This document shows, piece by piece, positions 1 to 60,185 of a stretch of DNA of 60,185 nt. The stretch spans positions 1-60,185 of the forward strand of contig JAGBXX010000027.1 in the NCBI GenBank assembly GCA_017629035.1. Reading direction: 5' to 3'. Made by a program: the position numbers and the translations under genes. The stretch comes from Alistipes sp. Lineage in GTDB: Bacteria > Bacteroidota > Bacteroidia > Bacteroidales > Rikenellaceae. The stretch's first letter is position 1; each line of letters begins with the position of its first letter. The notes under the pieces are model-generated. The model ran no database searches and was not told the DNA's origin. It saw only the letters and a list, made by a program, of their open reading frames with translations.

Positions 1-412
1 CGCTATTCCCGATAACACTGGTTACATCACCGAGGGTCAGCTCTTCTTGCGTAACGACTCCGACACTGGTAAGGTTATCGTTGACCCATTCCGTTCGGTG
101 TCACGTTTGAAGCAGTTGGTTATCGGTAAGAAGACCCGTGAGGATCACCCACAGGTTATGAACGCCTGCGTACGTTTGTATGCCGATGCTGCTAACGCTA
201 AGACTAAGCTCGAGAACGGTTTCGACCTCTCTGACTACGATGAGCGTACATTGAAGTTTGCTCACGACTACTCAGAGAAGTTGCTCTCTATCGACGTTAA
301 CATCGAGATCGAGCAGATGCTCGACACTGCGTGGGTACTCTTTGCTAAGTACTTCTCACGCAACGAGGTTAGCATCAAGCAGGAGCTCACCGAGAAGTAT
401 TGGAAAGAATAA
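1..412 (+). CDS. atpB: V/A-type ATPase subunit B, 3' part
   Basis: The window opens inside this gene; the reading frame runs from base 2 with no start codon. The first residues read IPDNTGYITEGQLFLRND, the conserved C-terminal part of the non-catalytic B (regulatory) subunit of V/A-type ATPases, followed by the helical C-terminal domain. Subunit B alternates with A in the cytoplasmic head of the rotary pump. Subunits D, I and K follow at once on the same strand, the usual Bacteroidales order (A-B-D-I-K), so A and the stalk subunit lie upstream, outside the window. Only about 136 residues are visible. Identity is firm from the motif plus context. Confidence 0.93.
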   Translation, partial: AIPDNTGYITEGQLFLRNDSDTGKVIVDPFRSVSRLKQLVIGKKTREDHPQVMNACVRLYADAANAKTKLENGFDLSDYDERTLKFAHDYSEKLLSIDVNIEIEQMLDTAWVLFAKYFSRNEVSIKQELTEKYWKE

Positions 413-421
413 TTTAGCTTT

Positions 422-1036
422 ATGGCAATCAAATTTCAGTATAATAAGACCTCGCTCGGCGAGCTGAACAAACAGCTCAAAATCCGAAAGAATGCCTTGC
501 CTACTATCAAGAGTAAGGAGAGTGCATTGCGTTCGGAGGTTAAACGTGCGAAGGACTCTAAACTCGCTTACCTCAAGGAGTTGAACGAGCTCAAAGCTCA
601 GTACGACTACATGGTACAGCTGTGGGGAGAGTTTGATTGTGATCTTATCCGCATCGTCGATGTCGAGCTTTCGTCACAGAAGATTGCGGGCGTACGCATA
701 CCTTTATTAAAAGATATTATCTATAGCGAGAAGGCCTACGATCTATTCTCGGCTCCAGTATGGTTTGCCGAGGGTATCAGGGTGCTCAAGCGAATGTCAC
801 GTCTCGGTATCGAGTTCGAGGTGTACAACCAGCGTGAGGAGAGCTTGGACTATGCGCGACGCAAAACTACTCAGAAGGTAAACCTCTACGAGAAGGTTCA
901 GATTCCCGGTTATGAGGATGCCATACGTAAGATTAAGCGATTTATGGAGGATGAGGAGAACCTCAGTAAGTCAGCTCAGAAGATTGTAAAGACAAGACAG
1001 GCGCAAGCCGCGGCTATGGAGGGGCCTAACTCATGA
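422..1036 (+). CDS. atpD: V/A-type ATPase subunit D (central rotor stalk)
   Basis: 204 residues, the usual length for subunit D, which forms the rotating central shaft between the AB head and the membrane ring. The protein is a long antiparallel coiled coil: charged N-terminal helix (residues about 10-75) and C-terminal helix (about 140-195) around a short central part. It starts 9 bases after subunit B, and its stop overlaps the start of subunit I by four bases (ATGA at 1033-1036), a sign of translational coupling. No separate F subunit gene is seen between B and K, as is common in Bacteroidota operons of this type. Confidence 0.92.
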   Translation: MAIKFQYNKTSLGELNKQLKIRKNALPTIKSKESALRSEVKRAKDSKLAYLKELNELKAQYDYMVQLWGEFDCDLIRIVDVELSSQKIAGVRIPLLKDIIYSEKAYDLFSAPVWFAEGIRVLKRMSRLGIEFEVYNQREESLDYARRKTTQKVNLYEKVQIPGYEDAIRKIKRFMEDEENLSKSAQKIVKTRQAQAAAMEGPNS

Positions 1037-2889
1037 TTAGTAAGATGATACGCTACGACATCGTTATGCATGTCGCAGAGCAGCAGTACTTCATCGAGCA
1101 GCTCCGTGAGCTCGGTCTTGTTGATATCACAACTACTGGCTGGGAGCCTTCGGAGTCTGATCGTAAGTCACTCATGAAGATCGACGCCTATAACAAGGCT
1201 ATCGAGTCGCTCGAGTCGTTCAAGTCATCAGAGGAGTATGTTGAGGGCAGCGAGCCATTCGGCTCAGGCACCGAGGCTTTTGAGCAATACACTAAGGCTC
1301 AGGAGAAACGTGCTGAGATCCTAGCAACCATCGCTCAGCTCGAGAAGCAGGCTTCAGACATTGAGCCATGGGGTAGCTTCTCTCACGATGATATCAAGCG
1401 ATTGGCTGATAACGGTCTTAAGCTTCGTTTCTTCACTGCGCAGCCAGCTGCTTTTGCAGCACTCCAAGCAAATGCTGAGGAGGGTATCACAGTTGTAGAG
1501 ATTGGCAAGACTCAGTCTTTGGTATACTTTGCAGTTGTAACATCTGGTGATACCGCGTTAGCTGTTGATGGTCAGGAGATCCATCTTCCTGAGGCCGACT
1601 ACCAGAAGACTCTTCAACTTATCAAGCAGGCACACGCCGAGAATAGTGCACTCAACAGTGTGCTCTCACGTGCCGCTGAGTCGTTGGAGGCAATCAAGGA
1701 TAGTTGTGCTGAGCTCAAGGAGCAGTTGCAGGGTCTTCAGGTTGGTGCTACAGCACAGCGTGAGGCTGATGGTAAGTTGCTCGTAATGGAGGGCTGGGCT
1801 GAGGCTGTAACATCAGAGAAGGTTGATAAGTTCCTAAGCGAGTATCCAAACCTTATCTATATGCGTCGTGATGCAAACATCGACGACGAGGCCCCAGTGA
1901 AGCTTAAGAATAATAAGTTTGCAAGCCTTTTTGAGCTTATCGGTTCGATGTACGCACTGCCTAAGTATGGAACATTCGATCTCACTGCAATCTTTGGTCC
2001 ATTCTACATGCTCTTCTTTGCAATCTGCTTGTGCGATGCGGGCTACGGTCTGGTATTGCTCATGGTGGGTCTTGCACTCTTGAAGAAGGGTGGTAAGAGT
2101 ATGCGCCAGGCGGCATGGCTCTCAATAGTCTGCGCTTCGGCCACAGTGCTCTTTGGTGCCTACGCAAACTCATTCTTCGGCCTCTCTATCTCAGAGATGT
2201 TGGGCTACGGTCCTGGTGAGCCTACGCCATTCCTCGATTTCCAGAACGACTTCTTCTCGATATCGTTGGCAATCGGTGTATTCCAGATTCTTGTGGGTAT
2301 GGCTATTAACATTGTCATGAAGACCAAGCTCTTCGGCTTCACGTCGACATTCGGTCTTCTTGGATGGTTTATTATCCTTCTCTCAGGATCATTGGCCGTA
2401 GGTCTACCAATGTTCGATTTGGCAATTCCTGGCTTCGACGCTTCGTCGCCAATATTCTACGGATGTATGGGCGTGGGCGCAGTCTTGATGTTGCTCTTGA
2501 ACAATGTTAAGCGCAATCCTCTTATTAATCTTGGTTCGGGATTGTGGGATGCATACAACAATATCACTGGCTTGCTCAGCGACGTATTGAGCTACATTCG
2601 ATTGTTCGCTATCGGTTTGTCTGGTGGTGTGTTGGCACAGGTGTTCAACTCTCTGGCTATGGGTCTTTCGGGCCTTGATGCTGGTATCGATGGTTCGGCA
2701 TGGTATGTTGTGGCAATTCAGATTGTTGCTGCATCGATCATCCTTCTCATTGGTCACGGTATCAACCTATTTATGTCTGCAATTTCGTCATTCGTTCATC
2801 CAATGCGATTGACCTTTGTGGAGTTTTACAAGAATGCAGGTTTTGAGATGGGCCAGCGCACATTCGATCCTGTACGCAAAATGAAATAA
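1033..2889 (+). CDS. ntpI: V/A-type ATPase subunit I (membrane stator)
   Basis: 618 residues, typical for the 'a/I' stator subunit that forms the ion half-channels beside the K ring. Residues 1 to about 290 are hydrophilic and rich in coiled coil (peripheral stalk contact). The rest holds about seven to eight membrane helices, including the conserved PKYGTFDLTAIFGPFYMLFF start of the membrane part and the VLSYIRLFAIGLSGG helix carrying the essential arginine (in SYIRLFA). Its start codon overlaps the stop of subunit D. Subunit K follows after 41 bases. Confidence 0.94.
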   Translation: MISKMIRYDIVMHVAEQQYFIEQLRELGLVDITTTGWEPSESDRKSLMKIDAYNKAIESLESFKSSEEYVEGSEPFGSGTEAFEQYTKAQEKRAEILATIAQLEKQASDIEPWGSFSHDDIKRLADNGLKLRFFTAQPAAFAALQANAEEGITVVEIGKTQSLVYFAVVTSGDTALAVDGQEIHLPEADYQKTLQLIKQAHAENSALNSVLSRAAESLEAIKDSCAELKEQLQGLQVGATAQREADGKLLVMEGWAEAVTSEKVDKFLSEYPNLIYMRRDANIDDEAPVKLKNNKFASLFELIGSMYALPKYGTFDLTAIFGPFYMLFFAICLCDAGYGLVLLMVGLALLKKGGKSMRQAAWLSIVCASATVLFGAYANSFFGLSISEMLGYGPGEPTPFLDFQNDFFSISLAIGVFQILVGMAINIVMKTKLFGFTSTFGLLGWFIILLSGSLAVGLPMFDLAIPGFDASSPIFYGCMGVGAVLMLLLNNVKRNPLINLGSGLWDAYNNITGLLSDVLSYIRLFAIGLSGGVLAQVFNSLAMGLSGLDAGIDGSAWYVVAIQIVAASIILLIGHGINLFMSAISSFVHPMRLTFVEFYKNAGFEMGQRTFDPVRKMK

Positions 2890-2930
2890 TAAACAAATAA
2901 TAATTAACAATTTAAAACTTTTTAAACATT

Positions 2931-3380
2931 ATGAATTCAGCATTAATTTTGGCTTATGTAGGCGTTGTCCTCATGGTCGGTGTATCTGGTTTGGCTTCAG
3001 CCGTTGGTACTGCACGTTGCGGTATGGCAGCAGTAGGCGCATTGAAGAAGAATAGCGGTGCTTTCGGTAGCTACATGATTCTTTCAGCGCTTCCTGGTTC
3101 TCAGGGTCTTTACGGTTTCGTAGGCTACTTTATGGTTGCTTCAAAGATCGTTGCTGAGATGTCTATGCTCACAGCTGTTGGTGTATTTGGTGCAGGTTTG
3201 TTGATGGCTATCGTATGTTTGTCATCAGCTGTTATGCAGTCAAAGGTTTGTGCTAACGGTATCGCTGCTATTGGTAACGGTAACGACGTTATGGGTAAGA
3301 CTTTGATCCTCGCTGCGTTCCCTGAGCTTTACGCTATCTTGGGTGTTGCTGCTACATTCCTTATCTCAAGCGCTATCTAA
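2931..3380 (+). CDS. ntpK: V-type ATPase proteolipid subunit K, probable Na+ type
   Basis: 149 residues forming four membrane helices (two fused hairpins), the rotor ring subunit. Only the second hairpin keeps the ion-binding carboxylate (E132, in FPELYAIL); the first has PGSQGLYG instead. Residues L54, S57, Q58, Q103 and E132 match, with a constant offset of seven, the Na+ ligands reported for Enterococcus hirae NtpK (L61, T64, Q65, Q110, E139), T64 being conservatively replaced by Ser. This points to Na+ rather than H+ coupling, an inference from residue matching. Last gene of the operon, followed by a strong bidirectional terminator. Confidence 0.93.
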   Translation: MNSALILAYVGVVLMVGVSGLASAVGTARCGMAAVGALKKNSGAFGSYMILSALPGSQGLYGFVGYFMVASKIVAEMSMLTAVGVFGAGLLMAIVCLSSAVMQSKVCANGIAAIGNGNDVMGKTLILAAFPELYAILGVAATFLISSAI

Positions 3381-3422
3381 TCAATGGTATAACGAAGTTC
3401 CCGAAAGGGAGCTTCAGATACA

Positions 3423-3465
3423 AAATAAACCGATGCCCAAATAAGGTGCATCGGTTTATTTTTTG
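3423..3465. terminator. Bidirectional terminator between ntpK and ruvB
   Basis: A perfect 14-base inverted repeat (3423-3436 with 3448-3461) has A-rich and T-rich flanks, so it can end transcripts from both converging genes. Confidence 0.85.
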
Positions 3466-3484
3466 CTTTTTACGGAACAACCGC

Positions 3485-4501
3485 TTAGAATAGCTCAGGT
3501 GTGTCGCTACGAGAGTATGAGTAGCCGAGATGGCTATAAGCGAGCTCTGTTGCCTCACGACCACGGGGTGTGCGCTTGAGGTATCCCTCCTTAATGAGGA
3601 ATGGCTCGTAGACCTCCTCAATAGTTCCTGCCTCCTCGCTCACTGCCGTAGCTATGGTATTAAGACCGACAGGGCCGCCACTAAACTTATCTATGATTGT
3701 TGCCAATATCTTGTTATCCATCTGATCAAGACCTCGAGAGTCGATGTTGAGCGCAGCGAGTGCTATTCGTGTAATCTCAATATCGATATGACCCTCGCCC
3801 TCGACCATGGCAAAGTCTCGTACACGACGAAGCAGAGCATTAGCAATTCGTGGAGTGCCTCGTGAGCGCAGTGCAATCTCGAGCGCAGCATCGTCGTCGA
3901 TGGATACGTCAAGGATTGAAGCAGAGCGCTTTACAATACCTGCAAGCACTGGCGAATCGTAGTATTCAAGGTGACAAGTGATGCCAAATCGTGCACGAAG
4001 TGGAGCTGTGAGCAGACCACTGCGTGTTGTTGCGCCGACAAGCGTGAATGGAGCGAGCTCGATCTGTATCGAACGTGCTGCAGGGCCCTTATCAAGGACA
4101 ATATCAATCTTGTAATCCTCCATAGCCGAGTAGAGATACTCCTCGACAATGGGGCTTAGACGGTGGATCTCATCGATAAAGAGCACATCGCCAGGATTGA
4201 GGTTTGTGAGCAATCCTGCAAGGTCACCAGGCTTGTCAAGCACAGGGCCTGAGGTCACCTTGAGCTGCGCACCCATCTCGTTAGCAATGATATTGGCAAG
4301 GGTAGTCTTACCCAATCCTGGAGGGCCATGTAGGAGCACGTGGTCGAGCGAGTCGCCACGCATGAGTGCCGCCTTGATAAATATCTTGAGGTTTGCAACA
4401 ATCTTGTCCTGACCCGCAAAGTTCTGCAGTTGCTGCGGACGAATACGGCTCTCAAACTCCTTGTCGCTCTCGATGTTTCGTATGTTTCTATCTACACCCA
4501 T
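3485..4501 (-). CDS. ruvB: Holliday junction branch migration ATPase RuvB
   Basis: 338 residues from the chosen start ([12 protein letters not shown]). RuvB is the hexameric AAA+ motor that, with RuvA and RuvC, moves and resolves Holliday junctions. Visible signs: [11 protein letters not shown] at the N-terminus, Walker A GPPGLGKT, Walker B DEIHRL, sensor GATTRSG, and the C-terminal winged helix ending in [17 protein letters not shown]. The frame stays open 24 codons further upstream, but a TATATTTG promoter box lies inside that stretch, so the later ATG at 4501 is the likely start. Stands alone, divergent from the nuclease locus. Confidence 0.96.
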
Positions 4502-4535
4502 AATCAAAATGCGAGTGATACAATAAATTATCATG

Positions 4536-4543
4536 CAAATATA
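4536..4543 (-). promoter_or_regulatory. -7 box of ruvB promoter
   Basis: Reads TATATTTG on the minus strand, the Bacteroidota -7 consensus TAnnTTTG, about 35 bases ahead of the ruvB ATG. It supports the short form of ruvB. Confidence 0.6.
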
Positions 4544-4658
4544 CAATTTTGCTTTGAATATTACAACACGCACCTCAATAATGAGTTCGTTCGAATATTA
4601 AAAATAACCACTCATCAGCAAAATTTGGGTATTTATCCAAAAAGATAGCATAAATTTT

Positions 4659-4686
4659 TTTGTTTGTAAAAATCATTGTAACTTTG
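4659..4686 (+). promoter_or_regulatory. Promoter of the nuclease locus
   Basis: TAACTTTG (4679-4686) fits the -7 consensus. Two overlapping TTTG motifs at 4659-4666 sit closer than the usual 19-21 bases, so the -33 element is uncertain. The leader to the ATG at 4776 would be about 80 bases and AT-rich. The rest of 4502-4775 holds only this and the divergent ruvB promoter. Confidence 0.5.
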
Positions 4687-4775
4687 TCCAGCTACAATAT
4701 CTCTTTAGAGATATGTAGACAATGATGAATTAACAAACTTTATTAATACATTTTTTTAACTTAAATTATTTCATT

Positions 4776-7688
4776 ATGACTAACAAACTATTCAAGTCAT
4801 TCTTTGCACTTGCTATGGTCGTGGGTAGTGTCCTCGGTTTCGTAGCTTGTCAGCCAGAGAATGAAGTGGATGTGAACCCCGAGGTTAGTGTATCTGAGAC
4901 AACACTTAACTTTAGCAATGAGGAGGGTTCGCAGACCGTAACAATCACCTCAAATGCTGATTGGAAGGTTGACGCAGGTGATGCAGCTTGGGTAACAGTA
5001 ACACCCGAGAATGGTAATGGCAACGGCACAATCACAGTTGCTGTATCAATGAACGACACTGGCGATATTCGCGAGACAGTGATCAAGGTTAGCGCTCTGC
5101 ACAAGATCTATGGTGCATGGGATACTAAGAAGATTACTATCAAGCAGTCTGCATCGAACCAGGCACCTGTAACCGAGGAGTTCCTCTATGGTGACAACTT
5201 CGACGGCAAGGAGGCTACTAAGGAGTATGGCAACAGCAACAACTCATGGCCATACATCGACCAGTTCCCAGAGTATGCAAATCCTGATGGTCCTGCATCT
5301 GAGAATGTGACATACACAGGTTCTGGTGTCTCAGTTCGTGCTAACTCTACATCTAACAGCTCTTACTCAGACTATGCTGGCTCAGGCTCAAACAACATCT
5401 TCTTTGGTGGTGGCGCATACTTCCAGGTGAACAACATCACTTTGGATCCATCGCAGCTCAACTACAAGATGACATTCGGCTCTGAGAAGTATACTCAGGA
5501 TGGTGATAGCACATTTAAGCCAGAGGAGTTCCTTGTCTACATCTCAAAGAATGGCGAGGAGTGGGCTCCAGTAGAGTACACTTACGCTGGTACTGAGCCT
5601 GGTCGTTGGAATGTTGCAACTGCAGACTTCACATTGGCTGCTGGTGTAGATACTCTCCACATCAAGTTCGAGGCTAAGGTTGCTTCAGTATACCGCCTCG
5701 ATGACCTCAAGTTCTACGTTGGTAACGGTGGCCAGACTATCGACCTCGACAACATCCAGGTAGTTGTACCAGAGCCTCCAACAACCGATGCTCTCTACTT
5801 CGAGAACTTCGATGGTAAGGGTGCTTCTAAGAATGCTGAGGGCTACTGGCCATACATCGCTGACTTCCCAGAGATGAAGAACGCCGTAGGTCCAGCTGCT
5901 GCAAACGTAAGCTACGAGGGTTACAACTCTACAGTTCGTAACAACTCTAACTCTGATGGTTCATACTCTGACTACGATGGTTCGGGTGTAAACAACATCT
6001 TCTTCGGCAAGGGCAATGCTTGGTTCATGGTTAAGGAGCTCGCACTCGAGTCTTCACAGAGCAACCTTACACTCACATTCGGTACTGAGAAGTACTCACA
6101 GACATTGGGTAGCTTGTTCACACCATCTGAGTTTATCGTTACAATTTCGGGCGACGGAGAGAAGTGGTCTAACGTAGAGTACACATTTGCTGGTACTGCT
6201 GAGGGTCGCTGGAATGTTGCTACTGCAAACTTCACATTGAAGGAGGTTCCTGCTAAGCTCTACATCAAGTTCATGGCAACTGCTGAGAGCGCATATCGTC
6301 TTGATGACGTGACATTGAATGTTGGTGAGGGTGGTCAGGTGATCGACCTCGGCGCAGGTAGTGTTGATGAGGGCGGCAACGACGATGGTAATGGTGACGA
6401 TAATGGCGACAACAACGGTCCTAACGTTCCTGGTGTTGGCGAGTACGAGTCTGACTCTATCTTCGTATGCTCAGTAGATGACTCTACAAATGCTGCATAC
6501 TCTTTGGGTGCAACTACTATCGGTGGCGAGGCTGTTACAGGCTTCAAGTTGGGTAAGTCAAAGCAGGCTGGTAAGTTCACTTCAGGTGCTGTTGGCGTAG
6601 AGGGCACTAAGTACCTTAACTTCTATGCTCAGGGCTGGAAGGGTGGCGACGTTACCCTTTACTACCGTGTTGACGGTGGTGCAACTCAGTCTATTAAGCT
6701 CGCATCACACGACGGCGCTACCGGTAACCCTCCATACACTGCTCTTGCATTTGCAGCAACTGACCACTACTCAATCCAGCTCGATGGCTTGACTGCAACA
6801 TCTAAGATTGAGTTCTCTACTGACGCTAACTTCGCACTTACAACTGCTGATTCAACAATGGCTTCAGCACGTGCTATTGTTTGCGGTATGAAGCTCACTG
6901 ACGAGGCAATCACTCCAGGTGAAGGTGGTGGCGACGAGCCTGTAAACCCAGAGCCAGAACCAGAGCCAGGTGTTGTTGTAGCTACTGTTGCTGAGTTCTT
7001 GGCAGCTGCTGAGGATTCAACAATCTATGAGCTCACTGGTACTATCACATCTGTTGCAAATACTGAGTATGGTAATTTCTATCTCAAGGATTCAACAGGC
7101 GAGGTATATATCTACGGTTTGTGCAGCCCTACAGGTGCTCAGAAGTACTGGGCAGAGTCTGGCGTTAAGGTTGGTGACACTATCACCGTACAGACTGTTC
7201 GCACATCATACAATGGCACTGCACAGGGTAAGAATGCAATCTACGTTTCGCACGTTGCTTGCGAGGTAGTTGAGCCTGAGGTTCCAGAGGGTTGCACTTC
7301 AGCAACTATCGTATTCTCTGAGTTGGGTTATGCAAATGCAGAGAGCGTAAATGGCAAGACTATCACTGTTGACGAGAATATCTCACTCGTATTTAGCCAG
7401 GGTACTGCAAACAACGAGCCTGCATACTACGATTCAGGTATGGCAATTCGTATGTATCAGAATGGTGCATTGCTCGATGTTAATGGAAACGGCAAGACTA
7501 TCAAGTCTATTGAGTTTACATTTGCTAACAACCACTACTACCTCGACGCCAATGTAGGTACTATGAGCGAGGAGGGTGTTGTTCGTACTTGGACTGGTGA
7601 GGCTTCATCAATTAGATTCACAGCTACTGGTACAGACAAGGACCACAGAGCATATGTAGCCTCTATGACTATTGTCTACGAGAACTAA
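4776..7688 (+). CDS. Large multidomain surface lipoprotein with BACON, duplicated and OB-fold domains
   Basis: 970 residues. Lipoprotein signal with lipobox FVAC (Cys25). In order: BACON domain (about 36-125); two tandem copies of a roughly 190-residue domain (about 132-335 and 340-525) sharing NFDGK, WPYI, NNIFFG, PGRWNVAT or EGRWNVAT, and YRLDD; an Asp/Asn/Gly-rich linker; a further beta domain; a Pro-Glu linker near residue 725; an OB-fold-like domain (about 735-820, GTITSVANTEYGNFYLKD); and a C-terminal beta domain. BACON and OB-like modules are known from secreted Bacteroidales nucleases and glycan-binding proteins. With two nucleases and a TonB receptor downstream, a role in capturing extracellular nucleic acid is likely but inferred. 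No catalytic motif recognised. Confidence 0.75.
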   Translation: MTNKLFKSFFALAMVVGSVLGFVACQPENEVDVNPEVSVSETTLNFSNEEGSQTVTITSNADWKVDAGDAAWVTVTPENGNGNGTITVAVSMNDTGDIRETVIKVSALHKIYGAWDTKKITIKQSASNQAPVTEEFLYGDNFDGKEATKEYGNSNNSWPYIDQFPEYANPDGPASENVTYTGSGVSVRANSTSNSSYSDYAGSGSNNIFFGGGAYFQVNNITLDPSQLNYKMTFGSEKYTQDGDSTFKPEEFLVYISKNGEEWAPVEYTYAGTEPGRWNVATADFTLAAGVDTLHIKFEAKVASVYRLDDLKFYVGNGGQTIDLDNIQVVVPEPPTTDALYFENFDGKGASKNAEGYWPYIADFPEMKNAVGPAAANVSYEGYNSTVRNNSNSDGSYSDYDGSGVNNIFFGKGNAWFMVKELALESSQSNLTLTFGTEKYSQTLGSLFTPSEFIVTISGDGEKWSNVEYTFAGTAEGRWNVATANFTLKEVPAKLYIKFMATAESAYRLDDVTLNVGEGGQVIDLGAGSVDEGGNDDGNGDDNGDNNGPNVPGVGEYESDSIFVCSVDDSTNAAYSLGATTIGGEAVTGFKLGKSKQAGKFTSGAVGVEGTKYLNFYAQGWKGGDVTLYYRVDGGATQSIKLASHDGATGNPPYTALAFAATDHYSIQLDGLTATSKIEFSTDANFALTTADSTMASARAIVCGMKLTDEAITPGEGGGDEPVNPEPEPEPGVVVATVAEFLAAAEDSTIYELTGTITSVANTEYGNFYLKDSTGEVYIYGLCSPTGAQKYWAESGVKVGDTITVQTVRTSYNGTAQGKNAIYVSHVACEVVEPEVPEGCTSATIVFSELGYANAESVNGKTITVDENISLVFSQGTANNEPAYYDSGMAIRMYQNGALLDVNGNGKTIKSIEFTFANNHYYLDANVGTMSEEGVVRTWTGEASSIRFTATGTDKDHRAYVASMTIVYEN

Positions 7689-7710
7689 AACTTTAACTCT
7701 TTCGCAATTT

Positions 7711-7735
7711 CTCGGGTGGGGTAGCTCCACCCGAG
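7711..7735 (+). terminator. GC-rich intercistronic hairpin
   Basis: CTCGGGTGG (7711-7719) pairs with CCACCCGAG (7727-7735) around an 7-base loop. No T-run follows, so it may be a processing or attenuation hairpin, not a full terminator, between the big lipoprotein gene and the nuclease gene. Confidence 0.5.
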
Positions 7736-7800
7736 AGCTGCGAGAGAAATAGACGAAATGACTTATTGGACGCAAAAGAGAAGAGATATTAGATTTCACG

Positions 7801-8994
7801 ATGAGAAGATTAGCTAAGATAGCAGTTTGTTTGTTCGCTCTGGCAGCGGTAGTCGCTTGCGAGAGCACCAGCATTGAGGTAATAGATAGCACAGCCAACC
7901 TTCGTTCCACAACAGTTAAGGGTCAGGATAAGAACTGCGCTGTGGTGCTACGAGCACAACAGGGTACTTCGTACACACTCACAATCGAGTCGGAGGATAG
8001 CTGGGCAACATTCAGTGGCAGCAAGACTGAGGTCGAGGGCACAATGGATGTAACCGACAAGGTTGTATATATCTATTTTGACCGCAACAAGACAGGTGTT
8101 GAGCGCCAGGCAAACCTCTTTGTTCACTTCTCGGATGGTATCACCGCCGAGCTTAGCTTCACGCAGCTAACCTACGATGCAACTATTGCATTCGAGCGAG
8201 AGTGGGCCGAACTACCACTATGCAAAGATGAGAACGACTACATCTTTAACACCCACTATGGAGTGTTGGGCGTGCGTACCAATGCCCGAAACTACACCTT
8301 CTGCTTCGACCCAAGTGTCCGTGCATCGTTGTGGGTAGCCTATCCTTTGCATAGCGCTCATACAACAGGTAGCGCCAATCGCAACAATAGCAGATTTGGC
8401 TACGATCCAACAGTGAGCACATCGTCGCAGGCAAACATGGGTGCTGGCTCATACTCGGGCTGGTACGACCGTGGTCACCAGATTCCTGCGGCAGACCGCA
8501 AGTGCTCGCAGCAGATGATGGACCAGACATTCTATGCAACAAACATGACTCCACAGCAGGCAAACTTCAACCAAAATAAGTGGGCTAACCTCGAGGGTAG
8601 GGTTCGTGGCATGGTATGCAGCGATACGCTTTATGTTGTTACAGGTGCATATTTCGATGGCCAGCACGACTCGTCGATTGCCACAAAAACAACGGATAAG
8701 TCTGGCAATACATGTCCAACACCTTCGCACTACTACAAGGCTCTGCTACGTACAAGCAAAGGCAACACCGGCAAGCGCATAAGTGAGATTAACGAGGCAT
8801 CGGAGCTGCGTGGCATAGCATTCTGGTTTACTCACTCAAACACTGGCGAGAATACCACCATCACCAGCCAGGACTGCATCTCGATCGAGGAGCTTGAGCG
8901 TCGCACCGGATTTACATTCTTCCCAAGTATCAACGACTCTATCGAGAGCGAGGTTAAGAGCAACATAGAGCCCTCGGTATGGGGAGTATACTAA
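7801..8994 (+). CDS. DNA/RNA non-specific endonuclease, lipoprotein
   Basis: 397 residues with lipoprotein signal (lipobox VVAC, Cys20). Residues about 25-125 resemble a BACON-type beta domain; the nuclease domain follows (about 140-385). It contains the family signature DRGHQIPAADR at 223-233 with catalytic His226, then TNMTPQQANFNQNKWANLE with the metal-ligand Asn and Glu265. This is the NucA/EndoG beta-beta-alpha-metal fold, which cuts DNA and RNA of any sequence. It probably sits on the cell surface or in the periplasm. The next gene, an EEP enzyme, starts 43 bases later. Confidence 0.9.
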   Translation: MRRLAKIAVCLFALAAVVACESTSIEVIDSTANLRSTTVKGQDKNCAVVLRAQQGTSYTLTIESEDSWATFSGSKTEVEGTMDVTDKVVYIYFDRNKTGVERQANLFVHFSDGITAELSFTQLTYDATIAFEREWAELPLCKDENDYIFNTHYGVLGVRTNARNYTFCFDPSVRASLWVAYPLHSAHTTGSANRNNSRFGYDPTVSTSSQANMGAGSYSGWYDRGHQIPAADRKCSQQMMDQTFYATNMTPQQANFNQNKWANLEGRVRGMVCSDTLYVVTGAYFDGQHDSSIATKTTDKSGNTCPTPSHYYKALLRTSKGNTGKRISEINEASELRGIAFWFTHSNTGENTTITSQDCISIEELERRTGFTFFPSINDSIESEVKSNIEPSVWGVY

Positions 8995-9037
8995 CAGCAA
9001 AACATAATAATTAAATAATAACGTCAAACTGTAAGCT

Positions 9038-10069
9038 ATGAAAAGATTACTTCTAATTCTATCAGTTATGCTTCTCTCCGCCGCATCACTCTCGGCACAG
9101 GAGAAGCCATATATGGTAGCGTTCTGGAACTTCGAGAATCTCTTCGATATCTACGATGACCCCGAGACTCACGACGAGGAGTTTCTGCCCGATGGTATCA
9201 AGAAATGGAACGAGATTAAGTATCAGAAGAAGCTCTCTAACATGGAGCGTGTTATTTTCGACATGGCGTCGATACAGCGCGACTATCCAATCGTGATCGG
9301 TGTATCGGAGATTGAGAATCGCACAGTATTGGAGGACTTCGTGTCGCAGCCAAAGCTCAAGGGTGCTAACTATCGCATCTGCCACTTCGACTCGCCTGAT
9401 GCTCGTGGTGTAGACTGCGCTTTTCTCTATCGTGCTGATGTATTTAAGCTCGAGGGTTCGGACAACATCAAACTTGTTGTCGAGGGACTCCCTGACTTCC
9501 GCACACGTGACCTCGTGGTTATGTGGGGCACAATCGAGGGTGAGCCATTCTACTTCTTGGTATCGCACTGGCCATCACGTCTTGGTGGCAAGGAGGCCTC
9601 ACAGTTTAAGCGTGATGCCTGCGCAAAGCAGATTCGTGAGATCAAGGACTCGTTGCTCAGAGAGAACCCTGCAACTAAGGTTATCGTCATGGGCGACTTC
9701 AATGACGACGCTACAGATGCAAGCCTTCAGAAGGTGATGGGCGCTAAGGGTAAGGTTAAGGATTTGCAACCAGGCGACTTCTTCAACCCCTATGTTCAGA
9801 TGTTGCGTGCTGGCCTCGGCACACTCGCATATCAGGACTCATGGAACCTATTCGATAATATCTGCGTTACAGAGAATCTTGTAAACAACGAGCCAGGAAA
9901 ATTAAAGATTATCAAGGGCAAGAAGTTCTATGGTAATATCTTCCGCCGTCCATACATGATTCAGCAGGAGGGTCAGTACAAGGGCTATCCACTTAGAACC
10001 TTTGTTACCAACAACTTCCAGAATGGTTTTAGCGACCACCTTCCTGTATATATCTACATAGGCAAATAA
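9038..10069 (+). CDS. Secreted endonuclease/exonuclease/phosphatase family enzyme
   Basis: 343 residues with a cleavable signal peptide (LLSAASLSA). All main motifs of the DNase I-like EEP fold are present: WNFENLF at the start, GVSEIENR (catalytic Glu), RGVDCAFLYR, SHWPSRLGG, VMGDFNDD (GDFND) and SDHLPVYIY at the end. EEP enzymes cleave phosphodiester or phosphomonoester bonds in nucleic acids, inositol phosphates or sphingomyelin. Its place between a DNA/RNA nuclease and a TonB receptor favours nucleic-acid or nucleotide breakdown. It starts 43 bases after the nuclease and 15 bases before the receptor gene, so the genes are likely cotranscribed. Confidence 0.88.
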   Translation: MKRLLLILSVMLLSAASLSAQEKPYMVAFWNFENLFDIYDDPETHDEEFLPDGIKKWNEIKYQKKLSNMERVIFDMASIQRDYPIVIGVSEIENRTVLEDFVSQPKLKGANYRICHFDSPDARGVDCAFLYRADVFKLEGSDNIKLVVEGLPDFRTRDLVVMWGTIEGEPFYFLVSHWPSRLGGKEASQFKRDACAKQIREIKDSLLRENPATKVIVMGDFNDDATDASLQKVMGAKGKVKDLQPGDFFNPYVQMLRAGLGTLAYQDSWNLFDNICVTENLVNNEPGKLKIIKGKKFYGNIFRRPYMIQQEGQYKGYPLRTFVTNNFQNGFSDHLPVYIYIGK

Positions 10070-10084
10070 TCAAACACTCTTTAT

Positions 10085-13012
10085 ATGAAGAAATTTTTAC
10101 TAACTCTTTTATGTGCCACACTCTCGCTTGCTGCCTATGCGCAGTCGGGCGGTATGAAGGGTACTGTCGTATCACGCACCGACCGTGAGCCTATTAGCGG
10201 GGTTACTATCTCTGTAAATGGCGTCGCTGTAAACTGCGTGACCGACACTACTGGCCAGTTCCTGATCTCAGGCCTCGAGGAGGGTCAGTATCAGGTAACA
10301 TTTTCGGCAGCAGAATTCGAGGATCTAACACTCATGGTGCGTGTCAAGGCTATGGTCCACGATATGCAGCAGGTGGTTATGGTGCCTAATTCGATGATCA
10401 TCATCGACGACTCTGCATTTGCTGAGCTCGATAGCGATGTGGAGTCTGCAGGTGATAGCAACGCTCTGCCTTCTACACTCTCTGCATCAAAGGATTTGTT
10501 CAATAACATCGCCTCGTATCGTTTCTCAGAGATGCGTTTCAAGGCTCGTGGCTACGACTCGCAGTATCAGGATGTATATCTCAACGGTATTCGTTTCAAC
10601 GATGCGTTGACAAGCTATGGCCCATGGTCACTGTGGAGCGGTCTTAACGACGCTACACGCAACCAGGAGATTACTTCGGGTCTCACGATGTCAGACTTTG
10701 GTGTAGGTGGTATTGGTGGTACAACTAACATCAACGCACGTGCATCGCAGCTTCGCAAGGGTTTCCGTGCCAGCGTGGTTAACTCTACACAGCTCTATCG
10801 CTTCCGTGCTATGGTAAGCTATGCATCAGGTCAGCTCGACAACGGCTGGTCGTATGGCTTCACACTCTCTACACGTCAGGGAGGTAATGGATATGTCGAA
10901 GGTGTCTACTACAATGCTTACGGCTACTTCTTCTCGGCTGAGAAGGCATTTAACAACAAGCATCGTCTTTCGGCAACTATCATGGCAGCACCAACACAGC
11001 GTGGTGCTCAGCAGGCATCGACACAGGAGGCATACGATCTCTTTGGCGACAACTACTACAACCCTAACGTAGGTTATCAGAATGGTAAGTTGCGCAACTC
11101 TCGTGTTCGTACTATGCACGAGCCTATCGCTATGCTTAACTACAACTGGCAGATCTCGGAGAATACATCGCTCTCGGCAGCCACATCACTACGCTTTGGT
11201 AAGAACGGCTACTCGGCCCTCACATGGTACAAGGGCGAGGATCCACGTCCTGACTACTATCGTCAGCTTCCATCGTACTATGGCGACCGTCTTGAGCGAC
11301 GTATGATTCTTAATAAGTTTGCCGAGAGCAACGACCTCACACTTCCATTTACCGATACCGACCTCGAGACCGACAGAATGAAGTATCAGGAGTTTATCGA
11401 GAACTGGAATCCATATATCGACTTTGACGGTATCATCCGTGACAATAAGAATGGTGATATCGATGGCCGCTATGGCGATGGTCACCGTGCAGCAGCAATG
11501 ATCGAGGAGCGTCACACAGATCAGCTCGACTACAACTTCGCAGCGCAGATCAACCATGTATTCCGTGGTGGCTCAAAGCTCACTGCGGGTATCCGTGCAC
11601 GTGTAAACCGCACAGAGTACTATACAACAGTTAAGGATCTGCTTGGTGGTGACTACTGGCTCGACGTAGACAAGTTTGCTGAGCGTGATTTCGGTGCTAA
11701 CGAGCTTGCCTACCAGAACAATATGGCATACTACCGTGAGCATGGTCAGGCACAGGCTGTCAAGGAGGGCGACAAGTACAACTACGACTACTACGCTCAC
11801 GTACGTCAGGGCCAGGTATGGGCGCAGTACGAGGTTAAGGCTGGAGGTTTCACTGCCGACCTTGGTGCAGAGCTTGGTGCATCGAGCATGTGGCGTGAGG
11901 GTCTTTGGGAGAAGGGTCTGTTCCTCAATGAGAATGCAAACGGCAACCGCAACCTCACATCGCTTGGCGACTCATACAAATTTAACACAATCACCTACAA
12001 GGCTAAGGCTAACCTAAGCTATCAGTTCTCAGGTGCTCATGCTATCGAGCTCAACGCAGCAGCTATCCAGGATGCTCCAACATTCAACAATGCTTTTGTG
12101 TCGGCTCGTACTCGTAACCAGCTCACTCCAGGTATTAAGGCTGAGAAGATGTATGGTTTCGACGTAACATACAAGCTCAACCTCCCATGGGTACGTGCTC
12201 GCTTGTCGGCATACTACACACAGATGCTCGACCAGTCAAAGGTTATCTCGTTCTACGATGATACTCATGGCTCGTTCACAAACTTTGCGATGTCGGGTAT
12301 CGACAAGCGTTACATGGGTCTTGAGTTGGGCTTGAGCGTACCTATTGCATGGGGCTTGTCATTACAGAGTGCAATAAGCCTTGGCGACTATGTCTACACC
12401 TCGAACCCAGAGTTCACACAGATGATCGACAACTCGGCTACCGATATTGTTCATAGCATCGTGAAGTGGGAGGGTATGAAGGTTGAGAGCACACCACAGA
12501 CAGCTATCAACGTAGGTCTTAACTTCCGTGGTCCTAACAACTGGTTTGCATCACTTGATTTCAACTACTACGACCGCTTGTACCTCTCGATGAACCCAAT
12601 GTATCGTACACAGTACCTCGAGAACGAGCTTAAGCGCATCTACGACTTCAACAACCTTGAGACAGGTCGTCAGAAGGCCGAGGTTATCCGTGTTATCGAC
12701 GATATTCGTGCTCAGGAGGAGATGGGCCGTGCCTACACTTTGAGCGCAAGCATTGGTAAAAACTGGCGAATCGCTTATAAGTACACCCTCGGTTTCAGCC
12801 TTCAGGTGAACAACATCTTGAACAACCAGACTATCCGCACAGGTGGTTACGAGCAGATGCGACTCAACAAGCTCTCTGATCCAATCATCTTCCCAAATAC
12901 AGAGAATGAGTTGACTATTGTCAAGAAGCCTACGACATACTCTCGATTCAACTCGAAGTATTTCTATATGAATGGTATCAACTACTATCTCAACGTATAC
13001 TTCCGTTTCTAA
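10085..13012 (+). CDS. TonB-dependent receptor with carboxypeptidase-like N-terminal domain
   Basis: 975 residues. Signal peptide ending AAYA, then a carboxypeptidase regulatory-like beta-sandwich (about 23-105, MKGTVVSRTDREPISGV), a plug domain (about 130-235), and a beta-barrel finishing in YLNVYFRF, the aromatic C-terminal signal for BAM insertion. Outer-membrane importers of this build take up large substrates using TonB-ExbBD energy. No SusD homologue is beside it; a DUF5689 lipoprotein follows after 12 bases and may act as the lid or binding partner. Substrate is inferred (nucleic-acid fragments) from the neighbouring nucleases. Confidence 0.88.
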   Translation: MKKFLLTLLCATLSLAAYAQSGGMKGTVVSRTDREPISGVTISVNGVAVNCVTDTTGQFLISGLEEGQYQVTFSAAEFEDLTLMVRVKAMVHDMQQVVMVPNSMIIIDDSAFAELDSDVESAGDSNALPSTLSASKDLFNNIASYRFSEMRFKARGYDSQYQDVYLNGIRFNDALTSYGPWSLWSGLNDATRNQEITSGLTMSDFGVGGIGGTTNINARASQLRKGFRASVVNSTQLYRFRAMVSYASGQLDNGWSYGFTLSTRQGGNGYVEGVYYNAYGYFFSAEKAFNNKHRLSATIMAAPTQRGAQQASTQEAYDLFGDNYYNPNVGYQNGKLRNSRVRTMHEPIAMLNYNWQISENTSLSAATSLRFGKNGYSALTWYKGEDPRPDYYRQLPSYYGDRLERRMILNKFAESNDLTLPFTDTDLETDRMKYQEFIENWNPYIDFDGIIRDNKNGDIDGRYGDGHRAAAMIEERHTDQLDYNFAAQINHVFRGGSKLTAGIRARVNRTEYYTTVKDLLGGDYWLDVDKFAERDFGANELAYQNNMAYYREHGQAQAVKEGDKYNYDYYAHVRQGQVWAQYEVKAGGFTADLGAELGASSMWREGLWEKGLFLNENANGNRNLTSLGDSYKFNTITYKAKANLSYQFSGAHAIELNAAAIQDAPTFNNAFVSARTRNQLTPGIKAEKMYGFDVTYKLNLPWVRARLSAYYTQMLDQSKVISFYDDTHGSFTNFAMSGIDKRYMGLELGLSVPIAWGLSLQSAISLGDYVYTSNPEFTQMIDNSATDIVHSIVKWEGMKVESTPQTAINVGLNFRGPNNWFASLDFNYYDRLYLSMNPMYRTQYLENELKRIYDFNNLETGRQKAEVIRVIDDIRAQEEMGRAYTLSASIGKNWRIAYKYTLGFSLQVNNILNNQTIRTGGYEQMRLNKLSDPIIFPNTENELTIVKKPTTYSRFNSKYFYMNGINYYLNVYFRF

Positions 13013-13024
13013 CAGCTAAAAAAG

Positions 13025-14269
13025 ATGAATACTATGAAAATTACAAAGATTTTTACGATTTTCGCCGCTGCACTTTTGGCGGTTGGCTGTTACGAGAAGT
13101 TCGAGGATGTCGAGGTATATCCACTCATGACAGACTCAGCCTTCGAGGCTAAGTTCCCAGATGCTAAGCTCATCACAATCTGGGAGCTGAAGAGTGCCTT
13201 TGGCGAGATTAGCGGCACAGGTACTAACGAGAACTGGCAGAATACACGCTCAAAGCTTATCGGCGAGGATATCTTCGCTGACCAGGATGTCTATATCAAG
13301 GGTAAGGTCATCTCGAACGACGAGGAGGGTAATATCTATAAGTCGCTCCATATTCAGGACCATACAGCGGGTATTGAGCTTAAGCTCAACAACAACGTGG
13401 GCCTTAAATACAAGTATGGCACATGGGTTTACGTTCGTCTTTCGGGTCTTTACTTGGGCAACTACCGCATGATGCTTTCGTTGGGTGGTGCACCCTCTGA
13501 GTCTTATAACAAGGCCGAGGAGCACAAGTTCTACGCTAACTCTAACCTCGAGCTCCAGGAGATTATCGACCGCCATGTATTTGCCGGCGAGAAAGCTGAG
13601 CTTGTAGTAGGTAGCTACGAGGATTGGAAGCAGGATCCACACTCTGTCGACATTATCACTGTTACTCCTGAGAACTACGAGGAGGTATTCCCTAACAGCA
13701 AGGAGCGAGAGAAGATGTTTGGCCGCTTGATGCGTTTCGAGGGTCTTGAGTGTCACTATGCAGGTGTTCCAAATCAGGATGGCGTGACCAATCCAGCCCT
13801 TAAGAGTGGCTCGTTTGAGAATATCTATCCAAGCTGGTTGTACTCCGATCCACGTCCAACAGTATCTAAGGGTTGGTATCAGTGGGCTTTCAAGGAGGAG
13901 ATCACTGGCCGCAGTCTCTACGGCTCTGTATGCTTTACCTACAATCCCGATGCAACCATCTGCTCAGCAAACGGCGTATATGCTCTTCGCACAAGTGGCT
14001 ACTCACGCTTTGCTCGTCGCAACGTGTGCAAGGATGGCGAGAAGGTAGACATCACAGCGATCTATGGCATCTACTCTAAGCAGTCTACATACAAGGGTAA
14101 TGCCGACGACTATGCATCGTACCAGCTCACTATTAGCTCATATTCGGATATGGAGTTCCACAATGGCGAGGCTGCACTGCTTAGCGATGAGCAGGTAAAG
14201 GCACTCACTACCGAGGATATGAAGACAGTGCCTTGGATTGACGAGGAGGGTGAGAGCGAGTACTTCTAA
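13025..14269 (+). CDS. DUF5689 lipoprotein (OB-fold-like)
   Basis: 414 residues, lipoprotein signal with Cys22 (LAVGC). The region from about residue 45 (ITIWELKSAF) through KGKVISNDEEGNIYKSLHIQ and WVYVRLSGLYLGNYR is the pattern of DUF5689, a Bacteroidota secreted domain with an OB-like fold usually found next to TonB receptors and secreted nucleases. A second beta-rich half follows. Last gene of the locus: 12 bases after the receptor and followed by a terminator. Probable surface-exposed substrate-binding partner of the receptor; exact ligand unknown. A second in-frame ATG three codons on (13034) is an equal start candidate. Confidence 0.75.
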   Translation: MNTMKITKIFTIFAAALLAVGCYEKFEDVEVYPLMTDSAFEAKFPDAKLITIWELKSAFGEISGTGTNENWQNTRSKLIGEDIFADQDVYIKGKVISNDEEGNIYKSLHIQDHTAGIELKLNNNVGLKYKYGTWVYVRLSGLYLGNYRMMLSLGGAPSESYNKAEEHKFYANSNLELQEIIDRHVFAGEKAELVVGSYEDWKQDPHSVDIITVTPENYEEVFPNSKEREKMFGRLMRFEGLECHYAGVPNQDGVTNPALKSGSFENIYPSWLYSDPRPTVSKGWYQWAFKEEITGRSLYGSVCFTYNPDATICSANGVYALRTSGYSRFARRNVCKDGEKVDITAIYGIYSKQSTYKGNADDYASYQLTISSYSDMEFHNGEAALLSDEQVKALTTEDMKTVPWIDEEGESEYF

Positions 14270-14288
14270 TCTCACTTAACGATTAACT

Positions 14289-14326
14289 TAGAGCGATCAA
14301 CATTCGAGTTGTTCGCTCTATTTTTA
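14289..14326 (+). terminator. Terminator of the nuclease locus
   Basis: Stem TAGAGCGA (14289-14296) with TCGCTCTA (14313-14320), extended by CAAC/GTTG inside, followed by a T-run. Confidence 0.8.
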
Positions 14327-14362
14327 TTCCCACTAATATTTTTCTATACGCCAAATATTTGC

Positions 14363-14370
14363 TACATTTG
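14363..14370 (+). promoter_or_regulatory. -7 box of GH20 gene
   Basis: TACATTTG fits the -7 consensus and sits 17 bases before the ATG at 14387, giving a leader of about ten bases. It rules out the upstream in-frame start at 14309. Confidence 0.6.
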
Positions 14371-14386
14371 TAAAAAATATACTAAT

Positions 14387-16549
14387 ATGAGATCAAGACT
14401 ATTCGCAGCCATTGTGGCTATGCTTATATCTATTAGTGGTGCTGTAGCATCGCAACCCGTAATAGTTCCTACACCAAACAAGTATGTAGCAAAATCGGGC
14501 GAGTTCACCCTAAGTTCAACAAGCAGAGTATCTACCACAGACTCTGCTCTAAAGCCAGCGGCCAGCTACCTTGCAGACTACTTAGGCGTTTCGTTGGGTG
14601 AGGGTGGCGATATATCGCTTCGTATAGATAGCAAGCTTGGCAACGAAGAGTATCTCATTGATATATCAAGCGATAGGGTAGTTATCCTCGGTGGAGACTA
14701 TGGTGGAGTATTCTCGGGCATTACCACCTTCATGCAGCTGCTCCCTGCATCGGTATATAGCGACTTGCAGCTACCTCAGACCATTGCCTGCTCAGAGATC
14801 TCGGACTCTCCACGATTTGAGTACCGAGGCTTTATGCTCGACGTCTGCCGCACATGGATAAGCAAGGAGGCGATAATGGAGTTTATCGACCTGCTGGCAT
14901 ATCACAAGATAAACAAGCTGCGCCTTCATCTTACCGACGACGAGGCATGGCGCATAGAGATAAAGTCGCATCCCGAATTGGCGCAAGTAGGAGGTTTTCG
15001 TGGTTGTGATAGTCCTGTATGGCCTCGCTATGGTAAGTGGAACGAGAAGTGGGGTGGCTACTACACCCAAAGCGATATGCGAGAGATTATAGAGTACGCC
15101 AAGGTGCGCAATATCGAGGTTATACCCGAGATTGACCTCCCTGGCCATAGCCTAGCAATGGCATCTATCCATCCCGAGATATTATGCAACTACACACCCA
15201 ACCTACAGTCATCATTTGGCTACGACACACGCTCGGCATTCTGCGCATCGAAGGAGAGCAACTATGCTCTAATACGAGATATACTCACGGAGATATGCCA
15301 GCTATTTGACACAAAGTATATACATATAGGTGGCGACGAGGTTGAGACATCGCAGTGGAGTAGCTGTCCTGACTGCAAGGCGCTCATGGCACGCAAGGGC
15401 TACACCTCGCCACAGCAGCTCCAGGCATACTTTATGACAAGAGTGACCTCGATGCTGACCGAGCAGGGCAAGTATGCTGGCGTATGGAATGAGGCGATAG
15501 ATGGCGGACAACTCAGCAAGAACACCGTAGTCTATGGCTGGGAGAGTGTCAAGGAGTGTCGTGAGGCAGCTGCCAAGGGATACAAAACCGTAGTCATGCC
15601 AGGCCAATATTTCTACTTCGACATGAAGCAGTCAAAGAATGAACCAGGCCACGACTGGGCAGCGATATTCGACTGGAAGAAGGTATATGGCGTAACACCC
15701 CAGGCATTAGGCTTCACCGACGAGGAGCAGCGCAATATCTGGGGCTACGAGGCGTCGTTCTTCAGCGAGGCCTACGCATCACGCAACCCCGAGACGGCAG
15801 ACTACCTTCACTACCAGACCTTCCCACGCATTGTGGCACTCGCCGAGATTGCCTGGAATAGCAGCGATAGCCGTAACGAGTCGGAGTTCTACGCCAAGAT
15901 GGTCGAGCACTACGCACGTCTTGACGCCATGGGCGTTGCCTATCGACTCATGCCCCCAACGGTAGCATACTCCGAGGGCAAGCTCTCGGCAAAGTGCAAT
16001 GACGGCTCAAATATATATGTTATAGATGAGCTCTCGGGCAAGGAGTATCGCTATACCGCACCAATTACTACAAATAAGCCTGCCGCCTATGGATTTATTT
16101 CACGTCGCGGCAAAGCTAAGTCGCCCGAGGCAGGCCACCAGAGCCATTTCAAGACACTCACGCCTCAGTTTACAATCACATCGTCAATGCCCGAGCATGC
16201 CACAATGACATTTGCCAAAGCACAGAGCTACGGACGCATAGCACGCACATCACGCAGCTGCAAGGAGGGCGACTGGGTGCAGTTTACCTTTGCAACGCCC
16301 GTAGAGTGTCGACGCATGCAGGTGGCAACAGGCAACTTCCAGCTTCCTCGCTTCATATTCGAGGATGGTTATGCTGAGATTAGCTACGACGGCGTGGAGT
16401 TCTTCTATGCAGGCAAAATAGGCAACGGAATGTTCGTAATCCACCGCCCACTCCATCCTATCAAGGCGATACGTCTTGTCTGCACCTCACAGGGCAACGG
16501 CGCAAAATTCGTCTCAATCCAACCACCCACCATCTGGCCCAAGTTTTAG
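14387..16549 (+). CDS. Glycoside hydrolase family 20 beta-N-acetylhexosaminidase
   Basis: 720 residues from the chosen ATG, which begins a proper signal peptide (MRSRLFAAIVAMLISISGAV). An N-terminal GH20b-like alpha/beta domain (about 25-135) precedes the TIM barrel (about 140-500). The catalytic pair is D317-E318 in HIGGDEVETSQW; LHLTDDEAWRIEI and EIDLPGHSLA are further family motifs. A C-terminal beta-sandwich with a discoidin-like look ends the protein. It releases terminal GlcNAc or GalNAc from glycans such as host mucin in the periplasm, using substrate-assisted catalysis. Monocistronic between a promoter and a bidirectional terminator. Confidence 0.95.
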   Translation: MRSRLFAAIVAMLISISGAVASQPVIVPTPNKYVAKSGEFTLSSTSRVSTTDSALKPAASYLADYLGVSLGEGGDISLRIDSKLGNEEYLIDISSDRVVILGGDYGGVFSGITTFMQLLPASVYSDLQLPQTIACSEISDSPRFEYRGFMLDVCRTWISKEAIMEFIDLLAYHKINKLRLHLTDDEAWRIEIKSHPELAQVGGFRGCDSPVWPRYGKWNEKWGGYYTQSDMREIIEYAKVRNIEVIPEIDLPGHSLAMASIHPEILCNYTPNLQSSFGYDTRSAFCASKESNYALIRDILTEICQLFDTKYIHIGGDEVETSQWSSCPDCKALMARKGYTSPQQLQAYFMTRVTSMLTEQGKYAGVWNEAIDGGQLSKNTVVYGWESVKECREAAAKGYKTVVMPGQYFYFDMKQSKNEPGHDWAAIFDWKKVYGVTPQALGFTDEEQRNIWGYEASFFSEAYASRNPETADYLHYQTFPRIVALAEIAWNSSDSRNESEFYAKMVEHYARLDAMGVAYRLMPPTVAYSEGKLSAKCNDGSNIYVIDELSGKEYRYTAPITTNKPAAYGFISRRGKAKSPEAGHQSHFKTLTPQFTITSSMPEHATMTFAKAQSYGRIARTSRSCKEGDWVQFTFATPVECRRMQVATGNFQLPRFIFEDGYAEISYDGVEFFYAGKIGNGMFVIHRPLHPIKAIRLVCTSQGNGAKFVSIQPPTIWPKF

Positions 16550-16577
16550 ACTCCACAACCGGCATAGGATAAATATT

Positions 16578-16610
16578 AAGGGCCAGTGCATGAAGATTGC
16601 ATTGGCCCTT
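16578..16610. terminator. Bidirectional terminator between GH20 gene and der
   Basis: A 13-base stem AAGGGCCAGTGCA / TGCATTGGCCCTT (one G-T) with a seven-base loop lies between the two converging genes. Confidence 0.75.
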
Positions 16611-16642
16611 GGTGGTTTTAAGAATATATTCTTTATCGGTGA

Positions 16643-17947
16643 TTACTTCTGGCGGAAGTAGATCTGGATAGGTACACCCGAGAAGTCCCACTGCTCACGG
16701 AGTTTGTTCTCGAGGAAACGACGATAAGACTCCTTAATGTACTGTGGCAAGTTTACGAAGAATGCAAACTGTGGAGTAGGCGTTGGGAGCTGAGTTACAT
16801 ACTTGATCTTAATGTACTTACCCTTAGTTGCAGCAGGAGGGTAGTTCTCGATAAGTGGCAAGAAGAACTCGTTGAGCTCTGATGTCGAGATGCGGCGCTT
16901 ACGTGACTCGTAAACACGGATTGCTGCCTGCAATACATCGAGGATGCGCTGCTTGTTGATAACCGAAGTAAAGATAATAGGAATATCGCTAAATGGAGCG
17001 AGCTTCTTCTCGAGGAATTCACGCCATACCTTCATCGTATTGCTATCCTTCTCAACAAGGTCCCACTTGTTTACAACGATAACACAACCCTTGCGGTTGC
17101 GTACAATGAGGTTGTGGATGTTGAGATCCTGCGACTCGATACCCTGCTCAGCATCGAGCATAAGAACGCAGACATCGGCATTCTCGATAGCACGTATTGA
17201 GCGCATAACAGAGTAGAACTCGAGATCCTCGGTAACCTTACCCTTCTTACGCATACCGGCAGTATCTACCAAGTAGAAATCCATGCCGTACATATTATAA
17301 CGTGTATGGATAGAGTCGCGTGTTGTACCCGCAACGTTGGTTACGATGTTACGCTCCTTGCCAAGCAATGCGTTGGTCATAGATGACTTACCCACGTTTG
17401 GACGACCTACAATAGTGATACGTGGAAGCGATGCGTCGTACTCGGCAGTAGTATCCTCAGGAAGGTTAGCAAGGATAGCATCCATCATATCGCCTGTACC
17501 GCTACCCGACATTGAGCTGATGCAGAATGGCTCGCCAAGGCCGAGTGAGTGGAATTCGTGAGAGTAGTAGATGAGGTCGTAGGTATCCACCTTGTTACAT
17601 ACGAGCATAACCTTCTTGCCTGAGCGGCGAAGGATGTCGGCCATCATCATATCAAGGTCAGTAATACCTGTGCGCACCTCTACGAGGAAGAGTATGAGGT
17701 CAGCCTCATCGATAGCGAGCATCACCTGGCGGCGAATCTCATCCTCGAAGATATCCTCTGAGTTAACGGTGTAACCACCTGTGTCGATTACTGAAAACTC
17801 CTTACCATTCCAGTCGGTTTTGCCATAGTGGCGATCACGTGTTGTGCCGGCTGTTTCGTCGACGATAGCCTGACGCTGACCCACCAAGCGGTTGAAAAGT
17901 GTTGACTTGCCCACGTTGGGACGGCCTACGATTGCAACAAGACTCAT
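16643..17947 (-). CDS. der: Ribosome biogenesis GTPase Der (EngA)
   Basis: 434 residues from [15 protein letters not shown]. Two tandem GTPase domains are plain: the first G1 GRPNVGKST at residue 8, the second GRPNVGKSS near 180, each with its own DxxG and NKxD motifs (CNKVD, VNKWD). A KH-like domain closes the protein. Der acts in 50S subunit assembly. The frame extends 11 codons upstream, but the motif-anchored ATG at 17947 matches family N-termini. A TATCTTTG box lies about 70 bases upstream on this strand. Confidence 0.97.
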
Positions 17948-18015
17948 AGTGTATTTTGTTTTTATTATTATCCAATGCAAATAGATATCTCTATCCTAAT
18001 CTACATATTACGGCA

Positions 18016-18023
18016 CAAAGATA
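18016..18023 (-). promoter_or_regulatory. -7 box of der promoter
   Basis: TATCTTTG on the minus strand, exact match to TAnnTTTG. The -33 element is not clear. Confidence 0.6.
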
Positions 18024-18076
18024 AGTCAAATCATCGAATTTTGAAAACTTTACAAAATATTTAGCAGATATTTTGG

Positions 18077-18103
18077 TTTGTTTTAATAAAAATCGTATCT
18101 TTG
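18077..18103 (+). promoter_or_regulatory. Promoter of outer-membrane protein / phoH genes
   Basis: TTTG (18077-18080) and TATCTTTG (18096-18103) are 15 bases apart, shorter than the usual 19-21. The leader to the ATG at 18131 would be about 20 bases. Confidence 0.55.
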
Positions 18104-18130
18104 GATGATATTCTGATATTTGTTTTTTGG

Positions 18131-18787
18131 ATGATTGATAGAAAAAAGAGTGTAAAGGGGCTATTGAGATGGTTTGTGGTGGTTGTAGCTACACTCACCA
18201 CACTATTCACAGCATCGGCTCAGAGCGAGCTACGCAACGTGGGAGTAGATGATAAACCACGCATACGTACGGAGTGGGGTATTGGCGTAAATGGCACATA
18301 TAGCATACTTGATCACACCTCGATTGGCGTTGATCTCAAGCCACGATATAACCTCGGTGGTCACCTGCACATGGGGCTGCTGTTTAACAACAACCTGGCT
18401 CTCGAGACTGAGATCTACTATCAGGGTGGCTCTGTTGTTGCGGAGGCTGAGAAGATAGGGCTCTCACGCAAGATCAAGACAAGAACGGTTGATATACCTG
18501 TGAAGTTGTCGGTGCGCATGCTCAACAATATTATTCAGCTCGATGGCGGTATGCTTTTTACTGTGATGAGCAATGCTGAGTATAGCTACGACTCGGAGTC
18601 AATGTTCTTTGGCCCGCTATATCCAACCTTTAACATCACCTTTGGTGCTGGCATACGTATTGCTCGTCACTTCTTGCTCGAGGCGCATTATGTATATCCC
18701 TTGGCCGAGAACGACAACCAATTCCAGAGCGAGGTGTTCAAGACCCGTGCGTCACGTGTAACGGCTGGCCTCACACTGCTTTTTTAA
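18131..18787 (+). CDS. Outer-membrane beta-barrel protein (PorT-like)
   Basis: 218 residues from the ATG at 18131 (MIDRKKSVKGLLRWF), chosen because a signal peptide follows (VVVATLTTLFTASAQ) and the promoter box lies just upstream. The mature part alternates hydrophobic and polar residues in strand-like stretches and ends TAGLTLLF with a terminal Phe, as in small eight-stranded barrels of the Bacteroidota outer-membrane-beta-barrel family. Function not recognised. Ends nine bases before phoH, so the two are probably cotranscribed, though this pairing gives no clear clue to role. Confidence 0.65.
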   Translation: MIDRKKSVKGLLRWFVVVVATLTTLFTASAQSELRNVGVDDKPRIRTEWGIGVNGTYSILDHTSIGVDLKPRYNLGGHLHMGLLFNNNLALETEIYYQGGSVVAEAEKIGLSRKIKTRTVDIPVKLSVRMLNNIIQLDGGMLFTVMSNAEYSYDSESMFFGPLYPTFNITFGAGIRIARHFLLEAHYVYPLAENDNQFQSEVFKTRASRVTAGLTLLF

Positions 18788-18796
18788 CGAACTACT

Positions 18797-19792
18797 ATGA
18801 GCGAAGAGATAATTAAAGAGATACTTGTCGAGGGTGTTGATGCCCGAGAGTTATATGGAGCTCAGGATGCATATCTTGAGCAGATGCGCGAACTTAGCCC
18901 CAAGATTAAGATTGTGGCTCGTGGCGACAAAATCAAGGCTCTGGGTGCTAAGAGCGATGTTGCGGCCTTTGAGCGACGCATGAACGCCCTTGTTGCCTAC
19001 TACGTGAAGTATGGACATATATCATCCGAGGTGGTGTCGCAAGCATTCTCATCAAGTCTTGAGGAGCTATCGGCCGAGCCACCTGCAGTAGATAAGGATG
19101 CTATCGTGTATGGTAACAATGGTGCTATCATCCGTGCTCGCACTGTCAACCAGCAGCGTCTTGTGAAACTTGCCGAGCGCAACGACCTACTCTTTGCTGT
19201 GGGTCCTGCGGGTTCGGGTAAGACATATACGGCTATTGCACTTGCTGTGCGTGCACTCAAGGAGCGTGAGGTGCGTAGAATAATCCTGACTCGTCCGGCT
19301 GTCGAGGCGGGTGAGAAGCTCGGTTTCTTGCCTGGCGACATGAAGGAGAAGCTCGACCCATATTTGCAGCCTTTGTATGATGCTCTCAACGATATGATTC
19401 CTGCTGCTAAGTTGCAGAAGTATATCGAGGAGGGTACAGTTCAGATTGCACCTCTGGCATATATGCGTGGTCGCACACTCGACAATGCCTTTGTGATCTT
19501 GGACGAGGCGCAGAACACCACACTCTCGCAGATAAAGATGTTCCTCACACGTATGGGTCGCAATGCTAAGTTTATCGTCACTGGCGATGTTACGCAGATT
19601 GACCTTCCACGTCGTTCGGATAGCGGTCTTACACGTGCCATGGAGACACTCAAGTCAATAGACGGCATAGGTATTGTGGAGTTCGACAAGCGAGATATTG
19701 TGCGTCACCAGCTGGTTAAGTATATTGTCGAGGCATTCGACAAGCGTGAGGAGCTGGAGAATAGCCTGAAAAAGAGCGAAAAGAGAGAGTAA
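18797..19792 (+). CDS. phoH: PhoH-family ATPase
   Basis: 331 residues. N-terminal KH-like segment (about 1-100), then the PhoH P-loop domain: Walker A GPAGSGKT at about 137, EAGEKLGFLPGDMKEKLDPY, Walker B VILDEAQN, and TGDVTQIDLP. PhoH-like (YbeZ) proteins are RNA-linked ATPases that associate with the rRNA endonuclease YbeY. It starts nine bases after the outer-membrane protein and ends 26 bases before pepD. The C-terminus is lysine and glutamate rich. Confidence 0.94.
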   Translation: MSEEIIKEILVEGVDARELYGAQDAYLEQMRELSPKIKIVARGDKIKALGAKSDVAAFERRMNALVAYYVKYGHISSEVVSQAFSSSLEELSAEPPAVDKDAIVYGNNGAIIRARTVNQQRLVKLAERNDLLFAVGPAGSGKTYTAIALAVRALKEREVRRIILTRPAVEAGEKLGFLPGDMKEKLDPYLQPLYDALNDMIPAAKLQKYIEEGTVQIAPLAYMRGRTLDNAFVILDEAQNTTLSQIKMFLTRMGRNAKFIVTGDVTQIDLPRRSDSGLTRAMETLKSIDGIGIVEFDKRDIVRHQLVKYIVEAFDKREELENSLKKSEKRE

Positions 19793-19818
19793 ACTAATCA
19801 ACTAATAATTATACTAAT

Positions 19819-21279
19819 ATGGACAAGAATTTGAAAGGTTTGAAGCCAGCGTTGGTGTGGAAGCACTTCGCTGAGATTTGTAACATTCCTCACCCTTCAC
19901 ACGAGGAGGATGCTATCCGTGCCTACATCGTTAAGTGGGCTGAGGAGCTTGGCCTTGAGCACAAGGTAGACGAGGCACAGAACGTATATGTTTATAAGCC
20001 AGCAACTCCAGGTATGGAGGACCGTAAGGGTATCATCTTGCAGGCTCACACCGACATGGTGCCACAGAAGAACAACGACAAGGAGTTTAACTTCTCGACA
20101 GATCCTATCGAGGCATATATCGATGGCGAGTGGGTGACTGCTAACGGCACTACTCTCGGTGCTGATAACGGTATCGGTTTGGCTGCTGCTATGGCTGCTA
20201 TGGAGGATGCTGACCTTGTACATGGCCCATTGGAGTGCTTGTTCACTGCAACTGAGGAGACAGGTATGGATGGTGCTTTCGGCCTTAAGGGTGGTATGCT
20301 CAAGGGCGACATCTTGCTCAACCTCGACTCTGAGACTGAGGGTGAGTTGTACGTAGGCTGTGCTGGTGGTATGGATGTTAACGTTACATTCAAGTACCGT
20401 GAGCAGGCTTTGGAGGGTAAGTTCGCTGCCTACAAGGTCACTGTAAAGGGCCTTAAGGGTGGTCACTCAGGTATCCAGATTGGTACTCAGCGTGCTAATG
20501 CTAACAAGGTTCTCTTCCGTTTGTTGCGCCAGGAGACCGAGTCTTACGGCTTGGAGCTTGCAGCAGTAGAGGGTGGTAACATGCGTAATGCTATCCCACG
20601 TGAGGCATGGGCAGTTGTTGTAGTACGTGAGGCTGAGAAGGCTATCTTCGAGGCTAATGTTAAGTCATACGAGAAGGTTATCATCAAGGAGTTCGAGGGT
20701 ATCGAGGACTCTATCGAGATCTTTGCTGAGGAGGTTGAGTGCCCAAAGAGTATCATCCCACACCTCGAGTCACACTCTTTGATTCGTGCCGTATGTGGCT
20801 GTCCTAACGGCGTTCAGCGCATGTCTATCGCTATGGAGAACCTTGTGCAGACATCATCTAACCTCGCTATCGTGGTATCTAACGGCTCAACTATCGAGGT
20901 TAAGTGCTTGTTGCGCTCATCAGTAGATACTGAGAAGGGTGAGTTGGCAGGTGCTATCTCATCTGTATTTGAGCTTGCAGGTGCTGATGTTGAGCTCTCT
21001 GGCTCATATAGCGGTTGGAACCCTAACATGAAGTCACCAATCTTGCACACAATGCTCGAGTCATACGAGAAGCTCTACGGCAAGCGCCCATCTGTGACTG
21101 CTATCCACGCAGGTTTGGAGTGCGGTATCATTGGTGCGAAGTATCCAGGCATGGATATGATCTCGTTCGGTCCTACCATCTGCTACCCACACTCTCCAGA
21201 TGAGAAGGTGGAGATTGCATCTGTTGAGAAGTTCTACGACTTCTTGCTCAACACATTGCGCAACGCACCTTTGAAGTAA
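19819..21279 (+). CDS. pepD: Aminoacyl-histidine dipeptidase PepD (M20)
   Basis: 486 residues, the family's usual length. Metal-site motifs of the M20 fold are in place: LQAHTDMVPQKN (His and Asp), ADNGIGLAAAMA (bridging Asp), TATEETGMDGAFGL (catalytic Glu pair) and the C-terminal SFGPTICYPHSPDEKV with the last His. The middle lid domain carries GGHSGIQIG. Cytosolic zinc dipeptidase that splits Xaa-His dipeptides such as carnosine. No signal peptide. Codon use is typical of highly expressed genes here. Confidence 0.95.
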   Translation: MDKNLKGLKPALVWKHFAEICNIPHPSHEEDAIRAYIVKWAEELGLEHKVDEAQNVYVYKPATPGMEDRKGIILQAHTDMVPQKNNDKEFNFSTDPIEAYIDGEWVTANGTTLGADNGIGLAAAMAAMEDADLVHGPLECLFTATEETGMDGAFGLKGGMLKGDILLNLDSETEGELYVGCAGGMDVNVTFKYREQALEGKFAAYKVTVKGLKGGHSGIQIGTQRANANKVLFRLLRQETESYGLELAAVEGGNMRNAIPREAWAVVVVREAEKAIFEANVKSYEKVIIKEFEGIEDSIEIFAEEVECPKSIIPHLESHSLIRAVCGCPNGVQRMSIAMENLVQTSSNLAIVVSNGSTIEVKCLLRSSVDTEKGELAGAISSVFELAGADVELSGSYSGWNPNMKSPILHTMLESYEKLYGKRPSVTAIHAGLECGIIGAKYPGMDMISFGPTICYPHSPDEKVEIASVEKFYDFLLNTLRNAPLK

Positions 21280-21302
21280 TTGATTGATTGCACGCCAAGA
21301 GT

Positions 21303-22292
21303 ATGAGACAGCAGGTTATTGATAGACCTACGGTCGAGGCTGGCGTTAAGTGGTTTGTCGTCGTCAACCCCATATCTGGCTCAGGTAAGGGGTTGGACGA
21401 CTTTCCTCTTATATCCAAGCTGCTACGTGACAACGGCATAAGCTGTGAGGCGGTATTTACCGAGCACAAGTGCCACGCCACGGAGCTCACCGTGTCGGCC
21501 ATTAACTCGGGTTATCGACATATCATTGTTGTGGGTGGCGACGGCACACTGCACGAGGTTGTGAATGGACTCTTCATACAGAAGAGCGTGGAGCCCAGCG
21601 ATGTGACAATAGCCGTAATTGCCGTGGGTACGGGTAATGACTGGATACGCATGTTCGGCATCCCGACACACTACTCCGAGGCTATACGTGCAATCAAAGA
21701 GGGATATACCTTCCTTCAGGATGTTGCGGCGGTGGAGTACGAGGAGTCACGCTTCCGTCAGGTGCGCTACACGGCAAATGTGGCGGGTGTAGGTTTCGAC
21801 GCTGCGGTCATTCAACGCCTTCAGCACATGCGTGCCAAGGGGTGCAAGGGTAAGAGCACGTATCTCAGAGCGCTGGCCTATACCTTCTTTAGGTACAAGC
21901 CTACGGGCGTAAAGGTGTGGGTCGACGATAGACTTATATACAATAACCTTATGCTCAGCATGGCCATAGGCGTGGGTAAGTATAATGGCGGTGGTATTCA
22001 GCAGCTCCCCGAGGCTGTTGCCGACGATGGTCTGCTCGACATCACCATCATCCGCCCTCTGCACTGGTGGAACATCATCTTCCGTCTCAAGCGACTATTC
22101 AATGGTAGTATCTACACCATAGGACACGTGCTACACGCCAAGGGTCGCAACATACATATCGAATCATCGCCCGAGATACAACTCGAGGTTGATGGAGAGC
22201 TCTATGGTTTTAGCCCTATCAACGTGCGCAACGTGCACCGTGATGTGCGTGTAATAGTCAATCGCTCGTTCCTGGGTAAGCTCATGAAGTAG
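21303..22292 (+). CDS. Diacylglycerol kinase-family lipid kinase
   Basis: 329 residues from ATG 21303 (a TTG five codons upstream is less likely). The catalytic domain shows NPISGSGKG near residue 23 and the signature VVGGDGTLHEVVNGL near 75, then GTGNDW. The second beta-sandwich domain ends the protein. Family members (DgkB, YegS, sphingosine kinase-like) phosphorylate diacylglycerol or other lipid alcohols at the membrane. In a sulfonolipid- or sphingolipid-making genus, a long-chain base could also be a substrate; that is speculation. It starts 23 bases after pepD. Confidence 0.88.
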   Translation: MRQQVIDRPTVEAGVKWFVVVNPISGSGKGLDDFPLISKLLRDNGISCEAVFTEHKCHATELTVSAINSGYRHIIVVGGDGTLHEVVNGLFIQKSVEPSDVTIAVIAVGTGNDWIRMFGIPTHYSEAIRAIKEGYTFLQDVAAVEYEESRFRQVRYTANVAGVGFDAAVIQRLQHMRAKGCKGKSTYLRALAYTFFRYKPTGVKVWVDDRLIYNNLMLSMAIGVGKYNGGGIQQLPEAVADDGLLDITIIRPLHWWNIIFRLKRLFNGSIYTIGHVLHAKGRNIHIESSPEIQLEVDGELYGFSPINVRNVHRDVRVIVNRSFLGKLMK

Positions 22293-22314
22293 AGAGCTCA
22301 CAGCAGGTGATAAA

Positions 22315-22364
22315 AATAATAGGTAATGATGCAGCATACAGGCTTCGTATCATTACCTATTATT
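22315..22364. terminator. Bidirectional hairpin between lipid kinase and ybaK
   Basis: A 16-base perfect stem (22315-22330 with 22349-22364, AATAATAGGTAATGAT and its complement) around an 18-base loop lies between the converging genes. Confidence 0.7.
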
Positions 22365-22382
22365 ATATGTTTGCGTAGTTTG

Positions 22383-22868
22383 TTAGATCGCTATGTCGGC
22401 AACCGAGGCATTGACGTAGGTGATGAGCTCGGTGGGATTAATGGCAATTTGGAGGCCTCGTACACCTGCACTTATATATATACATTCGTGGAGCGTTGCC
22501 GTGGTGTGGAAGTATGTGGGCAGTGGCTTCTTCATGCCTATGGGCGAGCATCCACCACGAATATAACCTGTCGAGGGGAGTAGCTCCTTCATGGGTAGCA
22601 TCTCGCACTTCTTGTTTCCCGACACACGTGCAGCAGCCTTGAGATCTACCTCCATGTCACCTGGGATGACGCAGACAAACAAGCCTGTACGGTCGCCACG
22701 CAACACAAGGGTTTTGAATACCGTGGCTATATCCTCGCCAAGCTCCTGGGCGACGTGTGTTGCAGCGAGATTATCCTCGTCGACGGTGTATGGCACCAGC
22801 TCGTAGGCTATCTTGGCCCTGTCGAGCAGACGTACGGCATTGGTCTTTTCAATCTTTTTCGCCATCAT
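22383..22868 (-). CDS. ybaK: Cys-tRNA(Pro)/Cys-tRNA(Cys) deacylase YbaK
   Basis: 161 residues of the YbaK/EbsC family, trans-editing enzymes that hydrolyse cysteine wrongly loaded on tRNA-Pro. Seen: KTNAVRLLDRAKIAYEL at the N-terminus, DIATVFKTLVLRGD with the conserved Lys, GYIRGGCSPIGMKK, and an ending typical of YbaK. A second start one codon on (MAKKIEK, 22865) is equally likely. It is divergent from the SDR gene, with only 52 bases between the two starts. Confidence 0.93.
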   Translation of the reverse strand: MMAKKIEKTNAVRLLDRAKIAYELVPYTVDEDNLAATHVAQELGEDIATVFKTLVLRGDRTGLFVCVIPGDMEVDLKAAARVSGNKKCEMLPMKELLPSTGYIRGGCSPIGMKKPLPTYFHTTATLHECIYISAGVRGLQIAINPTELITYVNASVADIAI

Positions 22869-22908
22869 TGAATCACTAAATTGTGTGCTAAGATGTAAAA
22901 AAAATAGC

Positions 22909-22916
22909 TATCTTTG
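22909..22916 (+). promoter_or_regulatory. -7 box of SDR gene, near-leaderless
   Basis: TATCTTTG ends five bases before the ATG at 22921, so the transcript would start at or within a base or two of the start codon. Confidence 0.6.
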
Positions 22917-22920
22917 CACC

Positions 22921-23712
22921 ATGAGTTACGCATTAATTACAGGTGCCTCGTCGGGCATTGGTCGCCACTATGCAGCCCAGATGGCTGGTCGTGGCTACGA
23001 TATTATAGCTGTGAGCAATCAGCCTGTGGAGCTTGAGTCTACGGCCCAGGAGCTTAGGTCAGCATACGGCGTCAGGGTACATTGCATAGATATCGACCTG
23101 GCTACCAGCGATGCTGCGCTCACCATATTCAACCGCTGTAATAGCGAGGGCTGGAGGGTGGATGTGCTGATATGCAATGCTGGAATGTTGCTATTCTCAA
23201 CACTCGTGAACACCGACCCGCAGCGCCTTGCTACGATCATCAACCTACACTGCACCACAACAACGCTCCTTTGCCGATACTTTGCCGATAGTATGAAGCA
23301 GCAGGGTGGTGGCAAGATACTCATCATGAGCTCATCGACAGCGTGGCTCCCATATCCCACAATATCGCACTACGCAGCAACCAAGGCCTATCTCAAGAGC
23401 TTTGGCTCGTCGCTATGGTACGAGCTGCATCGCTCGGGTGTGAGCGTTACGGTGGTATTCCCAGGTGCTGTCGACACTCCTCTCTACAAGCTTAGCGACA
23501 AGCTGCGTCGTAGGTTTGTGCAGCTGGGTGTGATGATGCGCCCCGAGGCTATTGCCAAGCGTGGCGTAAGGGCAATGATGCGTGGTCGTAGACGTGTGAC
23601 ACCAGGACTCTTTACAAAGTTTGTGGTCGTTGTCTGCGCACTGCTCCCTGCACGAGTGCTCGATATCTTCTTGCTCCTTCCGCCCATCAAGCGTCTACTT
23701 CAGCGTATCTAA
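22921..23712 (+). CDS. Short-chain dehydrogenase/reductase
   Basis: 263 residues from ATG 22921 (MSYALITGASSGIGRHYA), fixed by the promoter box just upstream; the frame is open a further 36 codons. It has the Rossmann motif TGASSGIG, NAGML, the catalytic Ser in IMSSSTAWLPYP and the YAATK pair. The C-terminus has a hydrophobic stretch (FVVVVCALLPARVLDIFLLL), as in membrane-associated SDRs acting on lipids or steroids. Substrate unknown. Its last 18 bases overlap the convergent HAD gene. It is distinct from the island SDR at 52655 in sequence and codon use. Confidence 0.88.
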   Translation: MSYALITGASSGIGRHYAAQMAGRGYDIIAVSNQPVELESTAQELRSAYGVRVHCIDIDLATSDAALTIFNRCNSEGWRVDVLICNAGMLLFSTLVNTDPQRLATIINLHCTTTTLLCRYFADSMKQQGGGKILIMSSSTAWLPYPTISHYAATKAYLKSFGSSLWYELHRSGVSVTVVFPGAVDTPLYKLSDKLRRRFVQLGVMMRPEAIAKRGVRAMMRGRRRVTPGLFTKFVVVVCALLPARVLDIFLLLPPIKRLLQRI

Positions 23713-24363
23713 CAGCTCACGGAGTCGCTCAACGCTGATATCTCTAAAGTCGTCGATGATCATGTCGGCCTCGGTGTTCTCGAGAAACTCTCTGGGGAAT
23801 GTCGTTGCCAGAGCCACCACGACCATACCTGCACGCTTACCAGCCTCAATGCCTGCCTCGGCATCCTCGAACACGATGCACTCGCTGGGCTTGAGGTTGA
23901 GTTTTGCTGCTGCCGTGAGGTATATCTCAGGGTCGGGCTTGCACTTTGTGACCTGGTCGCCCGCAACAATAGCGTCAAAGTAGCGACGTATATCGCACCT
24001 GTCGAGCACGAAGTCTACGTTGGCCAAGAACCCCGACGAGCCTACGGCCGAGCGAAGACCCTCACGCTCACTCTCGGCAAGAAACTCGAGCAGACCCTCC
24101 TGGGGCTTGATCTTGGGTGCATATATCTCACGATAGATAGCCTCCTTCTGGTTGCCAAGCTCACGAATACCCACACGCTCAACAATCTCTCGGGGCATGA
24201 GGTCGCCCATGATATCATCGTTGCCACGGCCAAAGTGGCGGTTGAGCTCGTCGAAGGTGCGGTTGACACCATAGCGACGGAAGAACTCGGCAAAGGCCTC
24301 GCGATGAACATCGAGGTTGTTGACCAAGACGCCATCCATATCGAAAAGTAGTCCCTTAAGCAT
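23695..24363 (-). CDS. HAD-family phosphatase/beta-phosphoglucomutase-like
   Basis: 222 residues. HAD motifs: DMDGVLVNN with nucleophile Asp at residue 8 and the second Asp, SAVGSSGFLAN (motif II), KPDPEIYL (motif III Lys) and VFEDAEAGIEAGKRAGM (motif IV). A four-helix cap lies between motifs I and II, the subfamily I layout of beta-phosphoglucomutase and small-sugar phosphatases. Cytosolic. The 3' end overlaps the converging SDR gene by 18 bases. Exact substrate cannot be told. Confidence 0.88.
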   Translation of the reverse strand: MLKGLLFDMDGVLVNNLDVHREAFAEFFRRYGVNRTFDELNRHFGRGNDDIMGDLMPREIVERVGIRELGNQKEAIYREIYAPKIKPQEGLLEFLAESEREGLRSAVGSSGFLANVDFVLDRCDIRRYFDAIVAGDQVTKCKPDPEIYLTAAAKLNLKPSECIVFEDAEAGIEAGKRAGMVVVALATTFPREFLENTEADMIIDDFRDISVERLRELLDTLK

Positions 24364-24392
24364 ATTTCTCTATTATCGTTTGTTTTGCTACG

Positions 24393-24400
24393 CAAAGATA
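24393..24400 (-). promoter_or_regulatory. -7 box of HAD gene
   Basis: TATCTTTG on the minus strand, 30 bases ahead of the ATG. Confidence 0.6.
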
Positions 24401-24450
24401 CCCTTTTTCGCTGAATAAAAGTGCAATGTTGTTTAGATTTGGGCTAATTG

Positions 24451-24482
24451 TTTGGTCTATTCACGCAAAATTGTTAATTTTG
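24451..24482 (+). promoter_or_regulatory. Promoter of LytS/LytTR pair, leaderless
   Basis: TTTG at 24451-24454, a 20-base spacer and TAATTTTG at 24475-24482 make a consensus promoter. The ATG at 24489 lies about where transcription should start. Confidence 0.7.
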
Positions 24483-24488
24483 TAGACT

Positions 24489-25538
24489 ATGAAACTGATG
24501 AAGATATTCAAATCTATTGGACTTGGAGAGAATGTAATCTACGCACTCGTGTGGACTACAATCTATCTTATCCCATTCATGAACGCCCACCTCATGTCAG
24601 AGGACGTTGTAGATTTCGGCAAAGTGGTGATCTCGTGGGCTAAGATATCGCCCTATTTCATTATCTTCCTCGTGCACAACTACCTCATTGCGCCACTGCT
24701 TATGAAGCATAGGTATGGGTGGTATATCGTGTTGTTGCTATTGCTCGTAGCCGTCGTATTTGGGTTTATCGAGATTGTCGACTTTAGATATTGGCAGAGC
24801 AACATTCACCTGCGTGACAAGGCCTCGCTCACGGAGCTTGCCTGGTACTGGAACATGCTCTTTGGCATACTCATGTCGGGTGCCAACTCTATGATTAAGC
24901 TCTACTACCGAGCCATAGTCACCGAGCAGCGAATGACCATGCTCGAGAGGCAGAACATCGAGACGCAGATGCAATATCTGAAGTATCAGATCAACCCGCA
25001 CTTTCTCATGAACACGCTCAACAATATCCATGCGCTCATAGATTTCGACAGGGATATGGCTCGCAATAGTGTCATGGTGCTCTCACGCATGATGCGTCAT
25101 GTGTTGTACGACTCGGGCGAGAAGGATACCACGCTCGACAAGGAGGTGGAGTTCCTGGGCAACTATATCGAGTTGATGCGTATTCGCTATATCGACGATG
25201 TGGAGATAACGTTCAACCACCCCGACATGAACCTCTGTCGCAAGATATCGCTCCCTCCGCTGCTGCTTATCGTGCTTGTGGAAAATGCCTTTAAGCATGG
25301 TATCAGCTACAACAAGGAGTCGTTCATCAAGATAAACCTATATGTCGATAGCGACGAGCTCACGTGTGTTGTGGCCAACAGCCGCCACTTCTCGCAGAGC
25401 AGTGAGCGTAGTGGCATAGGACTTAACAACATCACCAAGCGTCTTGACCTGTTGTTTGGCAACCGCTATATGCTCGAAATTGACGATAGCGACCAGCAGA
25501 GATATATTGTTAAACTTGTAATCCCAGTAACGTATTAG
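24489..25538 (+). CDS. LytS-type sensor histidine kinase
   Basis: 349 residues. Four membrane helices (about 15-35, 45-70, 78-97, 118-138) precede the His_kinase domain, with phospho-acceptor His171 in YQINPHFLMNTLNN, then a HATPase domain (LPPLLLIVLVENAFKHG, SGIGLNNITKRLDLLFG). It lacks any large extracellular sensor domain, as usual for this Bacteroidota class. It pairs with the LytTR regulator that begins three bases after its stop. Signal and target genes unknown. Confidence 0.93.
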   Translation: MKLMKIFKSIGLGENVIYALVWTTIYLIPFMNAHLMSEDVVDFGKVVISWAKISPYFIIFLVHNYLIAPLLMKHRYGWYIVLLLLLVAVVFGFIEIVDFRYWQSNIHLRDKASLTELAWYWNMLFGILMSGANSMIKLYYRAIVTEQRMTMLERQNIETQMQYLKYQINPHFLMNTLNNIHALIDFDRDMARNSVMVLSRMMRHVLYDSGEKDTTLDKEVEFLGNYIELMRIRYIDDVEITFNHPDMNLCRKISLPPLLLIVLVENAFKHGISYNKESFIKINLYVDSDELTCVVANSRHFSQSSERSGIGLNNITKRLDLLFGNRYMLEIDDSDQQRYIVKLVIPVTY

Positions 25539-25541
25539 TAT

Positions 25542-26273
25542 ATGGTTAGATGTATTGCAATCGACGATGAGCCTTTGGCACTTCGCCAGATTAAGAACTA
25601 CATAGAGCGCACCGAGCACATGGAGCTTGTTGCTACGTGTCGCAGTGCTCGCGAGGCGCAGGAGGTGCTCGAGCGTGAGCAGGTGGAGCTCATATTTGTC
25701 GATATCAACATGCCCGACATGAATGGCCTTGACTTTGTACGCTCGCTGACCTCGGCCTACTACATTGTCTTCACTACGGCCCACTCGGAGTTTGCCCTCG
25801 AGGGCTTCAAGCTCAACGCCCTGGACTATCTCATGAAGCCATTTAGCTACGACGAGTTTATGAAGGCCTCGCAGAAGGTTATCTCGCTCGTGGACCTTGT
25901 GGAGCGTTGCCGAGCTGCCGAGAGCGCCGTGGCTCAGAACGAGGCGGAGAGTGCTGACTCAGACTATATCTCCGTGAAGGCAGACTACAAGACCCAGCTG
26001 GTGAAGCTTGCCGACATCGTCTATCTCGAGAGTGCTGGCGAGTATGTCCGTCTACATATCGAGGGAAGCGCCACTATCACCACACTCTTCAGGCTCAAGA
26101 ATATGGAGACCACGCTGCCCTCAAACCTCTTTCTGCGTGTGCATCGCTCCTATATCGTCAACATCAAACGTATATCGAGCTACACCAAGGGTCGTATATT
26201 CCTCGACAACGGCGAGTATATCCCCCTTGGCGAGAACTACAAGGATCGCTTCTTCGAGCACTTCAAAGCCTAA
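25542..26273 (+). CDS. LytTR-family response regulator
   Basis: 243 residues. The receiver domain (1-120) carries acidic residues IDDEP and phospho-acceptor Asp54 in FVDINMPDMNG, then KPF near 100. The LytTR DNA-binding domain (about 140-240) shows YLESAGEYVRLH and FLRVHRSYIVN. It binds direct repeats upstream of targets after phosphorylation by the adjacent kinase. The stop is followed by a strong hairpin terminator. Confidence 0.94.
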   Translation: MVRCIAIDDEPLALRQIKNYIERTEHMELVATCRSAREAQEVLEREQVELIFVDINMPDMNGLDFVRSLTSAYYIVFTTAHSEFALEGFKLNALDYLMKPFSYDEFMKASQKVISLVDLVERCRAAESAVAQNEAESADSDYISVKADYKTQLVKLADIVYLESAGEYVRLHIEGSATITTLFRLKNMETTLPSNLFLRVHRSYIVNIKRISSYTKGRIFLDNGEYIPLGENYKDRFFEHFKA

Positions 26274-26287
26274 GGGCACGATACATG

Positions 26288-26316
26288 AGTACCAGGATAG
26301 TGTAGGTCCTGGTACT
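26288..26316 (+). terminator. Terminator of LytS/LytTR operon
   Basis: AGTACCAGGA (26288-26297) pairs perfectly with TCCTGGTACT (26307-26316), followed by an AT-rich tract. Confidence 0.8.
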
Positions 26317-26359
26317 TATTATATATATAGGTGTGCTGAAGCTCGGGTTTTTCTTTTTT

Positions 26360-26596
26360 CTTTTTTTTCGAAAACCCCATGTTTCGAAAAAAAGAAAAAA
26401 AGTAAGTATCAGAGAGAGTAGGTAGGTCGGGGTGGGATTTTATCAATAATATATATCACTGATATGTTACTATGTGTTACTATGAGTTAGAATGGGTTTC
26501 TATATTAACCCATCAAAACTCATAGATACTCATTATCTCCCACTGAGGTTTTCGCTTTTTTCTTTTTTTCGAAACATGGGGTTTTCGAAAAAAAAG
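26360..26596. repeat. Hairpin-armed repeat element, copy 1
   Basis: The 380-base gap between the LytTR gene and ffh is filled by this element plus the terminator. Two perfect 41-base inverted arms (26360-26400 and 26556-26596) flank a core. Each arm folds by itself: TTTTCGAAA, loop ACCCCATG, TTTCGAAAA. The core holds one copy of an 84-base unit (about 26456-26533) that is present three times in the second element, and a GTAGGTAGGTCGGGGTGGGA segment (26418-26437) also shared, in inverted orientation. No protein is encoded. Confidence 0.85.
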
Positions 26597-26653
26597 AAAA
26601 AAAGAAAAGGCGAGAACCTGAGTCCTCGCCCTTGCTTATCTTGTCGGTAGCGA

Positions 26654-27994
26654 CTATCTACGACGCATGCCACCACGCTGCATCTGCTGCATACGCTGCT
26701 GGAGTCCGCCACCAGCAACAGTGCGCATCATCTTGCGTGTATCCTCGAACTGCTTGAGGAGTCGGTTGACGTCGGCAATGTTGGTACCCGAACCCTTAGC
26801 AATACGCTCACGACGACGTGCGTTGATAATCTCGGGGTTCTCCCTCTCTGCAGGGGTCATCGAGTCGATAATAGCCTCGGTCTGCTTGAATGCATCGTCT
26901 GGAATATCTGCATTCTTGAGCATCTTACCCATGCCAGGGATCATCGAAGCGAGATCCTTGAGGTTACCCATCTTCTTGATCTGGTTGATCTGCTCACGGA
27001 AGTCGTTGAAGTTAAACTGGTTCTTGATGAGCTTCTTCTTGAGCTTGCGTGCCTGCTCCTCGTCGAACTGCTCCTGCGCACGCTCCACCAACGACACCAC
27101 ATCGCCCATGCCGAGGATACGGTCGGCCATACGCTCTGGGTGGAACACCTGCAAGGCATCCATCTTCTCGCCCGAAGAGATAAACTTCAGCGGCTTATCC
27201 ACAACCGAGCGGATAGAGATAGCAGCACCACCACGTGTGTCACCATCGAGCTTGGTGAGTACCACGCCATCGAAGTCGAGGCGGTCGTTGAACTCCTTAG
27301 CGGTGTTAACGGCATCCTGACCCGTCATCGAGTCGACAACGAAGAGTGTCTCTGATGGGTTAACCGCAGCCTTGATAGCCGTAATCTCCTGCATCATAGC
27401 CTCGTCGACAGCCAGACGACCCGCAGTATCGACAATCACGGTGTTAAACGACTTCTGGCGAGCATACTTAATAGCGTTCTGGGCAATGAGCACTGGGTTG
27501 TTGTTACCCTCCTCGGTATATACCTCCACGCCTACGGTCTGGCCCAATATCTTGAGCTGGTCGATAGCCGCAGGACGATATACATCACCCGCAACAAGAA
27601 GCACCTGGCGACCCTTCTTGCTCTTGATGTGAGCAGCGAGCTTACCCGAGAATGTTGTCTTACCCGAACCCTGAAGACCAGCAATGAGGATTACGGCAGG
27701 GTTACCCTCGAGCTTAATGTCGGTAGCTGTGCCACCCATGAGTGCAGCGAGCTCGTCGCGCACAATCTTGGTCATCATCTGACCAGGCTTCACTGAGCGC
27801 AACACATCCTGACCCATAGCCTTCTGCTTCACCTCGTCGGTAAAGTTCTTAGCAACCTTATAGTTAACATCGGCGTCGATAAGCGCACGACGAATCTCCT
27901 TGAGGGTCTCGGCAACGTTGATCTCGGTGATACGGCCCTCGCCCTTAAGAAGCTTAAACGAGCGTTCAAGTTTCTCCGTTAGATTTTCAAACAT
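26654..27994 (-). CDS. ffh: Signal recognition particle protein Ffh
   Basis: 446 residues. N domain (1-90), then the G domain with GLQGSGKTTFSGKLA, DTAGRL, TKLDGDTRGGAA, and the C-terminal M domain, which binds 4.5S RNA and signal sequences, ending in a Met/Gln/Gly/Arg-rich tail (QQRMQQMQRGGMRRR). It delivers inner-membrane and exported proteins to FtsY and SecYEG. Single gene; the promoter box lies 40 bases upstream of the start. Confidence 0.97.
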   Translation of the reverse strand: MFENLTEKLERSFKLLKGEGRITEINVAETLKEIRRALIDADVNYKVAKNFTDEVKQKAMGQDVLRSVKPGQMMTKIVRDELAALMGGTATDIKLEGNPAVILIAGLQGSGKTTFSGKLAAHIKSKKGRQVLLVAGDVYRPAAIDQLKILGQTVGVEVYTEEGNNNPVLIAQNAIKYARQKSFNTVIVDTAGRLAVDEAMMQEITAIKAAVNPSETLFVVDSMTGQDAVNTAKEFNDRLDFDGVVLTKLDGDTRGGAAISIRSVVDKPLKFISSGEKMDALQVFHPERMADRILGMGDVVSLVERAQEQFDEEQARKLKKKLIKNQFNFNDFREQINQIKKMGNLKDLASMIPGMGKMLKNADIPDDAFKQTEAIIDSMTPAERENPEIINARRRERIAKGSGTNIADVNRLLKQFEDTRKMMRTVAGGGLQQRMQQMQRGGMRRR

Positions 27995-28033
27995 AGTTAT
28001 ATATCTCTTTATTTATTATCGTCTAATTGCGTG

Positions 28034-28041
28034 CAAAGATA
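28034..28041 (-). promoter_or_regulatory. -7 box of ffh promoter
   Basis: TATCTTTG on the minus strand, 40 bases ahead of the ffh ATG. Confidence 0.6.
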
Positions 28042-28072
28042 TGAAATATATCCGAATATTCCTACTCCGATA

Positions 28073-29578
28073 CTACTCATTGGCTGTTTCGGGGCGTATG
28101 CTCTGGTACCAATTAGTCTCTCGCATGTTGTAGTAGAACTTCGACTCCGTGGGCGTCGATGTGGTGATACCCGAGTAGACGTCGAGGTCGATAGGGTATG
28201 TGCCGTAGGTGCCATAAGCCGAGTAGAACGTGTCGAGCGAGAACTTAGCAACGACAGCCTTGTTCAGCTGAGCGTTAAATCTCTCGAGCTTGGTGCTGTC
28301 GTCATCGAACAGGTTGCCCCACTGGCCAAAGTCGAAGAAGTAGTGGGTAGACTGACCCTCGTATGCCTGCAGTGTCTTGCGGTCATAGTACTTCTTCCAG
28401 TCGACAAGCTCACGTGTTACGTCGGCAAGGGCCTCAAGCTCGTGGCAATCTACGACGGCGATAGAGCCACAACGTGACGAGCCTACATACTCATCACGGT
28501 AGAATTTGTAGTAGCTCTCGGCAGCCTTAACGTAGTCGGTCGAGTTACCATTGTCGGCAAAGAGGTAGGGTAGTGTTCGCTCGTAGGGAAATCCTCGGCC
28601 CATGATCTCGCATGGCGAGGCGATGATGTAGTTTGCCGAGTTACGCAGGTCGTAGAGTGTCTCGACGTTCGACATGAAGCAGGCGTCAAATAAGATGTAG
28701 TCGAGCTCCACACTCGAGAGTTCTATGGCCTTTGCAATATCCTCGATGTCGAGCAGCACGTTCTTCTCACCATAGGCACGTGTTATCTCCGCACCTGGCT
28801 GAGGTGTCCACTCGCTATATGTGGTGCTGAACGTTGAGATAGCTCCCGTGTCATCCAGAGCACTGCGCTGTATCCATGCCTGACCATGACCCGCCATGAC
28901 AATGCCGTAGCGCTCGGCTGGTGCATCCTTAGCCATGAGGTCGATAAATCCTGCCACGTCCTCGGGTGTTACAAGTGTCTGCGATAGCACGATGTCGCTC
29001 ACAACACGTCGCTCAGCAAACTCTCCTGTTGCAGCGTCGTAGCATAGCTCACTGATGTATGCCTTGGTCTTGCCAGTCTGGCGGAAGAGAAGTACTCTAT
29101 TATTGTCGCCCAGCAGACCCGTCTTAATGGCCTTGGTAGCATCGTCGACGTTGGTTTTGAAGTATCTCTCGAGGCTTGTTCCCATGAACATGAACATCAG
29201 CGTGTGGCGAGCTACGGCTGGAGGTGTGGCAAACTGCACAACTCTAATCTTAGAGTCTACATGCTCAGGTGCCGAGAGTGTGATTGTCGAGGTGCGTGAT
29301 GCGCCACTATTGGGCTCGAGGGTGCATACAACCTTGCCGATGACCGATGTGTCGATAGAGGTAATCCAGCTATCGGGGCTTGTGGCAGTGACCTTGATTG
29401 TGGTTGCATCCACGTCGCTATGCAGCGTGTACTCGAACTCCACCACCTCTGCGTCATAGGGGCAGCCTACGCTCTCTGCAACGTTAATGCCGTAGACGTA
29501 GTGAGGCTCGGGCGTGCACGAACCGAGTGCGATAACCGAGAGTAGTGATATTAGTATCAGAAAAAAGTGTCTCATCAC
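28073..29578 (-). CDS. Clostripain-like (C11) cysteine protease lipoprotein
   Basis: 501 residues with lipoprotein signal (ALGSC, Cys21). Residues about 30-120 form a BACON-like beta domain (WITSIDTSVIGKVVCTLEP). The caspase-fold C11 domain follows, with His231 in GIVMAGHGQAW and Cys300 in DYILFDACFMSNVE, the catalytic dyad. Family members cleave after Arg or Lys and are often activated by self-cleavage. It probably sits on the outer surface and degrades proteins in the gut. Its own promoter box lies 35 bases upstream, so it is separate from the DUF4919 gene. Confidence 0.9.
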   Translation of the reverse strand: MMRHFFLILISLLSVIALGSCTPEPHYVYGINVAESVGCPYDAEVVEFEYTLHSDVDATTIKVTATSPDSWITSIDTSVIGKVVCTLEPNSGASRTSTITLSAPEHVDSKIRVVQFATPPAVARHTLMFMFMGTSLERYFKTNVDDATKAIKTGLLGDNNRVLLFRQTGKTKAYISELCYDAATGEFAERRVVSDIVLSQTLVTPEDVAGFIDLMAKDAPAERYGIVMAGHGQAWIQRSALDDTGAISTFSTTYSEWTPQPGAEITRAYGEKNVLLDIEDIAKAIELSSVELDYILFDACFMSNVETLYDLRNSANYIIASPCEIMGRGFPYERTLPYLFADNGNSTDYVKAAESYYKFYRDEYVGSSRCGSIAVVDCHELEALADVTRELVDWKKYYDRKTLQAYEGQSTHYFFDFGQWGNLFDDDSTKLERFNAQLNKAVVAKFSLDTFYSAYGTYGTYPIDLDVYSGITTSTPTESKFYYNMRETNWYQSIRPETANE

Positions 29579-29612
29579 GTAGCTTAAAATGTAACTTTTC
29601 GAAAAATCGGCA

Positions 29613-29620
29613 CAAAGATA
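29613..29620 (-). promoter_or_regulatory. -7 box of C11 protease gene
   Basis: TATCTTTG on the minus strand in an AT-rich gap before the protease gene. Confidence 0.6.
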
Positions 29621-29651
29621 ATAAAATTATCTTCACAACAAACTCTTCACG

Positions 29652-30410
29652 CTACTTATATTCACGTGGCTTGAGATTGTTGAACTGCCATGTGCGGTCA
29701 CGCTTTATCGTTACATCGTCGGGCTTGTTGCGATATACACGGCTGTAGTCAAAGTAAAAACCCTTGGTCTTGTCCGAGCCACGCTTCACAACTGGCACAA
29801 ACTCCACGGTGCGACTGATGATCTTGCCCTCGCCATACTGATACCCCTTTGATGCGAGTAGGTCGTAGGCGTGCGAGAACATTAGCACGTGCCATGCAGA
29901 GCCCTCCTTGAGTCCTGTGCCCGTAGACTCGATAGTCGACAATATGTTGTTAAGGTGGTCGTAGTATAGCTGCTCACGGCGAGTGTCGCCAAGTGCTCCG
30001 TAGGCGTAGGCTAATATATTGAGCACCTTGGGGTTGAATGGGTCTATCTCAAGCGCCTTAACGCCACGCTCGATGATTGCCTCGAGCTGCGACACAGTAG
30101 GTTTTGAGGTGTCGACACTACTCATCAGAAGTAACATCTCGTCGAGTGCCTCGTTCTTCGAGAATGGTCTGTAATCCTCCTGATAGAGGTATCCGTAGTA
30201 GAGGTAGAAGTACTCGTCGGCAGTGAGCTTCTCTGTTCCGTTGTGATACTTTAGGAGCAGGTTTGTGTAGTAGTAGGGCGACGATGTTGAGAGTGTCTGA
30301 CGAAGAATATCATCCTCATCAGGCACTCGTATCTCACCATCATTTTGTGCCATTACGCTACATGGAAGCACAAGCGCAAGGAGTAGAAGAGCTAAAAATC
30401 GTTGAATCAT
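29652..30410 (-). CDS. DUF4919 secreted protein
   Basis: 252 residues with a signal peptide (LALVLPCSVMA before Q22). The pattern TADEYFYLYYGYLYQEDYRPFS and the helical repeats after it (VLNILAYAYGALGD) match DUF4919, a Bacteroidota periplasmic domain with a TPR-like helical build and no known function. The sequence closes with a beta-rich stretch (GFYFDYSRVY). It lies 35 bases after dapA on the same strand and may be cotranscribed with ligA-dapA. Confidence 0.75.
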   Translation of the reverse strand: MIQRFLALLLLALVLPCSVMAQNDGEIRVPDEDDILRQTLSTSSPYYYTNLLLKYHNGTEKLTADEYFYLYYGYLYQEDYRPFSKNEALDEMLLLMSSVDTSKPTVSQLEAIIERGVKALEIDPFNPKVLNILAYAYGALGDTRREQLYYDHLNNILSTIESTGTGLKEGSAWHVLMFSHAYDLLASKGYQYGEGKIISRTVEFVPVVKRGSDKTKGFYFDYSRVYRNKPDDVTIKRDRTWQFNNLKPREYK

Positions 30411-30445
30411 CTGTTATGTTATTTGGTCCTTAAACCAACGCTCGA

Positions 30446-31333
30446 TTATCGCAAATCGTATCTCTCAACCCCCTTTTTAATCTCCTCGACAAGCGCATCG
30501 GTAGCCTTGACAAGTGGCAGACGCACCTCGGCATCGGCAAGACCCATGACCTCAGCCATAGCCTTAGCACCTACGGGGTTACCCTCCTTGAATAGTAGGT
30601 TGATAGCCTCCTCCATCTCTGCTATCTCGCTCTCTGCCTCAGCAATATTACCCTCCTGAGCCTTGTGCACCGTACGACAGAACTTCTCGGGGAATGTGTT
30701 TGCAGCAACCGAGATGACACCATCGCCACCACGCTTGACGAGCTCGACCGTGAGTCCATCATCGCCCGAGAGCACGAGGAAGTTGGCAGGACGGCCGTCG
30801 AGGATCTTCTGCATCTGCTCGATACTTCCCGAAGCCTCCTTCACGGCAACAATCTTATCCGTGGCGTGCGCAAGGCGCAGGGTAGTCTCTGCGGTCATGT
30901 TAAGGCCTGTGCGACCAGGAACATTATAGATGATCACTGGCACTGGCGAGGCCTCGGCAACAGCCATGAAGTGCTGATATATACCCTCCTGCGATGGTTT
31001 GTTGTAGTATGGCACAACGCTGAGAATAGCGACAGTATCCTCGAGGTTGAAGGTGCGTAGCTGGTCGACCAGAGCCTTCGTATCGTTACCACCCATGCCT
31101 GCCACCACGGGCACACGACCATTGGTCTGCTTGATGATAAATCTGAGTACCTTGTCACGCTCCTCGAGCGACATCGTAGCAGTCTCGGCCGTAGAGCCAA
31201 GAGCGACAATATAGTCAACGCCACCATTAATGACGTACTCTACCATGCGACCAAGTGCGTCGAAATCGACATCGTAATTCTTAAACGGTGTAATCAGGGC
31301 AACGCCCACACCCTTAATCTTATTCTGTATCAT
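30446..31333 (-). CDS. dapA: 4-hydroxy-tetrahydrodipicolinate synthase DapA
   Basis: 295 residues, TIM barrel of the DapA/NAL family. Substrate-site motifs: GSTAETATMS near residue 46, the YNVPGRTGLNM motif with catalytic Tyr, and VAVKEASGS with the Schiff-base Lys near 165. It condenses pyruvate and aspartate semialdehyde in lysine and diaminopimelate synthesis. It starts 18 bases after ligA. Confidence 0.94.
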   Translation of the reverse strand: MIQNKIKGVGVALITPFKNYDVDFDALGRMVEYVINGGVDYIVALGSTAETATMSLEERDKVLRFIIKQTNGRVPVVAGMGGNDTKALVDQLRTFNLEDTVAILSVVPYYNKPSQEGIYQHFMAVAEASPVPVIIYNVPGRTGLNMTAETTLRLAHATDKIVAVKEASGSIEQMQKILDGRPANFLVLSGDDGLTVELVKRGGDGVISVAANTFPEKFCRTVHKAQEGNIAEAESEIAEMEEAINLLFKEGNPVGAKAMAEVMGLADAEVRLPLVKATDALVEEIKKGVERYDLR

Positions 31334-31351
31334 AATCCTACGGTTTAATTT

Positions 31352-33466
<2,115 letters not shown>

Positions 33467-33552
33467 TTATTAATTTTATGTTGTAAAGGTACACAATTTG
33501 TTTGGAACTTAAGAATAAAAATCAAAAAAATAATTTTTTTTATCATCAGTGC

Positions 33553-33582
33553 TTGCACATTATCAAAATGTCGCTACATTTG
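33553..33582 (+). promoter_or_regulatory. Consensus promoter of small acidic protein gene
   Basis: TTG at 33553-33555, a 19-base spacer, and TACATTTG at 33575-33582; the ATG follows 20 bases later. Confidence 0.7.
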
Positions 33583-33601
33583 CGGAAAATTTTGCAGAAT
33601 T

Positions 33602-33913
33602 ATGGCTACTCAGAATACGAAGAAACGACTTGTAACAAGCTATCACAACCTCAATGCAGAGCAGCAGGCTGAGATTAAGACGCTCTATCCACTTGGTTTT
33701 AACGATATTATGCAGCGTATCGACAAGCCAGATGGAACATTCTTCTATGTTATCCCTTACGAGACCGAGGATACTTACTACCTCGTGAAGATCGATGTTA
33801 AGGTCGACGACGGTCAGGAGGATGATAACGACGGATACTACGACGACGATGAGATCAAGGGTGCTGACGAGCTTGCTGATGCATCTGACGAGGCTTCGGA
33901 CGACGATTTCTAA
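33602..33913 (+). CDS. Small acidic conserved protein
   Basis: 103 residues, not recognised as a named family. The N-terminal two thirds look folded (NLNAEQQAEIKTLYPLGFND, then YVIPYETEDTYYLVKIDVKV). The last third is an Asp/Glu-rich tail (DDGQEDDNDGYYDDDE and on to DDDF). Such tails often shield or mimic nucleic acid, but no function is claimed. It has its own consensus promoter and a clean terminator, so it is a genuine gene, and its codon use matches strongly expressed neighbours. Confidence 0.75.
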   Translation: MATQNTKKRLVTSYHNLNAEQQAEIKTLYPLGFNDIMQRIDKPDGTFFYVIPYETEDTYYLVKIDVKVDDGQEDDNDGYYDDDEIKGADELADASDEASDDDF

Positions 33914-33940
33914 GCTAAAAGCGACACAAAGACTTATAGA

Positions 33941-33968
33941 GAGCAGACTTTCGGGTCTGCTTTTTTTT
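33941..33968 (+). terminator. Rho-independent terminator
   Basis: AGCAGAC / GTCTGCT stem with a short TTTCGG loop, followed by eight T. Confidence 0.9.
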
Positions 33969-34042
33969 ATCTTCGTAGCTCGTTGGTTAGACTGCGGCCC
34001 AATTTATGTATCATGAGCTCAGAGAATTAAAACCAAAAATTT

Positions 34043-35113
34043 ATGCTACGAATTATGAAATCAGCAATTATTGCTACTGCAGCACTCTTTGGCAGTAGCT
34101 ATCACTCTGTTGCCTGCACAGGAATATCGCTCAAGGCCAGCGACGGAAGCTACGTTCAGGCACGCACTATCGAGTGGGCAAAGGGACCTCTTAAGAGCGA
34201 GTATGTGATAATCCCTCGTGGCCAGAGGCTTCGCTCCTACACTCCTACTGGCGACAATGGTATGGAGTTCTCGGCACGCTATGGCGTGGTGGGTCTTGCG
34301 GTGGTGGAACGAGAGTTCATCGCCGAGGGTATCAACGAGGCGGGACTCTCGGCAGGGCTCTTCTTCTTCCCTGGCTACGGCAGCTACACGCCATACAACA
34401 GCCTGCATAATCGTACCACGATAGCCGACCTGCAGTTTGTGCAATGGATACTCACTCAGTACGCCACGATTGACGAGGTGCGTGAGGGTGTGAAGCATGT
34501 ACACATCGTTGGCCTGGAGCCCTCGGCCGTGGTACACTGGCGCATAGGCGAACCTTCGGGACGTCAGGTAGTTATGGAGATTGTCGGTGGCAAGATACAC
34601 TTTTATGAGAATGTCGTCGGCGTGCTGACCAACGCCCCAGGGTTTGAGTGGCATCTGGCCAATCTCAACAACTATGTTAACCTACGTCCAGGAAGCGCCG
34701 ATAGTTACACTCTGGGCAGTTACCAGCTCAAGGCTAACGGTGGTAGCTCGGCCATGCATGGTCTGCCAGGCGACTTCACCCCTCCCTCACGCTTTGTGCG
34801 TGCAGCGTTCTTCGTAAATAGCGCCCCAGTGCAGAGCGACGGATTTGACACAGTGATGCAGTGCTTCCACCTGCTCAACAACTTCGATGTGCCGATAGCT
34901 ATGGAGAACCCTGACGAAAGAGAGCTGCCGAGTGCTACGCAGTGGACATCAGCTATAGACCTCAGTGCTCGACGCGTCTACTACAAGACTGCATACAACA
35001 ACACGGTGCGCTGCATAGACCTTGGTGCGATAGACTTTGCGAGGGTGGAATACCACTCCAAGCCTCTAGACGGGGAGCAGAAACAGCCGGTAACAATGAT
35101 AAATATTGAATAA
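34043..35113 (+). CDS. Secreted choloylglycine hydrolase-family (C59) amidase
   Basis: 356 residues. The signal peptide ends at SVA, so Cys25 of the precursor becomes the N-terminal nucleophile of the mature Ntn-hydrolase (CTGISLKASDG). Other active-site signs: QARTIEW (Arg; Glu where many bile salt hydrolases have Asp) and VLTNAPGFEWHLANLNNYVNL with the conserved Asn. The family covers bile salt hydrolases and penicillin V acylases, which cut linear amides; substrate cannot be settled by eye. Periplasmic location fits Bacteroides enzymes. A second start at 34055 is possible. Confidence 0.85.
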   Translation: MLRIMKSAIIATAALFGSSYHSVACTGISLKASDGSYVQARTIEWAKGPLKSEYVIIPRGQRLRSYTPTGDNGMEFSARYGVVGLAVVEREFIAEGINEAGLSAGLFFFPGYGSYTPYNSLHNRTTIADLQFVQWILTQYATIDEVREGVKHVHIVGLEPSAVVHWRIGEPSGRQVVMEIVGGKIHFYENVVGVLTNAPGFEWHLANLNNYVNLRPGSADSYTLGSYQLKANGGSSAMHGLPGDFTPPSRFVRAAFFVNSAPVQSDGFDTVMQCFHLLNNFDVPIAMENPDERELPSATQWTSAIDLSARRVYYKTAYNNTVRCIDLGAIDFARVEYHSKPLDGEQKQPVTMINIE

Positions 35114-35171
35114 ATATCGGCTAAAAGCGATATAAATAGCGAAATATTAATCAGAGATTAAAAAAATATTG

Positions 35172-35179
35172 TATCTTTG
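35172..35179 (+). promoter_or_regulatory. Forward promoter box antisense-reading through tRNA-Arg
   Basis: TATCTTTG on the plus strand. The first plus-strand gene after it is the HTH regulator at 35397, so a transcript from here would run over the tRNA-Arg gene in antisense. No good -33 TTTG at normal spacing. Confidence 0.4.
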
Positions 35180-35243
35180 CATTTGTGACCGAGTAGTTGG
35201 ATAGTCGGATACGAAAAAGAGCGACATAGTGCCGCCCTTGGTG

Positions 35244-35315
35244 TGACTCCGAAAGGATTCGAACCTTCATCGTAAGAACCGGAATCTCAAATTCTATCCA
35301 TTGAACTACGGAGCC
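35244..35315 (-). tRNA. tRNA-Arg (anticodon CCG)
   Basis: 72 bases on the minus strand fold as a full cloverleaf: acceptor GGCTCCG / CGGAGTC, D arm GTTC / GAAT, anticodon stem TGAGA / TCTTA with loop TTCCGGT (anticodon CCG), and T arm with TTCGAAT. The discriminator base is A. The 3' CCA is not encoded. It reads rare-class CGG arginine codons. Confidence 0.95.
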
Positions 35316-35321
35316 ATGGTG

Positions 35322-35329
35322 CAAAGATA
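35322..35329 (-). promoter_or_regulatory. -7 box of tRNA-Arg promoter
   Basis: TATCTTTG on the minus strand ends seven bases from the mature tRNA 5' end, so the primary transcript would have almost no 5' leader. Confidence 0.65.
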
Positions 35330-35396
35330 CACATTTTTTTTCGCTTTCACCCATTATGCGTGAGAGAATGTCGAAATGAACGAATTAGAGTAGATA

Positions 35397-36026
35397 ATGA
35401 CTAAGAAGCGTAATAACTGGGCAAGATTGGTGGCTACGATAGAGTGGCTCAACCTTACGGCCAACTCGTTTGCCATGAAGATTGGCATGAGCCGCTGTGA
35501 GCACTTATACCAGATCAAGCGAGGTAACTTTGGTATCACACCCGACCTTGCTGACCGTATTACCAAGCATTTCCCCGAGATTAGTCGCACGTGGCTACTC
35601 ACGGGAGCGGGACACATGCTCACGTCGCAGAGCACCGACGGTCACAACATTCCGTACTACGACGACGAGGTGGAGTACCTCCTGAGCCGTATCGACAACA
35701 CCAAGCCTACGGGCTATGTCGACATGCCACTGATACCGAGCTGCGAGATTGTAGTCAAGTCCAACTGCAAGGCTATGGTCGATGCACGCAACTTCTCGAC
35801 ACACCTCTTTATCCGCAACGTAGACCCCACGGAGATCACTGCCGACAAGGAGTATGTCCTGATGCTACCAAGAGAGACCATGTGGCGCAGGGTTAAGGCC
35901 GTAAAAGGCTACAACATCACGCTCACGACCAACAACGAGGGTGTAGTGCCCGACTTGACGGTAGATGTCACAGATGTTATCCAGGCATGGCAGGTGATAG
36001 CACGCACGGATGTACTATCGTTTTAG
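35397..36026 (+). CDS. HTH regulator with S24/LexA-like C-terminal part
   Basis: 209 residues. The N-terminal 70 residues form a helix-turn-helix of XRE/phage-repressor type (LVATIEWLNLTANSFAMKIGMSRCEHLYQIKRG, with PDLADRITKHFPEISRTWLLTG). Residues about 100-205 look like the S24 peptidase fold (PLIPSCEIVVKS, RNVDPTEITADKEYVLMLP), but the classical Ser/Lys dyad is not obvious. Similar proteins are common single genes in Bacteroidales. Possible phage-derived or stress regulator; target unknown. Confidence 0.7.
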   Translation: MTKKRNNWARLVATIEWLNLTANSFAMKIGMSRCEHLYQIKRGNFGITPDLADRITKHFPEISRTWLLTGAGHMLTSQSTDGHNIPYYDDEVEYLLSRIDNTKPTGYVDMPLIPSCEIVVKSNCKAMVDARNFSTHLFIRNVDPTEITADKEYVLMLPRETMWRRVKAVKGYNITLTTNNEGVVPDLTVDVTDVIQAWQVIARTDVLSF

Positions 36027-36069
36027 ACGCAGACTTAAGTAACACTAACCAATAAATATAGGTGGAGTA

Positions 36070-36999
36070 ATGAATTTTCTTTCAATAGTATGGGACTGGG
36101 ATCCCACGCTTATCATGCTTGGAGAGCTCGACATCAGATGGTATGGTCTGATGTGGGCTATTGCGATACTTGTTGCTGAGCGCATCTGCTCGGTGATGTT
36201 TAGCCGTGAGGGTCTGCCACCACGCACTCTCGAGTCGGCATTTATCTGGATTGTGCTGGGCACGTTTATCGGTGCACGTGTGGGTCACTGCCTGTTCTAC
36301 GAGCCTGAGACCTATCTGCCTGAGCCTTGGCGCATTATCACCGATATTCGTGATGGCGGTATGGCGAGTCACGGTGCTACGATAGGTATCATCCTGGGTA
36401 TCTTCTTCTTCGTGCGTCGCAACCACTTACCCTTTGTGTGGGGTATTGACCGCATAGCCATCGTTGCCCCTATCAGCGGTGCGCTCATACGCTTTGGTAA
36501 CCTCTTTAACCACGAGATTGTGGGCTATCCTACCGATATGCCTTGGGGCTTCCAGTTTGTCTATCACGATGCTCGCCGTGCGTGGGTGGAGTTTGGTGGC
36601 GATGTCCCAGCTGAGATTATTGCCGACATCCCTGCTCGTCACCCTGCGCAGCTCTACGAGGCGTTGTGCTACATAGTCACCTTTGCCGTGCTCATGTGGC
36701 TCTACTTTAGAAAGGATGCGGGTCGTCGTCGTCCAGGACTTCTCTTTGGTGTTGCGATGATTGGTATCTTTGCCACACGCTTTGTGCTCGAGTTTCTCAA
36801 GGAGCGTCAGGAGGCCTTTGAGGAGGGTTGGGCTCTCGACATGGGCCAGTTGCTCAGCATCCCATTTATTATATTAGGTATAGTATCTATCTACATCGCC
36901 ATGCGTCGCCCTCAGGTAGCCGATGTTAACGCTGTTGTGGACCACGCAAATAAGATGTACGCAAAGGAGGATAAGAAGAATGGTAAACGAGGTAAATAA
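36070..36999 (+). CDS. lgt: Prolipoprotein diacylglyceryl transferase Lgt
   Basis: 309 residues with about seven membrane helices. Family motifs: IRWYGLMWAIAI, GARVGHCLFYEPE, MASHGATIGI (essential His), the signature GALIRFGNLFNHEIVG, and HPAQLYEAL. It transfers diacylglycerol from phosphatidylglycerol to the lipobox Cys of prolipoproteins, first step in lipoprotein maturation; many such substrates are encoded in this window. The basic C-terminal tail overlaps the next gene by 20 bases. Confidence 0.96.
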   Translation: MNFLSIVWDWDPTLIMLGELDIRWYGLMWAIAILVAERICSVMFSREGLPPRTLESAFIWIVLGTFIGARVGHCLFYEPETYLPEPWRIITDIRDGGMASHGATIGIILGIFFFVRRNHLPFVWGIDRIAIVAPISGALIRFGNLFNHEIVGYPTDMPWGFQFVYHDARRAWVEFGGDVPAEIIADIPARHPAQLYEALCYIVTFAVLMWLYFRKDAGRRRPGLLFGVAMIGIFATRFVLEFLKERQEAFEEGWALDMGQLLSIPFIILGIVSIYIAMRRPQVADVNAVVDHANKMYAKEDKKNGKRGK

Positions 37000-37933
37000 A
37001 CTGATATTCAACACCTTGGTCGAGGGTGGTGCTGTATATATTGCTGACCGAGGAACACTCTCCGTGGAGCGTACACCCTCACGTGCCATGCGCCGAGGTA
37101 GGGTAGTGTCGCCCAGCTATCAGCTAACGTTCACAACAGAGTGTCGTGCGGAGTCACTTGCCAGCATAATCGCCTCGTTCTCAGGTGTTAGCGCCGAGGA
37201 TGGCGAGGATATAGCACGCCGTTGGCTAGATAAGGTGACCAAGGATGATAGGGTAGTCATCGAGGGTGTTGGAACTATCCAAAATGGCTCATTTACGGCC
37301 GATAAGAGCCTTGCTGAGGCACTCGCCCTGAGCTCTAAGACACTTACCCTAACACGCACCAAGAGCTCACGTCGCTGGCCATGGGTGGTGCTCGTTCTTG
37401 CCCTCATTTTGGGCCTTGTGGCTGCTGCCTACGTGCTCTATGGCGACAAACTCATTAGCCGTGATATAGTTACCAAAACTCCTGAGATAGAGGCTGTTAA
37501 GGCTGACGTTACAACCGAGCAGAGTGCATCTGCCGACACAACCGCCGTTGCCATTAGTGAGGTTCAAACCACTGAGCCAGCGCCCCAAACCGAGGCTATT
37601 TTAGAAGTAGTTACCGAGGCTGAGGTGGCGGATGCTCCTAAGGTGGAGGCTGAGGTTACCCAGACACTTGTCGACCAGAGCGACTGGCGCACACAACCCG
37701 TGCATCATTATGTGATATTTGGTAGCTACTCGAACACCACAAATGCCAACAACGCCGTGCGTAAGATTATGCGTCGCAACCCCGAGGCGCAGTGCAAGGT
37801 TATTCGCCTTGGTGGCATGCATGCCGTGGCTGTCTTTGGCAGCTATAGCCGTGCCGAGTGCGACCAGTTCAAGCGTCAGTATCGTGCGCTCTACAAGGAT
37901 GCGTGGGTGCACACTCCAAAACGCTATAAATAA
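36980..37933 (+). CDS. SPOR-domain membrane protein with HU-like N-terminal domain
   Basis: 317 residues from ATG 36980 inside the end of lgt (an upstream in-frame start is less likely). Residues about 1-120 match the HU/CCDC81-like domain found in Bacteroidota SPOR proteins (VNKLIFNTLVEGGAVYIADRG; SVSAEDGEDIARRWLDKV-like helix). One membrane helix (about 140-162) and an acidic, Thr/Ala-rich linker lead to a C-terminal SPOR domain (about 238-315, HHYVIFGSYSNTTNANN). SPOR domains bind denuded septal peptidoglycan, so a cell-division role is likely. Confidence 0.85.
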   Translation: MVNEVNKLIFNTLVEGGAVYIADRGTLSVERTPSRAMRRGRVVSPSYQLTFTTECRAESLASIIASFSGVSAEDGEDIARRWLDKVTKDDRVVIEGVGTIQNGSFTADKSLAEALALSSKTLTLTRTKSSRRWPWVVLVLALILGLVAAAYVLYGDKLISRDIVTKTPEIEAVKADVTTEQSASADTTAVAISEVQTTEPAPQTEAILEVVTEAEVADAPKVEAEVTQTLVDQSDWRTQPVHHYVIFGSYSNTTNANNAVRKIMRRNPEAQCKVIRLGGMHAVAVFGSYSRAECDQFKRQYRALYKDAWVHTPKRYK

Positions 37934-37941
37934 CGCTATCT

Positions 37942-38418
37942 ATGTCACTGGCTCAGAGTATTATACGTGTGATTGATGCGGTTTATATCTATCCCTTAAA
38001 CCGCATCTTCTCACGTCAGTTTTTCGGCTACGGAGTCTGTGGCGCAACCAACATGGCGCTCGATGCTGTGTGGTATTTCCTCATATATCACTTTGTCGTT
38101 GCCAAGCAGTTCGTAGACCTTGGCTTTGTCGTTGTGTCGCCACATATCTCGGCGCTTATCCTCGTCTTTCCGATAACGTTCTTCACGGGCTTCTGGCTTA
38201 ATCGCAATGTGGCGTTCGTGGCTACGAGGTATGAGTCACGCCGTCAGCTGGCACGCTATGCGCTTACGGTTGTTGGCTCTCTGCTCATAAACTATGGCTG
38301 CATGAAGCTCTTTGTCGAGCACTGCAACATCTGGCCAACGCCCTCAAAGTTGCTCACGACGGTTATCTCTGTCGTTTATAGCTTCCTTGTGGCTAAATAC
38401 TATACCTTTAGACGTTAG
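37942..38418 (+). CDS. GtrA-family membrane protein
   Basis: 158 residues with four membrane helices. The motif FFGYGVCGATNMALDAVWYFLIYH and the later GFWLNRNVAFVATRYESRRQLARY match GtrA/DPMS flippase-like proteins, linked to moving or handling lipid-linked sugars at the inner membrane. It starts eight bases after the SPOR gene. A terminator-like hairpin follows. Confidence 0.88.
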   Translation: MSLAQSIIRVIDAVYIYPLNRIFSRQFFGYGVCGATNMALDAVWYFLIYHFVVAKQFVDLGFVVVSPHISALILVFPITFFTGFWLNRNVAFVATRYESRRQLARYALTVVGSLLINYGCMKLFVEHCNIWPTPSKLLTTVISVVYSFLVAKYYTFRR

Positions 38419-38457
38419 CTGTCGCCGAGGCTCGTGCAGTTGCGTAGATGTGGTATT

Positions 38458-38511
38458 ACCCCACTTAGATTTAACATAATGTATATATTACGACATTTAT
38501 ATTAGTGGGGT
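38458..38511 (+). terminator. Hairpin after gtrA
   Basis: ACCCCACT (38458-38465) pairs with AGTGGGGT (38504-38511) across a 38-base AT-rich loop. Modest; could close the lgt-SPOR-gtrA operon. Confidence 0.5.
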
Positions 38512-38546
38512 TGTTGCTTCGTGGGATGGCTATTCGTCGGCAGATA

Positions 38547-38999
38547 GCTTTTTGCTTTGCTTGCAAAACCCTATGTTTTGCAAAAGCAAAAAACAAAACA
38601 AGCTATAATCTCAGTGCGAGATAAAATTCTCAGTGTGAAATAATGAGTATCTATGAGTTTCGATGGGTTAATATAGAAACCCATTCTAACTCATTGTAAC
38701 TCATAGTAACATATCAGTGGGATACAATGAGTATCTATGAGTTTCGATGGGTTAATATAGAAACCCATTCTAACTCATTATAACTCATAGTAACATATCA
38801 GTGGGAGAAAATGAGTATCTATGAGTTTCGATGGGTCAATATAGAAACCCATTATAACTCATTGTAACTCATAGTAACATATCAGTGATATATTATTATT
38901 GATAGCATCCCACCCCGACCTACCTGCTCTCCCTGATACTTACTTTCTCTCTTTTTTTGCTTTTGCAAAACATAGGGTTTTGCAAGCAAAGCAAAAAGC
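38547..38999. repeat. Hairpin-armed repeat element, copy 2 (triplicated core)
   Basis: The 767-base gap between gtrA and nusB holds this element. Perfect 47-base inverted arms lie at 38547-38593 and 38953-38999. Each arm is itself a hairpin (TTGCAAAA, loop CCCTATG, TTTTGCAA), where the first element has TTTTCGAAA / TTTCGAAAA, so the stems differ by paired changes. Between the arms are three 84-base tandem units and the same 20-base segment as in the first element. It lies inverted relative to copy 1. No coding sequence; 39005-39131 shows nothing else recognisable. Confidence 0.87.
38643..38887. repeat. Three tandem 84-base units inside repeat element 2
   Basis: Units start at 38643, 38727 and 38811, the third slightly short. 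Each unit is an imperfect palindrome: ATGAGTATCTATGAGTTTCG pairs with the later AACTCATAGT part, and GATGGGTT with AACCCATT. They differ by only a few bases, so the triplication is recent. Confidence 0.9.
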
Positions 39000-39131
39000 A
39001 AAATCCCCTAAACCAGTCAACGACCACGCTAATTCCGAGCTGAGGGAGATGACAAGAGGGATAATCGGCGTGTAAACTTATTATTTATAAATAATAACCT
39101 CGATAATATTCGCTATTCCATTTTTTTGTTG

Positions 39132-39139
39132 TATATTTG
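39132..39139 (+). promoter_or_regulatory. -7 box of nusB operon
   Basis: TATATTTG, about 46 bases ahead of the nusB ATG. Confidence 0.55.
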
Positions 39140-39185
39140 CGCCGATTAAACAAAAAAGTTAACACCTCTTCAAATTGTTCATTCT

Positions 39186-40121
39186 ATGTTGAGCAGAAGA
39201 TTGCTTCGAATCAAGGTTGCTAAGAACCTTTACGCACATCTTAAGTCCGATTCTACGAACCTCAAGGCTTCGGAGAAGAATCTTATCGCTTCAATCGACA
39301 AGGCATACGATCTCTATTTCCAGATGTTGTCACTCATCGTCGAGGTAGCACGCTACGCCGAGAGCCGTCAGGAGCTCGCCAAGCAGAAGAAACTCCCTAC
39401 ATACGAGGATCTTAACCCCAACCGTCGCTTTGTGGACAACGCCGTGATTGCGCTTATCGACAACTCCGAGAGCGTGAACGACGAGATAGCAACACGCAAG
39501 ATCTCGTGGGCAAACAACTACGATATTGTAAAGGATATATACAACCGCATGCTCGAGTCGGAGTATTATGAGAAGTATATGTCGGCACCTATCTCTACAT
39601 TCACCGATGACCGCAAGTTTGTCGAGGCGTTCTTCACCTCGCTCGACGAGGACGAGGCCTTGGCCGACGTTGTCGACGACATGTCACTGCTCTGGAACGA
39701 CGACCTCAGCTTCGCACTCTACATGGCCATTCGCACCGTGTCGACACTCAAGCAGAGCCACACAGAGATCAAGGTGCTCCCACAGTATAAGTCCGAGGAT
39801 GACCTCGAGTTCGCACGCACACTCTTCATCAAGTCGCTCGTGCAGTTCGAGGATAACCAGGAGATCGTGGACCGCTACACCAAGAACTGGGATGTGGAGC
39901 GTATCGCTTTCATGGATAGCCTGATTATCTCTATCGCTATCTCGGAGCTCGTAAGCTTCGACAGCATCCCCGTAAAGGTTACCATGGATGAGTGGATCGA
40001 CATCGCCAAGTACTACTCGTCGCCTACCAGCGCAACGTTCGTCAATGGCGTGCTCGACAAGATCGTATCGGAGCTCACAGCGAGTGGTCGCATCACAAAG
40101 AGTGGCCGTGGTCTGCTCTAA
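39186..40121 (+). CDS. nusB: Transcription antitermination factor NusB (long Bacteroidota form)
   Basis: 311 residues, about twice the E. coli length. It starts with MLSRRLLRIKVAKNLYAHL, holds a long helical N-terminal extension, and the NusB core lies in the C-terminal half (DWNVERIAFMDSLIISIAISEL-like stretch, then SIPVKVTMDEWIDIAKYYSSPTSATFVNGVLDKI). NusB binds boxA RNA with NusE in rRNA antitermination. It heads a nusB-DUF1573-yajC run typical of Bacteroidales. Confidence 0.93.
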   Translation: MLSRRLLRIKVAKNLYAHLKSDSTNLKASEKNLIASIDKAYDLYFQMLSLIVEVARYAESRQELAKQKKLPTYEDLNPNRRFVDNAVIALIDNSESVNDEIATRKISWANNYDIVKDIYNRMLESEYYEKYMSAPISTFTDDRKFVEAFFTSLDEDEALADVVDDMSLLWNDDLSFALYMAIRTVSTLKQSHTEIKVLPQYKSEDDLEFARTLFIKSLVQFEDNQEIVDRYTKNWDVERIAFMDSLIISIAISELVSFDSIPVKVTMDEWIDIAKYYSSPTSATFVNGVLDKIVSELTASGRITKSGRGLL

Positions 40122-40130
40122 CACCCAGGT

Positions 40131-40613
40131 ATGAGAGTAGGTCGCATAGCCCTTGGCCTGGTTGTTGTGGTGGTGGCACTCCTCGCTACCCTACGCATCT
40201 GGGACTCCACAACCGATAACCGCCGACGAGAAATCGAGGCACAAAACAGTGTGAGAGCCGACAAAGAGAGCCGAGAGAGTCAGCATGAGGGCCTTAGCCA
40301 AGAGATACGCACCGACTCGGTTACCGAGTGCATCGTAGAGTTTGGCGAGGTGGGCTATGGCACAACGGCTACGGAGCGCCTACGACTACGCAACACCACC
40401 GACAAGCCACTCACGCTCATAGAGTACCAGGCTACGTGTCGCTGCACCTGGATAGAGCTTCCTCGCTACCCTATCGCCCCTGGTGAGTGGGCCGAGGCTG
40501 AGGTTAAGTTCGACAGTCGTGGTGAGCATGGCAGCGTGGGCAACTATATCGAGGTCTCTACTTCCGACGAGCGCTGCATAATCGCCGTGTGGATGAGTGC
40601 CGAGGTGATTTGA
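40131..40613 (+). CDS. DUF1573 exported protein
   Basis: 160 residues. An N-terminal hydrophobic segment (IALGLVVVVVALLATLRI) is either a signal or an anchor. The domain from about residue 65 (VEFGEVGYGTTATERLRLRN, TCRCTWIELP, YPIAPGEWAEAEVKFDSRG) is DUF1573, an immunoglobulin-like fold with a conserved Cys pair, frequent in Bacteroidota envelopes. Function unknown. It sits ten bases after nusB and 101 before yajC. Confidence 0.85.
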   Translation: MRVGRIALGLVVVVVALLATLRIWDSTTDNRRREIEAQNSVRADKESRESQHEGLSQEIRTDSVTECIVEFGEVGYGTTATERLRLRNTTDKPLTLIEYQATCRCTWIELPRYPIAPGEWAEAEVKFDSRGEHGSVGNYIEVSTSDERCIIAVWMSAEVI

Positions 40614-40714
40614 TGCACGTAACGCAATAAAAGGGGGCAAAGAGGGACAAGAGCAATAAAAGGGCTCAAAACACGTTAAAGAACACAAGTAAAATTATTA
40701 ATACATTCAAGACT

Positions 40715-41152
40715 ATGAAATTGCTTTTTATTCAGAACGAGGATGGTACTCAGGAGGTTGCAGAGGTTGCAGCTATCGCAGAGACCCAGACAGATGTTGT
40801 AGCAATCAGCGAGCAGCCAGCTCCAGGTGCTGAGGCAGTAGCAGCTGAGGCAGCTACCGAGGCTCCAGCAGCAGGTGGCGGTTGGTCATTCTGGTTGATG
40901 ATCATCGCTATGATCGCAGTTATGTACTTCTTCATGTGGCGCCCAGAGTCTAAGCGTCGCAAGCAGATGGAGAACTTCCGCAACAACCTTAAGAAGGGCG
41001 ACAAGATCATCACTGCTGGTGGTATCTACGGCACTATCAAGGAGATTCAGCCTACAAGCCTCCTTATCGAGGTTGATAGCAACGTGACTCTCCGTGTTGA
41101 CAAGAACATGGTTGTCGGCGACCCAGGTATGAACGCTCCAGTGCAGAAGTAA
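40715..41152 (+). CDS. yajC: Preprotein translocase subunit YajC
   Basis: 145 residues. An unusually long Ala/Glu-rich N-terminal part (1-63) precedes the single membrane helix (SFWLMIIAMIAVMYFFMW) and the standard YajC domain (RPESKRRKQMENFRNNLKKGDKIITAGGIYGTI). YajC binds SecDF-YidC at the Sec channel. A perfect terminator follows. Confidence 0.93.
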   Translation: MKLLFIQNEDGTQEVAEVAAIAETQTDVVAISEQPAPGAEAVAAEAATEAPAAGGGWSFWLMIIAMIAVMYFFMWRPESKRRKQMENFRNNLKKGDKIITAGGIYGTIKEIQPTSLLIEVDSNVTLRVDKNMVVGDPGMNAPVQK

Positions 41153-41175
41153 TCGCACGCAACGAAGCTAAAGAG

Positions 41176-41210
41176 CTGCCTAACCCTCGAAAGGTTGGGC
41201 AGTTTTTTTT
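41176..41210 (+). terminator. Terminator of nusB-yajC operon
   Basis: CTGCC-TAACC pairs with GGTT-GGGCAG (41176-41202), followed by eight T. The T-run also supplies the -33 TTTG of the next promoter. Confidence 0.9.
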
Positions 41211-41238
41211 GTGTTGTCACAAAAATATAGTACATTTG
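41208..41238 (+). promoter_or_regulatory. Promoter overlapping the yajC terminator
   Basis: TTTG at 41208-41211, a 19-base spacer and TACATTTG at 41231-41238 fit the consensus. Confidence 0.7.
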
Positions 41239-41239
41239 T

Positions 41240-41266
41240 ATGTCGTCACCCATCGTGGCGCAGTAG
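41240..41266 (+). other. Possible leaderless upstream mini-ORF (8 codons)
   Basis: ATG TCG TCA CCC ATC GTG GCG CAG TAG begins where transcription from the 41208-41238 promoter should start and ends four bases before the next ATG. It may be chance or a leader peptide. Confidence 0.25.
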
Positions 41267-41270
41267 TAGC

Positions 41271-42347
41271 ATGACTCAAGATAGACTTCATCACATCGCC
41301 TCGCAGTTTAGGCTCGAGGGCGAGATAGACTCAATCGAGGCCCTTGGCGAGGGCTTCATCAACGATACCTATATAATAAAGAGCGTAGCCAGCGCCCCCG
41401 ACTACATCCTCCAGCGCAAGAACCACCATGTCTTCCCCGATGTCCCAGGCATGATGGCAAACATCAAGGCTATCACCGAGCATATCAAGCGTAAGGTGGC
41501 TGACCCCATGCGTGAAACCCTAACCATTGTCCCCACTCTCGATGATAAGCTCTATTATAGCGACGGCGATAGCTTCTGGGCAGTATGCGTCTATATCCCT
41601 CATACAGTGACCTATAGCCGTGCCGACTCCCCAGCGTTGGCCTATCAGGGTGGTGTGGGTATTGGTAGGTTCCATGCCCTGGTTGCCGACTTCACCGAGC
41701 CACTAAACGAGACTATCAAGGGCTTCCACAATATGCGTTGGCGCTTTGAGCAGTGGGATGCAACTATCGCTGCTGATCCCGTAGGTCGTGTCAAGGCACT
41801 CGGCAAGGAGATTGGCTGGATCGAGGAGCGCCGTGATGCGATGCTCTCACTCTGGGCCAAGGTAGAGTCGGGCGAGATACCCACACGAGTGACACACAAC
41901 GACACCAAGATAAGCAACATACTCTTCGACGACTCCACGGGCAAGGTGCTCTCGGTCATCGACCTCGATACGGTCATGAGCTCTACCCTACTCAACGACT
42001 TTGGCGACGCCATACGCTCCTACACAAACACGGGTGCCGAGGATGATAGGTGCCTGGAGCGTGTCGAGATGGATATAGCGATGTTCCGTGCCTATGCCGA
42101 GGGTTATCTCTCAGAGCAGCGCCACACCCTCACCCCGAGCGAGAAGGAGTGGCTTGCCTTCTCCGCACTATATATCACGTTTGAGCAGGTGCTGAGATTT
42201 CTGATGGACTATATCGACGGCGACAGATACTACAAAATAGCCTACCCCGACCACAACCTTGTACGCACACACGCACAGTACAAACTCCTTCAAAGCATGG
42301 AGCGCCAGTATGAAGATATGCGTAAAATAATAGCGAGCCTCGTGTAA
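41271..42347 (+). CDS. Phosphotransferase family protein, N-acetylhexosamine kinase-like
   Basis: 358 residues from ATG 41271. Aminoglycoside-phosphotransferase (APH) fold: IEALGEGFINDTYII as the nucleotide loop, YILQRKNHHVFPDVPGMM, the catalytic THNDTKISNILFD (Asp and Asn) and VIDLDTVMSS. It resembles the NahK group of anomeric N-acetylhexosamine kinases, which phosphorylate GlcNAc or GalNAc at C1. That would fit mucin-sugar use, together with the GH20 enzyme at 14387. Substrate is inferred. The stop codon lies in the loop of the terminator hairpin. Confidence 0.8.
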   Translation: MTQDRLHHIASQFRLEGEIDSIEALGEGFINDTYIIKSVASAPDYILQRKNHHVFPDVPGMMANIKAITEHIKRKVADPMRETLTIVPTLDDKLYYSDGDSFWAVCVYIPHTVTYSRADSPALAYQGGVGIGRFHALVADFTEPLNETIKGFHNMRWRFEQWDATIAADPVGRVKALGKEIGWIEERRDAMLSLWAKVESGEIPTRVTHNDTKISNILFDDSTGKVLSVIDLDTVMSSTLLNDFGDAIRSYTNTGAEDDRCLERVEMDIAMFRAYAEGYLSEQRHTLTPSEKEWLAFSALYITFEQVLRFLMDYIDGDRYYKIAYPDHNLVRTHAQYKLLQSMERQYEDMRKIIASLV

Positions 42348-42365
42348 CTACGAAGCTCGCTTTTT
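42332..42365 (+). terminator. Terminator overlapping the stop codon
   Basis: AGCGAGC (42332-42338) and GCTCGCT (42355-42361) with inner TCGT/ACGA pairing, then T-run. The gene's TAA is in the loop. Confidence 0.8.
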
Positions 42366-42391
42366 CGTTCTCTGCAACGCTCTATTTGCGA

Positions 42392-43198
42392 CTACTTTAG
42401 TCGTCCTGCTGCCACAATATCGAGTGGTTCGCCATTGCGTACACGGCGGTCAGCACGCAGATATGTTAGAGTGATATGCACAACGCCTAATAGTAAGACT
42501 ACGAGTGAGATAACATAGATTATATTAAACGATGGTAGAGCCTGCAAGTAGTCCTCGATACTCCTCTCCTGGTACATGAATTGCAGCAGCACGAAGGCTA
42601 TGATGTTGTTAAAGATATGTAGGATGATAGGGGCAAAGATAGAGCCCGTGAGGATGTATGCATAGCTGAAGATCATGCCTGCACAGAATGCCTCGATAGC
42701 AACACCCACCTGGCCATGCATCGCCGCAAAGATAGCTGCCGAGACCATCGCCGCAAGCGTTGGCGAGCAGGTGTATCTCATGATAGAGAAGACCTTGGCA
42801 CGGAACAACAGCTCCTCGAGCACTGGCGCCACGAATATCAGCGTCACCACAGCCCACACTCCCGTAGGCACCTCTACCTCTCGTTGGGGAAGCACAGAGA
42901 GTAGCGGCATCAGCACCACGGCAAGGGCCATGAGAAGCACGAGCCCCCAGATATGCACAAGTGGGCTTAGGCCTCGAAGCCTCAGCATAGTTGGTTGGCG
43001 ACGACTACAAGCGAGCCAATCATACAATGAAACACCTATGAGCATCAGCGTAATAGGCGTAGAGTACGACACAATAAATCGCACGTCGGGGTTACCTATG
43101 CTCACCACTCCAAGCAGCATACCCGAGGCAGCAAAGGCGACAATGCCGATGAGCGCCACAAAGATTATATCTCGAAAACTCCTTATCAGGTTTTTCAT
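42392..43198 (-). CDS. CPBP-family intramembrane glutamic endopeptidase
   Basis: 268 residues from MKNLIRSFRD (an upstream ATG at 43231 is possible). Seven to eight membrane helices. Motifs of the CPBP/Rce1-like family are intact: APVLEELLFRAKVF (Glu pair and Arg), AIFAAMHGQVGV (His) and ILHIFNNIIAF (His and Asn). The family includes CAAX-prenyl proteases and bacteriocin self-immunity proteins. Substrate unknown. It is divergent from parA. Confidence 0.87.
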   Translation of the reverse strand: MKNLIRSFRDIIFVALIGIVAFAASGMLLGVVSIGNPDVRFIVSYSTPITLMLIGVSLYDWLACSRRQPTMLRLRGLSPLVHIWGLVLLMALAVVLMPLLSVLPQREVEVPTGVWAVVTLIFVAPVLEELLFRAKVFSIMRYTCSPTLAAMVSAAIFAAMHGQVGVAIEAFCAGMIFSYAYILTGSIFAPIILHIFNNIIAFVLLQFMYQERSIEDYLQALPSFNIIYVISLVVLLLGVVHITLTYLRADRRVRNGEPLDIVAAGRLK

Positions 43199-43262
43199 CT
43201 GAGCTAAATGTTTAGATTTATCAATAACCAAGTCCTCAGAGGGATAGGGAACAAAAATCGAA

Positions 43263-43270
43263 CAAAGGTA
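43263..43270 (-). promoter_or_regulatory. -7 box of CPBP gene
   Basis: TACCTTTG on the minus strand in the gap shared with parA. Confidence 0.5.
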
Positions 43271-43313
43271 GCTTTTTTCTTTGGGATATCATCGCTTTTC
43301 GGATAAAAATTAT

Positions 43314-43321
43314 TAAATTTG
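43314..43321 (+). promoter_or_regulatory. -7 box of parAB operon
   Basis: TAAATTTG, about 41 bases ahead of the parA ATG; -33 element not at ideal spacing. Confidence 0.5.
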
Positions 43322-43362
43322 CACGATATATATAACAACGAGAAAAAAGAGTAAAGAGATAT

Positions 43363-44133
43363 ATGGCAAAAGTAGTTGCTTTAGCAAATCAAAAGGGCGG
43401 TGTGGGAAAAACCACCACAGCAATCAACCTCGCAGCCTCTGTTGCGCTGCTTGGTAAGAGAGTGCTACTCATCGATGCCGACCCTCAGGCAAATGCCACA
43501 TCGGGACTTGGCTTCGACATCAACCTCAAGGGTATCTACGAGTGTATCGTTGGCGAGGCTACTGCCGAGGAGGTTATCCAGCACAGCGAGGACGTTAAGA
43601 AGTTGTGGGTACTACCCTCCTCAATCAACCTTGTGGCTGCCGACACCGAGCTACCATCAATGGAGAATGCCCACCATATCATCAAGGGTATTGTAGACTC
43701 CCAGCGAGATAAGTTCGACTACATCTTCATCGACTGCTCGCCCTCGCTTGGCTTCACTACGGTAAATATCCTCACTGCTGCCGACTCTGTGCTCGTTCCC
43801 GTGCAGTGCGAGTACCTGGCGCTCGAGGGTCTTAGCAAGCTGCTCAACACAATCAAAATGGTCAAGAGCCGCCTTAACCCCGAGCTTCAGATCGAGGGTT
43901 TTGTGCTTACAATGTATATGCGCAACCGCCTGAACAACCAGGTCGTTAGCGAGGTGCGTGAGCACTTTGGCGAGCTGGCGTACGAGACTATCATCCAGCG
44001 CAACATCCGCCTTGGCGAAGCACCCTCACACGGCAAACCAGTGATGCTCTACGACGCCTCGGCAACAGGCTCGGTCAACTATCTCAACCTTGCCCGTGAG
44101 TTTATCAAGCGCAACCGCAAGAAGAAGGAATAA
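43363..44133 (+). CDS. parA: Chromosome-partitioning ATPase ParA (Soj)
   Basis: 256 residues, short chromosomal type without an N-terminal HTH. The deviant Walker A KGGVGKTTTAINLA starts at residue 10; IDADPQANATSG and FIDCSPSLGF follow. ParA moves ParB-parS complexes and so segregates origins. It is followed 16 bases later by parB. A chromosomal parAB pair usually lies near the origin, but no parS site could be recognised in the window. Confidence 0.96.
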   Translation: MAKVVALANQKGGVGKTTTAINLAASVALLGKRVLLIDADPQANATSGLGFDINLKGIYECIVGEATAEEVIQHSEDVKKLWVLPSSINLVAADTELPSMENAHHIIKGIVDSQRDKFDYIFIDCSPSLGFTTVNILTAADSVLVPVQCEYLALEGLSKLLNTIKMVKSRLNPELQIEGFVLTMYMRNRLNNQVVSEVREHFGELAYETIIQRNIRLGEAPSHGKPVMLYDASATGSVNYLNLAREFIKRNRKKKE

Positions 44134-44149
44134 TTAACACAGCAATACT

Positions 44150-45028
44150 ATGACAGCAACACCCAAGAAGCGAGGCTTAGGCCGTGGCCTTGACGCCCTC
44201 TTCGGAGATATAACACCAGCACAGCAGAGCAAGCCTATGTCAGAGATGGCCGAGGTTGCTATTTCAGATATCGAGCCCAACCCTCTGCAGCCACGAAGAG
44301 AATTCGACGAGGAGGCACTCTCGGAGCTCGCCGACTCTATCGCACAGCTCGGTGTAATCCAGCCTATCACACTCAAGCGTCGTGACGATGGCAAGTATAC
44401 AATCATCAGCGGTGAGCGTCGCTGGCGTGCCTCGCAGCGTGCAGGCCTCGAGACCCTTCCTGCCTATATCCGTGAGGTAGACGACGAGAACCTCCATGCT
44501 ATGGCCCTGGTCGAGAATATCCAGCGCCAGGATCTCAACGCTATCGAGATCGCCCTTGGCATGCAGCGCCTCATAGATGAGTGTGGACTCACTCAGGAGG
44601 CTATGGCCGAGAAGGTGGGCAAGAAGCGCTCTACGGTGTCAAACTATATGCGTCTGCTGAACCTCCCATCCGAGGTACAGCTCGCACTCAAGGAGGGTAT
44701 TATCTCTATGGGCCACGCCAAGGCTATTGCAGGCCTTGCACCCGAGGAGCAGCTGAAGGCTCTCAAGAAGTGTATTAAGAAAGCACTTTCAGTACGTCAG
44801 ATGGAGCTTCTCGCACGCAAGCTCAACGAGGCACCTACCAAGAGTCCATCGAACGACGACGAGGAGTACCCAGAGAGCTACTCTCAGCTTGTGGATGAGT
44901 TTGAGCGTGTCTTTGCCGAGAATATCTCTATCAAGCGCACCAAGTCGGGCAGTTGCAAGATTACTATCGAGTGTGCAAGCGAGAAGGATATTGAGAGACT
45001 TATCAAGCGCTTGGAGCAAGTAAAATAA
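44150..45028 (+). CDS. parB: Chromosome-partitioning protein ParB (Spo0J), CTPase clamp
   Basis: 292 residues. Lys/Arg-rich N-terminus (KKRGLGRGLDALFG, ParA-contact motif), CTP-binding domain with NPLQPRREFDEEAL and SGERRWRASQRAGL (ParB box II GERR), HTH (TQEAMAEKVGKKRSTVSNYMRLL) and C-terminal dimer domain. It loads on parS and spreads as a sliding clamp. Confidence 0.96.
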   Translation: MTATPKKRGLGRGLDALFGDITPAQQSKPMSEMAEVAISDIEPNPLQPRREFDEEALSELADSIAQLGVIQPITLKRRDDGKYTIISGERRWRASQRAGLETLPAYIREVDDENLHAMALVENIQRQDLNAIEIALGMQRLIDECGLTQEAMAEKVGKKRSTVSNYMRLLNLPSEVQLALKEGIISMGHAKAIAGLAPEEQLKALKKCIKKALSVRQMELLARKLNEAPTKSPSNDDEEYPESYSQLVDEFERVFAENISIKRTKSGSCKITIECASEKDIERLIKRLEQVK

Positions 45029-45057
45029 TTTAGCTATCAGTGCGTTATCTAAGATAT

Positions 45058-46278
45058 ATGAAGCTGCAAAGAGTCATAACAACCATCATGATGATCGTGG
45101 CGAGCCTTGTGCTCTTCACCGACTCGGCATGTGCGCAGATATATACCCGAACAAGCCAGCGAGGCAACATTCGTCAAATCAACCAAGGAGGTTTGGTGCC
45201 TATCGACTCTGCGGCGCTACGTCGTGAGCAGGCCGAGGCAGCTGCACGTCGCGACTCAACCTATCTGGGTATTATCGACTCTATTGCCAAGAGCACAAAT
45301 CGTGACTACGCCTCAATGAGCGAGAAGTCGCGCGACTCTCTGCACAAGGCTATCGCATCACGCATGCACCGTGACTCCGTAGCCATGAGCAAGGGCGACA
45401 GCATTGCCCCCGACGGCCGAATTATTCGCTTCAACAAGCATGGCGAGGAGCGTACCAAGTTCCGCATGGACTCTATGGGCTTGTCGCAGATGTGCTGGCT
45501 ATCACTCCCTCTCCCGGGCTTTGGTCAGATATACAACAAGCAGTACTGGAAGCTCGGAGTTCTCTACCCTATGGTCGCAGCCTCGACAACGATGTTTGCG
45601 CTCGAGCATAAGAAGTATAAGCCGCTAAAGGCGGAGTACGACCAGTATCTCATCGACAACGGATACTTCCGCACACCCGAGCTCGATGAGTTGCAGACTA
45701 AGCTTATTCGTCACAACACACGTCAGCAGATATATGCAGGTATCGCTATTGCCACCTACATCTACTTCATTGGCGATGCCGCTGTGAACTACTCGACAAA
45801 CGAGGTCTCGGATATCAAGAAGGCGACTACCCTATCGACAATATGCCCAGGTGCAGGTCAGATCTACAACAAGAGCTACTGGCGTGTGCCAATCGTTATT
45901 GGTGGTTTGGCCTCGACGATATATACTATCGACTGGAACAATCGTGGTTATCAGAGATTTAAGACAGCCTACTCTCTGCGTGTAGACTACGAGAAGAACC
46001 CCGAAAAATACCCAGGCGGCTCTCCCGATGAGTTCCGAGGCTCCTACACCTCGACATTCCTCAAGAACCTTAAGGATAGCTACCGACGTAACCGAGATAT
46101 GTGTATTCTGCTCACCGCCGGAGTATATATTCTCAACATCATCGACGCCCATGTCGACGCCCACCTCAAGGATTTCGATATCTCCGACGACCTTGCCGTG
46201 AACGTGGAGCCATACTTTGGTACAACATCGGTCGAGACTAAGCCAACATTTGGACTCAATCTAAATGTTAAATTCTAA
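45058..46278 (+). CDS. DUF5683 membrane-associated protein
   Basis: 406 residues from ATG 45058 (a GTG at 45040 is weaker) with a signal peptide (MMIVASLVLFTDSACA). Middle and C-terminal parts hold two copies of a glycine-rich motif, LPGFGQIYNKQYWKLG and CPGAGQIYNKSYWRVP, next to hydrophobic helices, the mark of DUF5683 in Bacteroidota. The N-terminal third is charged with RRDST/RDS repeats. Function unknown. It lies between parB and a lytic transglycosylase, and such envelope genes follow parAB in many Bacteroidales. Confidence 0.82.
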   Translation: MKLQRVITTIMMIVASLVLFTDSACAQIYTRTSQRGNIRQINQGGLVPIDSAALRREQAEAAARRDSTYLGIIDSIAKSTNRDYASMSEKSRDSLHKAIASRMHRDSVAMSKGDSIAPDGRIIRFNKHGEERTKFRMDSMGLSQMCWLSLPLPGFGQIYNKQYWKLGVLYPMVAASTTMFALEHKKYKPLKAEYDQYLIDNGYFRTPELDELQTKLIRHNTRQQIYAGIAIATYIYFIGDAAVNYSTNEVSDIKKATTLSTICPGAGQIYNKSYWRVPIVIGGLASTIYTIDWNNRGYQRFKTAYSLRVDYEKNPEKYPGGSPDEFRGSYTSTFLKNLKDSYRRNRDMCILLTAGVYILNIIDAHVDAHLKDFDISDDLAVNVEPYFGTTSVETKPTFGLNLNVKF

Positions 46279-46283
46279 CATAT

Positions 46284-48116
46284 ATGAAGATTACCTCACT
46301 CAAATCGTTGCTGCTTGCAACACTACTTCTTGGCGCTACTTCGGCTATTGCCCACGCTACCCCCTACGACGACATTCCTAAGCGCCGTAAGCAGGAGGCA
46401 ACCACCGAAAAGGACTCCGCAAAGCATAGTGGCAGAACGGTTAAGCCTATCGAGAGTCCCAAGACCGTGAAGACTAATCACGCATCTGGCGACACAACTA
46501 CTACCGAGATTGTAGGCTCAATGCCTATCCGCCATGTGCGCCCCAATACCCCTCAGCAGATAGACTCGGTGCTGGCAATGTGGAAGACCTCGAGCACGCA
46601 GGAGGCCTACGACAACTATTTTAACGACTATCTCAAACTCTCTAAGCGCATCGCCGAGCAGCATCCTACATCGAATACCGACTCGATATATATCGCACGT
46701 CTTGAGGCACTTATGTCGCCCGTGCCGCTGAAGTACAACTACGAGGTGCGTGAGGCTATCGAGCGCTTTGCTACCAAGTACTACGCCTCGGTAATGAGCC
46801 TTGCCTACTACTACTTCCCAATGATTGAGGAGGAGCTTATCCGTGCAGGACTCCCTATCGAGTTGCGCACGCTTGCTGTCATCGAGTCAGCACTTAACCC
46901 CCTTGCAACATCACAGGTGGGCGCTAAGGGTATTTGGCAGTTTATGCCTACAACGGGTAAGGAGTATGGCCTCGAGATTAACTCACTTGTTGATGAGCGT
47001 TGTGAGCCACGTCTTGCTACCAAGGCTGCGTGTAAGTATCTCAAGCGCATGTACGAGCTCTATGGCGACTGGACACTGGCAATTGCATCGTACAACACTG
47101 GCCCAGGTAATGTCAACAAGGCTATCGCACGTGCTGGTGGCGACCCTAAGAACTACAAGGGCTCGTTCTGGGATGTATACGAGTATCTCCACGAGCAGAC
47201 ACGTCAGTATGTGCCCTTCTACATGGGTGCAACCTACGCCTTTGCATACCACAAGGCCCACGGCGTAGATGTCCCTATGCCACCTATGCCTATTGCTGTG
47301 GATACGATCATGATTAATCGTCCCATGCACCTCGAGCAGGTATCTTCGACAATCAACGTCAAGCTCGACGTGCTCAAGATGCTCAACCCACAGTATCTCA
47401 TGAATATCATCCCTGCGACACAGAAGCAGTACCCACTGACTCTGCCAATCGAGAATATCTGCGAGTACCTCGAGCACGAGAAGGAGATTCATGCCAAGGA
47501 CTCTACATACCTCAAGGAGTTTGTCGTGCATGCAAACATCGAGCAGAAACGCAAGGATGCACCGCAGCTGCAGCAGGCCAAGAGCACCACTACAACGAAG
47601 TATCACACCGTAGCTCAGGGCGACACCCTCGGCTCGATAGCTAAGAAGTATAACGTTACGGTTAAGCAGCTCATCGAGTGGAATAAGCTTAGCAACCCCG
47701 ACGCACTAAGCCTTGGACAGAAGCTCAAGGTCATTAGCTCGTCATCAGGCTCTAAGTCGTCGTCATCTAGCTCTAAGTCATCGTCAAAGCCAAAGACACA
47801 TACCGTAGCCCAGGGCGATACCCTCGGCTCTATAGCCTCGAAGTATGGCGTGACCGTAAAGCAGCTCACAGAGTGGAACAAGCTCGACAACCCTAACGCT
47901 CTGCGTCTTGGCCAGGTGCTTAAACTCTCGGGAAGCTCATCGTCATCATCTTCGAAGTCTTCGGGTGGCAAGACACATACCGTTGTCCAGGGCGATACTC
48001 TCGGGTCTATTGCACACAAGTACGGCACAACGGTCAAAAAACTTATTGAGTGGAACAAGCTCAGCAACCCCGATGCGCTGAAACTGGGTCAGAAACTGCG
48101 TGTGTCAGCAAATTAA
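46284..48116 (+). CDS. MltD-like lytic transglycosylase with three LysM domains
   Basis: 610 residues. Signal peptide (TLLLGATSAIAHA), linker, and a soluble lytic transglycosylase domain (about 150-300) with catalytic Glu in LAVIESALNPLA and the motifs GAKGIWQFMP and ASYNTGPGNV. Three LysM modules near residues 435-480, 503-547 and 560-608 repeat TVxQGDTLGSIAxKYxVTVK and are separated by Ser-rich linkers. It cleaves peptidoglycan glycan strands in the periplasm. It starts five bases after the DUF5683 gene. Confidence 0.94.
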   Translation: MKITSLKSLLLATLLLGATSAIAHATPYDDIPKRRKQEATTEKDSAKHSGRTVKPIESPKTVKTNHASGDTTTTEIVGSMPIRHVRPNTPQQIDSVLAMWKTSSTQEAYDNYFNDYLKLSKRIAEQHPTSNTDSIYIARLEALMSPVPLKYNYEVREAIERFATKYYASVMSLAYYYFPMIEEELIRAGLPIELRTLAVIESALNPLATSQVGAKGIWQFMPTTGKEYGLEINSLVDERCEPRLATKAACKYLKRMYELYGDWTLAIASYNTGPGNVNKAIARAGGDPKNYKGSFWDVYEYLHEQTRQYVPFYMGATYAFAYHKAHGVDVPMPPMPIAVDTIMINRPMHLEQVSSTINVKLDVLKMLNPQYLMNIIPATQKQYPLTLPIENICEYLEHEKEIHAKDSTYLKEFVVHANIEQKRKDAPQLQQAKSTTTTKYHTVAQGDTLGSIAKKYNVTVKQLIEWNKLSNPDALSLGQKLKVISSSSGSKSSSSSSKSSSKPKTHTVAQGDTLGSIASKYGVTVKQLTEWNKLDNPNALRLGQVLKLSGSSSSSSSKSSGGKTHTVVQGDTLGSIAHKYGTTVKKLIEWNKLSNPDALKLGQKLRVSAN

Positions 48117-48125
48117 CATAGGATA

Positions 48126-49481
48126 ATGATTCTGAACATCATAGATACATCTACCACAATCGTCGCCCCAGCAACCGCTGCGGGCGGCGCTGTAATGGTA
48201 ACTCGCCTAAGCGGAAGCCGAGCAATAGAGATCGCCGACAAGATCTTTCGTGGACGCAAGCCACTGGCTGAGTGTGAGGGCTATACGCTCCACTATGGCA
48301 CCATACGCAACGAGCAGAGTGAGGTTATCGACGATGTTGTTGTGGCGCTCTTCCGTGCCCCAAACTCATATACGGGCGATGACACTGTCGAGATTACGAC
48401 ACACGGCTCGGAGCATATCTGCTCAGAGCTGCTACGCCTGGCAATAGGCTACGGAGCAACGATGGCCACTCCTGGAGAGTTCACCCGCCGAGCTTTCCTT
48501 GCTGGTAAGATGGATCTCAGTCGTGCCGAGGCCGTTGCCGACATCATATCCTCAGACTCCTCGTGGGCCCACACTATCGCCTCGACACAGATGCGTGGTG
48601 GATACTCGGCCAAGCTTGCCGAGATGCGTGGTGAGCTGCTAAGACTATGCTCGCTGCTTGAGCTCGAGCTCGACTTCTCGGAGGAGGATGTTGAGTTTGC
48701 AGACCGCACGTTGCTTAAGAGTATCATTACGGATGTTGAGCACCAGGTGTCAGTGCTGCTCACGTCATTCAGCACAGGCAATGCCATTAAGAATGGTGTT
48801 AATGTGGCGATTGTCGGTGAGCCAAATGTAGGCAAGAGCACCCTGCTTAATGCCCTTGTCGAGGATGACAGAGCCATGGTCTCGGATGTCGCAGGCACCA
48901 CACGTGACACTATCGAGGCTACCACAATAATCGACGGTATTCGCTTCCGTTTTGTCGACACCGCAGGTATACACGACACGGCAAATGAGCTTGAGAAAAT
49001 GGGTATTGAGCGCACCCATAGAGCAATCGAAAAGGCATATATCATCCTGCATCTAACCTCTGCCGAGAACCCCGAGTTCAAAGATATTGAGCGAAATGCA
49101 GATCAACATTACATCCAGGCTGTCAACAAGATAGATAAAAGCATAGATATAGATCGATCATCTGCCGGCTCCACTCTCTATATATCTGCAAAGCAGAATA
49201 TAGGCATTGACGAGCTCCGCCGCAGACTACGCTCAACGGTCGATACTTCGAGCCTTAATGCCAATAGTGTTGTCGTATCCAATATGCGCCACTACGCCGC
49301 CCTTCGTGCCGCCCACGAAGCACTCCTATCTGCCCATGCAGCAATCGAAAGTAACATGCCTTCGGACCTCATCAGCGAAGATATCCGCCAAGTCCTCCAC
49401 CACCTTGGCGAGATCACCGGCGAAATCACCTCCGACGACATCCTCCACTCCATCTTCTCCAAATTCTGCATCGGCAAGTAA
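48126..49481 (+). CDS. mnmE: tRNA modification GTPase MnmE (TrmE/ThdF)
   Basis: 451 residues. The N-terminal tetrahydrofolate-binding domain starts TTIVAPATAAGGAVMVTRLSG; G domain G1 [31 protein letters not shown]; the protein ends in the invariant FCIGK. With MnmG it puts the cmnm5 group on U34 of tRNAs. Codon choice changes over the last 150 to 450 bases (more GAA, CAA, AAA, TCC than before), and the final 18 bases resemble the SGI1 integration site, so the 3' end may have been replaced by an integrating element. Confidence 0.96.
   Translation: MILNIIDTSTTIVAPATAAGGAVMVTRLSGSRAIEIADKIFRGRKPLAECEGYTLHYGTIRNEQSEVIDDVVVALFRAPNSYTGDDTVEITTHGSEHICSELLRLAIGYGATMATPGEFTRRAFLAGKMDLSRAEAVADIISSDSSWAHTIASTQMRGGYSAKLAEMRGELLRLCSLLELELDFSEEDVEFADRTLLKSIITDVEHQVSVLLTSFSTGNAIKNGVNVAIVGEPNVGKSTLLNALVEDDRAMVSDVAGTTRDTIEATTIIDGIRFRFVDTAGIHDTANELEKMGIERTHRAIEKAYIILHLTSAENPEFKDIERNADQHYIQAVNKIDKSIDIDRSSAGSTLYISAKQNIGIDELRRRLRSTVDTSSLNANSVVVSNMRHYAALRAAHEALLSAHAAIESNMPSDLISEDIRQVLHHLGEITGEITSDDILHSIFSKFCIGK
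49464..49481 (+). other. Candidate integration site at mnmE 3' end
   Basis: TTCTGCATCGGCAAGTAA resembles the 18-bp core used by SGI1-family islands at the end of thdF/mnmE in enterobacteria. No second copy is seen up to 60185, so the other junction, if kept, is outside the window. Confidence 0.45.
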
Positions 49482-49495
49482 AATTGCATACCAAT

Positions 49496-49585
49496 GATAA
49501 AATGATTTATCATCGTTTATCATAAAGCGCTCAAAATGAGCGCTTTTTTTGTGCATAGTGATAAAATCATTTATCACTGTTTATC
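49496..49585. repeat. Two similar palindromic 26-base repeats
   Basis: 49496-49521 and 49560-49585 share GATAAAATnATTTATC followed by GTTTATC, and flank the mnmE terminator. This lies in the 364-base gap 49482-49845, which holds also a decamer array (49681-49720) and two CCTAGG palindromes (49772-49777 and 49811-49816); no gene is seen. Confidence 0.7.
49524..49550 (+). terminator. Terminator of mnmE
   Basis: AAAGCGCTCA / TGAGCGCTTT stem with a three-A loop followed by a T-run. Confidence 0.88.
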
Positions 49586-49680
49586 GTCGTTACGCAATAT
49601 TTCTTCGCCCTATTTCACCCTCAATGTCCAATATCATCATTTAGAAAAAATCTAAGTGCTTGATTGAGCGTATTTTGCAA

Positions 49681-49720
49681 TGAGGTGCAACGAGGTGCAA
49701 TGGAGTGCAATGAGGTGCAA
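49681..49720. repeat. Four tandem decamers
   Basis: Four 10-base units of TGAGGTGCAA (variants CGAGGTGCAA and TGGAGTGCAA) in a row, partly preceded by another TTGCAA. Iterated sites of this kind sit beside integrases as arm-type sites; use here unproven. Confidence 0.75.
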
Positions 49721-49845
49721 TGAAATGGCGAAATAAATTCTACATTCTACACGAAAGTATCATTTATCCCACCTAGGACATCGTCGGTGAAAATTTCGCC
49801 TTTTATTTCGCCTAGGTAGTGGACACTTCCCCAAATATCACTAAT

Positions 49846-50208
49846 ATGAGCAAGATTGAAATAAAAAAAGTATGTCAGTTTTGCGGTAAAGAATTTATTG
49901 CCCATAAACTGAATACAATGTATTGCTCTCACCAATGTTCGCAACGCAGTTACAAGGTTCGCCTAAGAGAGCAAAAGTTAGAAAAAGTTGTGCACCAAGA
50001 AAACTTTCCAGACATCCCCCCCACTAAACTTAAAAAGGAATATCTGTCGTGCGAGGATGTAGCCGAACTTATGAGGTCATTTTACTATTATATTATAGGG
50101 GTTACCATTAATTTAGATTTAAGGGGTCAGCCGACGCTGTTTCGAGCGGCCCAAAACATCAAATTTTCCACTTGGTCGTTGAATCTACCATGGCTAAAAA
50201 ATGTGTGA
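49846..50208 (+). pseudogene. Remnant zinc-finger/HTH excisionase-like protein
   Basis: 120 residues from ATG 49846. The N-terminal half shows a paired-Cys zinc ribbon (KVCQFCGKEFIAHK, YCSHQCSQRSYK) followed by a basic stretch and EYLSCEDVAELM, the opening of a MerR/excisionase-type HTH. Bacteroidales mobile elements code for proteins of this build next to tyrosine recombinases. After residue about 80 the HTH is lost and the sequence (YYYIIGVTINLDLRGQ) no longer fits, so the gene looks truncated by recombination. AT-rich, unlike neighbours. It sits at the boundary between mnmE and the sulfonolipid operon. Confidence 0.55.
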
Positions 50209-50211
50209 TTG

Positions 50212-50243
50212 TTTGGTAGAGTGAGAAATAATGTTTATTTTTG
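50212..50243 (+). promoter_or_regulatory. Promoter of the sulfonolipid/Hdr operon
   Basis: TTTG (50212-50215), a 20-base spacer and TATTTTTG (50236-50243) match the Bacteroidota -33/-7 consensus. Predicted start near 50250; leader about 57 bases. Confidence 0.75.
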
Positions 50244-50250
50244 CAAAATA

Positions 50251-50270
50251 ATAGTAAACACTTTTACTAT
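50251..50270 (+). promoter_or_regulatory. Candidate operator at the transcription start
   Basis: ATAGTAAACACTTTTACTAT is a perfect 8-base inverted repeat with a four-base centre, placed at the predicted start site, where a repressor would block transcription. The marR gene that closes the cluster carries ATAGTAACAT over its own start codon, sharing one half-site. Confidence 0.45.
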
Positions 50271-50306
50271 ATAAGCATATACTAAACACTATACCTTTTA
50301 TATAAT

Positions 50307-51383
50307 ATGGAATCATTTATGATTTCCGGAATCCAGCAGATTGGTACCGGAACTGTAGATTTCAGAAAGTCGTGGAACTGGTACATCGAGATGTTCGGCA
50401 TCGATGTGAAGATTCTGGAAGACGACACAGTTGCAGATCGAATGCTCCCATACACAGGAGGCGTGCCACATCAGCGTCATGCCTGCATTGCTGTAAATCT
50501 GCAGGGCGGTGGCGGATTCGAAATCTGGCAATACTCCAAGCGCAAGCCTGAGCCTTGTCCGTTTACAATATCAGCAGGTGACCTTGGCATCTTTGCAGCA
50601 AAGCTCAAGTGCCGCGACGTTGCAGCATTCCATAATATTCTTTCCCAGAAATGGCCTGACTGCACCACTCCGGAAACACTGCCTGACGGCACACCATGCT
50701 TCTATGTCAAGGACCTCTACGGCAACTGCTTCCAGCTCGTGGAAAGAAAAGACGTATTCATCGACCAGAAAAAACTCACCGGCGGAATGATCGGTGCAGT
50801 AATCGGAGTTTCAGACATGGAAAGATCCATAAGATTCTACCGTGACATACTAGGCTACGACATAATCATCAGCGACACCACCGGCCCGTTCAGCAAGCAC
50901 TTCTTCATGCCGGGTTCCGACAAGAACTGCCGCAGAGTCATCCTCGGCGCCCCAAAACGCAAAGGAGCATTCGCAGACCTGTTCGGCGACTCTACCATAG
51001 AGCTTGTACAGGCTCTGGAAAGCACTCCACGCAAGATCTACGAAGGACGCTACTGGGGAGACCCGGGCTTCATTCAGGTATGCTTCGATGTGACCGGAAT
51101 GGACAACATGAAGAAATTCTGCGCAGAGAAAGGCCATCCATTCACAGTGGACAGCTGCCCTGACGGAGAAATATTCGACATGGGAGACGCATCGGGACGC
51201 TTTGCCTACATCGAGGATCCGGACGGTACACTGATTGAGCTGGTCGAGACCGACAAAGTGCCGGTAGTAAAGAAATTCGGATGGTTCATAGACATGAGGA
51301 AACGCGATCCGGAAAAGAAACTCCCTAAATTCCTTTTTAGAATGATGGGACTTGTATCAAAAGAAACAATCAAAAATCAATAA
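50307..51383 (+). CDS. Two-domain VOC-superfamily protein
   Basis: 358 residues with two vicinal-oxygen-chelate modules: about 8-150 (GTGTVDFRKSWNWYIEMFGI, GGFEIWQYS, LYGNCFQLVE) and about 160-315 (IGVSDMERSIRFYRDILGY, FIQVCFDVTGMDNMKKFC, EDPDGTLIELVE). VOC proteins are metal enzymes such as epimerases, glyoxalases, lyases or dioxygenases; the closing Glu of each module is present, but the full metal set cannot be fixed by eye. It is the first gene of the operon and ends two bases before the sulA-like gene. No published sulfonolipid role is known to me. Codon use is GGA/GAA rich like the rest of the island. A second start at 50319 is possible. Confidence 0.8.
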   Translation: MESFMISGIQQIGTGTVDFRKSWNWYIEMFGIDVKILEDDTVADRMLPYTGGVPHQRHACIAVNLQGGGGFEIWQYSKRKPEPCPFTISAGDLGIFAAKLKCRDVAAFHNILSQKWPDCTTPETLPDGTPCFYVKDLYGNCFQLVERKDVFIDQKKLTGGMIGAVIGVSDMERSIRFYRDILGYDIIISDTTGPFSKHFFMPGSDKNCRRVILGAPKRKGAFADLFGDSTIELVQALESTPRKIYEGRYWGDPGFIQVCFDVTGMDNMKKFCAEKGHPFTVDSCPDGEIFDMGDASGRFAYIEDPDGTLIELVETDKVPVVKKFGWFIDMRKRDPEKKLPKFLFRMMGLVSKETIKNQ

Positions 51384-51385
51384 AT

Positions 51386-52651
51386 ATGTTTACAGATATT
51401 TTTGACAGAATCAGAAAGTCAGCAGGTGGCCCTATCGGCCAGTACCGTGAAAAAGCAGAAGGTTATTTCGCATTCCCACGCCTCGAGGGCGAACTGGGCC
51501 CAAATATGAAATTCAACGGCCAGGATGTTCTTTGCTGGAGTCTTAACAACTATCTCGGTCTTGCAAACCATCCTGAAATCCGCAAGGCAGATGCTGAAGC
51601 TGCAGCAAAATGGGGCCTTGCCTATCCTATGGGAAGCCGAATGATGACTGGCCAGACTCATCTTCACGAAGAACTTGAGCGCAGACTTGCCGCATTCGAG
51701 AAGAAGGAGGCTGCCTTCGAGTTCAACTTCGGCTATCAGGGCATCGTCTCGACAATTGACTCACTCGTATGCCGTCATGACGTCATTGTGTATGACGCAG
51801 AAGACCATGCATGCCTTCTTGACGGAATACGTCTGCATGTCGGAAGCAAATATAAGTTCCGTCACAACGACATCAAGGACTGCGAAAGAGTGCTTGCAAG
51901 GGCTTGCGAAGAAGCTGAAAATAAGGGTGGCGGAGTCCTCCTCATTACAGAAGGTGTATTCGGAATGACCGGAGCACTCGGAATCCTCGACCAGATTGCA
52001 GCACTCAAAAAGAAATACAAGTTCCGCATCATGATTGACGATGCTCACGGATTCGGCGTGATGGGCGAGCACGGACGCGGAACATCGGAGCACTTCGGAG
52101 TGATGGACGAGATCGACATCTACATCGGAGCATATGCAAAGTCAATGGCCATCATCGGCGGTTTCGTAGCAGCCGACAAGGACATCATCGACTACCTCAA
52201 ATACAACATGCGTTCGCAGATCTATGCAAAATCACTCCCTATGCCTATCGTGGAAGGCTGTCTCAAGAGACTCGACATCATCGACAGCCCTGAGGGAGAT
52301 GCACTCCGCGCACAGCTCTGGAAGGTGACAAGAAGCCTCCAGAAAGGATTCCGCGAGCTTGGATTCGATATCGGACCTGCCGAGGCATGTGTAACGCCTG
52401 TTCTTGTAAAGGCCGGAGTGAATTCAGCAGCCAACATCGCCGTTGCACTTCGCGAAGAGTACCACATCTTCTGTTCTGTTGTGATCTACCCGGTAATCCC
52501 TCCGGGAATGGTAATCTTCCGTGTCATCCCAACAGCAGCTCACAGCATGGCTGATGTAGAGAGGACGCTTGCAGCCTTCAAGGACATGAAGGAGAGACTT
52601 GACAGAGGAGAATTCGACAAGGAAATGCCCAATATGGCACTCCTGAAATAA
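51386..52651 (+). CDS. sulA: Cysteate acyl transferase, SulA-type (3-ketocapnine synthase)
   Basis: 421 residues, alpha-oxoamine synthase family (fold type I PLP). Seen: LNNYLGLANHPE, GSRMMTGQTHLHEELE, FNFGYQG, the cofactor-ring His/Asp region IMIDDAHGFGVMGEHGRG, and PLP Lys252 in YAKSMAIIGGF. Lys282 in IYAKSLPMP stands where serine palmitoyltransferases have Ala. In the characterised Alistipes finegoldii SulA the PLP lysine is 251 and the SulA-specific lysine is 281, the same 30-residue spacing. So this enzyme should condense acyl-ACP with cysteate to 3-ketocapnine, first committed step of sulfonolipids. The symbol is not the SOS gene sulA. Confidence 0.9.
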   Translation: MFTDIFDRIRKSAGGPIGQYREKAEGYFAFPRLEGELGPNMKFNGQDVLCWSLNNYLGLANHPEIRKADAEAAAKWGLAYPMGSRMMTGQTHLHEELERRLAAFEKKEAAFEFNFGYQGIVSTIDSLVCRHDVIVYDAEDHACLLDGIRLHVGSKYKFRHNDIKDCERVLARACEEAENKGGGVLLITEGVFGMTGALGILDQIAALKKKYKFRIMIDDAHGFGVMGEHGRGTSEHFGVMDEIDIYIGAYAKSMAIIGGFVAADKDIIDYLKYNMRSQIYAKSLPMPIVEGCLKRLDIIDSPEGDALRAQLWKVTRSLQKGFRELGFDIGPAEACVTPVLVKAGVNSAANIAVALREEYHIFCSVVIYPVIPPGMVIFRVIPTAAHSMADVERTLAAFKDMKERLDRGEFDKEMPNMALLK

Positions 52652-52654
52652 GCC

Positions 52655-53440
52655 ATGCAGTCAGTCTGGATTACAGGAGCATCCTCCGGAATCGGTGCAG
52701 CATGCGCCTACCGGTATGCAAAAGAAGGGGCAAGACTTGCTCTCACCTCTTCTTCTGCAGACCGTCTTGAGACTGTCGCAGCCAAATGCCGTGAACTCGG
52801 GGCAGAAGAGGTGACTGTCTTCCCCTTTGACCTCACATGCCTCGACGGCATTGATGACCTCACCGACAAAGTCTGGAATGCCCTCGGCGGCATTGACATA
52901 GTAATGCTCAATGCCGGCATCAGCCAAAGGACCGACGTAGAGGATACCTCAATGGATATGATTCGCAAGATAATGGAAATCAATTACTTTGCACCAGTAG
53001 CCATTGCAAAGGGTCTGCTGCCGAGAATGACCGCAGGAGGCGGAGGCAGGATTGCCGTGACAACATCCATCGCCGGAAGATTCGGATTCCCTCTGCGATG
53101 CGGATACAGTTCTTCAAAGTTCGCACTATATGGATTCTTCGAAACACTTCAGGCTGAATACTACGATGCCGGAATAAGAGTGACAATCGTATGTCCGGGC
53201 CGCGTGCAGACCAACATATCCAGATATGCCCTTGACAAGGGAGGAAAGCCTCACGGAGTGATGGATCCCGGTCAGGCAAGCGGAATGACTGCAGATGCAG
53301 CGGCACGCGTCATCACGAGAGCGATAGCAAAGGAGAAGAAGGAAGTGCTTGTCGGAAGGAAGGAACTTCTTATGGTATATATAAAACGTTTCTTCCCTGA
53401 CTTATGCGCCACTCTTGCCCGTAAAATCAAACCTATGTAG
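52655..53440 (+). CDS. SDR, probable 3-ketocapnine reductase
   Basis: 261 residues, classical short-chain dehydrogenase: TGASSGIG at 7-14, NAG at 86-88, Asn110, Ser138 and the YSSSK pair (Tyr151, Lys155). The look is that of membrane-linked DHRS7-type enzymes; the C-terminus is basic and hydrophobic (VYIKRFFPDLCATLARKIKPM). Three bases after the acyl transferase, it is well placed to reduce 3-ketocapnine to capnine, as 3-ketosphinganine reductase does in sphingolipid synthesis. That step is inferred from position and analogy. Confidence 0.85.
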   Translation: MQSVWITGASSGIGAACAYRYAKEGARLALTSSSADRLETVAAKCRELGAEEVTVFPFDLTCLDGIDDLTDKVWNALGGIDIVMLNAGISQRTDVEDTSMDMIRKIMEINYFAPVAIAKGLLPRMTAGGGGRIAVTTSIAGRFGFPLRCGYSSSKFALYGFFETLQAEYYDAGIRVTIVCPGRVQTNISRYALDKGGKPHGVMDPGQASGMTADAAARVITRAIAKEKKEVLVGRKELLMVYIKRFFPDLCATLARKIKPM

Positions 53441-53445
53441 CGGTT

Positions 53446-54144
53446 ATGGGAAAGTTGTATGATCTTTTGAGAGAAGACTATAGGGTGAAGGAAGGTCTGA
53501 AGACCTGCATCAACTGCGGAACCTGCACGGCTATATGCCCGGCAGCTGAATTCTACAGATATGACCCTCGCAGAATCGTGGACACGGTCCAGAGAGGCAA
53601 CGATGAAGACATCGAGGCCCTGCTCAAGAGTGAAACGATCTGGTACTGCGGAGAATGTCTCTCCTGCCTCACAAGATGTCCCCGCCGGAATGGTCCGGGA
53701 CTGGTGATAATGGCATTGCGCGACCTTTCTGCAAGGCTCGGCTACTTCGTTGAATCAGAGAAAGGACGCCAACTGTATCCTCTCACAAAGATAATGACAG
53801 GCAACATCCTCAAATACGGCTACTGCATACATCCTGACACCTTCAGCTGGGAAGACCACGTGGAATCCGGCCCCGTCTGGAAATGGCACACGGAACATCT
53901 CGAAGACAGTTACGCAAGACAGGGAGCCAATTTCCGAGGCACAGGTCCGGGAATCCTCCGCAACATCCCGAAAGAGTCTCTTGAAGAACTGAAGAAGATA
54001 TTCGACGTCACAGGGGCGACGGAAAGGATGGAAACGGTGGAGAGATTCTCAAAAGCCAAAGCCGAAGAAATGGGAATGACAATGGAAGAGTATTTTCGAC
54101 ACACATTCGAACACTGCTCCGACGGGCATTTCAACAACGACTGA
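53446..54144 (+). CDS. HdrC-like iron-sulfur protein (C1)
   Basis: 232 residues. Two [4Fe-4S] motifs: C21/C24/C27/C31 (CINCGTCTAICP) and C68/C71/C74/C78 (CGECLSCLTRCP), the ferredoxin-like pair of heterodisulfide reductase subunit C. A C-terminal extension of about 140 residues (WEDHVESGPVWKWHTEHLED) makes it longer than methanogen HdrC and nearer to the first HdrC of sulfur-oxidising sHdr and related sets. Predicted cytoplasmic electron carrier between HdrA and HdrB. Five bases after the SDR, six before HdrB. Confidence 0.88.
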   Translation: MGKLYDLLREDYRVKEGLKTCINCGTCTAICPAAEFYRYDPRRIVDTVQRGNDEDIEALLKSETIWYCGECLSCLTRCPRRNGPGLVIMALRDLSARLGYFVESEKGRQLYPLTKIMTGNILKYGYCIHPDTFSWEDHVESGPVWKWHTEHLEDSYARQGANFRGTGPGILRNIPKESLEELKKIFDVTGATERMETVERFSKAKAEEMGMTMEEYFRHTFEHCSDGHFNND

Positions 54145-54150
54145 CAGAAA

Positions 54151-55221
54151 ATGATATATCAAGGCAAACAGAAGATATGGAGTGATTATCAGAAGGAGAT
54201 CCCTGATGATAAGTGGTACTACGTGCGCAGCTGCATACGCCAGAACTTCTTTCCTGCGTCGGAAAAGATGTTCCTGGAAATATGCAGGAACGTTCTGGGC
54301 AAGGACATATACGAAAATGAACACCACACTACCTGCGGAGGAATCGCCTATCACTGCGACACAATCCCCCAGGAGACAGCAATGACCATCGTCGCAAGAC
54401 AGTTTGCCCTGATGACCGAAGCAGGTTACGAAAATTATGTCGCATCCTGCATCACATCATTCGGCAACTACACGGAGATTCTCGAGACCTGGAACGAATT
54501 CCCGGAACTTGAGGCCAGAATACGCGAACTGCTCTGGAAAGCCTGCAGAAAGGAATTCAAGAAGCCCAAGCATCTGGCACACTCGAGTGACCTGATTTTC
54601 AAGTTCAGAAATGAAATAGCTGAAAAAGCAAAATTCCGCCTTGTAAACAAAGAAACGGGAGAACCTCTCAAGGTGGTGGAACATATCGGCTGCCACTACT
54701 CCAAGATGTTCCCGTCAAAAGGCGTCGGCGGGGCCGAATATCCATACGTCCTGACAGGAATGGTGGAATCCTGGGGAGGCAACATCATCGACTACCCTGA
54801 GAGAAGACACTGCTGCGGCTACGGATTCCGTCAGTACCACGTAAAGGCGAACAGAGGCTACTCGATCTCGAATACGCACAAGAAATTCGAGTCCATGGCC
54901 CCTTACAAGCCGGATATGATCATAACCAACTGCCCCGGATGCCCGTATTTCCTTGACAGATGGCAGTACGTGATTGCAGAAATGGAAGGAAAGACCTACG
55001 GCCAGAACGGATTCGGAATACCGGTCTTCACATATGAAGAAGTAGCCGGACTGGTATTGGGATATGACCCGTGGGATCTCGGACTTCAGCTGCATCAGAC
55101 AGCTGTCGAGCCGCTTCTTGACAAGATCGGAATAGAATACGCGCCTGAAGACAAGTACAAAGGAGTTGACAGTAAGGACATAATGAGACCGGAACTTCCG
55201 AAAGTAATGAAATGCTTCTAA
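54151..55221 (+). CDS. HdrB-like CCG-domain protein
   Basis: 356 residues with two CCG-type modules. The C-terminal one is intact: C181, C221-C222-G and CPGC (C261, C264), the ligands of an unusual [4Fe-4S] cluster that splits disulfides in HdrB. The N-terminal one is reduced: C28 is kept, but the CCG reads TCG (Thr61-Cys62) and the last pair reads C100-I-T-S, so two of five cysteines are missing. One active cluster is therefore expected. Substrate might be a thiol, disulfide or sulfane-carrying protein. Confidence 0.87.
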   Translation: MIYQGKQKIWSDYQKEIPDDKWYYVRSCIRQNFFPASEKMFLEICRNVLGKDIYENEHHTTCGGIAYHCDTIPQETAMTIVARQFALMTEAGYENYVASCITSFGNYTEILETWNEFPELEARIRELLWKACRKEFKKPKHLAHSSDLIFKFRNEIAEKAKFRLVNKETGEPLKVVEHIGCHYSKMFPSKGVGGAEYPYVLTGMVESWGGNIIDYPERRHCCGYGFRQYHVKANRGYSISNTHKKFESMAPYKPDMIITNCPGCPYFLDRWQYVIAEMEGKTYGQNGFGIPVFTYEEVAGLVLGYDPWDLGLQLHQTAVEPLLDKIGIEYAPEDKYKGVDSKDIMRPELPKVMKCF

Positions 55222-55233
55222 AACCACCGGGAT

Positions 55234-56250
55234 ATGAAGGAGATAATAGCGATAATAGGAGGCGGAATAGCCGGAATGGAAGCTGCAGCACAGCTTCTTA
55301 AACTGGGTCACACCCCTATCATAATCGAGAAAAGCGACCGTCTGGGCGGCCATGTGGCACGCTGGAACAAACTTTTCCCGGACCTCACACCTGCCGGCGA
55401 GCTCATCGACAAGATGACAGAAGCCTGCAAGGAGGCCAACATATTCCTCAACACCGAAGTTTCCCTGGTCAACCGTCTCAGGGATGGCTACAACATAATC
55501 CTGTCCAACGGTATAACGATAAGCACCAAGTACATCCTCATGACTACCGGATTCAAGATGTTTGAAGCGTCAAAGAAGGAAGAGTATGGATATGGAATAT
55601 ACAACAATGTCATCACTAATTCGGATCTTGAGAATTGGTTCAGCGGAAACAGGGACGAACGGATAGACAGTTCGTCAATGAAGACCATAGGATTCGTGCA
55701 CTGCGTGGGATCGCGCGACGAAAAGGCCGGCAACGGCCAATGCTCGAAAGTGTGCTGCATCACTGCCGTCAAACAGGCTATCGAACTGAAGGAAATGTAT
55801 CCTGATGCTCATATATACTGCTTCTACATGGACCTCCGGCTGTTCGGGAAGAAGTTCGAAGACTTCTACACCAAGGCACAACGCGACCACGGAATACACT
55901 TCATCAGAGGCAGAGTATCAGAGGTAAGCGAAAACATCGACGGCAAGCTGATAGTCAAGGCAGAGGACACTCTTCTCGGCAAGCCTGTCAAGGTCACCCT
56001 TGACCTTCTCGTGCTCATGTCAGGAATGGCATGCAACCCGGACAGCGCAAGAATCGCATCCATGATCGCCCTCCCGACAGACTCGGACAAATTCCTCAAA
56101 AGCGAAGACAACATAATCCATATTACATCTTCGCCAAAAAAGGGAGTGTTCTACGCCGGAACCTGCACAGGTCCCAAGACCGTACCTGAAACCCTTGCAG
56201 AGGCACGTTCGGCAGCCTTAGATATCCATTTCAAGATACAGGAGTCATAA
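55234..56250 (+). CDS. HdrA-like FAD protein (short form)
   Basis: 338 residues. The FAD dinucleotide-binding motif GGGIAGMEAAAQLLKLGH starts at residue 9, GGHVARW follows, and the HdrA signature HCVGSRDEKAGNGQCSKVCC holds C157, C170, C174 and C175. The end reads GTCTGPKTVPETLAEARSAA, as in other HdrA. It lacks the N-terminal and ferredoxin domains of methanogen HdrA, so it has the size of sHdrA or QmoA and no evident site for flavin-based bifurcation partners. Predicted FAD electron hub of the complex. Confidence 0.88.
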   Translation: MKEIIAIIGGGIAGMEAAAQLLKLGHTPIIIEKSDRLGGHVARWNKLFPDLTPAGELIDKMTEACKEANIFLNTEVSLVNRLRDGYNIILSNGITISTKYILMTTGFKMFEASKKEEYGYGIYNNVITNSDLENWFSGNRDERIDSSSMKTIGFVHCVGSRDEKAGNGQCSKVCCITAVKQAIELKEMYPDAHIYCFYMDLRLFGKKFEDFYTKAQRDHGIHFIRGRVSEVSENIDGKLIVKAEDTLLGKPVKVTLDLLVLMSGMACNPDSARIASMIALPTDSDKFLKSEDNIIHITSSPKKGVFYAGTCTGPKTVPETLAEARSAALDIHFKIQES

Positions 56251-56252
56251 AG

Positions 56253-56591
56253 ATGAACGGATTCGGTTTCAAACTTTCACCAAGTTCAGCCATCAATCTG
56301 GACAAGATTGACAGGACATTGTTCGACGAGCTGTGCAGAATAGAGCCCGATGCTCTGCGCTGTATGGCCTGCGGATCGTGTACTGCCACATGCACATCGT
56401 CTGGTCTCAGCGGAATGAGTGTAAGAAAGATGCTGATGAATCTTCAGAGAGGAAAGATAGACGAGACAGCCAGGATGATATCAGGATGCATGCTCTGCGG
56501 GAAATGCACAATGGTATGTCCGAGAGGCATAAAGACCCGCCGTCTCATATTGACAGTCAGTAGGTTATATAAAGAGGAGGGAAAGGTATGA
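56253..56591 (+). CDS. HdrC-like iron-sulfur protein (C2), small
   Basis: 112 residues, two [4Fe-4S] motifs: C37/C40/C43/C47 (CMACGSCTATC, no trailing Pro) and C79/C82/C85/C89 (CMLCGKCTMVCP). Size and layout match classic HdrC. It starts two bases after HdrA and its stop overlaps the start of the membrane gene (ATGA at 56588-56591), so tight coupling with that subunit is likely; it probably hands electrons from HdrA to the membrane protein or the reverse. Confidence 0.88.
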   Translation: MNGFGFKLSPSSAINLDKIDRTLFDELCRIEPDALRCMACGSCTATCTSSGLSGMSVRKMLMNLQRGKIDETARMISGCMLCGKCTMVCPRGIKTRRLILTVSRLYKEEGKV

Positions 56592-58411
56592 TAAGGGAGA
56601 TATACCCATCCGGTTTCAACAGTTTTGTGACTCCTTTCATGCTGGGAATGATATTCGTTCTCTGCTGGTGTCTCGTCGGTGCATTCTTGGTGCTGCTTGA
56701 ACTGCCGAAAGAAGACAGAAAGAAACTGGCAATATCCTTCCTCAATCCTAAGATAATGGTGAAGAACATCAGAGACTGGTTCTTCGACTGTCTCTTCCAT
56801 GTGAAGCTATGGAAACGCAACAAACTTCTGGGATATATGCATTCCAGCATAGCCTTCGGATGGTTCATGATAATCGTCATTGGTCATATAGAGGTATTCC
56901 TCTACACTCCTGAAAGAATCCACCGTCTGTGGTATCCGATATTCTTCAGATATTTCGTTGCAGTTTCCGACAATACAATGGAAGGAGCTCCTCTTTTCTT
57001 CCTTATGGACCTCTTTCTGCTTATAATACTGATCGGCATATTACTGGCCATAATCAAAAGAGTGCACTCGCGTATGTTCGGAATGCGACGCACGACACGC
57101 GGCAGCCTTACAGACCTGATAGGACTGTATGCCCTGTGGTGCATATTCCCGTTAAGACTTCTTGCAGAAGGATTCACTGCCTACATCAGCGGAGGATCAT
57201 TTCTCACAAAGTCATTGAATAATCTCCTGCACCTGTTCTACAGTGACCCCACTAATGCATTACCAGTCTGGTGGGCATATTCCATTTCATTGGGAGTATT
57301 CATGTGCGTACTTCCGTTCAGCAGATATATGCACATCCCTGCGGAAATCCTTCTCATTCCGATGAGAAACGCCGGTATTCCGATAAGGTATTCCCGCAAA
57401 GGCATATCAAGACTGCAGGTCCACTCATGCCCAGGCTGCGGAGTATGCATAGATGCATGCCCTCTCAGTGCTGTGCCGGCCAACGTAAGAGACACCACAG
57501 TCTACCTCAACAGACAGCTGAAACGCAACAACAGAAGACGCATAGAAGAAATCAGCGACAAATGCCTCCTGTGCGGAAAATGCTCGGCAGTGTGCCCGGT
57601 GGGAGTGGAAGGAGACAAGCTCAGGATAGCACATCGAGCTACAAGGGAATATGGAATATCAGCGGATTATTCGATGATAGACCAAAGCGGATTCGTGAAG
57701 GACAAAGGCAGGCGTGTGCTGTATTTCGCAGGATGCATGACGCACCTGACACCTTCTATCAAGATATCCCTCACATCCATTCTTGAAACAGTCGGAGAGA
57801 ATTATTCCCTTATGGATGAAGACGGAGGAATATGCTGCGGAAGGCCGATGCTGACAGCCGGCAGGAAGGATGCCGCCATGCACATGATCGAGAAGAACAC
57901 AGAAATCATCAGATCTTCTGGAGCATCGGTGCTACTGCTGAGCTGCCCAATCTGCTACAGGATATTCAAGCAGGACTATAAACTCGAAGGAATTGAGATC
58001 CTTCACCATAGCGAATACATTGACAGACTTATCTCTGAAAAGAAACTGGATATATCCGGAACAGGCCTCAGGTACGCCTACCACGATCCTTGTGAACTCG
58101 GAAGGGGATGCGGGATATATGAAGAGCCGAGAAATGTGGTGTCTGCTGCAGGAGTACTCGTGGAAGGAGCAAAAAAGGGGAAAGAGAGCATATGCTGCGG
58201 AGGCAGCCTCGGCAGCCTTACTCTCAGTGACGAACAAAGGAAACGATTGGCAGAGAATGCACTCGGCAATCTCACGGCAGACTCGCCTGATGCAGTGGTG
58301 ACAGCCTGCCCTCTATGCAAGAACACTTTCAACAGATATGCAGCCGTGCCGGTTCTTGACATTGCGGAAATAGTGGCACGGGCCTCAGGTAGAAATAACA
58401 TAAAGCAATAA
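56588..58411 (+). CDS. Fused HdrE-HdrC-HdrD membrane oxidoreductase
   Basis: 607 residues joining three units. Residues 1 to about 260: NarI/HdrE-like membrane domain with five or six helices and candidate haem-b His85 (GYMHSSIAFGW), His100 (GHIEVFLYTP) and His249. Residues about 278-345: two [4Fe-4S] motifs (CPGCGVCIDACP at C281; CLLCGKCSAVCP at C326). Residues about 378-585: two intact CCG modules (C383, C416-C417, C453/C456; C502, C536-C537, C574/C577). The build resembles HdrDE, DsrMK and the ETF:menaquinone oxidoreductase family, so exchange of electrons with menaquinone is expected. A glycolate-oxidase-like or succinate-type role is less likely. Confidence 0.88.
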   Translation: MIREIYPSGFNSFVTPFMLGMIFVLCWCLVGAFLVLLELPKEDRKKLAISFLNPKIMVKNIRDWFFDCLFHVKLWKRNKLLGYMHSSIAFGWFMIIVIGHIEVFLYTPERIHRLWYPIFFRYFVAVSDNTMEGAPLFFLMDLFLLIILIGILLAIIKRVHSRMFGMRRTTRGSLTDLIGLYALWCIFPLRLLAEGFTAYISGGSFLTKSLNNLLHLFYSDPTNALPVWWAYSISLGVFMCVLPFSRYMHIPAEILLIPMRNAGIPIRYSRKGISRLQVHSCPGCGVCIDACPLSAVPANVRDTTVYLNRQLKRNNRRRIEEISDKCLLCGKCSAVCPVGVEGDKLRIAHRATREYGISADYSMIDQSGFVKDKGRRVLYFAGCMTHLTPSIKISLTSILETVGENYSLMDEDGGICCGRPMLTAGRKDAAMHMIEKNTEIIRSSGASVLLLSCPICYRIFKQDYKLEGIEILHHSEYIDRLISEKKLDISGTGLRYAYHDPCELGRGCGIYEEPRNVVSAAGVLVEGAKKGKESICCGGSLGSLTLSDEQRKRLAENALGNLTADSPDAVVTACPLCKNTFNRYAAVPVLDIAEIVARASGRNNIKQ

Positions 58412-58415
58412 TACT

Positions 58416-59702
58416 ATGGACTTTACACCTATAAAGTATTCATTGGTCTGCTGTGCAGACGGACATAGATTCGAAGACACTGGATGGTCTCTTGCAGACC
58501 CTCAATGCGGATGTCCAAGCCTTGTCAGGGCAGAATATGAAAAGAAGCAATATGAGCCTCAAGAGGACCTTGACGGCTTCTATAGATACGCCAACTGGCT
58601 TCCGGTCCAGAGGACACTTAAAGGTTCAGGAACCCCTGTAACCTACAGAAGCACCGCTCTCGCAGCTGAACTGGGCCTTGAAAACCTCTACATCACATTC
58701 TCAGGATGGTGGCCCAAGATCGGCGCCAAGATGACGACCTGCTCGTTCAAGGAGACAGAAGCATATTCAGTATGCGGTAGACTTGGTGCGGACAACAGGA
58801 AGATTCTTGTTGTGGCCTCAGCAGGAAATACAGCCCGAGCGTTCGCAAAGGTATGTTCTGAGAACAATATACCGCTTCTCATATCCATTCCGGCAGACAA
58901 CATCGGCGCAATGTGGTTCAGCAAACCGCTCAACGACTGCGTCAAGATCATCGCATCACCTGAAGGATCGGACTACTACGACGCCATCGCACTTTCCGAC
59001 AAAGTCTGCACAGACCCAGCATTCATGGCCGAAGGCGGCGCAAAGAACGTAGCACGTCGCGACGGCATGGGCACAACCCTTCTCTCTGCCGTTGAAGCAA
59101 TTGGCAGGATTCCTGATGCCTATTTTCAGGCTATCGGAAGCGGCACTGGAGCCATTGCCGTGTGGGAAAACAACCTCAGACTCATTGAAGACGGAAGATG
59201 GGGATCACACAAGATGCGCCTCTACCCATCACAGAATGATCCGTTTACAATAATGTATGATTCTTGGAAACGGCACTCGCGTCAACTGGTGGATATGACA
59301 CCTGATCAGGCCCGCAAGGCAGCATCCGAGATTGACGCAAAGGTCCTTTCAAACAGAAAGCCGCCTTACTCATTGGCAGGAGGCCTTTTCGATGCAATGG
59401 AAGACGCCGGCGGAGATATGTTCAAGGTCAGCAACACAGAACTCAGGTACTGGAAGAAGAGATTCGCGGAACTTGAAGGAATAGACATCCACGATGCTTC
59501 GGCTGTAGCAGTTGCTTCTCTTGCTCAGGCAGTCCGCGAAGGCTCAGTCAAGAATGAGGAGACAATAATGCTGAACATCACGGGTGGAGGAGAAGAACTC
59601 GCAAAATCAGAGAATGAGGTCTTCTATGCGAAACCTCATCTCGTCCTTGATCCGGCACTTCCACCGGAAGATATAATCAGCGCTGTAAAAGATTTATTCT
59701 AG
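58416..59702 (+). CDS. Cysteate synthase (threonine synthase-like PLP enzyme)
   Basis: 428 residues, fold type II PLP enzyme. N-terminal Cys pairs (C12-C13, C31, C33) suggest a zinc ribbon. PLP Lys112 lies in CSFKETEA, and ASAGNTARAF (134-143) is the cofactor phosphate and substrate loop; ITGGG near 390 binds PLP. The family includes the cysteate synthase of methanosarcinal coenzyme M synthesis, which converts O-phosphoserine and sulfite to cysteate and phosphate. With a SulA-type gene in the same operon, cysteate supply for sulfonolipid is the natural role; plain threonine synthase is unlikely here. Its last nine bases overlap marR. Confidence 0.87.
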   Translation: MDFTPIKYSLVCCADGHRFEDTGWSLADPQCGCPSLVRAEYEKKQYEPQEDLDGFYRYANWLPVQRTLKGSGTPVTYRSTALAAELGLENLYITFSGWWPKIGAKMTTCSFKETEAYSVCGRLGADNRKILVVASAGNTARAFAKVCSENNIPLLISIPADNIGAMWFSKPLNDCVKIIASPEGSDYYDAIALSDKVCTDPAFMAEGGAKNVARRDGMGTTLLSAVEAIGRIPDAYFQAIGSGTGAIAVWENNLRLIEDGRWGSHKMRLYPSQNDPFTIMYDSWKRHSRQLVDMTPDQARKAASEIDAKVLSNRKPPYSLAGGLFDAMEDAGGDMFKVSNTELRYWKKRFAELEGIDIHDASAVAVASLAQAVREGSVKNEETIMLNITGGGEELAKSENEVFYAKPHLVLDPALPPEDIISAVKDLF

Positions 59703-60140
59703 CCCATTCCCGGCAGAAGTCATGTTACGGTTGAGCTTGTGAAGAGTCACAAGGAAAGAACGGAGTTCCTCTTCACTGATACCTACGAGCATCTCATCGA
59801 GAATTGAAACACCTTTCTGCTTGGCACCATGCTTCAGTATCTCGGCTTTCTCTGTGAGCATAAGCGTATTGGATCTCCGGTCCTGACGGTTCTGCTCACG
59901 AACTACAAAGCCCTTGCGCTCAAGAGCATCAACCAGTTTGGTCACAGAATTCTTATCCTTCTGCATCTGGTCAGCAAGCTGCTGCTGAGACATGGAACCT
60001 TGATTCCAAAGAAGATCAATGAGAATAAACTGCTCTGGAGTAAGAGGGACCTCCATCTGTCTGAGCTTAGCAGCAACGAACTGCTTGAGTTTGCAGCCTG
60101 TGAGATTCAATTCGACAGCGATTTCCTTGGATAGTAACAT
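59694..60140 (-). CDS. MarR-family transcriptional regulator
   Basis: 148 residues, winged helix-turn-helix with the MarR layout: FILIDLLWNQGSMSQQQLADQM (HTH), DKNSVTKLVDALERKGFVV (recognition helix) and RQDRRSNTLMLTEKAE (wing). MarR proteins are usually repressors released by small ligands. It converges on the cysteate synthase gene with a nine-base overlap, so it is not in the operon but adjoins it. Control of the operon is inferred from position and from a shared half-site with the palindrome at 50251-50270. Codon use is of the island type. Confidence 0.9.
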   Translation of the reverse strand: MLLSKEIAVELNLTGCKLKQFVAAKLRQMEVPLTPEQFILIDLLWNQGSMSQQQLADQMQKDKNSVTKLVDALERKGFVVREQNRQDRRSNTLMLTEKAEILKHGAKQKGVSILDEMLVGISEEELRSFLVTLHKLNRNMTSAGNGLE

Positions 60141-60163
60141 TTGTATACAGTATTAGGTTTTTA

Positions 60164-60171
60164 CAAAATTA
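60164..60171 (-). promoter_or_regulatory. -7 box of marR promoter
   Basis: TAATTTTG on the minus strand, 24 bases ahead of the marR ATG. The -33 element would lie beyond the window end. Confidence 0.55.
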
Positions 60172-60185
60172 AAAAAATATTATAA

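Follow-up and report, generated by a model that had tools for sequence, protein, structure and literature searches.

Cysteate synthase uses sulfite as a co-substrate. In the passages of the literature that were searched, no origin of this sulfite was stated for an anaerobe lacking sulfate assimilation, and the literature searches found no publication treating cysteate, sulfite and sulfonolipid jointly. The question is raised by a nine-gene operon (positions 50307-59702) in a DNA stretch of 60,185 nucleotides, hereafter the window, from Alistipes sp. (GCA_017629035.1, JAGBXX010000027.1, 1-60,185, forward), where genes of sulfonolipid synthesis stand together with five Hdr-like genes. The operon offers, if our reading is true, a concrete and testable answer to the origin of sulfite in oxygen-free Alistipes-related gut bacteria, and it would give an Hdr-like complex a biosynthetic role. 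A sequence-only reading of this DNA knew of no sulfonolipid pathway with an Hdr complex, and our literature searches likewise found no published link between the two. Passages of one report attribute effects on host inflammation to bacterial sulfonolipids (PMC11211663).

Organization of the operon

The operon encodes, in order, a VOC protein, a SulA-type acyltransferase (alpha-oxoamine synthase, AOS), an SDR, HdrC1-, HdrB1-, HdrA- and HdrC2-like proteins, an HdrD-like protein and cysteate synthase (CYS). All nine open reading frames lie on the + strand. The first six junctions are gaps of 2, 3, 5, 6, 12 and 2 bases, the seventh is a 4-base overlap and the eighth a gap of 4 bases, which bears out the earlier description of nine close-packed same-strand genes. 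The operon is real: of 80 relatives' loci (named records), 18 show the full set in identical order and 28 carry three or more of the five Hdr genes between AOS and CYS. Because of this recurrence, chance or an assembly artefact was ruled out.

A promoter-like sequence, TTTG-N20-TATTTTTG, which we take to be the Bacteroidota-type consensus, is located at 50212..50243 (+), 63 bases 5' of the first gene. The pattern matched five times in the 60-kb window against 0.68 expected; this was the single match in or near the operon, with no further exact match within it. Sigma-70-like matches were at chance (16 against 12.4 expected, sd 3.5). Over the two strands of the region, 16 terminator-like sites were counted where 8.8 were expected (sd 2.9). 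The strongest on the + strand (49524-49546) precedes the operon, and three weaker + strand sites lie inside it. A perfect palindrome, AGTAAA-N4-TTTACT (50253..50268, no strand assigned), is a candidate operator, perhaps of the MarR-family regulator encoded downstream of the operon (59694..60140, − strand), whose gene adjoins the same operon in several relatives. Of 50 loci screened, 9 have the same arms 5' of VOC, mostly with different spacers.

Assignment of the encoded proteins

The first gene (50307..51383, +) encodes a two-domain VOC/glyoxalase-fold protein (PF00903). The AOS (51386..52651, +) has as its top PDB match 7u7h (544 bits), the SulA of A. finegoldii, with 58.6% identity. N53, H140, K251, K281 and R376 of SulA are all present, and K282 is at least 97% conserved across 107 AOS rows. 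By these residues the enzyme is SulA-type, and cysteate-dependent activity is predicted. The SDR (52655..53440, +), a candidate 3-ketocapnine reductase, scored 215.6 bits with NF004825 ('SDR family oxidoreductase'; cut-off 215). CYS (58416..59702, +) exceeded the curated TIGR03844 threshold (460.9 against 324.9 bits) and matched PDB 9k3c with 574 bits. The operon is not the sole such set of the window's genome, which elsewhere encodes another CYS and another AOS with 83% identity to the SulA chain of A. finegoldii.

The HdrC1-like (53446..54144, +) and HdrC2-like (56253..56591, +) proteins each carry two [4Fe-4S] motifs, and the HdrB1-like protein (54151..55221, +) one complete and one degenerate CCG motif. 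The HdrA-like flavoprotein (55234..56250, +; 338 aa) has four conserved cysteines, and residues 5-330 are covered by its top PDB match, 6tjr, presumably the sHdrA of Hyphomicrobium, as in the short sHdrA type. CoB-CoM heterodisulfide reductase HdrA models gave 180-254 bits against cut-offs of 1100-1400; with this and its length, assignment to that full-length type was rejected. The membrane-anchored HdrD-like protein (56588..58411, +; 607 aa) has a hydrophobic N-terminal domain, in which His 71, 85 and 249 are conserved, as well as two [4Fe-4S] motifs and two complete CCG motifs. Its top PDB match is EtfD (9ojn), the sequence match being confined to residues 376-579 and the whole-chain fold match loose. 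A 'complete Hdr complex', as first described, therefore needs qualifying: five Hdr-like genes are present, but HdrA is short and an HdrD-like protein fills the slot of a second HdrB.

The module and sulfite-related genes in related loci

All 28 module-bearing loci also carry CYS, and the module without CYS was seen in none of the 80. Among near relatives' AOS-CYS loci, 28 of 47 have the module. CysH, a sulfite-making enzyme, is encoded between AOS and a PALP enzyme in four loci of other families (L164, L187, L188, L189), and in L190 the series VOC-CysH-CysD-CysN-anion transporter-SDR-CysQ-PALP adjoins AOS. Of 44 AOS-CYS loci that extend 1.5 kb or more past CYS, 17 lack Hdr, and 16 of these have a YeiH-family gene (called by PF03601; the TIGR00698 score was under its cut-off), compared with 4 of the 27 that have Hdr (p 1.7e-7). 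Passages of one study report that YeiH drives sulfite resistance in Salmonella (PMC12880088). A YeiH-type protein may be a sulfite exporter, which would count against the module as a sulfite source.

Distribution across the order

In 393 genomes of the order, a sample with many incomplete MAGs, Hdr or CysH was present in 254 of 276 AOS+ and 29 of 117 AOS- genomes. With one genome per family the figures were 79/88 and 11/31, and in families without CysH, Hdr occurred in 14 of 23 AOS+ against 0 of 20 AOS-. Hdr and CysH were anticorrelated among AOS+ genomes (OR 0.27, p 8e-6), although 74 held both and 22 neither. CysH was found in 1 of 12 genomes whose Hdr is linked to AOS, CYS or PALP2, compared with 73 of 106 other AOS+Hdr+ genomes. 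CYS co-occurred weakly with Hdr alone (43 of 105 CYS+ genomes against 33.9 expected, p 0.03). Within genus g104, two genomes have Hdr (G101, G286) and two have neither source (G201, G349). No match to CysH or siroheme sulfite reductase was obtained in the window's genome, which is 85% complete.

Proposed role of the module

On balance, we favour the reading that the operon makes the sulfonolipid base together with its own sulfite, via a predicted oxidative Hdr-like module. Reduced sulfur, either sulfide or sulfane sulfur bound to a protein, would be held at noncubane [4Fe-4S] sites and oxidized to sulfite by an HdrC1B1A-C2-HdrD-like membrane complex, with electrons passing via FAD and [4Fe-4S] clusters through the membrane subunit to menaquinone. 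Cysteate synthase would join sulfite and phosphoserine, the SulA-type enzyme would form 3-ketocapnine from cysteate and an acyl donor, and reduction by the SDR would yield capnine. What is observed is the gene content, a conserved gene order, the alternation of the module with other genes related to sulfite, and retained metal-binding motifs; from these, the module probably produces sulfite. The earlier proposal that the redox complex supplies or processes a pathway substrate is supported as to supply, and linkage and replacement narrow that substrate to a putative sulfite. Oxidation, the sulfur donor and the quinone are put forward with less confidence than sulfite production itself; the best fits of HdrA to 6tjr and of the membrane subunit to EtfD support the favoured reading as a whole. 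More tentatively still, and short of an even chance, this could be an anaerobic, menaquinone-linked, LbpA-free sulfide-to-sulfite Hdr complex for biosynthesis and not respiration, so that in gut Bacteroidales the respiratory chain would be tied to the sulfonation of membrane lipids, with operons swapping their own oxidation, CysH sulfate reduction and YeiH-type uptake.

Sulfite might instead arise reductively, by disulfide-reductase-like splitting of the S-SO3 bond of thiosulfate or of an S-sulfo thiol with electrons from the quinone pool or ferredoxin. Disulfide reduction is the classical activity of Hdr proteins, CCG sites are retained in HdrB1 and in the membrane subunit, and all the alternation evidence is compatible with any sulfite source. 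The sHdrA-type fit of HdrA speaks against this route; thiosulfate reduction also requires a very low potential, awkward for a menaquinone-type membrane subunit. We regard the reductive origin of sulfite as unlikely.

We hold it rather improbable that this is a general Bacteroidales redox or energy module, unlinked to the pathway, brought in by a horizontally travelling cluster. Most Hdr loci across the order are unlinked to lipid genes, which weighs against a pathway link: linkage to AOS, CYS or PALP2 was seen in 12 genomes order-wide, and in none of 100 further HdrB loci. The refuting condition named by the sequence-only reading, that Hdr genes rarely adjoin sulA or CYS, thus has a mixed outcome, the module being common beside them in near relatives and seldom linked order-wide. 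The operon also looks foreign to its own family by sequence: its HdrB shares 80-88% identity with linked loci of family f9 and 65-69% with four f1 relatives, in which no VOC match was found. Against this, the linked modules fall into two separate clades of HdrB, of which one goes with CYS and the other with AOS and mostly PALP2; no other gene family showed so close a tie to full modules; and strong HdrB occurred in 118 AOS+ genomes against 9 AOS-.

Electron transfer for lipid tailoring without sulfur handling (with VOC or SDR, for example in acyl desaturation or reduction) has the packing of Hdr genes with AOS, SDR and VOC in its favour, VOC lying immediately 5' of the Hdr genes in L054-L057, but is least probable, as in L051-L053 the module adjoins CYS with no AOS, SDR or VOC nearby and module-less operons carry CysH or YeiH.

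Comparison with known systems

Like methanogen HdrABC/HdrDE, the operon has HdrB and HdrC homologues, CCG domains and an HdrDE-like membrane subunit, but its HdrA is about half the length and no hydrogenase or formate dehydrogenase gene is included. Mycobacterial EtfD, the closest structure to the 607-aa protein, is described in passages of PMC13083937 as having a membrane heme domain, Fe-S clusters and a CCG part, feeding menaquinone and overlaying HdrDE. In contrast, the operon lacks ETF genes, and its HdrD-like protein belongs to a multi-subunit Hdr set.

The sHdr-LbpA system of Hyphomicrobium and others shares the C1-B1-A-C2-B2-like order (PMC6067878, in part), the short HdrA and sulfite as the product proposed for our module. 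Compared with hdrC1-B1-A-hyp-C2-B2, the operon keeps C1-B1-A-C2 in order without hyp, has a membrane-fused HdrD-like protein in the B2 slot, and is tied to lipid synthesis. The lipoate-binding protein LbpA is a defining, essential part of the known sHdr pathway. A BLAST search with one GcvH query (E 1e-3) of 240 fetched loci, of which 150 have HdrB1, found no LbpA/GcvH-like open reading frame, and each of five genomes had a single GCV_H match. Because no LbpA was found, the module is judged from sequence to be sHdr-like in predicted working and not an sHdr member, though its HdrA is short like sHdrA.

With the sulfonolipid pathway of Alistipes, Capnocytophaga and Chryseobacterium (CapA or cysteate synthase, SulA/CapB, CapC/KCR), the operon shares CYS, the SulA-type enzyme and a candidate reductase. 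Passages of PMC11211663 describe the reductase genes of A. finegoldii and C. gleum as unclustered with other sulfonolipid genes, whereas in the operon the candidate reductase gene is clustered with them, and Hdr and VOC genes are added.

Organization of the operon

Nine plus-strand genes with very short intergenic gaps occupy positions 50307-59702, as the sequence-only reading had claimed. Pfam, NCBIfam and PDB searches gave the order VOC (glyoxalase fold), SulA-type alpha-oxoamine synthase (AOS), SDR, HdrC1, HdrB1, a short HdrA, HdrC2, a membrane-anchored HdrD-like protein of 607 aa and cysteate synthase (CYS, TIGR03844). A MarR gene on the opposite strand comes next. A promoter-like sequence of the Bacteroidota type lies 63 bases 5' of the first gene. 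Just 3' of it, at 50253-50268, is a perfect palindrome (AGTAAA-N4-TTTACT), a candidate operator of the MarR protein. The arms recur 5' of VOC in 9 of 50 screened loci with seven different spacers; the conserved palindrome precedes VOC in the window and in loci L071, L073, L078, L081-L085 and L124. The operon is directly preceded by a stretch (48126-50208) with mnmE and a short ORF, possibly the trace of an insertion. The ORF encodes 129 aa from a GTG with the motif CxxC...YCSHxC; a search of Pfam and NCBIfam with the 121 aa from 49843 gave no match.

The operon AOS shares 58.6% identity with A. finegoldii SulA (7u7h) and retains N53, H140, K251, K281 and R376. Lys281 is suggested, in the SulA paper, as a possible discriminator of sulfonolipid from sphingolipid enzymes (PMC9304779). 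Conservation of the Hdr subunits was scored in alignments of 121-151 rows for each subunit. Two [4Fe-4S] motifs each in HdrC1, HdrC2 and the membrane subunit were kept in at least 97% of rows, as were four cysteines in HdrA, a single complete CCG motif in HdrB1 and two such motifs in the membrane subunit.

The genome of the window (G000) holds two sulfonolipid gene sets. A second, probably native SulA-type AOS with 83% identity to A. finegoldii SulA is found at G000:C41:1808-3049, and a second cysteate synthase at G000:C18:72134-73411. Four members of the same family carry a different HdrB, which was unlinked wherever its surroundings were read; none of these four genomes gave a VOC match. The nine-gene operon was therefore probably acquired. 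A review assigns an archaeal-type cysteate synthase instead of CapA to Alistipes and Odoribacter (PMC10191378). No link between Hdr and sulfonolipids was found in listings of open-licence PMC literature on Hdr with sulfonolipid or cysteate synthase, Hdr in Alistipes or Bacteroidetes, and cysteate with sulfite and sulfonolipid.

Linkage of Hdr and lipid genes

An AOS scan of genome_contigs yielded 231 matches, of which the best 80, mostly herbivore-gut MAGs by their titles, were taken. CYS lay downstream of AOS in 47 of these 80 loci, with at least three Hdr genes between the two in 28 of the 47; all nine genes stood in the same order in 18 of the 80, and Hdr without CYS in none. HdrB matches occurred in 153 of 393 genomes of the order and were strong in 127, the 26 genomes with weak matches being excluded. 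Hdr genes were found beside AOS, CYS or PALP2, a PLP enzyme (PF00291), in 12 genomes (G000, G008, G041, G081, G108, G141, G185, G224, G305, G341, G368 and G376), the linked stretch in G305 comprising only HdrA, C2 and the membrane subunit. VOC alone adjoins Hdr in G340. Among 100 further HdrB loci (the survey leaves out 16 unread loci), AOS, CYS, PALP2 and VOC were near HdrB in none and CysH-like genes in three. Linkage is therefore a trait of some lineages and no order-wide rule; the adjacency of Hdr to sulA and CYS expected in relatives holds in 28 of the 47 AOS-CYS loci but not across the order.

The 21 linked rows split into two separate starred sets in an HdrB tree whose 132 rows include nine chosen named loci. 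One set (15 rows, 13 linked) is associated with CYS. The other has 8 linked rows among its 12, associated with AOS and in most cases PALP2; L057, one of these linked rows, has VOC only. The tree requires at least five changes, two on starred branches alone, and does not distinguish gain from loss.

HdrC1-HdrB1 pairs without A, C2 and the membrane subunit (L246, L270, L271, L280, L281 and others) adjoin, as judged by eye, apparent Mrp-type ATPases and small NifX/NifB-like proteins; they are probably a different system. A response-regulator family stands near Hdr in 18 loci (15 full modules), mostly upstream, for example in L254 and L070.

Distribution of Hdr and CysH

Across the 393 genomes, AOS was found in 276, CYS in 105, VOC in 138 and CysH above the cut-off in 236. 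AOS-positive genomes had both Hdr and CysH in 74 cases, Hdr only in 44, CysH only in 136 and neither in 22; the AOS-negative counts were 6, 3, 20 and 88. Hdr or CysH was thus present in 254/276 AOS-positive versus 29/117 AOS-negative genomes. When each family was represented by a single genome (G001-G119, 119 families by numbering), the figures were 79/88 and 11/31, and in families without CysH, Hdr occurred in 14/23 AOS-positive and 0/20 AOS-negative ones. The anticorrelation of Hdr and CysH within AOS-positive genomes was weaker at family level (p 0.049). CysH was present in 1 of 12 linked genomes versus 73 of the 106 other genomes with AOS and Hdr, which include unread loci. Genomes G000, G224, G008 and G081 are absent from the 239 CysH genomes and gave no NIR_SIR match. 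Co-occurrence of CYS and Hdr alone was weak (43/105 CYS-positive genomes, p 0.03). Genus g104 has Hdr in two genomes, and two more have neither Hdr nor CysH.

Genes in the place of the module

A YeiH-family membrane protein gene stands 3' of CYS in Hdr-less AOS-CYS operons, in some after MarR or SDR. It was found in 16/17 AOS-CYS loci without Hdr versus 4/27 with Hdr, three of the 47 loci with less than 1.5 kb after CYS being omitted. HdrB matches were absent from five of six genomes with Hdr-less operons and elsewhere in the sixth, and CysH matches were absent from all three tested, completeness being unstated for these genomes. In G224, not among the CysH genomes, a sulfate-permease/STAS gene lies immediately 3' of CYS (L053, 13876-15651).

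CysH adjoins AOS in other families, in loci picked non-randomly from tables and a chosen set of 16 genomes. The order is AOS-CysH-PALP2 in G145, G240 and G069, and in G085 with a YeiH-like gene added. Beside AOS in G288 are VOC-CysH-CysD-CysN-anion transporter-SDR-CysQ-PALP2, a layout shared by G104 in gene order and similarity and interrupted by a contig end in G204. PALP2, 20-25% identical to cysteate synthase, replaces CYS beside AOS in 11 of the 80 named loci and in L054-L056, L070, L151 and L163, and is a candidate second kind of cysteate synthase.

Proposed role of the Hdr module

One slot in sulfonolipid gene sets is occupied by Hdr, CysH or YeiH. CysH produces sulfite and cysteate synthase requires it. 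YeiH of Salmonella drives sulfite resistance, according to PMC12880088. The simplest account is that the Hdr module supplies sulfite. The earlier proposal that the redox complex supplies or processes a pathway substrate is favoured in this form, supply of sulfite.

The match of HdrA to 6tjr, sHdrA of Hyphomicrobium, spans its whole length, and methanogen HdrA chains match in part only. The best PDB match of the membrane subunit is mycobacterial EtfD, in sequence over residues 376-579 and loosely in fold; EtfD hands electrons to menaquinone and overlays HdrDE, as described in PMC13083937. Because HdrA is of the sHdrA type and the membrane subunit resembles EtfD/HdrDE, we prefer an oxidative route, in which the complex would oxidise reduced sulfur and pass the electrons to menaquinone, over a less probable reductive one that would release sulfite from thiosulfate. 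The lipoate-binding protein LbpA was searched for and not found: BLAST with one GcvH gave no similar ORF in 240 loci, and each of five genomes gave a single GCV_H match. As LbpA is essential in the sulfur-oxidising sHdr pathway proper, according to PMC6067878 and PMC10332631, the module was not assigned to that pathway.
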